Source: Chrysemys picta bellii (taxonomy: Eukaryota; Chordata; Testudines; Emydidae). Taken from it: 64,000 bases of DNA. The DNA lies in assembly GCF_011386835.1 (NCBI RefSeq), contig NC_088809.1, positions 62,001-126,000 of the forward strand, in the 5' to 3' direction. The notes beneath the pieces are model-generated. The model worked only from the letters and a program-made list of their open reading frames with translations. It was not told the DNA's origin and ran no database searches. Every line of letters begins with the position of its first letter. The stretch's first letter is position 1. Made by a program: the position numbers and the translations under genes. Below, in pieces: positions 1 to 64,000 of this stretch.

Positions 1-1544
1 GATCTGCGGTGGCTGATGGGAGTTGTAGGCCGGGGTATACTACATCTCCCACAAGCCACTGCTTCATTCCTTTCCTCCGCCCCCACCCCTCCAGCGGGGC
101 TTAGCTGGGCACATGGCAATAGTGGGGGCTGTGGATGGGCGCCGAGGGTGGGGGTCTTATGGGGTGTGTCTGTGTCCTGAGGAGGATTGAGACTGGGGGG
201 CAATGGGGGGCAGGTGGGAGATGGGGGATAAGCAGAGGGATTCCAGGCTTCCGGCAGTTTTGGGGTGTCAGGTTGTGGCTAGGCCCATCTAAGTTGAAGT
301 GGGGACAGGTTGGTTTTGGACCTGCTCAGGGGGCATGGGAATGGGCAGGAGCAGGAGGGATGCAGGGGATAGGGGAGAGTAGAAGATTTTGGTTGAGGCG
401 GATGGGGGTGCAGGGAATGAGAGGTTTATCTAGGTGAGTGGAGGAGGGTGAGTGCTGCGGGGGTAGGAGCAAGAGCTGAAGTGGTTTCAGAGGAGGAAAC
501 TAAGGCACATAAGCCAAGGAGGGAACGCAAAGTTGATGGGGGGCGGTGGCTAAGGGTGCCCCACTGTAACCTACTGTCCCCAGTCAGGGGAGGGGTCACC
601 CGTCCCCCTCGCTGTGAGGTTGGCTGCTCCCACTGGCAGCACAGCTCAGGAATGCTCCCTCTGTGACTCGCTATTGCACATATAGAGGGCACGTCTCATA
701 GCAGCTTGTGCTTCTCACCACCCCCTAGCAGCTAGAAGTTTCTGGCTTCTCACTCCATGGTGGGAGAAAGCACAAGACACTCCCATCTCCCATGCCATCT
801 CCGTACCTTTTTCTCCTCGATCCAACTCCCTGCTTAGTGCCTTACCCCTGCTGTGACATCTCAACATAGAGATGGGGCAAAAGGGTACCTGCCAAAATCC
901 TGGGATAGCTCCCCTCCAGCACTGTACATGTGTTTAAGAGTGAAGGGAAAGGGGAGTAGCCTTCCCCCTCTTTCCACATGTTTAGTAGTTTGTAATGTAA
1001 AAAAACCTGCTGTGACGGTACAAATGGAGAAACAGATCTTTCCATACATTATTACAGAGATTAAGTGGCACTGTTATGCAAAGGTGCGTTGGAGTCAGAG
1101 ATGCTAGAATGCATAGTCCACCACCACACATTTTTATTTCAAAAAACACTACCAACCTATCAGAATACATCCTTACCCCTTAGAGTAAGCTGCCAGTGTG
1201 ATAAGCATGACTGAGATACTAAAGAACTCCGAGTTAGATGTAGTTAAAATTGTCTGTATTGTTCCGGGGTGTGATGGTTCAGCCTCAACCGTGCTTGTTT
1301 CCCCATCTGTAGAAGGTTAAGGATTACATCCTCCTTCTCCTGCCAGCCAGAATCTTGTGTCTGAAGCAGATTTCAAGGCAGTAATAGATGTTTAGGGTCA
1401 CCGCTTTGTTGTAGGTTTACAGTTAGCATTTTGAAATAAGTAAAAGAATAAAATAATTATTTTCTCTTGCATTGCAATTTGATGTTCCTGTTCAAATATT
1501 TGGTGTAAATCAATCCTGTTTTGTGCATGAATGAGGAGTGTGTG
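1..1544. other. Upstream intergenic DNA, no gene recognised
   Basis: The first 850 bases are G-rich on the + strand, with many GGGG runs at 120-430, and carry only short frames on both strands that look like chance. From 850 the DNA becomes ordinary AT-rich sequence. Near 1270-1330 there is a short stretch resembling the middle of a MIR SINE (the 'ccccatctgtag' block), too weak to call. This could be distal downstream DNA of the neighbouring gene (MYO1C lies upstream of CRK in human), but no exon of it is visible. Confidence 0.5.
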
Positions 1545-2132
1545 TGTTAGAAGATAAGTGTGAAGGCAATCACCAGACCAAATGTTCTAGGGAGGACAGA
1601 CAAAGGCGCTAGGAGATTACAACATGCCCCTATTGAGAAATCAAAGGAGCGCAGATTGACGACTCTAAAAAATAAGACAGGCACCTATCAATTGGGACAA
1701 GATAGCTGTGATGAAAAACCAGCATGGGGTAAGTCCCCGAGAGACTGATGAAGGAATAAAATAAGAATAATTTTAGAAAACAAGCACTCGTCAAACGGCA
1801 ATTGATTACAGCATGACGATACAAAACTCATTGGTCCCAATGAAGTTAAGATCACTATATAAACAGGGTGCTTTGCAATGAAATTTTGGGTGTGTCCTGC
1901 CAAGACTTTTCCCGGAGCATCGTGTCACAACCAACAGAACCTGGCTCCTCCCTACCCGTGATCAACCTAGCTGGCCACGAGGTTGCTCCAGACTCTGTAA
2001 TGGTAACTACATCTACTGGTGGGACAGTGTGAGTGGGATTGAATGCATATGCTAAGAGTTGTATTTCCAATAAACGCAGCGTATTGCCTTTTCCCCTGAA
2101 AAAGATCCTATGTGCTTCTTATAAGCATAACA
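1545..2132 (+). mobile_element. Probable solo LTR of an endogenous retrovirus
   Basis: The block starts TGTTAGAAGATAAG and ends CTTATAAGCATAACA, so it has the TG...CA ends and short imperfect inverted termini of an LTR. Inside, in the right order, are a TATA box (ctatataaac, about 1855-1862) and a polyadenylation signal (AATAAA, about 2070) followed by a short U5-like stretch. No gag, pol or env sequence lies on either side, so this would be a solo LTR. I could not find a convincing 4-6 bp target duplication, so the exact ends are uncertain. Confidence 0.55.
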
Positions 2133-2776
2133 CAGTAGGGGTGGGATAGTGGAAGAAACAGGGGAAGGGAGGCATTCTGGGGAATACATTTTCAAAGCCC
2201 AAGTGGGTCTTTGCAAACTTGTCAATATGATGCATTTATGTATTTTTAATCACACCTCCAGCTGCACCAAATAGCACATAGGGCAGCACATTCTGCAAAC
2301 AAAGGTAAGAGACTACAATTCCCCTGCTGCATCAAGACACACTGCACTAGAAGCACATGTGAGAAGCAGCTTTAAGTCCTTGTTTCCCCCTCACACACAC
2401 ACTGAATAGATCTGGACAGAGAGCTATAGATGTCTATGTCTCAATCACCACTGGGCACATGCAGGTGAACATGGCTATGAAGGGAGGCTGTAGACCAACA
2501 GGCAAGGAGAGAGAGCATGTTGGCCAACACCTTAGAGAGACGTAATGAAGGAAGAACAAACTCAACACCTGTAGTCACCTTCCTGGTTCCACGCCTTTGC
2601 TCAGGAGGACATGCTTCTCCCTGCCCTGGGAGATCAGAAACTCCCAAGATGCGGAAATTCTCCCTCTGCACCCAGAATGAGCAGGAAACCTTTTATTAGA
2701 AACCAAGCTGCAGCTAGAGGGAGCAGGAGTTTGTACTCAGCCTTTACCACACATTTATCTTAGAAGCCAGTCAGTG
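2133..2776. other. Non-coding spacer, nothing recognised
   Basis: Unique-looking AT-balanced sequence between the LTR and the minisatellite. A short minus-strand frame (2441-2671) and its plus-strand shadow have no recognisable domain. Confidence 0.5.
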
Positions 2777-3050
2777 TAATGCACGGGTGATGTTCCCAGA
2801 GCAGCAGTGACACCAGGTGGGTGGGCAGTCAGGATAATGCATCTGCCCTGGAGCAGCAGTGACACCCAGTGGACACACAGAGTAATGCACAAACTGTTTA
2901 TTCAAGGAGCAGCAGTGACACCGCTGACTAGTCAGGGGTAATGCATGGACTGTCTCTTCCATGGAGCAGTGGTGACACCCAGTGGCAACTCAAAGTAATG
3001 CACAGAGTGTTTCTCAGAAAAAAACAGTAACACCCCGTGGCCAGCCGTGG
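2777..3050 (+). repeat. Minisatellite, five units of about 56 bp
   Basis: Five diverged units start at the anchor 'taatgca' at 2777, 2835, 2883, 2939 and 2996, spaced 48-58 bp. Each carries a second anchor 'agcagcagtgacacc' (changed to 'agcagtggtgacacc' in unit 4 and 'aacagtaacacc' in unit 5). Divergence between units suggests an old array. The Cys- and His-rich minus-strand frame across it is a translation artefact of the repeated gcagcagtgacac motif. Confidence 0.8.
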
Positions 3051-4040
3051 GCAGCGCCAGCCTCTTCTGGTGGCAGCTGCAACCCCCTTTGTCATGAGGC
3101 CCTGCCCCTCCTGTGGCTCCACCTCCGGCTCCTCCTCAGTGAAGTGCCAGCCCTGCCTCCTCTCCTCCAAGGCCCTGGCCCATGGCCATGTCAGAGGCCA
3201 GAAGCCATAGTTGGGCAGGGTGAGGCGGCTGCCGCACTAGCTAATGTCAGACTGCAGGCAGCCGCAGAGCTTCCCCATCTTGTCCTCCTTGGGACCGCAG
3301 GGCTATGGCTGCTCCTCAGCTCCCTACTGCCCTTTGACCGCTCACTGCCCATAATAGCCTCCCTGGTGCGGGGTCCAGCTACGGGGCCAGCACAACCGTC
3401 AGGGAGCAGGATTCAGGAACCCAGGCCAGAGCACATCAGTCCGGGATGCTGTGCTGAGCCTTGGACCTTCCACCTGCCCTGGGTGATGCACCTTTGTGAG
3501 CGGACACACGGGCCAAGAGCTATTCTCGGTCCCCCCGCTCACGTCCTCTGAAGCAAGCCAGAGTTGGTAGGGAGGAGGACTAGAGTGGCGTGACCAGGGA
3601 AGCTCACTCAGTGATGTAGAAGGAAGAGAGCTGAGGACTGAGCAAGTTGCTCTCCACATACTTACCGTACTTCAGGAAGACTCCATAGCACCAGACAAGT
3701 CCTCGAGAGGGGACAAACGACTCCCCCAAGCTTATTGTGCCTCACATACATGCAAAGGCCTTTTCTCAGAGACCCACCCCATGCTGACAAGAGTTCTTGC
3801 AGTCCTCCCTCAATACTTAACTTAAGCAAATTTCTATTTGCTCTGACTCCACAGATGACTGTCTAGTTTCCATCTCCCTGGATGGTCTCAGGGTGGCTGC
3901 TCCTCTTGGTCTCTGCCAGAAGGCTGGACATTCTCTCATCTACCCAAAGTCAATAGGAACTGAAAAGAGAAAGAAACACTTATAAGCTAGGCCACCACTG
4001 CTGCATCCAACACAGACAGATATGCTTTGTGAGGGAAATG
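3051..4040. other. GC-rich then mixed intergenic DNA
   Basis: GC-rich to about 3550, then mixed. The longest plus-strand frame (2982-3551, 189 codons) runs out of the minisatellite and has no domain, so I do not call it a gene. On the minus strand a short frame around 3600-3720 contains a GT-AAGT sequence resembling a splice donor near 3660. No acceptor with a pyrimidine tract precedes it and the frame reads on through it to a stop, so this is not called either. Confidence 0.45.
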
Positions 4041-4860
4041 CTGAAAAGTAATAACTCACTGATCAACACTATCATGTTGAAATGTACGTAGCAACATTCT
4101 GTGTAAAGTTATGAAATCCCCCTGTAGGGTGTTAAAGGCACTTGTTCCAATTCACATAGCCCTGATTAGGTAGCACTGGCCAAGCAGGCCTGTCATGTTT
4201 GCCTCAAATTGCATATCAGCTGTAAACGGAGACCACAGAGTACAAGAGAGGGAAGAAAGAAGAATTTCGGCATCCCCAGGTGAAAAGAAACAGCACAAAG
4301 CCTCCTTCTTACATCAGATGCCGTCTCCTTGCTCTCAGCAAGAAAGAACTTTACCTAAGAGTCAAGCTTGAGCAAATGCTTTTCAAAGGGTGATAACTAT
4401 AAAAGTGAGGGGCAAAACCACCCCAAATTCTCTCCTATCCATCTCTCTCTTTCACCTAAGATGATAAGAAGAATGTCGTTGGACTGTGGAAGCAGATCTT
4501 GACCTAAGAGTGTGGGCAGCAATGTTACTGGTACCTGTGGGAAGGGACTTCATAAGCCTAGTTACATTTAGAAAAAAAATTATCTTTATTTTTCTGGTAA
4601 ACATTTCTTACTTTAATGCCTCATTACTTTGCTCATTTAAAACCTCTCTCTGTGTAGTTAAATAAACTTTGTTTTATTTTTTAATCAAACCAGTCCAGTG
4701 TTGTGAACTGTGTGGATAATTCCATGTAAAGTGGCAAATTTTTATATATTGACCTCTTAGAAGTACAATGGATCTAATAGATCTGGATGGTCCAGGGGCG
4801 GACTAAACAGTACACAACACATTTTGGGGGTAAAATCAAGGATAGGGAGTGTGTTGGGTC
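4041..4860 (+). mobile_element. Possible LTR-like dispersed repeat
   Basis: This block has a TATA-like 'ctataaaagtg' near 4398 and an AATAAA near 4670, the order seen in LTRs, and ends near a stretch ('cagtccagtgttgtgaactg', about 4690) that I associate with reptilian dispersed repeats. I cannot define its ends, inverted termini or a target duplication. It may equally be a non-LTR repeat or the edge of a larger element. Confidence 0.3.
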
Positions 4861-6122
4861 ACCCTGCATTTGGTAGCTCAGGATGATGAGTGGTGTGTTT
4901 AGTGTTGTAAAACACTCCCCATCAGAATCTGTTACTATGCTGTTGAGTGGCTGAACGTGTGCAGTAACAGGGGCAAAAGGCAGGCAATAGGTGGGGGTGT
5001 GGTGGGGTGTGTGGACAAGGCTGCAGGTTTCCAATATACCAAGAAACCTGCACTGATATGCAAGTGTGAAGGAACCTTAGAGCAAATGTATTGTAGTGGT
5101 CTGACTCTAACAGGATTTGTAAATTTAGTGCTGAAGGAAAATATTTTACCTTTCCTGACTAGCATGAAGAGTCCATGTAGAAAGCAGCATTGCCAAAGTT
5201 TCTCCAAACCATTAACCTCTATCCAATGGGGAAATTGTAATTTCAATTCCCTTAATTACAGCTTTAAACCATACACTGCCAACAAATGCCTCAAACATGA
5301 CACCATTACACCTGGGCAATGAGGTAGTCCCGCTTGGGTGGACGGGACCAGCCCTGTGCACTCAACAGGCAACAAGCAAGATGAGATGGGATGAGGCAAT
5401 CCTCAGTGCTAAGGGAGCTAAGAGTGGTTCAGAAAAATAGTTTATTTGATTCCCTGAGTAACGAGATTTGGTGTTAGGCACCTTGAGAAATACTTGAAAC
5501 TGGTTCTAATTCAAGAAGCCAAGTCTAAAGAGCATTTATAGCACTGAGCTGGGTTTGGGTTGATTTGTCTAATGTGGTTCTTGCATGTTTTCTTGTGTTA
5601 ATCTGAGTGATGTGGAGGCCTCTGAATGTAAATAGTTCTTAATTAAGCCTAAAATGAGCTCAGTTCCACAAAAACAAAGACAAAACCACAGATAGTCTCA
5701 GAGATTTAGGGTGACTCAGCTCTGCTGTCCTATGCATTGTTTCAGCTTCTGGTTTGTTTAATTCTTAAATTTAATTTATAAATCTGAACATGCAGAGACA
5801 ACAATAGCATTAAAAACAGAGCTGTGACAGAGGGACAGGTTGGGAATGTCTCAGCATGAGTAAATTGCCAGCTGTACCTCATTTATTAATCCTTATGCTG
5901 ATCTCATGATCTGAAAGTCATTGATTTTGTCTTTGGACCTTCAAGGTTAAAATGCTTTCAAACAGCCAAAGTTTGTAGAACAGATTTGGTCAGAGATTTT
6001 AGATCTTTTTCTTTCTAGTAGAACATCTCCAAACAGGAGAGTACTTGTGTGCCTTGGATCTATTACTTCCTCATTGGTGGTTGAGAATTCCACATCATGG
6101 TGTTTCTGTTTTGAAACTAATA
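4861..6122. other. Intergenic DNA, nothing recognised
   Basis: AT-rich sequence with only short frames. The 121-codon plus frame at 4957-5322 and its minus-strand shadow have no domain and no initiation or splice context. Confidence 0.5.
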
Positions 6123-6327
6123 CACCTCTACCTCGATACAATGCTGTCCTCGGGAGCCAAAAAAATCTTACCGCGTTATAGGTCAAACCACGTTATATTG
6201 AACTTGCTTTGATCCACCGGAGTGCGCAGTCCCGTCCCGTCGTGTCCCTCCCGCCCCCGTTCAATGCTTTACCGAATTATATCCAAATTCATGTTATATC
6301 AGGTTCTGTTATATCGGGGTAGAGGTG
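6123..6327 (+). mobile_element. TA-flanked MITE (mariner/Tigger type), copy 1
   Basis: A 205-bp element with 16-bp terminal inverted repeats (cacctctacctcgata at the left; the right end is the complement of cacctctaccccgata) and flanking TA dinucleotides at 6121-6122 and 6328-6329. It has no coding capacity. A second copy in opposite orientation lies at 51714-51908 and shares internal blocks such as 'ttatatcggggtagaggt' and 'gcggatcaaagcaagttc'-like sequence. TA target duplication and size fit a non-autonomous Tc1/mariner-superfamily element. Confidence 0.85.
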
Positions 6328-7124
6328 TAGTTGTATTTGGTTAAAGCACCTTTGCCATATGCCCTGTAGTCTGCTTGACAAGAATTGTAGCCGCATCATC
6401 TAGGGTTTGTGGAGACAGAATGTAATGCTGTAATGTTATTCCAGTAGAATCCTAGCTTTGCCCAGGCCCCATGTGATCAAGTCCCTTTTTGGTATATTAT
6501 TGGCTTCTATTTTTTAAATATTTTATTACAATGGCAGAAATGCATCAGAATAAGCTCTATATGCAGATATTTTTCTAATCAGAGTGGGATATTTTTGTCT
6601 AGTGAGCAGAATTACGTTTTTACTCTGATTCCAGAAATTAATCTCATGTGACCTAATTCACTGCAGGTACTGTGTGTACAAAGTAGCTGTCAGCAATTAG
6701 ACTGTCTTTCCTGTCAAGCAGACAACTATCAAGCTTGAAGAGATCTTTACCATGATAGGAATGTGTTCAATGATCTAATTTGCTAAGCCTGGTGTTTCCC
6801 AGATAAGACGCAAGGACACAGAAGTATTGTGTCTCCTCTTGCTTCTGTCTCAACAGCACATAGTGGAGAGGAGGTGGATTTTCAGTGCACACTTTCCATA
6901 TTCACACCTGTGATACAACCATGTTGATTTTTTCTTTCTAAAGATAGTTCTAATGTCATTTTGCCAGTGCTTGTATGCTTCATGTAGGAGACCTATGGCC
7001 CAGAACCCCTGGATGGGCAGTACTAGTTTCTTATGTGGTTCCTTTTTGTTATTCTGGCTCTTGTCCTGGTGCAGTTAGAAACATCCAATGCTAAGTTGAT
7101 ATGACTACTTCCACCTTTTCATGT
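6328..7124. other. Intergenic DNA, nothing recognised
   Basis: AT-rich unique-looking sequence with no frame, repeat structure or RNA gene that I could recognise. It ends in a short TA-rich tract near 7130-7142. Confidence 0.5.
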
Positions 7125-7280
7125 TCTGTATATATATATAATATCCTTACTATATGTTCCATTCTATGCATCTGAAAATGTGGGCTACTTATGCTCAAAT
7201 AAATTTGTTAGTCTCTAAGGTGCCACAAGTACTCCTGTTCTTTTTGTGGATACAGACTAACACGGCTGCTACTCTGAAAC
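7125..7280 (-). mobile_element. Turtle-type short repeat (ggtttcagagtagcagccgtg family), copy 1
   Basis: Read on the minus strand the element starts ggtttcagagtagcagccgtg, continues through the 'cttgtggcaccttagagac' block and ends in an AT tail near 7130. The same sequence occurs at 38212-38394 and, shortened, at 11713-11769. I recognise it as a very common short interspersed repeat in turtle genomes but am not certain of its formal family. Confidence 0.75.
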
Positions 7281-7624
7281 CAATGCTAATTTAACAGTTA
7301 CTTGAAAGCTTGTTAACACTGCACAGACTGTTCCATGATTCCAAAGAACGCTGATTATAAAGGCAAAAATCTGGCCTTGTCCTTCACAGACCGGCCCAAC
7401 GGTTAGGCCCTGCTCCTGCAACACTGGTGAGCCAGCCGTGCCACACACCCGGTAGGGAGGAGGGGAATCTGGGAGAGACTTTGGACCCCTGCCTGGAGGC
7501 TGCAGAACCCGACACCAGCCCACCCTCGGCTTGGGGGAGGGGCGCAGGCGCAACCTTCCGCGCAGGCGCAGCACTTTCCTTGCGGCCAACGGCCAATCAG
7601 CCCGTACAAGCCACTGCATATTAC

Positions 7625-7907
7625 TGACCTTCTCCAAATGGTAGTGCCGCCAGCCCAATTATGTACGTCAAGGAGCTGAGGGAGGCCCTCTCCTTGTTCA
7701 ATGGCGGTTTAGCCCGCACTGGGGCACACCTCTACCCATGTCTCAGGACCTTCCTTCAACTGCCACCGATTATCTCTGACCTTCTTGTAATGGCGGTTGT
7801 GCAGCGCAGTATTCTCCCTATCCCCGACCGTCCCATTATGGCGGTTCCTCGGGAGCGCTATTCTGCCTATTCCATGACCTTCGGTCAACGGCTGCTCAGT
7901 GCGCGCG
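7625..7907 (+). repeat. Promoter tandem array of about 50-bp units with YY1-like cores
   Basis: Diverged units begin with GACC(T/G)TC at 7625, 7747, 7778, 7826 and 7876, and another lacking the first bases begins near 7690. Most carry, about 10 bases in, AATGGCGGTT or a derivative (intact near 7700, 7788 and 7837; altered to aatggtagtg, aactgccacc and aacggctgct in the others). The clearest neighbours are spaced 48 and 50 bp. The complement of ATGGCGG is the CCGCCAT core bound by YY1. The array sits directly upstream of the core promoter. Confidence 0.65.
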
Positions 7908-8126
7908 CGCGCATTTCAGGGTAACCTGTAACTTCTGCTTATGGTAGAAATGTCTTCACGGGACATTTGAAAATACAGAAAGCGTCCTTTTTGCGCCCGC
8001 GAAAAGCGCTGTCTGACCCCTTAGGACCGCCAACGGCCGTGCAGTCTGCGCAGGAATATGACGTCTCCCGATTGTCGACTTTTTCCTAGCATTGGCTCAG
8101 TTAGTGTCGTCACGTCTGGTAGGTGA

Positions 8127-8825
<699 letters not shown>

Positions 8826-9395
8826 TAGTGTTAAAATCGGGTTGGACGTTATTTGGAGGACTAAAATAGTGCATATATGGACACTGACTAAGGTGGGGGC
8901 GTCAAGACTTCCATCCTGAAGTCATTACAGCTCAGATTTCCCATCATTATGTATAAGCCAGGTATGGAAGAGTAAACTGCCACCACCTATTCAGAGGAAG
9001 TTGAAATTTTATTGTTGTTTTACATTTTGAATTTGCATTAAACAGTTGAAGACAATTGGCATATTAGAGACTTGGAGAATTTGAAAAATGACATTTTAAA
9101 TTCCTCTCTTGAATGAGGGAGAACCCAAGATTTCCATTATTTAATTTCAAACCTCAAATGACTGATGAGTCTGAAAATGAAATATGTTAATTTAGTAACT
9201 TAAGTGCTCCCACTGTTTAAATAAATGAGTAATTTCTCTTAAGTGAGGTGTTAAAAGTGGATGCTAAGCACAAATATCCTTATTTTATCCTTTCATACTT
9301 GGAGAATAAGTAGATGTTATGAATTCTAGAATGGATTAGAATCTGAGATATGAAAATATAAATGTCAAACTGTATTTTTATACAGTCAAGCAATG

Positions 9396-9866
9396 TCAAA
9401 CATCTAGAATCAAAGGACATTGGTCATACTTACAGGATGGAGGATTGTATCCAAAAGCAGTGCTTCTGAATTTAGGAGTCATGATGAGCATGACTTCCCA
9501 ATGCAGCGCAGTTGCTAAGAGGGATAATGTAATTCTTGGATGTATAAATGGAAATATTGAGCAATACGATATTACTTTTGTATGGAGCATCGCTGAAACC
9601 ATTATTAGAATGCATCCAGTTCTGGTTGCCACACTCCAAAAAGGATATTGAAAAATTAGAAACAGTTCAAAAATTGGGATATTTTGAAGTCTGGAAAACC
9701 TGAAATCCAGCAAGAGACTTAAGAAGTCTCTTATTTAATTTTAAGAAAGAGAAGGTTAAAAGGTGAATTGAACCTGGTATTTAAGTACCTTTGGAAGCGG
9801 GGTAATTATTCTGGAATAAAGTCCTTTTTTCCAGAGCAGAGTGTCCACATGTGGGAGTTACATCAG
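9396..9866 (+). pseudogene. Old CR1 LINE fragment, 5' part (split by hAT)
   Basis: Broken frames on the + strand resemble the C-terminal half of CR1 reverse transcriptase: LGVMMSMTSQCSAVAKR, ILGCINGNIEQYD and a line matching the '[22 protein letters not shown]' region of the young CR1 at 32222-34913. Frames are interrupted by stops and shifts, so this is an inactive old copy. Its 3' remainder continues at 10724-11045, after the inserted hAT element. Confidence 0.7.
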
Positions 9867-9873
9867 CATAGAT

Positions 9874-10715
9874 CAGGGGTGGGCAAACTTTTTGGCCCAA
9901 GGGCCACATCTGGGTGGGGAAATTGCATGCAGGACCACGAATGTAGGGCAGGAGTGTGGGAGGGGGTGCAGTGTGTAGGAAGGGGTCAGGGCAAGGGATT
10001 GGGGCAGAGGAGGGGTGCGGGGTGTACAAGGGAGTTCAGGGAAGGGGGTTGGGTGCGGAGTGTGGGAGGGGGCTCAGGGCAGGGGTGCAGGGAGGAGTGC
10101 GGGAGAGGGCTCAGGTCAGGGGGTTGGGGTGCAGCAGGGGGCTCAGAGCAGGGGGTTGGGGTGCAGGAAGGGTGTGGGGTGTTGTGGGGGGGCTTGGCAA
10201 GGGGTTGGGGTGTGGCAGGGGGTTGGGGTACAGGAGGGGTGGCATGGAGATCATGGCAGGGATTCAGGGTGTGGGCTCTGGCCCAGCACCGCTTACCTGG
10301 GGAGCGGCACCGGGGTGGCAGCGGTGTGCACCGGGGCCAGGACAGGTTCCCTGCCTGCCTTGGCCCCACACCGCTGCCGGAAGCGGCCGGCACCATGTCC
10401 ATGCAGCCCTTGGGGAGGTGGGGGGCAGAGGGATTTGCACGCTGCCCTCACCTGTGGGTACCTCCTCCATAGCTCCCATTGGCCGCGCTTCCCCGTTCCC
10501 GGCCAAAGGGAGCTGCGGGGGGCGGTGCCTGCAGGCGAGGGCAGCCGACGGAGCCCTCTGCCCCCTCGTCCCCCAGGGGCCGCAGGGACGTGGTGCTGGC
10601 CACTTCCGGAAGTAGCGTGGGGCCCGCGGTGCCACGGGGGTGGCAATCCCGTGGGCCGGATCCAAAGCCCTAACGGGCCGGATCCAGCCCACGGGCCATA
10701 GTTTACCCATCCCTG
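9874..10715 (+). mobile_element. Non-autonomous hAT element with G-rich core, copy 1
   Basis: Ends are caggggtgggcaaac and the complement of cagggatgggtaaac, inverted repeats typical of hAT elements (CAGGGG type). The flanking 8-mers gcatagat and gcttaggt match at 6 of 8 positions, a plausible decayed 8-bp target duplication. The interior 9940-10270 is a G-rich minisatellite-like array (variants of ggggttggggtgcagg) and 10290-10640 is GC-rich. All open frames across it, though up to 234 codons, are low-complexity artefacts. A reverse-orientation relative lies at 35729-36430. Confidence 0.8.
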
Positions 10716-10723
10716 GCTTAGGT

Positions 10724-11045
10724 CTAGTGGAATGTTTCCCTATATAGACACGTCCAAAGGCATAGCAAGCGCTAGCGGCTGAAAGTTAGTCAAATTCAAC
10801 TGGAAATAATGTGCAATTTTTTGAGTGTGGGGGTAGTTAACTTTGGGAACAATTTAACAAAGGATGTGGTGGATTCTCCATCACTTGATAGTGTTCAGTC
10901 AAGATTGGAAGATGTCTTTCTAAAAGATGTGCCCTAATTTGAATACAAGTTTTGGATCTGTTTCAGGAATTAATGAGTGAAATGTTAAGGCTGGTGTTAT
11001 GTAGGACAGAATAGGTTATCATAATGGTCCATTCTGGTGTTACTC
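10724..11045 (+). pseudogene. Old CR1 LINE fragment, 3' part
   Basis: Continuation of the CR1 copy at 9396-9866. Translation around 10820-10950 gives VVNFGNNLTKDVVDSPSL followed by a line matching the CR1 C terminus ([18 protein letters not shown] in the young copy). The typical CR1 3' tail is not clear, so the exact end is uncertain. Confidence 0.65.
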
Positions 11046-11712
11046 ATCAGTTTGGGAATCAGACATACCCATTTCACAAAGATTCTCTCTCAGTGTCTAA
11101 AGAGGCAGAGTATAATAGGATGCAAAGTATATAGGGTGGGATAGTCCAGTATGTCCAAGTGATTTAGGCACATTGATGCCAACATGTGCTCCCAAACCAC
11201 TTAGATGTTTTTGAAAATCCAGACCATAATTTCAGCAATCAAGTAACCTTTACATTGAGATATCCATGCACAACACTGTCTGCAACTTATGACGTATTAC
11301 ACATGTGAGCAATTTCTTTTGACTCAATGAGACTACATGCATTTGTAGGAATTTGCAAGATTGGGGTCTTGGAGGTCAGAGACTTATGTCTCTGTCGTAG
11401 TCAGAGGTATGACCGCAGCACATTTAGTCATACGTGAGCTAGCTCTGATCTGTGTCTACATGTACTGCAGTTACACCACTGATTGTTGTGTAGACATATC
11501 CTAAGTCTTTCCTCCCTCCTGCCCCAGCATATTCTCCTCTTGTAATTAGAACTCTGTTCAGGAGTACTAATCTCTTCTGAGTAAGAAAATAGGTTTATGC
11601 TACCAATATTTCTGATCCTTTTCTTTTTAGCTGTAATGGTTCTGATGTTGCAATAGCTGTACTTCCAACTTAAATAGTAGAGATTTTTTTTTAGCAAACA
11701 TTACATGCTTGG

Positions 11713-11769
11713 TTAGTCTCTAAGGTTCTTTTTGCGGATACAGACTAACACGGCTGCTACTCTGAAACC
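11713..11769 (-). mobile_element. Turtle-type short repeat, copy 2 (internally deleted)
   Basis: On the minus strand this reads ggtttcagagtagcagccgtg, continues through 'gtctgtatccgcaaaaaga' and then jumps to 'accttagagactaacc'. The 'acaggagtacttgtggc' block present in the other two copies is missing. Confidence 0.75.
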
Positions 11770-13364
11770 TTTGAAAAGTGGAGAGAATATTTTATATCAA
11801 TAGATCCAAATCTCTTATACCACATTATTGTTTGCCTCAACTTAAGACCTATCTAAAACAGGCCTGGAGAACAAAAACCTGAATTGTTGGAGTCACTGGG
11901 ATCAGAAGGGTCATATGTTGAGATAGAGCGAATGGTATTGCAAAAACTAGTAAAGAACTCATTACTTGTTCTGGCCTATAATATGAGAACAAGGGACACG
12001 TTCTATGAAATTGAAAAGGATCCCCAGGAAATACTTTTTTCCTATGTTCCTAGGTTGCATTTGTCACATTTCAAAGACAATTGAATAAGCTCTATACCAG
12101 GCCTGTTCATTTGTGCAGTTCTGTTAATAGGGAAGAAGAGATACTATGCCCTAAAGATTTGATATGCTCTTACAGTTCTAGCTTGCAAAGCTATAAGTAT
12201 TTACTAGTGGTCATATAATTATCCAATGATTATCTGTATCCCCTTCTGAAGCATTCCTGTTTCTTTTCATTTGTTGTAAACTTACTGTCCCTTAATTTAA
12301 TTGAATGTATCCTTGTTTTGTACGTAAGATTACATGAGTTTGCTTTGCTCGAGCTCCTGGCACCCATAGGAAAGTGCTGTAGAAAGTAATAGAGAAGAAG
12401 CACATGGGAGTGTAGAAGGAAGCAAAATATACCTACAGTAAACCCTTATATAACGCGCGATTATTCAGCACGTTTTTGACATAACACGGTTTTCATTTAG
12501 TGACCCATTTTTATGATGCGCGCACTATTTTTATATAGCGTGCGCTCCCATGGACCTGTCCACTCAGGTCGGGCAAGAAAACCATCGACTCCACTCCATC
12601 CTTAGTCCAGCTGTACCGGCGGCCTTTGTGTTGTTGACACTGCGTTGTACCAAATTCATCATGCCACCTAAGAGGAGTATCAGTCCTAAAGAAAGTGAGG
12701 AGAAGAGAATGAGAAGAAACGGGAAACGATGAGTTTAGCTAAGAAAATAGAGATACTGGACAAGCTCTGTGCTGGTGCCCGAGTCAATGCAGTTGGTCGC
12801 GAGTATGATGTGAATGAATCTACGATTTGCACCATTAGGAAAGGTGAAGATGGCATTAGAGCACATGTTATGGCTGCAGGTAATGCTAGTCTTATCATCA
12901 AGAGGATGACACAGGCAGATGTTCAGTTAAATAAAACAGAGACTTTGTTGAACACATGGATTGAAGATCTGACTCAGAAACGGGCACCGCTCTGTGGGAC
13001 AGTCATTCATGAGAAGGCAGGGAAATTGTATGCAGCCATGTGTGAGAAGGAAGGTGAACCATTCAAAGGAATGTCATTTAGTAGTGGGTGGCTTGATAAT
13101 TTTAGGAAGTCCTTTAACATCCATAATGCGACGTTTACAGGGGAATCTGCATCGGCTGACCACCAAGCAGCAGAACTCTTCCCTGCTGAGTTAGCAAAAA
13201 TTATTGAGGACAATTATTATAAGCCCCAGAAGGCTTTTAATGCTGATGAAACAAGTTTGTTCTGGAAATGAATGCCATCCTACATCACCCAGCAGGAGCA
13301 TTCAGCATCAGGATTTAAAGCTGCTCTGTGCCAATGCGTCAGGGGATTATAAGTGTAAAGCAAT

Positions 13365-15054
13365 CAGGGTGGATTTGATTTAAATCACTAGTCAGGAAGA
13401 CTCGATTTAATCATGGATTTCTACATAAAAGTGCATTCTTGTTGATTGTTATAACCTTAATACATATTTTTCACAACTCAGAGATACATGTAGGTTTCAT
13501 TTTTAGAAGATACACACTATACATTTTTAGTGATTTATTTTGAAAACTTTTCAGATTAGTTTTACAGCTATATTAGAAAATGAATGATTGTTTGGTTATT
13601 TCGTTTACCAAAGGTAATTGAAGCAGATAGTTCACCTCCCAATGACTTCATAAATATCTCCAATTCAACAGGTTAATCATTATTTGGAGGATTTTCTTGC
13701 CATGCTATATTAGGAGGAGAACATCACCAGACAGACATTTTAATTGTTTTATTTAACTAAAACGATGTTACGTATTCTGGGTTTTTTTTCTTCAACAGCA
13801 AACATATAATATTTTAACACAAGAAGCATATGAATTTTTGAAGGTAGTAAAAAACATTCAAGTTTTTTAAAATCAGGTTTGTTTTTGTTAATATTGTTTT
13901 TAACTAAAATAGTTAAATGAAATAATAATAATAATAAAAAAGTTAAATTGACCGTCAGCCAGGTCAACATGAGAAACTTAAAATACTGGTTTCTGCAACT
14001 AACTCAGTCGTCTTCACCTTCATTTTCCTATTTGTTCATAATCTGGAAAAGAAAAACAAGCTTTCCTGCTTTTTCAGGTCCCAAACAATTTCTCAATTTG
14101 GAATGAATTAGTCCAAAGGAAGAAAATATTCTTTCTACACCGGTAGAAGAAGCTACTTCTGTTAAAAGTGAGATTATCACTTCAACAGTCTCTGAATCCA
14201 AGTCCTTAAGTGACTTCCGCCAGTTCGCTGGTTTGACTTCCTTTAAAACATCATCAGCAAACATATTTCTTGAATGGGACTTATTCCCAAACTGGGTCTT
14301 TTTTACGGCCTGCTGCCATTATAGGTTTTCCTTTCTAGTGAGCGAATGGTATGGTAGATCTCAAATCAGTGAAGACTATGCTCAGAAAGATCTCAAGACT
14401 TCTGGAATACGCTGCTCAGTTTCACTTTTGTTTCTACTGCCTGTCCCTCCCGCCTCACGTTTATCTCCAGACTTGTTCTTCTTGTCCAGATCTATTCTGC
14501 CCCCAACCATCTTCTATTCCTCGAACTTTTTGAAACTTTGCACTTTTAGAATGAGGTAAGGGATTGACTCTATGTACACAAATTTGCAGAGGGACAATAG
14601 GGTTGAGGTCTGTTATTTCTCACCTCTATATATTTATTTATTTAAAAACATTTTTGCTGTTAACAAGCATGTTATCTCTGGAGATGCAAATCTACAGTTT
14701 GAGAACTGCAAAACTAACCATCTCTGATGGTATCTTCTAGACTGAGCACTGAGTCCCATTGGGTAGATAGAAAGATTAACCTAAATAATCTATACTGAAG
14801 CCCCTGGAGCCCCATAAAATTGGGTCCCTAATCCATGAACTATTGGAACTCATTTACAAAACTTTTCTTAAACATTACATGAATATATTGTTTCATACTA
14901 TAGAATTAGAATTTATAATCCCTATTCCATGATGAAATATCTTTGAGCTATAATGTATCTTAATAAAACTATCTTTAGATAGGTTTTTTTCCTCAAAAAG
15001 CCTTGTATCAAAAAATCTGATTTAAATAAAAAAATGATTTTTTTATCTACCCTG
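13365..15054 (-). mobile_element. hAT element nested inside the Tigger
   Basis: The element starts cagggtggatttg and ends with the complement of cagggtagata, flanked by aaagcaat (13357-13364) and aaaccaat (15055-15062), an 8-bp hAT target duplication with one mismatch. Removing it rejoins Tigger coding sequence. On the minus strand 14028-14264 encodes a hAT C-terminal dimerisation segment (see that entry). The rest is AT-rich with no long frame, so it is an internally deleted or decayed copy. Confidence 0.88.
14028..14264 (-). pseudogene. hAT transposase C-terminal dimerisation fragment
   Basis: A 78-codon frame with the family signature SSTGVERIFSSFGLIHSKLRN followed by L..EKAGKLVFLF. This is the hATC region (S..ER.FS..G...K.RN.L) that ends hAT transposases. 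The catalytic part is not recognisable in this element, so this is a fragment. Confidence 0.8.
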
Positions 15055-16569
15055 AAACCAATGCTTGTTTACCGTGCTGAGAACCCTGTGTCTCAAAAGA
15101 CAAGCAGAAGTCTCTCTTGCTAGTTTACTGGAGGTCTAACAAAAAAGCCTGGGAAAGATCTAAACTGTTTACAGAATGGTTTACTTTATGCTTTGTGCCT
15201 CTGGTAGAACTTTATTTAAAGTCACAAAACCATCTTTCAAGATTTTGTTGTTATTGGACAATGCCCCAAGTCACTCTGCCGAAGCTCTACAGGGTACAAA
15301 CGAAAATGTCAAGGTGGTTTTCCTTCCACCTAACACCGCCTCATTGTTGCAGTCCTTAGATCAAGACGTAATCAAGACATTTAAATGTTATACAAGGTAA
15401 ACTGTCAAGAAGATGCTAGAGGATTTGGAGGAAAACTCAGAAATGGGCATACCAGACTTCTGCATTCATATAACATGGCACATGTAATTGAAGGGATCTA
15501 GAAGTCCTGGGATGAGGTCACTGTTCCTACCATCAACGCCTGTTGGAACAAGTTGTGGCCATCAGTGGTGAATAATTTCACTGGCTTCCCCCACAGTACA
15601 CAAGGAGGTTAGGGAGATAATGATTTTGATAATGAAGTGATAAACTGACACCAGGCGGAGCTGACTGAGGAGAAGTTAGTGGAGATGCATGAGGCCACCG
15701 ACAACGAAAGTGAAGACGAGCAAAAGGAACAAAAACTCACAGCAGGATATTTAAGGGAAAATTTACAAATCATAGAAAAAGTCATAAGTAATTTGATGGA
15801 GAAAGATCCAAATATGAACAGGAGCCTAATATGCAAATGGCCCTATCATGAGCTGTACCAAGTCATTGCTGAGTCAGGCAAAGCAGAGTCTTATCACTGA
15901 CTACATCATGCCCTCTACACACCAGTCAACAGATGCATCAACTTCAGCATCCCAATCATCAGCTGAGCAGGAACCAGAAAATACCACTACTGTTGAATCC
16001 TCACCACAGTAAGAACGTTCCCCAGCCATCACCTAGATCATTGTCTTCAGCAAGTCACCAATTCGTAGTTTTTAAGGTAATAAATTAAAAAAACATCAAC
16101 TTTGTCATGTCTGGGAACGTAAGCCTATTTTTCCCATTTATTCTTTAGTTTATATAACGCATTTTATATAACACATGGTTTTCTAGGGACGTAACTACTG
16201 TGTTATATAAGGGTTTACTGTATATGATTTGATTGCAATGCACATTCTTGTGGAACACTCAGATTCTAGGCAGGCGAGGGTTACAAATCCTGCAGGATGG
16301 AAGTGTCTTTCATCACTCTCAATGATCCCTTCTGGATGATAGCATGGTGGCTGTTGGAACATGAAGGGAACTGAAAACAGCCTTCTTTGCCTGAGGCAAG
16401 GTCACTAGAATGTGCTGGCATTTTTGGAATGGGACAGGAAGTGAAACTGAAAAATTGGAATCCCAAAAGGACTTTCCTTTCCGGCTCAAAAAATGCTTAT
16501 CAATGTAGATGAAGGGATGGAAGCAATGGGACAGAGGAGAGAGATGCTAGTAGAAATATTCTGAACTTC

Positions 16570-17000
16570 AGGAAATACAGAGATAAGGTACATGCCTGCA
16601 CAACCTTAACTTCCCTTCTTTACAGCTGGCAAGAGCTGCTGGGAATTATCTGCATGCACTCCTGCTGCATTTACTGTAGTAGTTATAGTTGTAGTGAGTA
16701 GTTGAGGGATTATTTGGAGCAGCTTGGCAGAGCTGTGATTGTGATATGAGGCAATATGGGGGGGGGTACTTCTTTGGGGGGGGCGGCATCCCTCCACCTT
16801 TGTATGTGTGATCAAAGGAAAGAGGTGCAAGAGAGAATCAGTAGGCCTCATTTCAATGGTGCATTGTGTAGGTTGTGTCAGCAGTGAGGCACAGGGCTAG
16901 CCCAGTCACGGGGTTGGTCAGCAATTAGGTGGGAAATGTGTAGCCTGTGGATTTCATGAAGGATAAGTGGAAGTATAGTATTAGATGGCATTGTGGTCCC
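16570..17000 (+). repeat. Dispersed repeat family X, copy A
   Basis: Shares ordered blocks with copies B (20645-21330, opposite strand) and C (38477-39010, same strand): 'ttgggaattatctgca'-like, 'gatcaaaggaaagaggtgc', 'cattgtgtaggttgtgtcagcag' and 'gtctgtgg-tt-aatga'. It has no frame and the class is not determined. Copy A also contains two G8-9 runs near 16758-16786. Confidence 0.6.
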
Positions 17001-17155
17001 CCCAGATCCTGGCTTGCCCATGTGGGCTGGGAGAGGAGCTCAGAGCCCATAGAGGGACAGTCCCCAGTTCCTGACAGAAGGAAAAACTGACCTGGCAAGC
17101 TGATCAGTTAATGTCTGTTGACCAGCTATTAAATTTTAAATAAATTTTAATTAAT

Positions 17156-17343
17156 GGAGATATCATCCTATCTCCTAGAACTGGAAGGGACCTTGAAAGG
17201 TCATCAAGTCCAGCCCCCTGCCTTCACTAGCAGGACCAAGTACTGATTTTGCCTCAGATCCTGAAGTTGCCCCCTCAAGGATTGAACTCACAACCCTGGG
17301 TTTAGCAGGCCAATGCTGAAACCACTGAGCTATCCCTCCCCCC
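17156..17343 (-). mobile_element. tRNA-derived SINE with CR1-like tail, copy 1
   Basis: On the minus strand it opens ggggagggatagctcagtgg, a tRNA-like A box, followed by a B-box-like gggttgtgagttcaatcc, and ends in a segment (aggtcccttccagttctagg in that orientation) resembling the CR1 3' end. Such SINEs use CR1 machinery through the shared tail. Copy 2 is at 43817-44016. Confidence 0.85.
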
Positions 17344-17659
17344 ATCAAATAGTCCAGCAAGAATGCCCTGATGTAAGCGGAGGCCGACTGTTTTGATTGC
17401 ATCATGGTGCATTCTTTCATTATTTAGAACTTAATTTTATTGTGTGTTGTATTTTTTTGGAGTTAAAATAACTCACTTAAGTAACTTTTTGGTTGTAATT
17501 AGGAATAAATATCTTTCTAAGGTAAGGCCTGTTGGAGACCATGAAGTCTTACACCCTTTTTTTTAACTGTTCTAATAAATTAGTGCTTTAAATATTGACC
17601 AGTATTTGACCAGTCAATTGACCAATTATTTTTGGACCCGTAAAATTACCAAACCTAGC

Positions 17660-18340
17660 ACAAGAGGCAGGGAGAGGGGCTTGTGCCCTCCCCCCGCCCC
17701 GAAGGGCAAGGATCCTGCAGACCGCACATGAGGGGGGAGAATGTGGGGCTGCCACATGCCCTGTACCCTAATTCTTCCTATTCACACTGCCACCCATCTC
17801 CATGTCACCTTTTCCACTCCCCTGATTTGAGGCCCCAACCCCTTTTCCAGGGCTATCACCCATGCCTGTTTATCTCCCTCTCCTCACTGCAATCTCAAAT
17901 CCCTGCTCCTTATTCTCAACACTCTTCAGCCCCCTAATCTCCCTCGCAGAACATATTTGCATGTGTATTTATTTTCTTTTAAAAAATTATAGTAGAGCAC
18001 CAACTCCGCTATAGTTAAGATGAAGACCAAGCAGTCTCTTTAAAACTAGACTCTTCTACGTGCTCTAAAATACAGAACACTTACTCAGATTGCTTTGAAA
18101 TGTTGTCTACCTCATGGGGGCATGGAGTTTAGTCAGTGAACCAAATTTGGAGCCATTTGAACAAGTGGTTCCTGAGATTCAGCCCCGGGGAAAAAACAGC
18201 TCTTCTTAAAGCTGACATGTTTTGGCAATGAGTTTTGTGCATAGATAGAGCTTAAATCGGGGCTGAGATTATTATACCAGGGTCTCAAATGCTTGGAAGT
18301 TACCCCAACAGAGTACATGCCACCCACTAGCCTTTTGGGA
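17660..18340. repeat. C-rich block and conserved 'ccaaatttgg' repeat
   Basis: The C-rich stretch 17690-17945 followed by atatttgcatgtgt looks like a degraded inverted counterpart of 18650-18830 (atatgcaaatggttactggc followed by G-rich DNA). The section 18130-18340 (gtgaaccaaatttggagcc, aaaaaacagctcttcttaaag) recurs at 19890-20060. This is probably one dispersed repeat with G/C-rich arms, but I cannot fix its ends or class. Confidence 0.4.
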
Positions 18341-18639
18341 GAAATCAAATTACATTATTAGCCAAAGAGTAGTTCTTCAGTGAGGCGTATCGGCATTTGA
18401 AGTGTGTGGCATTGCATCAAACAGATTCCACTGAGCATGTGTGGGCAGACAAGGTTTTTAGCCTTGAAAATTTCACGCCTGCTGGATGGCTTGAGAATAA
18501 GCAGTAGTCTTTTGACCCAGACCCAGCCAGCCACTGTCTGTTGGAGTCTCGCTGCAGGCAAAAGTCTGGAAAAGCTCGAAGGGCATATTGCTAAAATCTG
18601 TCTCTAGGTTGGAGGGGGTGGGGTATTTTTGGTGGCTGT

Positions 18640-19050
18640 AATCAAAGTATGTATATATTTTTTAAATTCTATATGCAAATGGTTACTGGCAAGGGAGGGG
18701 CATTTTAGAGAGTGGAGAACTGGGAGGAATAGAGGTGAAAGGGGTTTAGCACTACATAAAGGGGACAGGGATTTTGGGGATGAGTGGTAGGGGAGATGAG
18801 TGGAGTTCGGGGGCTCAGGTGAGGGGGAGGGAGAGAGAGAGAGACACACAGAGAAGGGAGCATATGGGGATGAGTAGCAGGGAGATTGCGGGGAGAATAG
18901 AGTCAGGGACTCCTGTCAGCCCCACCTTCTCACTGTGTCTGTGTGTGTGCCAGGACTTGGGGGGAGAGGGAGGTTGAGCTCCTCACCCTACCTCTTTGTG
19001 TGTGTGGGTGTGTGTGTGCGCGTGCGCACGCGTGCCAGGATATGGGGGCC
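18640..19050. repeat. G-rich arm and alternating GT/GC tract
   Basis: G-rich sequence to 18900 includes a (GA)n run near 18829-18843. The tract 18995-19038 alternates purine and pyrimidine (gtgtgtgtgcgcgtgcgcac), a sequence type that readily adopts Z-DNA. There is no gene. Confidence 0.6.
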
Positions 19051-19375
19051 TGCTGCCCCTCTGGGGGGGCCTGATCCTCTACCTGCCCCCTCATTTAACC
19101 TGGAGTCTGGGCCACCCCTGTCCTTCTGGGGGTGTCTGAACCCATCTCCCTGCTCCCCAAGTGATCCAGGATCTGGGGAAGCCCTCCCTCTCCTTCTGGG
19201 TGGGGAGCTAAGAACTGGCATACTGGGAGGATGGGCCAAAAACACACTGCTGACACTGAGGTGAGAATGGACATGCTTGATGCATATCTCTCACACTCCA
19301 GCACTAAGTAGGGGGAATGAAAACACCCACTGAGATTAATGGAGCAGTTCACATATCTCATGGGGTGTTTTCTCA

Positions 19376-19644
19376 AGGCTTGTCTACATTTGAAACACTA
19401 AAGTGACACAGCTGCACTTCAGTGTAGATGCTACCTACACCAGTGCAAGGGAGTCTCCTGCTAGTATATGTAATCCACCTCTCCGAAAGGCAGTAGCTGG
19501 GTCGATGGAAGAAATCTTCCATTGACCTAGGGATATCTACACTGGGGGTTAGGTCCACTTAACTGCGTTGCTCAGGGATGTGGATTTTTCATACCCTTGA
19601 GCAACATAGTAGGTTGACTTAACTTTTTGATGTAGACCAGGTCT
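19376..19644. mobile_element. Harbinger-type MITE
   Basis: Ends are aaggcttgtctacatt and the complement of gacctggtctacatc, the 'gtctaca' terminal type shared with the Harbinger at 24325-29403 and the MITEs at 23893, 37664 and 53509. The interior has no frame and the target duplication is not clear. Confidence 0.6.
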
Positions 19645-19879
19645 CATTCAACTGAGACGATCACATTGAGATGAATGGGCTATGTCAGATGTCTCTGAGC
19701 CTCCTATGCCTTCAGGATTATCCTGTGGTGGAGATATGCATATAGAAAAGCAGTCACTGATGACTAATTTCATAAATATTATAACAGAGTGGTAAGAGTG
19801 AGGTTTTTTTAAAGAACAGCGTTTCTAAATGTTCCAAAATCTGCATGTGAGCTGACCTATCTTCACATCTGCTGTGCTT

Positions 19880-20060
19880 TATGGGATGTAGGGTAGAATT
19901 AGTGATCCAAATTTGGGGTCATTTGTGCAAAGTGTTCTTTAAACAAAGGCCTTCCCCCTGAAAAAAAACAGATTGTCTTTAAGTACACAGATTTTACCAA
20001 CTTTTTTTGTGTACACCAAGCTTCTAAAACGCTGATAGCTTAATGGGATGGAAAGGGGAG
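19880..20060. repeat. Second copy of 'ccaaatttgg' dispersed repeat
   Basis: gtgatccaaatttggggtc and the following aaaaaaaacagattgtctt align in order with 18135-18215. It is diverged and the family is not recognised. Confidence 0.35.
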
Positions 20061-20334
20061 GGTGAACTGGAAACAGTGGCAGGGGGCTACACGTTGTGGG
20101 GAAATAGTGGGTGAGGGGCAGGGAGAGACACCATTTTTTTTCTCATATGCTTAAAGTTACTATAACCACCACATAATAAAAATGTCAAGTTCTTGGGACA
20201 TGGATAATGCCTGAGTCTTTTCTCACCGGTTTCATTAGCAACTACTCACTACAGACATTTGAAAGCATGACCATTATCCCCATTCTACTACAAAAAATTG
20301 CACAGGTGTGGGGGGGCTCTTATTAATCACATAA

Positions 20335-20540
20335 CATTTGTGTGACCTAGTGAAAAGAGTAGTGGTCTGGGACTCAGAAACCTGAGCTATATTCCCGGCT
20401 TTGCCAATGGCTTGTTGGGTGATTTTAGACAAGTCACTTCACCCCGCTCGGTGCTTCAATTTCCCCATCTCTGCAATCTCTTTGAGATTTACTGATGATA
20501 AACGCTTTGTAAGAGCTAGGTGCTCTCATTACTTGTCCAC
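20335..20540 (+). mobile_element. MIR / CORE-SINE, full-length-like
   Basis: Runs in the MIR order: agtggtctgggactcagaaa, cccggctttgcc, the core gacaagtcacttcacc, ttccccatctctgcaa and a terminal gctttgtaagagctaggtgc. An ancient amniote SINE, about 200 bp. Confidence 0.85.
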
Positions 20541-20644
20541 AGGAATGTCTCAGAGAACTGCACACTTACATGAAAATTAAGTGTCTAAATGACCACTGTC
20601 ATTTCCCCCCCCCCTTTTTTTTTTTTTTAGATATTTAAATGGCA

Positions 20645-21330
20645 CACTTCATTAACACAGATTTATGGTTGTTTGGCAGTACCGTGTGCCCTTTCAGAAC
20701 ATCAAGTTCAGCAAAACTCAAACTTGTGAAAACAAATAAATAAAAAGTTAAGGTACATGCCCATACACCTTTGTCCTGTGCTGAATAGGAGCTCCCTATA
20801 CTCATATACAGAAAGAACACCATGTCTACTAAATCTTACAGTTCTTTCAACCCCTTCATCCTTATACACACACTAACCTTTCATTAAACCCACAGACCAT
20901 ACTCATCTCCCATTGAACTGCTGACAAATCCCCATGGCAAAGCAAGAAGACTTCTGTGCCCCACTGCTGACACAACCTACACAATACAGTGTTGAAATGC
21001 AGGATACTGGATCTCTCAATGTACACATGCACCTCTTTCCTTCGATCACACACACTGGGGTCCGGGAAAGAAATTCTCTCTCTCTCTCTCATATTCAGAG
21101 GGTCACCAGCTCTTCTAAGCCACTCCAGCTTATTCTTCCACCATTCAATACTGCTACATCTAACACAGTGAATGCAGCTGGAGTTTGTGCAGATAATTCC
21201 CATTGGTTCTTTCCAGGTCCAGGGGGACAGAGTTATGGTTGTATGGGGTGTACATTAACTCTTAACTGTATTTCCTAGTTTTCACAAGTTTGGGTTTTGC
21301 TGAGTTCTACATTCTGGAAGGGCATGAGCT
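20645..21330 (-). repeat. Dispersed repeat family X, copy B, with inverted termini
   Basis: The left end (ccctttcagaacatcaag, cagcaaaactcaaacttgtg, 20690-20740) is matched in inverse by the right end (cacaagtttgggttttgctg, ttctggaagggc, about 21270-21325), giving roughly 45-bp diverged terminal inverted repeats. That suggests a non-autonomous DNA transposon. Internal blocks match copies A and C. It contains a (TC)n run near 21077. I could not identify a target duplication. Confidence 0.6.
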
Positions 21331-21370
21331 ATTGCTGGACAGACTTAACTCTGCATTGGCAAAGCAGTTA

Positions 21371-21396
21371 AGGTGTTTTTTTTTTTTTTTTTTTTT
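21371..21396 (+). repeat. Poly-T tract
   Basis: An uninterrupted run of about 21 T follows ggtgt. It could be the reverse of a poly-A tail, but no retroposed body adjoins it recognisably. Confidence 0.7.
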
Positions 21397-21687
21397 GGTC
21401 GTTTAATAGTTTTAGCATCTGCTGAATTATCTGCTGTATTAAAACTACATTTCCTTAAAATAACCCCCCGGCCGGCAGATATTAACAACATACCTACAGA
21501 CCTTTCTCAGGTTTCTGCTCTAGGTCAGATTTGAACTGAGACTGGTGGGGTGTAGGGCAGGTTCATTGGCTGCTGTTTGTTCCTTTGAGCCATCCATCTG
21601 CAGATAAAATTGGCAGACTAGAAAGCCTCTTGATTACTCTGTCCATATACAATATAGTCCATTGGATGCATGAGGCTGTAGGAAAAT

Positions 21688-21821
21688 TAGGGTTGTACCT
21701 ATTTAGAGAGCTGAACTCTTTTCTTGAATAATATTTTAAATTTTGTTCTCTCAAAGGGGTAGTGAGTGCCATGCTCTAGCTGGAGTAAGGGTGGAGTGAT
21801 TGAGACCATTGTGCCAGGAGC
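21688..21821 (+). repeat. Inverted duplication, left arm
   Basis: agggttgtacctatttagag through accattgtgccaggagc is repeated almost exactly, inverted, at 23643-23775. The arms are about 134 bp and 1.8 kb apart, inside CRK intron 1. High identity suggests either two young copies of an unlisted repeat or a local inverted duplication. Confidence 0.75.
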
Positions 21822-22284
21822 AGGGCCCTGGCTTGATCCCCAACTCTGGGCAAAAAAAAATTGGTAGAATCTGTCAACCTTGAGGAAAAGCTGGTTTGGG
21901 TTTTTATTTGTTGGTTTTTCTTTTGGCCCTCCTTTTCTGCCCCTCTCCCTTGGGTACGCAGGAACCTCTTGCTCATATGACCCTGAATTTGGATCAGTAA
22001 CCCTATCCCATGCTCCCATGAGGCACACCAAATTTCAAGGCAGTCCAAGCAATCATGGATTTTAAAACCAAAAAGATATTGTTAATCTTAACTATAGCAG
22101 AGTTGGCCCTTCTGTAATAAGAGAATGACATGAAATCTAAAGAGACCAAGAATGGGCTGCTTTAAGGGTGGTTATGCCTTCTGACTACACTCTGAAAATG
22201 AAGTAGAATGGTAAGTAGTTTACCCCAAAATAGGTTTCCAGACTTAGGAAGTGTTTCCCTCCCCCCGCCATCCTCAAAAATCTT

Positions 22285-22450
22285 CCAACATTGCTCCTGT
22301 GAGTAATTATCCCCATTTTACAGATAGGGAAACTGACTCAGAAGTGATTTGTCCATTGTCAGAAAGGGAATTTGTCTCAACCTGAGAGATGAGTTGAAGG
22401 GTCTCTGGCTCTGACCTGTGCTTAGATTACTAGACCATCTCGCCCACATA
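22285..22450 (-). mobile_element. MIR / CORE-SINE fragment
   Basis: In reverse orientation: atccccattttacagatagg, gaaactgactcagaagtgat, ttgtccattgtcag, ending gattactagaccatctc. This is the classic MIR 3' half. Confidence 0.8.
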
Positions 22451-23642
22451 ATCTCTCATCCCTCCCACAAAAAATATAAATTGTTAAATTCTAGATCATT
22501 TTTTGTCTTCAGACCATGCCTCCACTTCCTGATCAAAGGGAAAGATTTGGATTGCTGCTCTGACCTCCTGAGCAGGACAGAACAGGACAGAGGCCAAGTT
22601 GAGACACCATAACCAGTTAAGAAAAAAATTCTGCCCTTTATATGTCTTGACCAAATGAGCCAGCTGAAGGAGTTGTGGGACAGTGCTGCTGATTAGGGTG
22701 TGAGAGGAGAAAGCTAGAGAACTACTCTTTCCCTAGTAGCACTGGATTGGAAGTGGTGGGGAAAGGTGAGAGAGTCATTCTCTAAGTAGCCTCATGCTGG
22801 AACCTTACTATCTCCTTTGGCAGCAAGCTTACGTTGGTAGTTTGACACCCGATCCCCCACATTATTCCCTCCCTGAGTATTGTTCCACCAGAAGATGAGG
22901 GCAATGTGCTACTGGAACTGGCTCCTGCAGGAACAGACCCAGAAGATAATGGTTTTACCTCTCCAAACAAATGTTTCCCTGGCTGTTATAATGTGTTCTT
23001 GTTCCTTGCGATAATATCAGAGTACCTCACACATCAATTTATCCTCATTACAACCTCTGGGAGGTATGAAAGTGTAGTAAACACGTAAAAGTTTAATTTT
23101 TTTTTTTTTAAAGCCAGAGAGGGACTATATGTTAATCTAATCTGACTTCCTGTATCACATGGGCCATAGAACTTGACCTAATAATACCTATTAGTGAAGG
23201 GAATTATTCTTCCCTGGCATGTAAGTAAACTCTATCAAGCTCAATAACTTGTGGTTGAACTAGAGGATTCCTGCTTTACAGACTCTAAATGATGGAGAAT
23301 TTACCATTTTCCTTGTGGCAGTGTTATTATTTAAACTCATTGTTAAAAAGTTGCATTTTTCTAACTCTGACTTCTAGCTATGAGGTCTTGTTATGATCTT
23401 TTTTGCTACAATTAAGAGCCTCTTAATATGTAGTATGTCCTCTCCATTTCTAGGTACTTAGATGGGGATCATGTTGCTTCCTAATATTCTTTGATAAGCT
23501 AAATAGCTTGAGCTGCTTAAGTTTTTAATTGTAAAGAGTGTTTTCCAGAGTCGTCTTTTTTTTGTAGCTCTCCTCTGATCTTTCTCCAGTTTTTCAACAT
23601 AATTTTGAAAGTACATGTGCTAGAAAAGGACACGATATTCTG

Positions 23643-23775
23643 GCTCCTGGCACAATGGTCTCAATCACTCCACCCTTACTCCAGCTAGAGCATGGCACTC
23701 CCTACCCCTTTGAGAGAACAAAATTTAAAATCTTATTCAAGAAAAGAGCTCAGCTCTCTAAATAGGTACAACCCT
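23643..23775 (-). repeat. Inverted duplication, right arm
   Basis: Starts gctcctggcacaatggtctc and ends aaataggtacaaccct; complementary to 21688-21821 with only a few differences seen by eye. Confidence 0.75.
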
Positions 23776-23892
23776 ATTGTATACAAAGGTATTATCACTT
23801 CCCTTCTAATCGTCCAAAGATAATGTTAGCCCCGTATTTTTCTGGGAGCTAATGTTCTCTTGGTTATCTACAATAACCTTTATATCCTCCTA

Positions 23893-24223
23893 GGGCTTGT
23901 CTTCACATCAACACTTATCTTGAGTTAGTACTACTTGAGTTATTGCAGATACGCTTCAAAACAATACTGGAGTTACACAGAGTTATTAATTAGCAGCAGT
24001 TGTTGGATTAGTGGCTGACGAATTGTTGTAACTGAGGCTGTTTCATCCCCACTGCATTACTAGCTCCAGCATCAGCATCGACAGAGCATTAACACATCCC
24101 AAAAGGCCTTCTAGCTGGAGTTTAAAGCACCACTTAACGTGAATTAGAAATTTTTGTGTGTGGACAGGAGTTAGGGGTAACACTAGATTTATAACGCGAG
24201 CTAACTGCTGTGAAGACACACCC
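23893..24223. mobile_element. Harbinger-type MITE
   Basis: Ends gggcttgtcttcaca and the complement of gggtgtgtcttcaca (13 of 15 match), flanked by cta and tta, compatible with the 3-bp TWA target of PIF/Harbinger elements. 331 bp, non-coding, lying directly upstream of the large Harbinger. Confidence 0.7.
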
Positions 24224-24739
24224 TTAGAATCACTGCTTTCCAGGATACAGTTCTTCCACCTTCTACCCTCTGAAATCAGTGGGGGAGGCCACTCATGGAA
24301 TTAGGTGTTACTCAGTGTGAGAGAGGCTGGGTCTACACTACAAAGTTAAGTCAATGTAAGCAGCCTAGCGTCAACATACCTGTCCATGTGTCTATGCTTA
24401 AATTTGTTTCCTGTAAGGTATATGCCCCAATACAGCGATGCAGTAAAACCACCTCCCTGAATGGCATTAAGCCATGGTTGACATACTGTGGTTGATGTAC
24501 TGCGAGTGTAGACTGTCCTCTAGCAACTGTCCCACAATGCCTGACACTGACCCCCTCTGGTCACAGTTGTGAACTCCACTGCCCAGGGGATACAGAGAAT
24601 GGAAGCCACCTGGCATATTTTTGAAATGCATTTTCCTGATTGCCCAGCTTGGCGAACATACCTTGCAGCCCTCCCTTGTTGTGTGCAGCTGCCCAACCGA
24701 CCACGCTGGCTACATGCTCCAGATGTGTTCCTGTCTACT

Positions 24740-26178
24740 TCAGGCAGGAGGTATTGGATCTTTTGGGCCAGTGGGGAGAAGAGGCTGTGCAGGCACAGCT
24801 ATGGAGCAGATGTAGAAACGTGGACATCTATGAGCAGATTGCACGGGAGATGCAAGAGAAGTGGTACAGCAGTGTCACGTGAAAGCCAAGAAACTGCAGC
24901 AGGCATATGAGAAGGCCAGGAAGGCCAACGGTTGATTTGGTGCCAAGGTGCAGACCTGCCACTTGTACAATGAGCTTCATGTTAGACTTGGCGGAGACCT
25001 CACCAGCACACTGCAGAGCACTGTGGATACCTTGGTGGAGTCAGAGAAACAGAGCCCTGCTGTGAACAGCGAGGAGGAGGAGGGACATGTGACCTGAAGG
25101 TTGAGCTAAGCCTCAAGCCAGGATATGTTAGAGACTCCACTGCAGTTGAGTCAGTCCCAGCAGCTGATCACAGGCGAGTCTGATGCAGGGGAAGGAACCT
25201 CAGGTAAGTGTGTGAATGCATTTCCCATTACAATGTTTAAATATACAAATGGTGCCCCATCCCAACTTACCAGGACCCAAGTAGTGACATTTAATTAATT
25301 TACTCATACTAGAAGTTGTAACTGTCCAAAAAAAAGAGAGGTAGAGTTGTTATCTGCTGTTCATTGCCCCGTAGATTTAACGGTGCGTGGCATGTGGAGC
25401 AGTTTGTGTACACAGATGTTCCTGGAATTCTCCAGAGAGATCTCGATGAAACTTTTGTGGGGGTACTCAGCAATCCTCTCCTGAAGGTTTCTAGGGATGT
25501 CAGCCTTATTACTTCCTCTATGGTAAGATACTTTCCCATACCAGTCCACGATGACTTTGGCAATCACCATTGCAGCAAAGGCTAGTGTATGTGGGGCCAG
25601 GGGCTTCAGTACACCAGCAGCAGCTGTGCTGTCTGTGCCTATGTTACCCTCAGGAGTGAGATATCAGCTAAAATTACCACTGTCTGTGGAAAATAGTGCC
25701 AATGTTCAATGGGCATAAGTGTAGGGCAACAAAGGCTGAAATTTTGTTTTGTACAACTGAATTGCCTTCCCCTCCAATGCCTCTGCTTGGCCTTACTCAC
25801 CATGGCTGGGGCTGGTGAGCGATGCTGTGCACAGGCACTCCCAGGCTGAAGTGTCAATAACCGTGTCTTGTTTAAAACTTTAGGGGAGCCAAGGGAAGGG
25901 AGTCAGGAAACTTTACTTTCACTTTTCCTTGTGCTATACATAGAATACCTCTGTATGTTTTGTCTGTAGCTGCTGCTGTTGTGGTGTTGAGAGGTCCCCC
26001 CTACACACCCATGGAACGTCAGACCATGATAAAGGAGGAGAAAGAAGAGGATATGTGCAGAGAGATCCTGCAAGCTAGTGCTGCATCGGATCATAAAAAG
26101 AGAGCCTGGAGGGTGAATGTTGCAGACAGTATGGAGAGGGAAAGAGTGGATAGGAGAAGGAAATGTACCAGGACATAA
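24740..26178 (+). pseudogene. Harbinger SANT/Myb-like protein gene, two exons, broken
   Basis: The first exon region encodes a trihelix/SANT-like domain (VLDLLGQWGEEAVQAQLW, VDIYEQIAREMQEKWYS), then a frameshift near 24875 into VKAKKLQQAYEKARKANG, a stop, and a region with CHLYNELHVRLGGDLTST. A plausible donor (tcag|gtaagt) lies at 25203 and an acceptor (ctgtag|ctgctg) near 25968, followed by an exon (25969-26178) rich in charged residues (KEEKEEDMCREIL). In Harbinger elements this protein binds DNA and helps carry the transposase to the nucleus. At least one frameshift and one stop inactivate it. Confidence 0.75.
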
Positions 26179-26214
26179 TGGGCCTTTTCATCAGCAAACA
26201 CAAATGCTGCAGAC

Positions 26215-27218
26215 CTAAGTTCCCTGTAAGCTGCGCGGCCACACAGCAGACTTTTTAGTGCCGCCCAGCTGACCTACCACGGCCAGGGGAGGGGTGCACC
26301 ATAGGCGCCAACTTCCGCTGTAACTACCGAGGGTACTGGACCCCCGCCCCGGCCCTAATCCATCCCTTCCCCCAAGTCCCCACCCCTGTCCTGCCTCTTC
26401 CCTGCCTCTTACCCCGAGTGTGACCCATCCCCGCTCTTCTCTCTGCCTCCCAGAGCTTCCTACCTACGTGCTGCGAAACAGCTGTTCGCAGGGGCGGGAG
26501 GCGCTGGGAGGGAGGAGTTGGTCAGGCGATGGGGGTGGGGGTAGCTTGGCTGCTGGTGGGTGCTGCTGAGCAGCACCCGCTAATTTTCTCTGTGGGTGCT
26601 CCAGCCCTGGAGCACCCACGGATTTGGCACCCTAGGGGGGTGTCCCTCCCCCAGTCCCAACTCAGACCCGGACCTGCCATGACCGGGCACCCCTCCCCCA
26701 ACTCAGCCCCAGCCCAGACCTGCCGGGGGAGGGGTGCCTATCCCCCAGCCCCTGAGCTGTCACAGTGGGGAGAGGTGCCTCTCCCCCGCCCCACTCAGCC
26801 CAGGAGCTGCTGTGGGGAGAGAGAGCTGGGGGGAGTCCTCTCTCCCTGCCATAGCCCCGGAGCATCCTCCTGCACCATAAACCCCTCACCTCTGGCCCCA
26901 CCCTATGCACCCCAGCCCTGAGCTCCTCAGCCCCACCCAGAACCCGCACCCCCAGCCAAAGTCCTCATCCCCCCCACACACCCCAACCCCTGGCCCTGAG
27001 CCCCACCTCAGAGCCTGTACCCCCAGCTGGAGCTCTCACATCCCTGCAGCCAGCCCTGCTCCACTCTGCTCCAGCCCTGAGCCCCCTCCCACACTCTGAA
27101 CCCCTTGGCCCCACCCCACCACATGAATTTTGTTATGTGCACCAATATGAAGGTGATGTGTCTCACATAACAAAATTTATTCTGCACATGTGTGTGGGAA
27201 AAATTAGAGGGAACACTG
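26215..27218. mobile_element. Non-autonomous hAT element nested in the Harbinger
   Basis: Flanked by perfect 8-bp duplications ctgcagac (26207-26214 and 27219-27226). Ends are ctaagttccctgtaa and the complement of cagtgttccctctaa. About 1 kb, with a C-rich interior (26640-27115) made of loose repeats of ccccagccctgagctcc. The 130-codon frame across it is low-complexity and not a gene. Confidence 0.88.
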
Positions 27219-28071
27219 CTGCAGACTCTTGTTGACCTACAGGTTCAACAATCACGGGTTCACCTCCCTTTGCAGTCCGTGGAGAACTTCATTTTAGCAC
27301 CTTTCTACACCTCCTCCCGCCAACTTTCCACATAGCATCAGGGGATGCATCCATATCCCCTACCACTTCACGCTGGTGGACAGTTAGGAGAACCATAGCT
27401 TCACATACACTGATGCATGAGAGTCGCTATTGCTGCATGTATAGCCAGAATGAATTGAAAAGGACATGAATGTTCTGTCTCCTTGTTAAGTTCTGTTAAT
27501 TTATTTCAGAACTTTTTATTGTATTTGTTTTTTTAATTGTACCCTGGGGTTTTTTACACTGGTTTCGGTTCTCAATAAAAATATTTTTTGGTAAATTCAT
27601 CTTTATTACTTCACAACATATGTTGCAGAATGCCCAGCACTACTGAAAGCACTGACTACTTGTTGTACAGGTGGACAAAACTTATAGGATCAGTGACAAA
27701 AACACAGTGTAATAATTGTAAATGTACAAGCAGCACTGGAAAATTAATAGGCCCATTAACAAACAGTGTTGTATTCATAAATGTACAACAAGCACCACAC
27801 AATTCCTAATAGCCACCAAAATTCCAGGGCAGATAGAGCACGTTCGCCCATATCATCTTACTGTGGCTGACTGTTAAAGTGCTCTTTCAAGACCTCCCTC
27901 AGCTGCATAGTTCCACACTGAGCTCTTGTAATAGCCCTTGTGTCTGGCAGTTCAAACGCAGCAGACAGCCACTCCATCTTTGCCCTTCATCCCAGCGGCA
28001 ACTTTTCCCCCTTTGCCTCACAGATATTATGCAGAATGCAACAGGCAGCTATAATCATTGGGATACTTTTC

Positions 28072-28965
28072 TCACTCATATCCAGTCTTGAGTAAACAAC
28101 CCCAGCATCCCGTCAGTCTACCAAAAGCACATTCATCTCTTATTATGCACCTGCTGAGCCAGTAGTTGAATCTCTTCTTGGTGCTGTCGGGGTGGCTGGT
28201 GTATGACTTCACGAGCCAGGGGTAGTCCGGGTACCCCAAGGTCACTGTTGGCATTTCAACATCTCTAACGATAATCCACCAGTCAGGAAAGAATGTCCCT
28301 GCTTGCAGCTTTCTGAACAGTCCTGTGTCCTTAAAGATGCAAGCATCATGCACCTTCCCTGACCAGCCAGCGCTGAGGGCAGTGGAGCGTTCCCAGTGAT
28401 CCAACAATGTTTGCATAATCTTAGAAAAGTAGCCTGTTCTGTTGATGTACTCTGTGACAAGATGGGCTGGTGCCAAAATCCATCCAGTATGTCCTGCACA
28501 TTACTGCAAGTCATAGTCCTGCATAGCAGGAGACCATTAATGGCCCCCCGTTATAGATTTTCCAAGTCCAAAGTGATGTCCTACTGACTGGTAGCAATCT
28601 GGTGTTGCAAGCTTTTAGAAAGCAATCATCACTCACTTGGCTGTCAGTACAGCTATCATTCTAGTCTCCCTGTGCTAGAGGGCTGGGGTGAGTTTGGCAT
28701 ACAGATCCAGGAATGTGGTCTTTTGCATCTGACAGTTCTGCAGCCACTGCTCGTCATCCCAAACCTGCATCATGATGTGATCCCAGTCAGTGCTTGTTTC
28801 TTGGGCACAGAAGCAGCGCTCCCTGGTCTGCAGCTGCTCTGTGAATGCCACCACCATCCTTGAATTGGTTTTTGCTATATCACTCGGCAAACTGTCCTCC
28901 ACAAAATCTTCATGTAACCCAATGCTGAAGTTCTTAGTATGGCTCTCCAAATACCAGAGGATCAT
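28072..28965 (-). pseudogene. Harbinger transposase (HARBI1-like) pseudogene
   Basis: On the minus strand the N-terminal portion is a 96-codon frame at 28675-28965 (TKTNSRMVVAFTEQ-like, DDEQWLQNCQMQKTTFLDLY). The catalytic part is at 28072-28476: SAGWSGKVHDACIFKD, KLQAGTFFPDW, VRDVEMPTVTLGYPDYPWL and the acidic-residue region IRDECAFGRLTGCWGCLL. These match the DDE core of PIF/Harbinger nucleases and the domesticated HARBI1. The segment between 28476 and 28675 is out of frame. The Asp of the first motif (VHDA) and the Glu of DECAFGRL are present. Inactive copy. Confidence 0.88.
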
Positions 28966-29414
28966 TCATTCTCTGCTTGCAACAGTCATGATGATAGTGC
29001 AGAGCTGTTCGGACTTCATGCTTCTGTCAGAGATGGCAGAGAGTGAAAAGTGCAGCAAGGCTTTGTGGGATTTTTTAAAAAGAGGAAAAAATATGGGATA
29101 CGGGTGACATTATGGGATGGAGGAAGTTGCATGATGGGAATTTGACCCTTTGCTCCTACTTACTCCTGTGCAACTTGTTTCTGCCTCACCAATTTCCCAA
29201 AAGGCAGTGTGCCAGACAATGGCAAGTTTCGCCTTGGAATATTTACCCTGGTGTACCACGCACTACATTGACACAAACACCTTGTGAGTATCTGAAGTGT
29301 CAATGCAGGGAACCAAGTATGTGCACGCACAAGCAATATGCTAACTGTGATGGTTTTATGCCAAAATAACTTGTCAATCAAAGTTTGTAGTGTAGACGTG
29401 ACCTAAGGATGCCA

Positions 29415-29550
29415 GAATGTGACCCAGAATGTTTAAGTGATTTGTCCATGATCACACAAGGAGATTGGCAGAAACAGGAATTGAACCCAGAACTTTTGAG
29501 TTCCAGATCAGTGTCTCCCTAGGGGTGACTAAGGTTTGATCCAGATAGTC
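29415..29550 (-). mobile_element. MIR / CORE-SINE fragment
   Basis: aagtgatttgtccatgatca, cacaaggagattggcagaaa and attgaacccagaacttttga are the MIR core in reverse orientation. It lies immediately beside the Harbinger right end. Confidence 0.75.
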
Positions 29551-30561
29551 CCCTCTAACTAGCCCACTGACAGAGTTCTTAACTGTGTTGCAGGTGGCCA
29601 AATCTGATGCCATTGGCCTTAGAGCTTCACTTCAGCAGAGCACATTGTTCTATCCTAACTTGGAAGCCTTCTGTTTAGTTTGGCTAGAAAGGATAGAAAT
29701 CCATAAGCATGGACTCTCCAAGCAGGTGGCTTATGTCGTGTCATCTCAGAGGCCATCTACAGCTTGAGATAAAAAGGTTTGCCTGTGGTACAGTCAGGCC
29801 CAATTAGTCCCTTTGACTTGTCCTGTGCAAAAATGTTTGACTGTCCTCTTTATCTGTTTGAGTACAACTTAAAAATTAACTCTATCCAGATAAATTTGGC
29901 AGCTATTTCAGTTTATTGTACCCTAGCAGAAGTTAGACTCTGCAGCTCTTTGTCATAAGGTTCAGACAGTTCGGGGCAACTGCACCTGTATTTTCGCTTA
30001 GTGGCCCAGCAAGGACATCCACAGTCAGGCTTCCAGCTCCCCAGCTGTTGGCTGTCTTGAGTGGATCCCTGTCCCTCTCCCTTCTGACAAGGGTATTTCT
30101 AGGCTGAACTGTTTCTTGTGTTCACTGTGTATTTCCCAGTACAGATAAGTTACCCAAGGATACCTGCTTGCTTTCTTTTCAGAGACTGTTAACAGGGTAA
30201 TTGCTACAGTTATAAATAGGGCTGTCAAGTGAGTAAAAAAATTAATCGTGATTAATCACACTGTTAATAATAGAATACCATTTAAATATTTTTGATGTTT
30301 TTAAACATTTTCAAATATATTTATTTCAGTTACAACACAGAATACAAAGTGTACAGTGCTCACTTTATATTTATTTTTATTACAAATATTTGCACTGTAA
30401 AAAATAAAATAAATAGTATTTTTCAATTCCCCGATTGCAGGTACAGTAGTGCAATCTCTTTATCATGAAAGTTGAATTTATAAATGTAGAATTATGTAAA
30501 AAAAAACTGCATTCAAAAATAAAACAAAGTAAAACTTTACAGCCTACAAATCCACTCAGTC

Positions 30562-31246
30562 CTACTTCTTGTTCAGCCAATTGCTCAGACAGACAAGTTT
30601 GTTTACATTTGCAGGAGATAATGCTGCCCGCTTCTTTTTTACACTGTCACCTGAAAGTGAAAACAGGCGTTCACATGGCATTGTTGTCGTTAACGTCACA
30701 ATATATTTACGTGCCAGATGCCCTAAAGATTTATATCTCTTCATGCTTCAACCACCATTCCAGAGAACATGCATCCATGCTGATGACTGTTATAACAACA
30801 AGCACCCACTGCTTGATAACAATCCAAAGCAGTGGGACCAACGCATGTTCATTTTCATCGTCTGAGTCAGATGCCACCAGCAGAAGGTTGATTTTCTTTT
30901 TTGGTGGTTCGGGTTCTGTAGTTTCCACATTGGACTGTTGTTCTTTAAAAACTTCTGAAAGCGTGCTCCACACCTAGTCCCTCTCAGATTTTGTAAGGCA
31001 CTTCAGATTCTTAGACCTTGGGTTGAGTGCCATAACTATCTTCAGAAATTTCACATTGGTACCTTCTTTGTGTTTTGTCAAATCTGCAGAGAAAGTGATC
31101 TTAAAAGGAACAGCATGTGCTGGGTCATCAGCCGAACCTGCTATAACATGAAATATATGGCAGAATGCGGGTAAAACAGAGCAGAAGACATACAATTCTC
31201 CCCCAAAGAGTTCAGTTACAAATTTTATTATTATTTTTTTTAACAA
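30562..31246 (-). pseudogene. hAT (Ac/ZBED-type) transposase remnant in copy 1
   Basis: Frames in order on the minus strand: 30974-31246 (ELFGGELYVFCSVLP, LNPRSKNLKCL in place of LDPRFKNLECL), 30731-30973 (acidic linker, SMDACSLEWWLKHEEI) and 30562-30744 (LARKYIVTLTTTMPCERLFS, hATC). Stops and shifts separate them. The N-terminal BED finger and most of the catalytic region are absent, so the copy could only move by a transposase made elsewhere. Confidence 0.8.
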
Positions 31247-31460
31247 GCATCATCAGCATGGAAGCATGGACTCTGGAATGGTGGCCGAAGCACGCAGGGG
31301 CATACGAATGTTTAGCTTATGTAACTTACGTAAATAACTTGCAATGCTGGCTACAAAAGTGCCATGTGAACGCCTGTTCTCACTTTCAGATGACATTGTA
31401 AATAATCAGGCAGCATTATGTCCTGTAGATGTAAACAAACTTTTGTCTTCGTGATTGGCT
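31206..31460 (+). pseudogene. Inverted hATC arm of fold-back element copy 1
   Basis: On the + strand tggaatggtggccgaagcac and cctgttctcactttcagatg correspond to the EWWLKH and LFSLSDD portions of the hATC coding region. This is the mirror of the minus-strand copy in the left arm and has no open frame of its own. Confidence 0.75.
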
Positions 31461-32221
31461 GAACTAGAAGTAGGACTGAGTGGACTCATAGGTGCTAAAG
31501 TTTTACATTGTTTTGTTTTTGAGTGAAGTTATGTAACAAAAAAAATTCTACACTTGTAACTTGCACTTTCACAATAAAGAGATTGCACTACAGTACTTGC
31601 ATGAGGTGAATTGAAAAATACTATCTTTTGTTTATCATTTTTAGAGTGCAACTATTAGTAATAAAAATAATATAAAGTGAGCGTTGTACACTTTGTATTC
31701 TGTGTTGTAACTGAAATCAATATATTTGAAAATGTAGAAAAACATCCAAAAATATTTAATAAATTTAACGTGGTGTTCTGTTGCTTAACAATGTGATTAA
31801 AACTGCGCTTAAGCACGATTAATTTTTTTAGTTAATCGTATGAGTTAATTACGATTAATCGACAGCCCTAGTCATAAGTTCTACACAGTTCTTTCTATGC
31901 AAACCTACTTTATTCTTAAGGTAAAAAGCATGATAGAGAAAACAATAATTATAAAGACACCTACACAACTCTTAACATGCAGTCTGGCAGGCACAGACCT
32001 TCCAACCCTACCATAAGGATTGGAGCCCTCCGTGGACCAGGGGTCCTGTCCATTTGCTGGATCAGGAAGAAGCCCATGAGCGAGTTTAAAAACAGGCTAT
32101 TTATCCCCAAACACTTTTTTTTGTTGGTCCCAGTTTAAACTACTAGATGGATATCTGTCCGGGTGGGTGGCTTCCAAGGCTGATAATGTAGGAAAGTACA
32201 TTAGCATCCCCACTCCCTGCT

Positions 32222-34913
32222 AGAATCATAGAATCATAGAATATCAGAGTTGGAAGGGACCTCAAGAGGTCATCTAGTCCAACCCCCTGCTCAAAGCAGG
32301 ACCAATTCCCAGCTAAATCATCCCAGCCAGGGCTTTGTCAAGCCGGGCCTTAAAAACCTCCAAGGAAGGAGACTCCACCACCTCCCTAGGTAACGCATTC
32401 CAGTGTTTCACCACCCTCCTAGTGAAATAGTTTTTCCTGATATCCAACCTGGACCTCCCCCACTGCAACTTGAGACCATTGCTCCTTGTTCGGTCATCTG
32501 CCACCACTGAGAACAGCCGAGCTCCATCCTCTTTGGAACCCCCCTTCAGGTAGTTGAAGGCTGCTATCAAATCCCCCCTCATTCTTCTCTTCTGGAGACT
32601 AAACAATCCCAGTTCCCTCAGCCTCTCCTCATAAGTCATGTGCTCCAGACCCCTAATCATTTTTGTTGCCCTCCGCTGGACTCTTTCCAATTTTTCCACA
32701 TCCTTCTTGTAGTGTGGGGCCCAAAACTGGACACAGTATTCCAGATGAGGCCTCACCAATGTCGAATAAAGGGGAACGATCACGTTCCTCGATCTGCTGG
32801 CAATGCCCCTACTTATACAGCCCAAAATGCCGTTAGCCTTCTTGGCAACAAGAGCACACTGTTGACTCATATCCAGCTTCTCGTCCACTGTGACCCCTAG
32901 GTCCTTTTCTGCAGAACTGCTACCTAGCCATTCGGTCCCTAGTCTGTAGCAGTGCATGGGATTCTTCCGTCCTAAGTGCAGGACTCTGCACTTGTCCTTG
33001 TTGAACCTCATCAGGTTTTTTTCGGCCCAATCCTCTAATTTGTCTAGGTCCCTCTGTATCCGATCCCTACCCTCTAGTGTATCTACCACGCCTCCTAGTT
33101 TAGTGTCATCTGCAAACTTGCTGAGAGTGCAGTCCACACCATCCTCCAGATCATTAATAAAGATATTAAACAAAACCGGCCCCAGGACCGACCCTTGGGG
33201 CACTCCGCTTGAAACCGGCTGCCAACTAGACATGGAGCCATTGATCACTACCCGTTGAGCCCGACGATCTAGCCAGCTTTCTATCCACCTTACAGTCCAT
33301 TCATCCAGCCCATACTTCTTTAACTTGGCGGCAAGAATACTGTGGGAGACCGTATCAAAAGCTTTGCTAAAGTCAAGGATTAACACATCCACTGCTTTCC
33401 CCTCATCCACAGAGCCAGTTATCTCATCATAGAAGGCAATTAGGTTAGTCAGGCACGACTTCCCCTTCGTGAATCCATGCTGACTGTTCCTGATCACTTT
33501 CCTCTCCTCTAAATGTTTCGTAATTGATTCCTTGAGGACCTGCTCCATGATTTTTCCAGGGACTGAGGTGAGGCTGACTGGCCTGTAGTTCCCCGGATCC
33601 TCCTCCTTCCCTTTTTTAAAGATGGGCACTACATTAGCCTTTTTCCAGTCATCTGGGACCTCCCCTGATTGCCATGAGTTTTCAAAAATAATGGCTAATG
33701 GCTCTGCAATCTCACCCGCCAACTCCTTTAGCACCCTCGGATGCAGCGCATCCGGCCCCATGGACTTGTGCACGTCCAGTTTTTCTAAATAGTCCCGAAC
33801 CACTTCTTTCTCCACAGAGGGTTGGTCACCTTCTCCCCATGCTGTACTGCCCAGTGCAGCTATCTGGGAGCTGACCTTATGCGTGAAGACAGAGGCAAAA
33901 AAATCATTGAGTACATTAGCTTTTTCCACATCCTCGGTCACTAGGTTGCCTCCCTCATTCAGTAAGGGGCCCACACTTTCCTTGATTTTCTTCTTGTTGC
34001 TAACATACCTGAAGAAACCCTTCTTGTTACTCTTAACATCTCTTGCTAACTGCAACTCCAAGTGTGATTTGGCCTTCCTGATTTCACTCCTGCACGCCTG
34101 AGCAATATTTTTATACTCCTCCCTGGTCATTTGTCCAATCTTCCACTTCTTGTAAGCTTTTTTTTTGCGTTTAAGATCAGCAAGGATTTCACTGTTTAGC
34201 CAAGCTGGTCGCCTGCCATATTTACTATTCTTTCTACACATCGGGATGGTTTGTTCCTGCAACCTCAATAAGGATTCTTTAAAATTCATCCAGCTCTCCT
34301 GGACCCCTTTGCCCTTCATGTTATTCTCCCAGGGGATCCTGCCCATCTGTTCCCTGAGGGAGTCAAAGTCTGCTTTTCTGAAGTCCAGGGTCTGTATTCT
34401 GCTGCTCTCCTTTCTTCCTTGTGTCAGGATCCTGAACTCTACCATCTCATGGTCACTGCCTCCCAGGTTCCCATCCACTTTTGCTTCCCCTACTAGTTCT
34501 TCCCTGTTTGTGAGCAGCAGGTCAAGAAAAGCTTTGCCCCTAGTTGGTTCCTCCAGCACTTGCACCAGGAAATTGTCCCCTACACTATCCAAAAATTTCC
34601 TGGATTGCCTGTGCACCGCTGTATTGCTCTCCCAGCAGATATCAGGGTGATTAAAGTCTCCCATGAGAACCAGGGCCTGCGATCTAGCAACTTCTGCTAG
34701 TTGCCAGAAGAAAGCCTCGTCCACCTCATCCCCCTGGTCTGGTGGTCTATAGCAGACTCCAGCCACGACATCACCCTTGTTGCTCACACTTCTCAACTTT
34801 ATCCAGAGACTGTCAGGTTTTTCTGCAGTTTCATACCGGAGCTCTGAGCAGTCATACTCCTCTCTTACATACAACGCAACTCCCCCACCTTTTCTGCCCT
34901 GCCGTACAGTGTC
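32222..34913 (-). mobile_element. CR1 LINE, young, 5'-truncated
   Basis: On the minus strand the element ends at 32222 with the CR1 3' tail (octamer-like repeats of attctatg at 32225-32242, preceded by the gacctcttgaggtcccttcc hairpin region). It carries an open ORF2 from about 34910 to 32313. It is truncated inside the endonuclease at about 34913, just before the frame meets a stop in flanking DNA. CR1 is the main LINE of reptiles and birds and jumps by target-primed reverse transcription. Confidence 0.95.
32313..34910 (-). CDS. CR1 ORF2: endonuclease (partial) and reverse transcriptase
   Basis: One uninterrupted frame; the translation from 34874 (a TTG, so residue 1 is not a true start) is 853 codons. 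The 3' two-thirds of the apurinic endonuclease are present (YRPPDQGDE 42-50, GDFNHPD 72-78, catalytic SDH 140-142), followed by reverse transcriptase with [10 protein letters not shown] (428-436), [12 protein letters not shown] (500-511), [11 protein letters not shown] (556-566), the catalytic FADD (587-590) and [12 protein letters not shown]. Full CR1 ORF2 is longer at the N terminus, and the first part of the endonuclease is lost by 5' truncation. The frame reads upstream of 34874 through GRKGGGVAL to the truncation point. Lack of any stop or shift over 2.6 kb shows the copy is young. It sits antisense in a CRK intron with no promoter, so expression as a protein is unlikely. Confidence 0.93.
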
Positions 34914-35728
34914 CTAACAACACACACATAACTGCATTTTTAGTACAATGTCCCCCAAAGGTATTAACTGTAATTCAGTGAGGTTTAACTTAATTTAGTA
35001 AATTTCATCTTAATTCCATAAGGTTTGTTCAGGATAATGTAGGATATTGTCAATCTGTCACATCTATTTCAGTTTATTGTCCCTTAGTAGAAGTCTCGCA
35101 ACACCACCCCCATTATAAAGCCTTTGGTCATGGGATATTAATGTGGCCCTGACAAAGCTTATCAAACTTTCTTTAGAACCACTTATTTCCTATGAGTTTA
35201 AGTTCTTTACATGCAGTAATTTTGCTGGTGGCAATGACTTTAGTCTAATGACCAAGTTATCTTATACCAGTCTTTCCTGAGATAAAGTGTTGCTGCAGAG
35301 TTCAAGTTCTCTCCAGTGTGGTATTGGAGTTCCACACTAGTGATCATATTGGCCTGCCAACATTCTTCCCACACCTGCCTGCCCATTCCATATGCTTGAT
35401 CTTAAAAAGTCCCGGGGAGGACTAAAACCATTAGAAAATCAACACAATTTTTGCTTCATTTGGTACCAACACCGTAGAGGATCATGTCTAAGTGGATGCC
35501 TGATTGCATTTCATACTGCTGTGACCTGGTTGGCCTGAAATTAGAACGGCATATCTGGGCTCCCATCACAGCTTGCTAGGGAGATTAAAAAAAAAAAATT
35601 ATCACAGACATCTGCAAAGCAACTATATGGCCCTCTCGCCTCACATTTACAAAACATTGTTGCTTGGATGTGGCCTACAAGAAGGAATCCTCTTTATTGG
35701 TTCTCTATTTTCCAGACCTTGTTTATAA

Positions 35729-36430
35729 GGTAGGAGGGAAAACTGTGGCCTGTGGACTAGATCTGGCCCGTCAGGGCTTTCAGTCTGGCCCACAGGATTG
35801 CCAGCCCCGAGGCACAGCGGGGCTAAGGCAGGCTTCCTGCCTGCCCTGGCCCCGTGCAGCTCCCGGAAGCGGCTGGCACCACATCTCTGCGGCCCCTGGG
35901 GGAGAGGGGGCAGAGGGCTCTGTGCGCTGCCCTCACCTGCAGGCAGCACTCCCTGCAGCTCCCATTGCCCAGGAATGGGGAACCCAACCAATGGAAGCTT
36001 CACGGGTGGTACCTGCAGGCGAGGGCAGTGTGCGGCAGAGCCGCCTGCCCCGCCCCACCCCCAAGAGCCACTGCCGGACATGCTGGCCACTTCCAGGCGC
36101 GGGGCCAGGATAGGCAGCTTGTCTTAGCCCCGCTGCGCGCCGCTGCCACCCCAGAGCCGCTCGAGGTAAGCGCCCCAGGCGGGGGGCCTCAACACAAACC
36201 TCTTCTGCATCCTGCACCCCAACTTCCTCCCCTGAGCTCCCTAACCCCCTCCCTTGAGCCCCCTCCCATACACTGCACCTTTCCTGTACCCCAACCCCTT
36301 GTCCTGAGCCCCTTCCTGCACACCTCACACACTCCCTCCCAACCCCCTGCCCCAGCCCTACATTCATGGCCCTGCATACAATTTCCGTACCCAGATGTGG
36401 CCCTCAGGCCAAAGAGTCGTGTCCCTCTCT
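35729..36430 (-). mobile_element. Non-autonomous hAT element with G/C-rich core, copy 2
   Basis: Opposite-orientation relative of 9874-10715: aaactgtggcctgtggacta and tctggcccgtcagggcttt at the left match the right end of copy 1, and acccagatgtggccctcagg at the right matches its left end. The C-rich interior 36180-36370 mirrors the G-rich array of copy 1. Termini are more decayed and the target duplication is not identified. The 147-226 codon frames across it are low-complexity artefacts. Confidence 0.7.
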
Positions 36431-37663
36431 CCCCGCCCCCCCGTTATGAGGTAAGGGAGGCTAAACTCTCACTACCCACCCACCAAAAAAGGTTTGTTTT
36501 GTTTTGTTATAGGATGTACCTTACTTTCAGTTAGCTAATTTATACTTATGTTTATATATTATAATGTAGGCATTTTGGGAGGTATCTTAATTAATTCTTT
36601 CCTCTTTCTCTGCCCTATTGGCATTGGTCATGTTGTTTTTATTCATTTGCTTACATTTCCTTGTGGACACCTCTTGGGCTTCTAAGTCTGCTGGAATGTG
36701 AATCCTGGACTGATTGAGTGTACCTTATAATTTTGCTTCTCTGAAGATATTATCTAGGTGAATTCTCTCATCACAAACACCTCATCCCATAATTCTGAGA
36801 GGTACTTTATTATATGCTTCTTCTCTGATAGTATTTTTTGCTAGTTGATCATCTTGAATCAGCTTTTCTTTCTGGGAGCATTATCTCCTGCTCAGTTGAA
36901 GGAACTACTTGGAATATTCAGGAAGTCAGGCTGAGCCAATGATCCACCCTGGTAATGCTGCCCTTGATGGTCAAAAATGTTTTAAGAGCTAGGGCGAGTT
37001 CTTCTAACCTTGCACTAAGGAACTAAGGCCCAGAAGCAAGAGTTCTGTTAGAGATCCTCTTTGGAGAAACAGATTTACAAGGTAAGCAACTCTTTTTTGA
37101 TAGAAGGAAAATGGACTAGACTAAGAGCTTGAAGTATGACTGTCTCTCCTTCCTTACCCCTCATCATTACTTGTTGAAGTGTGAATCTCTTTGTCTTCAT
37201 TTCTCCCACAACAACTGGTTATACTATATATGGAATATCAGACTTATTGTTTTCCAAATAAATTGAAGAACATAAAACCAGGAAAAAAGAGAAATAGACA
37301 GCTGGACAACTGAAACCAAGATTGGCAATTAATCAGTTGTATGTCATTCATAATGTACAGTAGTGTGGGATGTGATTTATTTAGTTAAATATTTGTTGAT
37401 GCATTTGATATGATGGTTTATAACTCACCTGCCATTTGACAAATATGAAGAAGGTGACTTATGCTAAGAGAAATTAGAAGTAAAAGGTTAATGCACTTGT
37501 TGCACATGTTTTGGAAATGTATATTGCTACGTTGATTTGTATAAAATAGGTGTTTATGACTTTCATTAAAAAAAAGGAAGAATGGCCTCATTTGTGTTTG
37601 CTCCAAAGCCAAGCTGCTAAAAACTCTTTGTAGTGTTTAGTATCTGTCTTCAAACACCGTTTT

Positions 37664-37930
37664 AGTGCATGTCTTCACTAGCAACGTTAAAGGGCTGCTT
37701 CAGCAGCGCTTTAATGTGGCTGTGTAGTCACGGTACCAGCGTTGGGAGAGAGCTCTCCTAGCACTATAAAAAAAAAAAAAAAAACCATCTCGAGGGGAGG
37801 CGCTGGTGCACTGTCTCCGCTGCCACTGTACAGCGCTGAAATTTGCAGTGCTCGGGGGTGGTTTTTTTTTTTCACACCCCTGAGCGAGAAAGTTGCAGCG
37901 CTGTAAAGTGGCAGTGTAGACAAGGCCTTA
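37664..37930. mobile_element. Harbinger-type MITE
   Basis: Starts tagtgcatgtcttcactag and ends gtgtagacaaggccttagtg, again the gtct(t/a)cac terminal type. The inner blocks cagcgctttaa and gcagcgctgtaaa are near-mirror copies. It contains an A17 run at 37767-37783. Confidence 0.65.
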
Positions 37931-38204
37931 GTGTGTTTTTTGACCAACTACTAGTAACTAACCATAACAGCAATGTTGCTCTCTTGATGTAACATTCAGG
38001 ACAGTAATGCTGTAAAGAGTAGAGGGCTAAAAAAGCTTCACGGTTCATTCTTTATCTTGGGCTTGTACCTAAAATTCATTCTATATGAAATATACAGATG
38101 TCTTATACTTTGGAAATGAAAATCCTGTACCGTCCCAAGTGAAAAGCTGAATGTGGCTGAGTTTATAGATGTGGTAGGTCGAAGACGCACACAAATAAGA
38201 GAGG

Positions 38205-38394
38205 TTTCAGAGTAGCAGCCGTGTTAGTCTGTATCCGCAAAAAGAACAGGAGTACTTGTGGCACCTTAGAGACTAACAAATTTATTAGAGCATAAGCTTT
38301 CGTGGGCTACAGCCCACTTCTTCGGATGCATATATGCATATGCTCTAATAAATTTGTTAGTCTCTAAGGTGCCACAAGTACTCCTGTTCTTTTT
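38205..38394 (+). mobile_element. Turtle-type short repeat, copy 3, with inverted partial copy
   Basis: ggtttcagagtagcagccgtg begins at 38212. The copy runs to about 38338 and is joined directly to an inverted partial copy (38339-38394). The two arms, 38239-38294 and 38339-38394, are exact complements over 56 bp with a 44-base loop. Confidence 0.9.
38239..38394. repeat. Perfect 56-bp inverted repeat (hairpin)
   Basis: The left arm 38239-38294 begins aaaaagaacaggagtacttg; the right arm 38339-38394 ends with its exact complement caagtactcctgttcttttt. The spacer is 38295-38338. In CRK pre-mRNA this would form a long perfect duplex about 1.1 kb upstream of exon 2. Confidence 0.93.
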
Positions 38395-38476
38395 ACAAAT
38401 AAGAAACAAAACTCCTTCATTTCCTTCAGAATAAACTTGGGAGTGAAAATCAGACACTTATTAAATAGTAAAAATC

Positions 38477-39010
38477 TTCATTAACACAGAACATCAAGTT
38501 CAGCAAAACTCAAACTTGTGAAAACAAGGAAATACAAAGTTAAGTGCCCATGCAACCGTAACTCTGCCCCTCTGGAGCTGGAAAGAGCCCTTGGCAATTG
38601 TCTATATGCAGGCCAGTTGCTTTCATTGTTTTAGGTATAGAGGTACTGAATAGTGGAAGCAATATGTGGGGCCGATTGTTAGAGGTGCGTTTGTGATATA
38701 AGGAGATCTGTGGATTTGTTTGAGGAATGCAGAGGTGTGATTTTGATATGTGGGTATCTGGCTCTGTGCCCCCATGCGTAGGATCAAATGAAAGAGGCGA
38801 ATGTGTAACTTGAGGTTCCAGCCTGCATCATTTCAATGGAGAGTTGTGTAGGGTATGTCAGTGGCAGGGCTCTGGGATTGACTTCCCATGGGTTTGGTCA
38901 ATAGTAAGAAGGGATATGAGAGCAGTCTGTGGATTTAATGATGGGTAAGGGGAAGTATAGGTTTAGGTGGCATCCTGTATGTAAGCGTTTAGGAGGTATA
39001 AAACGGTGTT
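38477..39010 (+). repeat. Dispersed repeat family X, copy C
   Basis: cttcattaacacagaacatc and aagttcagcaaaactcaaac match copy B, which has about 35 extra bases between two 'cag' triplets at this point. Further matches are gtaactctgcccctctggag, gatcaaatgaaagaggcgaa and gtctgtggatttaatgatgg. Ends not determined. Confidence 0.6.
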
Positions 39011-39453
39011 AAGTGGTTATTAAATTTTACAGGAGTCAAGCACTTAGAGTTGTGCTTTGAACAGAAAGTTGGTCTTAATCTTAACTATAGCATAACTGGC
39101 CCACTGCTATAATTTTGTTCTAGTCTACCTAACCCCACCTTCCTAGTTTGACAAACTTCACTTCTAAAAATAAGATCCCATTCCATCTGAATAAGATCCA
39201 CACACTCTACCTCCCAATTCTGGAAGATACAGGATACTGTTCACTTCACTATTCTAACAAATCAAACTTCAGTTTTCTTCCATGTATGCATATATACAAA
39301 TCACTAACTATGTACAAAGGTTAGATACAATTAACAACATTATCCTGAAGTATAGTGCCTAATTCTGCATCAAATTATTCATCTGTAAATTTAATAATTT
39401 TCATAGAGATTACATTTCAACTTGTCACATTTTTATTATATTCTCTTTAATAA

Positions 39454-40110
<657 letters not shown>

Positions 40111-42052
40111 TAATATTACTCTTGATGTAAAACTAATAACTAGTTTAATGTTTTGGATGGAGTCTTTATTTTAAACCTATTAGACTAGAGAAGGTTCTGA
40201 TAATTTATATTCTAAAATGTTTAGGGTATTATATTCACTGAACAAATAACCTATTTCACTTCAAGCATTACTAATATAGCAACGCTTCCCCATCCACATT
40301 CTTATTCACTTCTTCATGCTTCTGAGGTTTTTTTCCAATAACAAAATTAAGAGTTCATAAACTGGTTAGTTTGAATACTTGGGCACAGTCTCTTTCCATT
40401 CCTAAGTGGGCATGCTGACTTCTCTCCCACACCTCCAATTTAATAACACAGATGGTTCTATGTCAGGATTCATGTATGATCTCCTTTAATAACACACTGA
40501 GATGGTGCTGATCATGCATGTGGTTTATCTGGAACATCACACACTGAAATAAGAGCACCTTTTAGGTGATTGCTCTTTCAATACCTCCCTGTGTTTCATG
40601 TGGTCTGGTAACTCTACATGTGGAAAGCATTGGGACGAGTGGATGCAGGATGCTTCTTGATGCATCACCACTTTTCCTTAAAGGGATGAATTGTTTTTTG
40701 ATTGTACATTCAAATAGTAATACATGCATTCTTTTCTTTTTTCTTTTAAAATGAAATACCAAGGAAATAGGAGTACTCTATAGACACACTTCAACTAGAT
40801 ATCCTTAAAGTGAAGCTTGAGGGAATTGGGAGCAGGGCATTCTCAGTGGTAGGCTCTCCTCTCAGGATGGCATATAAAATGCATCTCTTTATCCAGGCTT
40901 TCCTTTAACTACAATCTCTGGATTTTCTTTATTTAATCTGCTTCCTGTTGTCCACCATCTTGGGTTCTTTCAGAGAAGCTGAGACAGTTTCTGTGAGGAG
41001 GCACAGAGGAAGCGCTTCCCATTCTTGTGATAATTAGTTTTGTCTTGTTAAAATGTACCTAAATACCTCAGTGATGTGGACACTATACATAATTAATTAA
41101 TAATGCTGTCATAGCAACATCAGAAGTAATGTGGTGTTAATCAGATTATAGATGCATAACCTGGAAAATCCAAAACTTTGTTTCCTAAAGATATTGTAAC
41201 CAGGGTGCACGCATGTAACTTGTTACTATATATGCTGTTGCATTTATGCTTTAAAGGTGAAATGGAAAGCTAAAGTACAAATTTGAGTAAATCAAGAAAT
41301 GTGCTTAGAATTAACACACACACACAATTTTTCCAGGCTTTGATGGACATTCAGCACATAGTTTTTAATTTTTAGAATTTCATAAAGCCCTACAATTGTT
41401 TATTTTTCTAGGTTTACTGGAGATGGCCCAGAATGATGCATTCTGGGATATCATAGGTACCTGATGTACTCGATCTCCGATATTGATGTTGTGGCATCTC
41501 TAGCAAACCAAAAAGAGCAGTTTTTTTTTTCCCCCCCAAAGTTCAGTGAAATTTTAAATTGTGTGTTGAGTGACACCATAATCTTCAATATCTCCAGCAG
41601 CCTTATTAGTGGGTACAGTTGGCACACATTTCTGGACTTCCCTCTTTAGGTTTAGTTCACATTTAATAAAAAATTCCAATGCAAAGTTAAAGTAAGTTAA
41701 ACTTAAAGTTGTAAGTAAACTTTAATTATAAAGAATTAAGAAAATGTATGTTATAATTAAATGTACGTTAACAGAAAGCTGCTGTGTTGATTGGTGATAC
41801 AAAGTGGGATTGAAAGTATTTATCTTCCCTTAGAAAGCATTGGAAATGTAGGTTGTCTTGTGCAGTCCATTATAAGGGGCAAATTACCTGCAGGTGCCTT
41901 GGGCAGGTCTTCCAGTAGTTGAGTTCATGGGATTGGACACTCATCCCTTCATGATAAATGACCTATCAGTCTGCCACAGTTTGTAAGGAAGTGAAATTCC
42001 ACTGAGACCTTTTCTCCCCTGTTCCAAATGAACTTAGAGAATACTACTAGCA

Positions 42053-42390
42053 CAGAGGTTCTCAAACTTCATTGCACTGCGACCCCCTTCTCACAACAAA
42101 AATTAATAAATGACTCCAGGAGAGGGGATCGAAGACTGAGCTCGCCTGAGCACCACTGCCTTGGGCGGGGGGGCCCCAAAGCTTTCAGCCCAAGGGCTTC
42201 AGGCAAGGGGGTGGCATGTAACCTAAGCCCCAACACCTGGAGCTGAAGCCTTTGGGCTTCGGCTTTGGCCCTGGGCGATGAGGCTCGGGCTTTGACTTTG
42301 GCCAGCATGTCTAAAACCAGCCCTGGCAACCCCATTAAAACGGGGTTGCGACCCACTTTGGGGTCCCAACCTAAAGTTTGAGAACTGTTG
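42053..42390. mobile_element. hAT-type MITE
   Basis: Ends cagaggttctcaaactt and the complement of caacagttctcaaactt, a hAT (Charlie-like) terminal pattern also seen at 45938-46159. The interior is G/C-rich (cttgggc, gctttcagccc). I found no convincing 8-bp duplication, so the border is approximate. Confidence 0.7.
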
Positions 42391-43344
42391 CAGTCTACTT
42401 TCCTAACTAAAGCCATGAAGTCATAGTGTCACAGGGTCTGCTCATCGCTACTGTGCCTCCTCTGAGTCGCTCTGGGGATTAGCTGATTCCAGGTCCAATG
42501 CCTCTTTTCCATCTCTCACCACACACCCTGCCTTCTCTTCCTGGCTCTCAGCAAGGCAAGATACTTTGTGTTCATGGCTCAGCCCTCTGGCCAAGTCAGA
42601 TGTGTCCTCCCCTTCTGGATTATCAAAGTCTCTTCTTGTGAACGGGCGCAGGCAGTCTTCCCATTCACTGCCCAGCCAGTGCCTCTTCCCCAGTAGCTGG
42701 TAGGGGAACTTGGGCCCGCCCCCCTACTCCAAGTTCCAGCTCAGGGATCCTCTAATCACCAGCCAAGGTTTGCTCCTTTCTGGACCTTACTGCCTCTTCC
42801 CTGGGCCTTTCCTAACCTTCTGGCTCCCCCTCCTCTGGGTTTGTCAGCCCCAAAGCTCCTTCCTCCCATGGAGTGACTCTAGGCTACTTCCTTCAGCCCC
42901 CCTCTGCTGCTAGTTTCCTGTCTTTATAAACCCAGACCACTCGTTCCTCCTCAGCTGGGCTCCCTCATTATGCAGTCAAGGCAGGGGAGTTGGAACAATT
43001 TGTATAGTGGGGGTGCTGAGAGCCATTGAACCAAACTGTAAACCCTGTATATAATGAAAACTACTTCAAGCCAGGGGGTGCAGCAGCACCCCCATCACCC
43101 CTAGTTCCAGCACCTATGAGTCAGGGGATTACTAAAACACCTGATTCCCCTCAGCTGTGGCCTGTCTGGTTAATTGGCCCCCCTTTTTATCCTACATTAA
43201 CCCCTTCCAGGCAAGCATGGGTGAATACCCCATTCAAGTAGGTACCCCTAGAGACTCAGCCGTTTAAAATGGGGGGTGGGGATTACACTGATTGTGCTCA
43301 ACAAGTTAAGGATTTAACTAAGATTCGATTCCCTTTTCCCTTTT

Positions 43345-44640
43345 TCATAGACTCCTAGAAATGTAGAGCTGGAAGGGATCTCCAGAGATCATCTAGTCTG
43401 CGCACATGCTGAGCCAGGACCAAGTATACCTAGACCATCCCTGACAGGGGTTTTTCTAACCTGTTCTTAAAAACCTTGAATGGTGGGAATTGAACAACCT
43501 CCCTTGGTAACCTATTCCAGTGCTTAACTATCCTTATATTTAGAAAGCTTTTCCTAATATCTGATCTAAATCTTCATTGCTTCAAATTAAGCCTGTTACT
43601 TGTTGTCCTACTACCTTTCAGTGGACATGGAAAACAATTGATCACTGTCCTCTTTATAGCAGCCCTTGACATATTTGAAGACTTGTCCTTCCTCAGTTGT
43701 CTTTTCTCAAGACTAACACATGCCCAGTTTTTTAACCTTTCCTCATAGGTCAGGTTTTTTAAACCTTTGATCATATTTGTAGTTCTCCTCTAGACTCTCC
43801 CCAGTTTGTGCACACCTTAAGGGGGAGGGATAGCTCAGTGGTTTGAGCATTGGCCTGCTAAACCTAGGGTTGTGAGTTCAGTCCTTGAGGGGGCAACTTC
43901 GGGATCTGAGGCAAAATCAGTACTTGGTCCTGCTAGTGAAGACAGGGGCCTGGACTCAATGACCTTTCAGGGTCCCTTCCAATTCTAGGAGATAGGATAT
44001 CTCCATTTATTTATTTATATTTACCTTTCCTCAAACATAGTACCTAAAACTGGACAGAGTACTCCACCAGAGGCCTCACCTGTGCTGAGTATAGTAGGAC
44101 AATTACTTCCCATGTCTTACATACAACTCTTTTGTTAATACACCCCGGAATTTTCATCACATTGTTGGCTCATATTCAATTTGTAATCCACTGTAACCCC
44201 CAGATCCTTTTCAGCAATACTATTGCCTAGCCAGTTGTTCCCCGTTTTGTATTTGTGCAATAATTTTTTACTTCCTCGGTGTAGTACTTTGCATTTATCT
44301 ATACTGAATATCATCGTGTTGATTTCAGACCAATTCTCCAATTTGTCATGGTCATTTTGAATTCTAATCCTGTCCTCCAAAGTACTTCCAAGTTCCAACC
44401 TTTCCCAGCTTGGTGTCATTGGCAAATTTTATAAGTATATTCTCACTCCATTATCCAAGTAATTAATGAGAATACTGAATAGTACTGGACCCAGGACAAA
44501 CCCCTGTGGGACCCCACTAGGTGCATCCTCCCAGTTTGACAGCAAATCATTGATAACTATTCTTTGAATATGGTTTTTCAACTAGTTGTGCACCCATTTT
44601 ATAGCATCTTCATCTAGTTTGCTTATTTTATTTACATTTG
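43345..44640 (-). pseudogene. Old CR1 LINE 3' half, interrupted by a SINE
   Basis: The minus strand ends at the CR1-like tail (agagatccttctagctct side, 43350-43400) and carries broken reverse transcriptase frames: 44135-44425 ([48 protein letters not shown]) and 43574-43774 (MIKGLKNLTYEERL, WACVSLEKRQLRKD). It aligns with the 3' half of the young CR1 but is far more diverged. A tRNA-type SINE is inserted at 43817-44016. Confidence 0.9.
43817..44016 (+). mobile_element. tRNA-derived SINE with CR1-like tail, copy 2
   Basis: A box gggatagctcagtggtttga, B box gggttgtgagttcagtcc, then gggcaacttcgggatctgag, a CR1-like 3' segment (ggtcccttccaattctagga) and an AT-rich end. Inserted into the old CR1; 'acctt' occurs on both sides. 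Second copy at 17156-17343 in reverse. Confidence 0.88.
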
Positions 44641-45937
44641 AACTACCATGTATGTAGGGCTTGAAAATTTAGTGAAACATCTACTAGCCCAAGTGCTGAG
44701 CCTACCAATGCGGGTGCAAAATACCAATTCTGCCATGTCCCTCACAATTTAAAGAAATAAAAATAATTGTATGGTTCTTGTTCTTTCTCTATTATTGGTA
44801 ATTCTGATTTTTAAAAAATTGCCCTTACATTTCTCTTGCTCTGGTAGATCTTTTTTCCCCCTTCCTGGCTTCACTCAACACAATTTTTTTGGTCTCAAAC
44901 AGATCACTGTGTATCTTACTGAGTTGTCTCCACTGTGTGTTTCTTTTCCCTATACCCTGTGCACTCTACCTCCTCCCAAATAGTTGTCTTGATCTCTTCC
45001 CCCATCTGTCTCTTAGTACCATATTCCCTCTCATTTCCTTAAATCTTTCTCTTTTCTCTCCAGTATACACTGTACACTATTTGTGCATCTGTACCCTACT
45101 CTGGTCATGCACCTACTCTGTCTTCACTGTCTCTGCTGTCTAAGGAAACAGCACTCCATTGACTTATATTCAATTAATGTTTGGAAAAATTTCCACATAG
45201 CCGTAAGGGCAAGAGACTAATTTTTTTTAATGAAATCTTTGATCCTGCAGAGGCTGACTGTGCTGCCTGGGAAAATTATCTGCTTGCCCCAGGCAAGTGG
45301 CTTTTTCAAGCCCTCTATTTGTGATCCAGACTACGAATAGCACTTTTGTACTGCCTCCATAAGATTAAAAATAGTGTATTTTAGAAAAGCCCAAGAAAAG
45401 AGCTCCTCTCTGGAGGAAATGACACCCTGACAAAGGATATACTGAATATTGGAAGAAAGATCTAGTATACGTATCAGATGTTGTAAAATTAAAGCTATGT
45501 TGATATGCATAAATGTTCACTTTCAAACATAGTCAAGGAAATTAAGGTTTAGAATCTCACTAAGGATGTAAATGATCCTGAAATACCTTCATCCCCTCTT
45601 CATCACCACTTTGTTACAAAGGGTGTGCCTTGTATAGATCCATTATGCAGCACTAGTGGGACTCTGTGTAACTCTCATTATATTTGGTTCAGTGGAGATC
45701 ATTATGTGGTAAATGCCTGGGTTTTGCTGTAAAAGTGTAACAGCTACAGCTGGTGTAATGAAGATGGTGTTAAAGTTCTGGGGTAACTGCACCTCTGACC
45801 TTGTGGCCTCCTTGAGGGCACTATTCTCAGGCCTCGAGCCATTACCTTTTTCGCAGCAGGAACCTGCATTCTTCTCCCTCCAGACAAGAGATTCAGGCTG
45901 CAATTTCCTCCTACAGCTCACTATGATCACTTTAGCA

Positions 45938-46159
45938 CCGTGGTTCTCAGACTGGGGATTGGGACCCGTCAGGGGGTCGCAAGGTTATTACATGGGGGGA
46001 GTTGCAAGCTGTCAGCCTCCACCCCAAACCCCATTTTGCCTCCAGCATTTATAATGGTGATAAATATATTAAAAAGTGTTTTTAATTTATAAAGGGGGGT
46101 CGCACTCAGAGGCTTGCTATGTGAAAGGGGTCACCAGTACAAAAGTTTGAGAACCACTG
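45938..46159. mobile_element. hAT-type MITE with perfect target duplication
   Basis: Flanked by ctttagca at 45930-45937 and 46160-46167, an exact 8-bp duplication. Ends ccgtggttctcagact and the complement of cagtggttctcaaact. 222 bp, non-coding. Confidence 0.9.
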
Positions 46160-47821
46160 CTTTAGCAAGTCTCAGTTAAGTTCAGCAACTACTTTCCTGC
46201 TACCTCCCATGGGCTATGACAGGGTTAATCAGTGGCCAACCAGCCTTCATGAAGCAAAGTATTTATTTAGAGAAAACATGTCTCGAAAACAAAAAACAGC
46301 TTATATATATTCCAGTCTTACTAGGTGTCAGCAATCTTCCACGTGGGGACCCTGGTATGTTTCAAAATCCATCAAACCATTTCAGAAAGGTTTGCCCCAG
46401 TTGGTTACAGTTTCATGTTAGATCTTGGATCCAATGAGTGATACCTCCCACCGCCCACCCATAGCAGGCTGACCACTAGATACAGTTCTCATTTCTTTGT
46501 CTTCTGGGCCTCTTGAACTGGGTCAAAACGAGTATATGCAGTTTCCCCCCAAGGTGTAGTATTTCTGCAAACTTGTTTATCTGTCTAGAGATGTGTAGTA
46601 ATTACCCTTAGAGACATAGGTTCCTAATAGTTCATTCCTGTTTAGTGACTTCCCTTCAGTTACTGCATTGCTTGTCTTGTTTCACGAAGGAAATTAACCT
46701 CTTTACACCCAGCAGAGAACAATACAAGGTGAGAGGGAAAACGGAGTTGCACATATTCTTTCATAAAAATAAATGTTTCCCAATTCTCCATAAATGGGAT
46801 AGATAAACTCTCTGTAAAACCATTCTTTAAGGGCATCTGAGAAAAACAGAGCATTTAAATTAACCTGTCTTATTTTGTGCATTACCAGACTCTGTCAGAT
46901 ATTTGAAACAAAGCATTGGAATGTCAAGTTTGAAATTGATTTAAGAAGCTCTGACTTTGGTTGAGAGTTAAATTGTTAACTTAAAAAAAATTAAAAGCTA
47001 TTGTAATAGCTTGGAAACTGATTATACCTGCTTTCCAATGAGGTAAAGATTTTTTTCAATCTAAAGAGATTGGAAGTATTACTGACAGGTCACATCCAAA
47101 TGAGAGAGAGCTCTATTGACTAAATGGAGATAGTGAAACAGTGACAAAGAATAGTAAAATATAGAAATCTCCCCTTTTGATAACCTTCATTGAAAGTCTC
47201 TGAACCAGAACAACTATTTTTCTTAACTGTGTACGGTAGTACTATATATGTGCCAGAGGGACAAGTTAAATTTGCTTTGGGAACCATAATTCATTCTTTA
47301 CTGATTCTGGTTGCTTTTTTAAATATATAACAATGCACTAAAAAGGCTTTTTGATTTTCATATATTGTACATTCTTGGGAGGAATGGGCCAGGGGAGACT
47401 TCTGGGCAGGGAGGGAGAGGGGAAGGTGCCAAGATAAGTTGCTAGTTATTCTACAAGATTTATAATATAAAAAGAACTTAAAAACCAAATTATCTGTTTT
47501 GTAGTATATTCTACCTAGAATTTAATTATTGATCTGTATTTACTGGTGTCCCACAGTCCCTTTTTTTCAGGTTATGCCAGCACAGAGGGATTGCAAAGCA
47601 ATCATAAAGCCCCTTGAGAATACTTCCAGTACAGTGGGACTCCGACAAGCTCAGAGCTGGCTCCATTGTCTCCATGCCTCCCCCAGTGCAGAGAGTGCAC
47701 TAGTAGTGGTAGGAGGTCAAAGTGGGGGGCATGGCTGAGGGTGGCCCTTTGCTCCATCTGTTTCCTGGTGCTGTTAGTCCTTCATTCACCACTAGGTGCT
47801 GCAATATCTTCAAGGCTACCC

Positions 47822-48113
47822 CAGTGTTTCTCAACCTTTCCAGACTACTGTACCCCTTTCAGGAGTCTGATTTGTCTTGCACACCCCAAGTTTCACCTCA
47901 CTTAAATACTACTGAGTTACAAAAGTAGATATAACAATATGAAAGGATTACAGCACACCATTACTGAAAAATTGCTTACTTTCTCATTTTCTCTGTATGA
48001 AATGTTAGTGCTTTTTATGTAAAACTAGGCAAATATCTAGAAGAGTTGATGTATCTCCTGGAAGATCTCTGTGTACCCCACCAGGTATGCGTACTCCTGG
48101 TTGAGAACCACTG
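47822..48113. mobile_element. hAT-type MITE with perfect target duplication
   Basis: Flanked by ggctaccc at 47814-47821 and 48114-48121. Ends cagtgtttctcaacc and the complement of cagtggttctcaacc. 292 bp, non-coding; frames over it are chance. Confidence 0.9.
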
Positions 48114-48479
48114 GGCTACCCTAACCTGCAGTCCCAGGATAGGAGAGATGCAAACCACCACTGTTCCTGTGTGGTGGGCTCTGAATTGTCCCTCTTCAGC
48201 ACTCTCACTTCATTTCCAATTATCCCTTTCAAAATTCACATACCCTGTCACATCTAAAACAGAAGATTTAACCTTATCACAGAAAATATTTGAATCTATG
48301 GAAAAACTTGATTATAACACATTGTTAAAACCTTTGTTATACTAAAGGCAAAATAAACTGAAAGTAGGTTTCTGGAACATGACAACAGTGGATGAAACAA
48401 CAAAAGCTGTGCAGGCGATGAAAGAAATTTTGAAATTCTTGAAGCAAATTAATGTCAATGGCCAAGAGCTGATAAAAAA

Positions 48480-48935
48480 CATTTTTAAAAATGTCAGTGT
48501 AACCAGGAAGGCAAGATGGTTAGCGCTCAGGAATAGCATTAACTATGACTTCCAAAGCAGAAAAATCACATAGAGAGTGGGAGCTGATTAACAGCAGATT
48601 ATGTTTCAAACATGATACGAGTATGACAATTATACAGTGTTATGCACCAACAGACAACTATAGTAAGATCAGTGATAATTTCTACAGTTGTCAACAAACT
48701 CCGACAATATTCCCAAGCATGACATTTGCTTAATAATGGTGGATTTCAGTGCCAACATTGGGGATGATGATGACAGAGTGGATAAAGCAATGGGCAAGCT
48801 TGACCTTGGTTTCTAAAATCAGAATGGTGAAAGACTGATAGAACTGTCTTGTATCAGGGCTTATTACTGGTGGAACACTATTCCCAGACAAAGTTTTATA
48901 CATAAAGTAACTTGAAATTTGCCAGATGGAATGGC
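48480..48935 (+). pseudogene. Degenerate RTE-like LINE endonuclease fragment
   Basis: Broken + strand frames give MTIIQCYAPTDNYS (48622 onward), then a line resembling VDFSANIGDDDD and, further on, ISCLVSGL/GGTLFPDK..HK-like sequence. These are the order and motifs of an apurinic endonuclease (CYAPT, GDFNA, GTLFPH) of an RTE-type LINE. Many stops and shifts. Family assignment is by recollection of motifs only. Confidence 0.55.
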
Positions 48936-49572
48936 AGCATTAGATGGCAAAGGAGCTTTAAAGCTCTCAACAGCTGTTCTGGAAAAATTTCATTTGCTAA
49001 TGAAAGCAGTGTTAACATACTGTATCTGCCTCATAGTGTACCATTTTGATGAATAGGAGTTAGATGCTTTCTGTGGAAGGGGAAGATCAGCGTCTTGGTT
49101 AGTTCTCTGAAACATTTTTCCCTTTCCCTAACTATTATTGCTTAAACTAAACTCTTGAAGATGTTATGATATCCTAGTCATAGCATTGGCTGCTTCTATG
49201 GAAAATGATATACAGCTGATTGTCACCAGCATATTGCTGGTAATGAAGCACATGAAGTCTTGCCTCTTCAACTCTTATTTAGATATTGGGTAGGAAGAGA
49301 GGATAATTCCTTGAGGGGAGAGGAGAGATCCTTGTGGGCCTCCTGAGGTGAAGGTTTTGGCATTACTACTCTGGGTCCTGTTAGAGAATATGTAATTCTG
49401 TACTGTCTGCCACCATGCATGGTCGTCACCAGCACCTTATGGTCAACTGTCCTGAAAGACTGAGTAATATGAATGTTGACCTATGGTCTCTGGAGGAGAA
49501 TTTCAAAGGCATAAATAAAAGTTAGATAACTAACTCCTATTCAAAGTCATTTGAAGTTAGGCCACCTAAGGC

Positions 49573-49735
49573 CAGATTTACAAAGGTATTTAGGCACCTA
49601 ATGATGCAGACAGGCATCTAGTAGGATTTAGAATACTGAGGTTGGTTGCCTAATATGACTAGACACTCCAATAAATCCCACTAGATGTCAGTCTGCAATG
49701 TTAGGTGCCTAAATACCTTTGTAAATCTAACCCCC
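49573..49735. mobile_element. Palindromic MITE
   Basis: ggccagatttacaaaggtat and ttaggcacctaatgatgcag at the left are matched in inverse at the right (ttaggtgcctaaataccttt, gtaaatctaacccc). About 163 bp, nearly the whole element being an inverted repeat. Superfamily not determined. Confidence 0.7.
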
Positions 49736-49785
49736 AATCACCATTTGTGCCTTTGAAAATCTCCCCCTATATTCATTGTCATAGG

Positions 49786-50250
49786 TCATAATTTAATGCT
49801 ATTAGGGCTGTATCCTAGTCTGAAGCCTAATTGCAATGAATCCAGGATGTTGGCGGGTGTTGCATGCTCTTGGAGTCTGGTTATGTCTAATCTCTCAATG
49901 ATTTTTACTAGCAATTGAGATTTTCTGTGTCTGGCATAGTTGCATCCACTTGTTGTCTCGTGCTTGGCAAATTGGGACAACATATTATCTGTTTTGGTCA
50001 ACAAGTTGTTATACTGTTCTGCCAGCTCATCAGCCTTGTTTTGCCCTTTTAGGAGATGCTGGAAATGCAAATAATCTGAGAGTTTCCACCAGGTTTGGCT
50101 CATTCCCCTTGTGAGGTAGAAGGAAGGCTTTGGTCTTTGCCTAGAAGAAGAGGCAGTAAGAACAGGAAAGCAAAACCATTTATGTACCATGCCCACTTCT
50201 AAGCCAACAATTAGGTTCAGCATGTGGATCCAGAGATGGCATGTGTGCAA
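49786..50250 (-). pseudogene. Degenerate LINE reverse transcriptase fragment
   Basis: A 154-codon minus-strand frame whose end reads VKIIERLDITRLQEHATPAN followed by ILDSLQLGFRLGYSPNS. This resembles the reverse transcriptase segment '.LEK.V...L..........FQSGFRPGYST' of non-LTR elements. The remainder of the frame is not recognisable. Probably an old LINE relic; no gene context. Confidence 0.45.
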
Positions 50251-50345
50251 GGCATTCTGGATGTTGACATCATTGCATATTGTTGGAGTTCAGTTGTCTT
50301 ATCTCTTAATGATTTTGACTAGAAATTGAGAGGTTTCCTTCATCT
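49839..50345. repeat. Direct repeat of about 85 bp, 417 bp apart
   Basis: ccaggatgttggcgggtgtt and ctctcaatgatttttactag (49839-49925) recur in diverged form as tctggatgttgacatcattg and tcttaatgattttgactaga (50256-50339). The first copy is part of the LINE-like frame, so an old tandem duplication within that relic is likely. Confidence 0.55.
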
Positions 50346-51054
50346 ACTATTATGGAACCAGCTATTGTCTCATTTTATACCTAGATTATGAATTCAGTGT
50401 TTATACATGACCTAATACAATGGGGCTGTGATTTGACACTTTTGCAATACAAATAATACATATTAATAGTATTAGCTTCCTGAGGGTTAGGCAGAATACT
50501 TCATTTTTCAGGAATGTTGGTAGGCTTGCTTTTCTGTGGAAAGTGCGTTTTGATTTTCATTAGAAGTGGGCAGCGTTCTTTATTGCATTCACTAGGCAGA
50601 ATGGGAGGGCAGGACATGGATTTGTTTTGCACTGGTGGCTCACATATTTCTCAGGTCTTGATCATGATTTTGGGCCATACTCCACACAGATAGTTAAATG
50701 ACTAATGCACTCTGGTTTGGTTTAAAGTTTTCTGCTTTAATAATGAATTCTTCTCATATTTGGTTGCTCTTTTCTGTAAAGTAGGATCAGCGCTCTTTCC
50801 TTTGATGTTTGGATTATTCAGTCTGGGTTAATTAGGCAATTCACTATACAGGATAGCTCTGCTGGCCATGGTTTATGCGGTGGTGGTGATGGAGGAATAA
50901 GTTCTCTACTTTTATTGTGAGAAGTCTTTGTGCTGTTAATGGATGGATTTAAAGTGGATTTCTTAGTATCAGTACTCTATTTGCCTGCGTATGCACTTCA
51001 TCTGACACAAGTTGAAAGTGAACTGTATTGATCTATGTGGAGGGCAAGCAAATT

Positions 51055-51605
51055 GGATCAATGTTTCCACACACTCAATAGCTTTGGCTTATTCCCCTGG
51101 ACTCTTTCCCCCTCTCCCAGCTATATCACACTGTAAACCCTTGTGCAATTTGCTATCCACTGTCATTTCTAGGTGTTGGTCAATATTATTGTTTTCCCAG
51201 ATTCCTGCTAATTAGGGGTTCAGATTTCCCCCCCAACTGCATTTTTCCAAAATTAATATTTTTGTTTTTACCCTGTTTCTAATCGCTAGGTCCCTTATTA
51301 TTCTCTGACCTCTCTGGTGTTCAAATGCTTTGAATTTCATATCTTTACATTGCAGCAGTATGCTGTTTACCTCCTCTTCTGGATCATTTAATTAAGTAAT
51401 TAAATAAATCCAGTCCTAATTTTGATCAGTATGGTGTCTCACTAGACGCACACTCTCTTCTGTTCCCCATTTCCCAATTCAATACTTATCATTGTCAAGT
51501 CTTTTAAGCCAATTTTCATTCACCTGAGTGTTCTTAGCCAAGACAATGTAACTAAAGCCTTACAAGACACAAATTACATCCAGGGCTTGAAAAACATCAG
51601 ATACC
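51055..51605 (-). pseudogene. Highly degraded CR1 fragment
   Basis: In minus orientation the DNA follows the CR1 order at low identity: ctggatttatttaattactt with taattaaatgatccagaaga corresponds to the 'LFN.FINDLED' reverse transcriptase region, and gctatccactgtcatttcta to the segment just downstream. No frame remains open. Confidence 0.5.
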
Positions 51606-51713
51606 TAACAGCAAGAGCCTGCTACTAAAGAGCTGAAGATGGGCCACCAGCAAGTCCAGGTGCCACAGCTCTAGTGCCTTGACTGCTATAGAAGCAGCAA
51701 AGAGACATATATA

Positions 51714-51908
51714 CACCTTGACCCCGATATAATGTGACCCAATATAACATGAATTCGGATATAACTGGGTAAAGCAGTGCTCCAGGCGGGGTGGGGGGTG
51801 GGGGCTGCGCACTCCGGCGGATCAAAGCAAGTTCGATATAACGCGGTTTCACCTATAACGCTGTAAGATTTTTTGGCTCCCGAGGACAGCGTTATATCGG
51901 GGTAGAGG
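51714..51908 (-). mobile_element. TA-flanked MITE, copy 2
   Basis: Same family as 6123-6327 in reverse: caccttgaccccgatataat at the left, gttatatcggggtagagg at the right, TA on both sides (51712-51713, 51909-51910). Inner blocks ggatcaaagcaagttcgata and ttttttggctcccgaggaca match copy 1. Confidence 0.88.
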
Positions 51909-53508
51909 TATAATTCTTAAACTTAAATTCTACAGCAATTGAGTTAGGAGCCCTGATTGGTCATGGAAAGCTTCCTGTTTGCCTGTGGCAAATAGATTAG
52001 TGGATTTTTTCCAAATGTGCTTTTCATGGAAACTTCTTTATTAATCACATTACAAAAGAAAAACAACAACAAAATCCTCAAGGTGCCTCTGTAGCCAAAT
52101 GGTCATATTATTTGTGTTCATGCATTCCTGGTCCTTTTCCTCTCATGTCATTTTAATTTAAATATAGATTGTAATTTCCATGGGAGGAAGGAATTCCATG
52201 TTTATCTGTTTTATAAAGCACCATGTGCATATGTGGCACAATGTTAAGTAATACAAAATCGAGCACTGTTGCATCTGCTGTGGCCTCGGCATTACCTAAG
52301 GAACAGTGAATTTTGTCTGTCTTACTTGATGGTTCAGTTGTCCTGTAGACAGTTCAATCAGACAAGGGAATTTGGAGAAGCTGGACTTTGAAAAGGGGAT
52401 AGTTTAATTTCTGACTTCTTAATTTTTTTTTTATAAAAGCCTTATTTCAAAATTGGCTTGGTCTAGAAACAACTTCCTATTTACTGTTAGTCCCGGGACT
52501 AGTTTTGATAAGGATTGCCATAAGAGAGCTTAAATAAACTTGCCTTAAATAAAAAGTACCCATGGCAAGGTAATTTCAATGGAGAATTCAATCCCCTTTG
52601 TCATGGCTGTGATGACAGAGCATCACTTTAAAGCAGCCTTACTGGTAGAGAACTTTTGCAGATATCATGAGTCCAAATCTGTTCACACAGATTCAGAGTG
52701 CCTGGCTCACTGAACTTTGGCTTAGCTACAGAGCTAGTAAACTTTGTCAAGATACATTCTTCTAGGTCAAGAAGTTTGTAAGCTGTGTTAGTTAAGTATT
52801 CCTAGCTTAATAATTTAGTAGCAGATAATTGATGAGAGATTGAAGGAAAAAATATTAAGCACCTTTGGCTGTTCAGGATTATTTGAACTCCCAAACATAG
52901 GTATTCCGTCACTAATTATTTGAAATAGAAAAATATCCATGGTTGGTTATAGGGGAAGCAGCAGCAGCAGCAACCCTTTTTGTAGGGTGCCTAAAGCTTT
53001 CCATTATTTAAAAATAATAATCTTAGTTTTTCTCTAAAGAACTCTAATACAACCATGGGTTGGAGCAAACTTAAATTTGGCAGGAAGATAGTCTTGGGGG
53101 TAAGGAGATGGCTTTTGTTGGCCTCATGAAAATATGTTCACATTAGACAGTTATAAGCTGTTGAAAACTGGCCATTGCCTGTCTGTGCTTCACAAGGTAC
53201 CGTTTGTTTTTGGTTTGCTGCTAAACCCCTTCAACCCACATGTCACTGTGCATGCACTGTCCTGGTTTTTCACATTAGTAGTGCACACACAGACTAGAAA
53301 CTCTGGATGGAACACAGCCAAGTGGATCGTCCATGTCTGTCTACATGCTGCCATGGCGTCTGTACTTACACAGTCAAATTACCTCTGGCTCAGGGGAAAA
53401 CAAACTGTACGGAGAACCAGAAGAACATTAATTCTAATCTAATTTCTACCAACTGGTAGTAACAATGCTCTGGCCTTCACAACCCTTTTTACTGAGCAAA
53501 CCCTTACA

Positions 53509-53794
53509 GGGTATGTCTACATAGCATTCTGGAGCCTGCCCATGAGAGTGAGCCTCTCAGTCTGGGTTGACTAGTGCTCTAAAACTAGATGTATAGACAG
53601 CGCTTTTTAATTGTGGGTTGGGCTCTTCAGCCCATCCCCTCCCTAGGGTTCAGAGCCTGAGTTGCAACTTCAAAGTGCTGTCTATACAGCTAATTTCAGA
53701 GTGCTGTCATGAGCCCTGCTTACCCAAATCTGTCAACCCAGGTTTGGAGGCTTTGTTGTGTGGGCAGGCTCCAAAATGCTGTGCAGACATACCC
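53509..53794. mobile_element. Harbinger-type MITE with long inverted ends
   Basis: Left gggtatgtctacatagcatt with ctggagcctgccc is matched in inverse by the right end (gggcaggctccaaaatgctg, cagacataccc), giving about 35-bp inverted repeats. Flanks aca/ata are compatible with a 3-bp target. Non-coding. Confidence 0.8.
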
Positions 53795-54534
53795 ATAGAC
53801 TACACAGGTGCAAGTAGAAACCAGACCCAAATCTTGGTCATTTACTGACACCGTGTGTCAGTGTGCCAAATATTAGTGCTTGGCTAAACTGTTAAATAGC
53901 ACTAATCTAGCATTTGTAAAGCATGTGCAACAGTGCTGAAGTCTTTGTGCTCAAACTCTGCTGCTGATGCATGATATTTTTTGGGGATTGGGGGGTAGGA
54001 TTTGTGACAGTTGCATATAATAGAACTTGGTATGCCTTTTTTTAAAAAGAGAAGAATGGCCAAAACAAAATCTAAGAAATCACATACAAAAAATCAGATT
54101 TAAATTGTTTAGGTTGCAAAGTCAAGTACTGTTACTAGAAAATGCCAGACTTCAGGTTGTCTGGGCAGTGCTGAGGGAATTAATTAGAGTTGTGTAGCCT
54201 GTCGCTCATGGCTCCCAGTTTCACTTGCTCTACTAAAGTTGGAAGGAGTATAGAGATTGATGCAGGGGACTGCAGGAAGAATGATCTAAGGTAGATTAGT
54301 GCTACCCAGGAGAACATAGTTCTATTGGTGCCTCAGCACAGACTTCCACTGTAATGGTGATCAAGTCAATTTACCAGAATTTTGTGGAGGGAGTGTGTTC
54401 CTCATTTTCTGAGTGTCTAACCTGAGACCCTTAGACAGTGCTTTTCAGAATGGCTGAATGCTCAACGGCTTCAGCTGAAATACATGGAAGCTCTAGATAC
54501 TCAAAAACTCTGGTAGTAAACTGATTTGGAGAAG

Positions 54535-54697
54535 TGAGCACAGAGTTGAAAGTCAGGAGGTCCTGAGTCTCTGCCACTGATATCACTGTGACACCTTGGT
54601 CAAGGTTGTTTGCCTTTTTCTCTCTATTTTCCCATCTGTAAAATGGGGATAAATATACTTGGGCATCTGATACTCAGGGTTGTAGAAGATTAATTAA
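54535..54697 (+). mobile_element. MIR / CORE-SINE, split by fold-back hAT
   Basis: gtgacaccttggtcaaggtt, ttttcccatctgtaaaatgg and ggataaatatacttg are MIR in order. The 3' end continues after the hAT, at 56324-56390 (ttagttaatatctgtacagt, gttctgaacataataag). Confidence 0.75.
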
Positions 54698-56323
54698 TAG
54701 GGCTGTCGATTAATTGCAGTTAACGCATGATTAACTCAAAAAAATTAACTGCGATTTTAAAAAATTAATCGCAATGTTAAACAATAGAATACCAATTGAA
54801 ATTTATTAAATATTTTGGATGTTTTTGTACATTTTCAAATATATTGATTTCTATTACAACACAGAATACAAAGTGTACACTGCTCATTTTATATTATTTT
54901 TTATTACAAATATTTTCCACTGTAAAAATGATAAAAGAAATAGTATTTTTCAATTCACCTTATACAAGTACTGTAGTGCAATCAATCTCTTTACCATGGA
55001 AGTGTAACTTACAAATGTAGATTTTTTTTTTTTTGGTTACATAACTGCACTCAAAAACAAAACAGTGTAAAACTTAGAGCCTACAAGTCCCCAGTCCTAC
55101 TTCTTGTTCAGCCAGTTGCTAAGACAAACAAGTTTGTTTACATTTACAGGAGATACTGCTGCCTGCTTCTTATATGCAATGACACCTGAAAGTGAGAACA
55201 GGCTTTCGCATGGCACTTTTGTAGCTGGCATTGCAAGGTATTTACATGCCATTCATATGTCCCTTCATGCTTTGGCCTCCATTCCAGAGGACATGCTTCC
55301 AGGCTGATGATGCTTGGTAAAAAAAAATAATGCATTAATTAAATTTGTGACTGAACTCCTTGGGGGAGAATTATATGTCTCCTGTTCTGTTTTACCCACA
55401 TTCTGCCATATATTTCGTGTTATAGCGCTCTTGGATGATGACCCAGCACATGTTCATTTTAAGAATGCTTTCACAGCAGATTTGGCAAAACGCAAAGAAG
55501 ATATCAATGTGAGATTTCTAAGGATAGATACAGCACTCGACCCAAGGTTTAAGAATCTGGAGTGCCTTCCAAAATCTGAGAGGGACGAGGTGTGGAGAAT
55601 GCTTTCAGATGTCTTAAAGGAGCAACACTCGATGCGGAAACTACAGAACCCGAACCACCAAACAATAAAATCAACCTTCTGCTGGTGGCATCTGATTCAG
55701 ATGATGAAAATGAATAGGTGTCGTTCCACTCTGCTTTGGATGGTTATCGAGCAGAACCCGTCATCAGTATGGACGCATGTCTTCTGGAATGGTGGTTGAA
55801 GCACGAAGGGACATATGAATCTTTAGCGCATCTGGCATGTAAATATCTTGCGCTGCCGGCTATAACAATGCCTTGCGAACACCTGTTCTCACTTTCAGAT
55901 GACATTGTAAACAAGACGTGTGCAGCATTATCTCCTGCAAATTGTAACCAAACCTGTTTGTCTGAGCTATTTGCTGAAGTAGGACTGAGTGGACTTGTAG
56001 GTTCTAAAGTTTTACGTTGTTTTATTTTTGAATGCAGTTATTTTTTGTACATAATTCTACATTTGTAAGTTCAACTTCCATGATAGAGATTGCACTACAG
56101 TATTTGTATTAGGTGAATTGAAATGTACTATTTATTTATTTTTGTTTTACAGTGTAAATATTTGTAATAAAAAATAAAGTGAGCACTGTACACTTTGTAT
56201 TCTGTGTTGTAATTTAAATGAATATATTTGAAAATGTATAAAACATTTAAATAAATGGTATTCTATTATTGTTTAACAGTGCAATTAATTGAGATTAATT
56301 TTTTTAATCGCTTGACAGCCCTA
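54698..56323 (+). mobile_element. Fold-back hAT element, copy 2
   Basis: Starts tagggctgtcgatt and ends cttgacagcccta, flanked by ttaattaa (54690-54697) and ttaattag (56324-56331), 7 of 8 identical. Both arms are the same hAT 3' end in inverse orientation: left arm about 54698-55310 (hATC on -, visible as ACPLEWRPKHEGTYE), right arm about 55740-56323 (hATC on +). The middle (55314-55720) carries part of the transposase on +. Reverse in orientation to copy 1 at 30217-31870. Confidence 0.88.
55314..56068 (+). pseudogene. hAT (Ac/ZBED-type) transposase remnant in copy 2
   Basis: Frame 55314-55799 reads FVTELLGGELYVSCSVLP and DTALDPRFKNLECLPKSERD, the LDPRFK landmark of hAT transposases. An overlapping frame 55718-56068 continues with MDACLLEWWLKHEGTYE, LACKYLALPAITMPCEHLFS and the C-terminal ALSPAN (hATC). 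One frameshift joins them. The BED finger and the first catalytic Asp region are missing, so it is not autonomous. Confidence 0.85.
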
Positions 56324-56390
56324 TTAATTAGTTAATATCTGTACAGTGTTCTGAACATAATAAGCTGTTATAACAATTCCAAGTACTCTA
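56324..56390 (+). mobile_element. MIR 3' remainder after hAT insertion
   Basis: gttaatatctgtacagtgtt followed by ctgaacataataagctgtta is the MIR 3' end (normally 'taaagcgctttgaacat...aagtgctat'), continuing 54535-54697. Confidence 0.65.
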
Positions 56391-56429
56391 AAAAATCATC
56401 CCTAATTACCAGGACACACAAAATTAGTG

Positions 56430-56570
56430 GAGACTTGCAAATTCTTGTCTTTATCTCCCTGTACCTTAATTTCCTGTCAAATGGGAATATTGATACTCTG
56501 TCTTACAGAGCAGTTATGAAGATAAATTAATTAATGTTTGTGACACTCAGATAGGATAATAAGCACCATA
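56430..56570 (+). mobile_element. MIR / CORE-SINE fragment
   Basis: tccctgtaccttaatttcct, gtcaaatgggaatattgata and ttaatgtttgtgacactcag follow MIR order. Confidence 0.7.
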
Positions 56571-56951
56571 GACGAACCCATGCGTAAATTAATAATGACA
56601 TATTCAGTGTGGCATTTGGATGATATGCAATAAATAGGACATAGGTCCACATGTAGCAGTCAGACTGGATAATTGTAAAGGTTCCTTCTCGTCTTAAACA
56701 TCTACCCCATTCTCTGAGAATCATCCATCCAGTGTACTGAATTAGGTGAGTACTGAGGAAAAAATTATGTTTGCAATCATGTAATTTAAAAGACTGTCAT
56801 AATGTCTATGCACAAGTGAGCAGAAATAAAGTTCCACAAGCAGCCTTACATTTGGTGTTATCTAACTCTTGAGGGTTTGACTTTGCAACCAACTTACATT
56901 CTTCTAATTATAGATTTTTCTATGTAATCAAATATCTGCTATATTAATTGA

Positions 56952-57249
56952 TCTGCAGTGTAGGTGTAGCCGTGTCGGTCCCGGGATATTAGAGAGACAA
57001 GGAACAACTTCTGTTGGTGAGAAAGACACGCTTTAGAGCTGTTTGAGACTGCAAGTAAATACTTTTCATAGAAAAGTACCAGCATGAACAGTACCAAAAT
57101 GAGCGTAACAAGGAATCAGATACTTTTCTGCACTATGTGATAATTTACTTGTTCTTGTCCTGCAGGTTGGTGAGCTGGTAAAGGTCACAAAGAAGTTGGT
57201 CCAATAAGAGATATTACCTCACTCACCTTATCTCTCTAATATTAATTGA
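56952..57249. mobile_element. Chimeric insertion: SINE head, CRK exon-3 copy, inverted SINE head
   Basis: The unit is bounded by an 11-bp direct repeat atattaattga (56941-56951 and 57239-57249). From left to right: a short repeat head (56956-57040, gtgtagccgtgtcggtcccg, attagagagacaagg, accaac-like aacaacttctgttggtgaga); a copy of the end of CRK intron 2 and start of exon 3 (57042-57192); then the same repeat's head inverted (57193-57243, aagttggtccaataagagat, attacctcactcacc). The target duplication implies the composite was inserted in one event. Confidence 0.8.
57042..57207 (+). pseudogene. Duplicated CRK exon 3 acceptor and first codons (decoy exon)
   Basis: 57042-57192 aligns by eye almost base for base with 58047-58200, covering about 125 bases of intron 2, the polypyrimidine tract and AG, and the first nine codons of exon 3. 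The acceptor (cttgttcttgtcctgcag, ending 57165) is intact. Read in phase with exon 2 it encodes VGELVKVTK, identical to true exon 3, then KLVQ and a TAA at 57205-57207 supplied by the adjoining repeat. Use of this site would replace the C-terminal SH3 by a 13-residue tail. No polyadenylation signal follows closely, and a possible donor (ctg|gtaaag, 57178) would leave a 12-base in-frame microexon. Usage is unknown. Confidence 0.85.
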
Positions 57250-57354
57250 GCAACACTTAAAGTAAAATACTAAGGAAATAACTTGTTCAAACACTGAACT
57301 TTTTAAAGTGTGATTAATTTTGGAATGTGGTAAAATATAGACTGAGTGTAGTCT

Positions 57355-57530
57355 GACATTTACACCAACTTACTGTATGCCTTTCGGCAAGTCACCTAAT
57401 AGCTCTCGGTATTTTTCCTGTCTGTCAAATGGAGATAATGCTTGCCATACAACTGATCAAGTCTTAATGTTTGTGAAGTGCTCAGTCATATGGAAGATGC
57501 TGTAAATGCTGCTATTTATTACTAAAATGT
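57355..57530 (+). mobile_element. MIR / CORE-SINE fragment
   Basis: tgcctttcggcaagtcacct, gtctgtcaaatggagataat, gtttgtgaagtgctcagtca and a final gctatttattac follow MIR order. Confidence 0.75.
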
Positions 57531-58113
57531 AATACCTTTAACTTGCTCTCCCAAACCAGAGAATTTCACCACTATACTCTTATAGCTACCATTATCACCT
57601 GTTTCTGTGTTCAGGGTCTTGCAACACTCCTTTGAGGAATTGTTGAAACTGAGCAGGGCTGTTGTATCTGACCTATTATTTCTTAAAATATTTTGCTCAA
57701 CCTTTCAGTTGTATTTGAGATGTCTCTCTTTTAAACAGCTATTATGTTTCCAATATAGTAATGTATTTCCTTTATACACTTGCAAACTGTCTTCCCTCTT
57801 CTGTTCAGTTATTGGTCCCACCCAGGAGAAATGCAACCATCTAATGTTAGTTCAGCAATAATTAATTTACCACAACAGGAGGGCTGATTTGTCAAGCCAC
57901 AAGAACACACTGAAAGAGACTGGTGCAGGGTTGTAGACTCTATACTGTAGGTAGTCTTCTATCCACACATTGCTGCATTTCTCTCTCTGCTCTTCTGCTT
58001 TCTTCAAGAGTTTAATAATTTGGATTAGGCTGCCAAAGACTGACTATTTGAGACAGCAAATAAGCATTTTTAATTGAAGAGTACAAGTGTAAACAGTACC
58101 AAAATGAGGTTAA

Positions 58114-58311
<198 letters not shown>

Positions 58312-61300
58312 GTGTGGCTCAACAGTTTTGCTTACAGATGGGAACAGTCTGTCTGTATTTCACTGCAGCTGCCATTTAGACTGTGTTCCTACAGATGTCG
58401 AAAGGAGTATTGCTTATACAAGCATTCTGATACCTGCAAACCCCTGGGACAGAACACCACCTTTCCTTAATCAAGACTTGTGTTATTCAGGGTACGAAAT
58501 TAGATAACCTGTGTGTCAAGTGGCAGAACTAGTACATGATTGTAGGTTGTAATGCCTGCATATGTTCATGTGCAGAGCATACCGTACCTTACCTCCAGCA
58601 GCAGGTGGAGAAAGCAGCAATACATCTGTTGATTAGAGTTTTTAGCTTTCTCCAGTCCCATTGCTTATGTTGCTGCTTCCACAGGCAATGCAAATCAACC
58701 TTAGAAAATTCAACGTATGGGTAGGAATTTCACAAACAGTTAATTCTGGAGCTTTTGTCTTTGTTTTTGTTCTAACTTTCTTTGCCCTAACAAATCTACA
58801 TAATGTTTTTCACCATGCAAATAATCTTTTTAGATGTAGAACATACATTGGGATAGCTTTCTGAGTTACAGATATCTACCACTTCAATAGTAAATAAGAA
58901 ATCAAATCCTCATCCAGGTCTTCAGATGAGTTTGAGGACACTAGAGATTGGTTTCTTCAGTACTGTTGCTACAAACTTTGCTAGTAGATAATTTAACTTC
59001 AAGTTAAGATGTTATATTAACAGATCCTGATATTTTTTACCCATAAATACATGTTTTAAGGAATTGTAGACCTCCATACCAGTGCTGACAAATGTGTGCA
59101 TAGCACTTTACTCATTAATTCATAGCTTCAAGGTAGTATTTGATTCATAAGTGTAATAAAATATGCAGCATTGCTCTGAAAAAGTGACACAGAGCACATT
59201 AGTCAGTTGTAAGAGATAAAATTAAATTACATTGGGACAGTTTCATAACTCCTTTATCCTTAGTGAATAGTTTTAGTCATTGGCTAGAGCAAATCAGCGT
59301 CAAATGCCTTGAACTAACAAACCAAACATTACCTTTATTTTAAAATAACTTTTGGGACTGCTCTGCTTGTTTTCCATCTGTAAAGCATTTGATAGTGAAT
59401 TCATGAGAAGATTTTATTTGTAATAAACTAATAGAAATACTTGTGTGCTTCTGGACTGATTATAAAAAGGCATAATAGAGTAAAATACTACTTCATAGCA
59501 AATGATAAAAATCAGTGCATTGGCTAGGTTATATTATGCACTACTTGAATATTCAACTTTTTCTACTAATCCTTACCTGATTTTTTTTAACATTAAAATC
59601 AGAATGGATGCAGTAAGGTTTGTAAATTAAAACAATGAGGTAACTATCCCTTGCTTGTATCTTAAACTAATTTCTCCAAATACAGCAATCTAGTGACCAA
59701 TATATTTAAAGTTATTTTGTAACTTTTGTGGCTACATTGTAAACAGGATTTTTCTAAATGGTATAAAATTGAAACACCTTGGACATGTACAAGTAGTTAA
59801 ATACCACTAGAATGTCTCTGAACAGTTGTAAATGCTTCAAGGGCTAGTTCCCACCACAGAGGCTACTGCTGAGAGGCATGGGCCCATAAAATAGAATACT
59901 GTTAACATTTTACCTCAAAACTATTACTCAAAACAGTAATAGGTTTCCTTTATCTGTTACATAGTTGCTTTACGTTAGAACTAATTGATCAGTAGGTCTG
60001 TCCAATTTTCAGGTAGTGGGGCCAGATTACTATAGAGAAATCCTAACAAACAATGATTTTTTTTAAAGTACTACTAAACCCTCTGTAGAAAACTTACAAC
60101 TCATCTATTTTTGTGCTAATTACTTGACAGACAGAAGTAATTAAGTGACTGCATTTCTAGTCTAATTTGAATTGATATCGTGCTTCTAAGTTAGTGCTGA
60201 ATGTGCTTAAAAATGCTTAAAGATAAACTAATACTGGGCTGGTAAAATGTTATTTTCTTTACATCTAATTCATACTTTTTTTTTTCCTGACCTTGCTACC
60301 TACAGAAATTGAATACTTGATACAGGCAGTCTCTAAGTACAGTATCTATACATATAGATTAATTGCTGATAGATGCATATATTTTTCTTCACATATCGCA
60401 AAAGAAGCATAAATAAAGGAGAGACACGTTCAATATTCTCAGTAAGGCAATACAATTTAGTCAACTTCAGCTGATTCTTCCAATCATAATTAAATCATCC
60501 TGCATATCCTTAGTCATGACTACAAGATTCCATTCATCAACTTTTGTAAGTAAAGTTCTTTTAAGAAAAGATGTGATTTTGGTATGCAGGTTATTTTTTA
60601 ATATGGAGGGGATATAAGGAAATTTTAATTGCTAAATAAATGCCCTATACACTCATTTAAACTAAAAATACAATTGTATTATTATGTAGCTATGTTTTTG
60701 TGAAGACGATATCATTGCAAATACTTTACTTTTATTATAGACTTTGACAGAGCAGAAAACAATCATCCCTACAAAAGTCTTAATGCCTGCTGTTATTCTA
60801 GAAGCATAAGTTCTGGTGAAACAGATTTGCTAAGCTCCCAGTATACTAATTGCTGAGTTTTCAGATGAAATATAAGTTTCTTCATCAGATAACAGGTCTA
60901 CAGGATAAGACGGAATTTGTACAAGATACTGATTCAACCTATCTCACCAATGTCTTAAAGCAGGATAGATAAAACTAAATAATTCATAAATATGTAGATG
61001 GAATCGTCTTGTGGCCTTTGTTCCCTCTTTTGCACACACCCCTACCTTCCAAAAAACCAAACTCATTAGTAAGAATGTTAGAAGTCATACAAGTTTTAGT
61101 TGTCTCCGTCAGTGTTTGGATTTATTGTGCATAGACAGGTGCTAGAACGAGAATACTAATGGTTTCTAGAAATACACCATGAAAAGCAGAACGCTCAACT
61201 ACACTGTGTTCTCCTAGTGCATTTACACGTTATATCACACTAAAGTACAACTTGGCTGCTATGTTTTTTTAATATATATTTCATTTCTGTAAAACCCAGA

Positions 61301-61580
61301 CTTTTATACTAATATATGACCTGGTTAATCTGTTTCAATTGTATTTGTTAATGCAAATATTTCTAATAATTTGAGTAAAAACACTTCATGTTCTTAATGG
61401 TTTTGGGGGAAAGATGCTAAACAAACCAATTTGAAGTAAAAATATATGAACGTGCCATTGTATTATAACACTATACACTTTCTTGACAGTTAAAATCTAC
61501 TTTTTTATTTTTTGTAGCATGTAATGTATATGTTCATACTATGTGAAATAAATAAAAAATATAGTAAAAAATGGGGTTGG
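58312..61580 (+). other. CRK: CRK 3' UTR (probable extent)
   Basis: AT-rich, with no transposon that I recognise over about 3.2 kb, unlike the introns, which suits a conserved long 3' UTR. Short frames (for example 58536-58864) have no domain. It includes AATAAA-like signals near 59422 and 60411 that could give shorter messages. The end is inferred from tandem AATAAA at 61547-61556. Confidence 0.65.
61547..61556 (+). terminator. CRK: Tandem polyadenylation signals, probable CRK 3' end
   Basis: aataaataaa contains two overlapping AATAAA hexamers. A T/GT-rich stretch (ggggttgg, gcttttctttgg) follows within 20-50 bases. It is the strongest polyadenylation signal downstream of the stop codon. 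Confidence 0.6.
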
Positions 61581-63051
61581 AATAATTTTGGAGCAGCTTT
61601 TCTTTGGAAGTTTTTCATTTATTTTCTAATGGTGTAAATATAAATTTAAAAGGGGACAATATTATTGTCTCTACAGTTATGGTTTACTTAATTATGTCCT
61701 TACCCAAAAGAGGCTATTAAACATGACATTTGGGAGAAGTTGATAAACAATGTCAGCTTTTAGTAAACTTAACTGACAAGAAAAGTAATACTTAGGCCTC
61801 TGAAAAAAAGGTGATTTATTCATTTAAAAAACCCTGAATCTAGTCTTAACTCTTACTGAAAAATATGAATGTTTATTTTCCATGCAGAAATTAAAATCAC
61901 ATGCAAAATTTCCCCCATAATAAATAACTTTTATGATTCTTAGATACACTATTCTAACAATAATTCTCAGTCTTGCAAATAAATAATATTTTGGCAATCT
62001 GAATAGGCTCACTAGGAAAATTCAGACCCTTTAATTTACTTTTAGAAATTATTAAACAAATATAGGCAGTACAGTGTAGTACTTGTTTTTTTGCATATTA
62101 CATTTAATTCTATCTTGGTCCCACACTTTCATCTTCAGACTTTTAAAACTATGATAAAGTTGTATGGGGAATCTGGGTAAAGGACAATGGCGGATTATGG
62201 GATAAATTTTAGCTGAATGTTTCTACTAGAATGATCATCAATTAAACAAATTTTACAATATTCACATTTAAATTATTTTTAGGTGTGACAGTTAAAACCT
62301 TGGAGATTAATGGCAGTCTTGTCCTCTGAGCTCCTGAACACAATGCATCATCCTGATACCATGAATCTGCACACAGTTTCAAGATTATTTTCACAACCAC
62401 GGTGATTAGTGAGAGAAATTTTTTGTAATTAAATTTTAAAGTCTACAAGTTAAGTCAGTGGAAAATTCTGTGGCCATAGAGCTCATAGTGGGCATCCACT
62501 GTTCTGGAGAGTACTCATGGGTTAGATGCGGCCATTCCATCATAATCACTGATGGGCCGCGGGGCCATCTGGTTAATAGATCTAGGCTTTGGGTCTCATA
62601 AAGAAAGTCTTAGTGTTCATTTTATTTTTTAAAAGGTGTGTTTTTAGCAAAGGTAGCCTTAAAAGTATAAAGTGATGCAAACAGAATGAAACAATTCAAA
62701 GCACAGCTGTGGCCTGTTCCTGCAGCACGAGAGTGGGAGGACAGAAACTAGACACTCTCCATTGCCACCACCATACACACTTTATGTAAAACAAGTCAGT
62801 TTAGTTTGTGGGGGTATACCAAAGAATCATTTTACTAATCCTCCTACCCCTCAAATCCTTAGTCTAGCCCTGTATATAGCAGTGTGACAAGGCATGGGCA
62901 CAAACTGGCTATATTTGAGGGGAGGTGGCAGAAAACTTTTCCCCCCACAATGTATGCCTATGGCTAGTGTTGTTGTTTGACATTTTCAACCCTCTGAGTA
63001 TACTCATTTATTTCCACACCACTGCTGCATGGAGAGCTTTCCAACCAGTGC
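61581..63051. other. Downstream intergenic DNA, nothing recognised
   Basis: AT-rich DNA with no long frame, transposon or RNA gene that I recognise. In human the next gene beyond CRK is YWHAE, but none of its exons is visible here. Confidence 0.5.
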
Positions 63052-63059
63052 CTCTGGAG

Positions 63060-63348
63060 CAATGGTGGGCAACCTCAGGGTAATCTACTGGCGGGCCACG
63101 AGACAGTTTGTTTACATTGACCATACACAGGCACGGCCGCCCACAACTCCCAGTGGCCGTGGTTCACCGTTCCCAGCCAACGGGAGCTGAGGGAAGTGGC
63201 GCAGGCTACACTGGTCGCTGCTTCCCGCAGCTCCCATTGGCTGCGAATGGCGAGCCGCGGCCACTGGGAGTTGCGGGCAGCCGTGCTTACAGACGGTCCA
63301 TGTAAACAAACTGTCTTGCAGCCCGCCAGCGGTGGTTGCCCACCACTG
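63060..63348. mobile_element. hAT-type palindromic MITE with perfect target duplication
   Basis: Flanked by ctctggag at 63052-63059 and 63349-63356. Ends caatggtgggcaacct and the complement of cagtggtgggcaacc. The whole 289-bp element is nearly palindromic (agacagtttgtttacat near the left, atgtaaacaaactgtct near the right) with a GC-rich centre. It is inserted close to a CR1 fragment. Confidence 0.92.
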
Positions 63349-63414
63349 CTCTGGAGTGTATGTGGAGGACATACCAAATACTCCCCACAAATACATCCAT
63401 CCCACCACAGGGTG

Positions 63415-63545
63415 CTTCCAGAAGTGCACAAAGAATGGCCTCACTAATGTTGTATACAGGAGTAATAAGCCATTCCTGATTCTTCTTATTCCCTTGCTTA
63501 TACATCTAAGGACAGTATTTGTTCTCTTAGTTTCCATGTCACACT
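63415..63545 (-). pseudogene. Old CR1 fragment
   Basis: The minus-strand frame reads METKRTNTVLRCISKGIRR and LLLLYTTLVRPFFVHFWKH, matching the CR1 reverse transcriptase region [14 protein letters not shown]...[12 protein letters not shown]. About 40 codons, no further frame. Confidence 0.75.
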
Positions 63546-63789
63546 GAGAGCTTATGTTCAGCTGGTTTGTAAGTCCTTTTCTGAATCAATAGGTTCCAAC
63601 ATACGGTCCTTTATCCTATAAGTGTGACCTACACTCTTGGTTTCTAGATGCTCTAGCATCTAGCTAAAGTAAAATGCATATTGTTGAAGAGAGTCCACCC
63701 TACTATTGTAATTACAGATTTTGCATGCAAGCTTCACTGAGAAATGTGTGTGCATTAATGGCTCTTCTCAAAATGCTCCTGAATTTAGG

Positions 63790-63935
63790 GAAATATTAGC
63801 CCTTTTTTTTCAAATGGGGAAACCGAGGCACAGAAACTAACTTGTCTAAGGTTACCTAGGAAGCCTAAGGCAGAACCAAAAACACAGACCAGATCTCAAA
63901 TACCAGTCTAGTATCTTAACCACAAAACCAAGTGA
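63790..63935 (-). mobile_element. MIR / CORE-SINE fragment
   Basis: aaatggggaaaccgaggcac, agaaactaacttgtctaagg, ttacctaggaagcctaaggc and tagtatcttaaccaca are MIR in reverse orientation. Confidence 0.8.
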
Positions 63936-64000
63936 GAGACAAACTTAAGATCCATATATTTAAACTTACAAAAGAGGTTATGAGGTAACTTGATTACAGA

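Follow-up and report, generated by a model that had tools for sequence, protein, structure and literature searches.

Among the closest described counterparts of the insertion reported here is Penelope of the rotifer Adineta vaga (Arkhipova et al. 2013, PMC3846280). According to that account, pLTRs lie next to each other in inverted orientation, most commonly head to head with palindromes at the junction, and they are accompanied by target-site duplications of 8-10 bp, sometimes by none. One of the two inverted pLTRs can carry an optional 31-bp tail. The pLTRs also enclose captured host DNA, including an intron-containing gene, and Penelope-like elements (PLEs) are said there to be able to disperse such genes, unlike other retrotransposons, the example being the rotifer. 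As to the template of the enzyme, the same source leaves both sense and antisense RNA possible.

How a PLE enters its target has been described in vitro for Anolis (Frangieh et al. 2024, PMC11167929). Both target strands are cut and extended, ATT is favoured in AT-rich DNA, and reverse transcription starts at an AC-rich stem-loop downstream of a hammerhead; the interval between two adjacent start sites corresponds to the tail. Minimal hammerheads are reported to be conserved in PLEs (PMC7761336). Host RNA is also found in chimeric LINE-1 insertions (Law and Burns 2026, PMC13174262). Their partners, as described, are small RNAs, Alu and mRNA fragments, many of the mRNA junctions lie at splice sites, and antisense parts are ascribed to twin priming.

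PLEs are numerous in turtles: in Mauremys mutica they come third, behind LINEs and TIRs (PMC9098631), and 139,606 Penelope copies amounting to 30.0 Mb are listed for Testudo graeca (PMC11315351). Here we describe an insertion in intron 2 of a turtle CRK gene that frames a second copy of the intron 2/exon 3 border with two inverted repeat arms, and that is probably a PLE product. We call the whole 64-kb stretch of DNA that was analysed the window.

Results

A single composite insertion in CRK intron 2

The window holds CRK exon 2 and the coding part of exon 3 (Table 1); exon 1 was not found in it with the peptide words tried. Between the two exons lies a unit of 309 bases including both ends (56941-57249). 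The initial annotation had described this unit as bounded by an 11-bp direct repeat, and the sequence bears this out: ATATTAATTGA occurs twice on the plus strand of the window, at 56941 and 57239, both times at an edge of the insert, and its reverse complement occurs nowhere in the window. From the base composition, two fixed places would match over 11 bp by chance with a probability of about 6e-7, rising to about 6e-6 over ten registers. This duplication, together with microhomology at the right-hand CRK join, supports reading the unit as one composite insertion with a retrotransposition-type target duplication. We also considered a tandem duplication or separate events, in which the CRK border was duplicated first and the flanking repeats were inserted later. 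Two independent insertions should each leave a duplication of their own; instead, a single direct repeat encloses the entire unit, and the arms directly abut the copy, which makes this sequence of events very unlikely indeed.

Table 1. Positions of the CRK features and of the two-armed insertions in the window.
Feature	Positions	Strand	Remark
CRK exon 2	39476-40011	+	internal CRK-I donor after 39841
Native intron 2 end and exon 3 start, source of the copy	58047-58201	+	exon from 58174
Native CRK exon 3, coding part (C-SH3 end)	58174-58311	+	stop TGA 58309-58311
Target-site duplication, left copy, 11 bp	56941-56951	.	ATATTAATTGA
Left arm, family B	56952-57041	-	antisense; outer 38-nt "tail"
Copied CRK border	57042-57193	+	intron part to 57165; exon 3 part (its first 28 bases) at 57166-57193
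AG of duplicated 3' splice site	57164-57165	+	
Right arm, family B	57191-57238	+	opposite orientation, without the 38-nt tail
TAA stop from right arm	57205-57207	+	CRK-II frame, if copied acceptor used
Target-site duplication, right copy	57239-57249	.	ATATTAATTGA
Comparison insertion, family A	38191-38404	.	two head-to-head arms
Family A left arm	38201-38341	-	
Family A right arm	about 38336-38394	+	
AT-rich target duplication, 10 bp	38191-38200, 38395-38404		ACAAATAAGA

The copied intron 2/exon 3 border

When the two segments are aligned, as had been proposed, BLAST matches 57042-57193 (152 bases) to 58047-58201 (155 bases) at 84.5% over 155 columns, with an E value of 3e-45. The copy sits 1,008 bases upstream of its source in the identical orientation, and its start may be 57039 rather than 57042. 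The earlier description, a copy of about 125 intron bases and 27 exon bases taken from about 1 kb away, stands as to the copy, its distance and its orientation; the exon part measures 28 bases, and the last three of these, AGA, are common to the repeat.

In the intron part, 105 of 124 aligned bases are identical, with an additional 3-nt gap; the differences comprise 13 transitions and 6 transversions (K2P 0.175). The exon part is identical at 26 of 28 positions, and both differences are silent in the CRK-II frame. By a hand calculation that assumes drift in the copy alone, at half of the intron pairwise rate (19/124), about 2.1 changes are expected in these 28 bases, so the two seen give no sign of selection on the copied exon part. 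For turtles the reported rate of evolution is roughly a third of the human one (PMC4054807). Together with this slow rate, the intron divergence suggests an old insertion; we put no age on it, since constraint on the native end of the intron is possible.

The copied acceptor, intact according to the initial annotation, keeps its AG, which ends at 57165, that of the native site ending at 58173. Pyrimidines fill 15 of 20 positions in both, and a TTTAC branch candidate (18 nt) is retained. The native TAATAACC stretch is changed in the copy and is 3 nt shorter there.

The family B arms

The two arms had been read as one repeat head, inverted, at either end. They do belong to one family, but they are unequal. 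None of 5,000 shuffles and none of 4,963 pieces of the window reached the gapped arm-to-arm score of 32.1; the best shuffle, at 30.4, came close. The right arm carries about 25 nt that are missing from the left arm through an internal deletion, and its outer end lies 34-38 nt inside that of the left arm, depending on how four shared bases are assigned; these (ATAT) are common to the arm and the target duplication and would extend the right arm to 57242. A motif, GACCGACACGGCT, stands in the outer tail of the left arm at 56980-56968 in the minus-strand reading. Going by the hammerhead consensus, the family B arm seems to begin inside the region where a hammerhead would lie.

Because the arm ends are unequal, the insert is without matching terminal inverted repeats. 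This bears on a MITE-like DNA transposon that acquired host DNA in the manner of Pack-type elements. Inverted arms around a host gene fragment, with 57226-57242 being 94% complementary to 56986-57002 over 17 nt, would suit such an element. Its ends should match, however, and only 8 of the first 20 bases agree, with the left end reaching 38 nt beyond the right. DNA transposons are also known for target duplications of fixed length, and those found here measure 11 and 10 bp, in insertions of different families. We regard a MITE as very improbable.

BLAST (word 7, E up to 1) returned no further copies of the arms in the window. Pattern scans of viral, bacterial and archaeal sequence collections likewise found no further repeat copies, and a text search of the literature gave no match to the repeat letters. 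The predicted folding energy of the insert RNA is -76.3 kcal/mol (z -1.34); 20 of 200 shuffles fold equally well, so no special structure is claimed for it.

The window contains other repeats. Two fold-back elements, related to each other and each about 1.5 kb long, lie at 30280-31768 and 54796-56256 and have long inverted arms whose pieces are about 79-88% complementary; the CRK insertion lies about 0.7 kb downstream of the second. A 134-nt inverted repeat (21688-21821 and 23643-23776, 98% complementary, 1.8 kb apart) possibly represents the ends of a young element. A 58-nt direct repeat, 95% alike, lies at 20695-20752 and 38487-38544, 17.8 kb apart.

A second two-armed insertion at 38.2 kb

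A comparable arrangement was found at 38191-38404, in a different repeat family that we call A. Here, too, two head-to-head arms lie within a short duplication, and the palindrome ATGCATATATGCAT marks the inner head-to-head junction. The left arm is full and the right arm is 38 nt short at its outer end. The insertion measures 194 bp without its duplications, close to the mean of about 215 bp that division gives for the Penelope copies listed in Testudo graeca (PMC11315351). It contains no host DNA and may be a tidy example of the normal insertion form of the element. A repeat search of the window found further family A copies at 7188-7281 and 11725-11769, bringing the total to one family B and three family A insertions, one of the latter two-armed. 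No flanking duplication was recognised by eye around the two single copies at 7.2 and 11.7 kb.

How far families A and B are related was judged from shared motifs and from alignments. Each of the four insertions carries the motif GAC..ACACGGCT once, close to its outer end; these are the only four occurrences in the window, and both right arms lack the motif. It was absent from 60 shuffled windows, although it was chosen after the fact; the core ACACGGCT alone averages 0.48 occurrences per shuffled window, with four as the highest of 60. Alignment of whole arms does not rise above chance, its score being reached by 358 of 2,000 shuffles. The 38-nt tails of A and B share 15 of 38 bases, a value that 1,165 of 20,000 shuffles attained, as did 3,982 window 38-mers. 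For a short alignment of the tails, 95 of 2,000 shuffles scored at least as high, and so did 9 of 2,942 random pieces of the window. The sequences therefore do not show A and B to be one group, the alignments being at chance beyond GAC..ACACGGCT; the link between them rests on architecture.

Family A has a hammerhead-like core (CCGAAGA, a 6-bp stem and GAAA) upstream of its AC-rich end, with C for U at the second base and one extra A; a comparable core with a stem of at least 5 appeared in 7 of 200 shuffled strands. The order of core and AC-rich end is the one described for the Anolis PLE (PMC11167929), a likeness that is suggestive only. Rfam reported nothing at gathering scores in the whole window, and it reported no hammerhead. 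With a loose threshold it gave 3 and 8 matches on the two insertions, all below gathering scores; among these, miRNA-like matches at 38.2 kb were rejected and attributed to the long hairpin of the insertion.

The 38.2-kb insertion bears on two other explanations of the CRK insert. The initial annotation had proposed SINE retrotransposition with a template switch to CRK pre-mRNA, or replication-based repair. In the SINE reading, a LINE would mobilise a Pol III SINE by target-primed reverse transcription, and a second SINE piece would be inverted. Such priming would suit the target duplication and the chimeric build of the unit, chimeras of LINE-1 and other RNAs are documented, some of them via twin priming (PMC13174262), and SINEs are numerous in turtles, with 331,628 listed in T. 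graeca (PMC11315351). The SINE identity is not supported, however. No Pol III A or B box was found in the arms on either strand, a feature that a truncated SINE could also lack, and there is no simple-sequence tail at the insert ends. One repeat stands at both ends in opposite orientation, and the recurrence of this architecture at 38191-38404 makes the two-arm plan look like a property of the element itself. A SINE origin now seems quite improbable.

The other explanation is repair of the MMBIR/FoSTeS type in cis, in which a break in intron 2 was mended by copying pieces of a nearby repeat and of the exon 3 border and no retroelement enzyme took part. The source lies just 1 kb off in the same orientation, and the right CRK junction shows a 3-nt microhomology, AGA. 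The 11-bp duplication bounding the unit is unexpected for it, though; no family B donor copy was found within the 64-kb window, and a like architecture and offset are seen at 38.2 kb without any host DNA. Repair as the source of the whole unit is unlikely, in our estimate. Repair may have copied the CRK piece alone, inside a PLE insertion.

Probable membership in the Penelope-like elements

We compared both insertions with the traits described for PLEs. Inverted head-to-head repeats within one duplication of about 8-11 bp are present in the two (11 and 10 bp), the head being assigned by taking the AC-rich end as the 3' end. A tail of 30-40 bp on one of the inverted repeats is present as well, at 38 nt (34-38 nt in the CRK insert). 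Both targets are AT-rich and contain ATT, in ATATTAATTGA directly and in ACAAATAAGA on the complement, TCTTATTTGT; since AT-rich sites are common, this lends weak support. The RT plus GIY-YIG reading frame that a PLE or its partner carries is not evident in these short repeats. On the shared architecture we consider membership of the insert in the PLEs probable. The fuller statement, that PLE machinery long ago made this non-coding insertion and captured an unspliced piece of CRK with it, is one that we hold with reasonable, though not strong, confidence.

A possible path of insertion

We infer the PLE identity, which way the element RNA runs (judged by its AC-rich end), the order of steps and the use of an RNA template, and combine them as follows. 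Both strands of an AT-rich target would be cut about 11 nt apart, and both target 3' ends would prime reverse transcription on the element RNA. The top strand would prime at the far start site, giving the left arm with its 38-nt tail, and the bottom strand at the near start site, giving the right arm without one. The bottom-strand cDNA would begin at the target with the four shared bases (ATAT). After about 48 nt it would jump at AGA, a 3-nt match, to position 28 of CRK exon 3, and would then copy unspliced CRK RNA back into intron 2; alternatively, CRK DNA would be copied during repair. The two cDNAs would finally be joined.

Past the right arm, the bottom strand is complementary to sense CRK RNA across the unspliced border. 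That the source lies 1 kb away, includes intron sequence and was copied in the same orientation points to nascent CRK pre-mRNA as a candidate template, but distance and intron content are also explained by repair copying of CRK DNA. Template switching onto CRK pre-mRNA is plausible, then, alongside copying of nearby DNA in repair.

Predicted use of the copied acceptor

If exon 2 (end 40011) were joined to the copy, the predicted CRK-II tail would run through nine native codons (VGELVKVTK) and end in KLVQ followed by TAA, and translation places this stop at 57205-57207, in agreement with the reading first proposed. Splicing from the CRK-I donor (after 39841) would give GGW with the copied acceptor and gives GGR with the native one; since the CRK-I stop lies within the duplicated 28 bases, the predicted CRK-I differs by its last residue alone, R to W. 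The interval from the copy to native exon 3 lacks AATAAA; it has one ATTAAA (58120) and, as weaker variants, one AGTAAA and two AATATA. Splicing to the copy would therefore, in the simplest case, yield a single long last exon that continues as far as the native end. Because the new stop would lie within this last exon, it is probably unexposed to nonsense-mediated decay. What the insertion has produced is a putative second 3' splice site, either a decoy or an alternative, which precedes the native site by 1,008 nt.

A protein search with the exon 2 peptide plus the copied tail gave the turtles Emys, Dermochelys and Pelodiscus as its top three matches, with birds next among the matches listed; Chelonoidis, at rank 18, is 100% identical across 93% of the query. 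These matches make a turtle source likely. Of 1,120 CRK relatives found, 120 were listed, and the predicted KLVQ tail appears in none of these 120, a weak test in a database clustered at 90%. Among the same 120, several CRK proteins end differently after exon 2, and some of these look like intron read-through; Chelonoidis CRK isoform X2 ends in LALEGS after exon 2.

Discussion

The CRK insert shares with A. vaga Penelope (PMC3846280) the framing of host sequence by what are probably terminal repeats of the element, and inverted head-to-head repeats of which one has an optional short tail. The intron-containing gene captured in A. vaga has an 8-bp target duplication, the CRK insert one of 11 bp. 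As described there, the A. vaga captures are a whole gene moved elsewhere, or spacers and non-coding DNA of unstated origin. The CRK insert, in contrast, holds a 152-base fragment of the same gene, taken from 1 kb off, between short non-coding repeat arms.

With Poseidon PAc of Anolis (PMC11167929) we propose a likeness in the two starts of reverse transcription and the extension of both strands, in AT-rich targets, and in an AC-rich start region, downstream of a hammerhead in PAc and of what may be one in family A. The available text of that report mentions no host capture or template jump, unlike the CRK insert, and the turtle repeats are short and without a visible coding region, unlike PAc. 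Chimeric LINE-1 insertions resemble the CRK insert in joining an element to cellular RNA within one target duplication (PMC13174262); the CRK insert differs in that it holds an unspliced local piece and is not LINE-1. In the open-licence literature that we searched, we know of no vertebrate PLE host capture and of no splice acceptor captured in cis.

For CRK itself, the predicted product would resemble CRK-I, the isoform without the C-terminal SH3 domain (PMC2689226), and unlike CRK-I it would owe its truncation to an acceptor carried by a transposon. CRK-III also lacks the C-terminal SH3 domain, as CRK-I does. One may go further and suppose that a turtle PLE-type reverse transcriptase jumps onto the nascent pre-mRNA of its host gene and so plants acceptors, and that CRK has gained a lineage-specific switch in this way, with a CRK-II lacking C-SH3 and a CRK-I almost unchanged (GGR to GGW). 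We find this extended proposal distinctly doubtful.

Capture of pre-mRNA or DNA in cis in a vertebrate, if true, would show the abundant PLEs of turtles reshaping genes. Host pieces lying between head-to-head tails, collected genome-wide, would offer a direct route to the template of the PLE enzyme.
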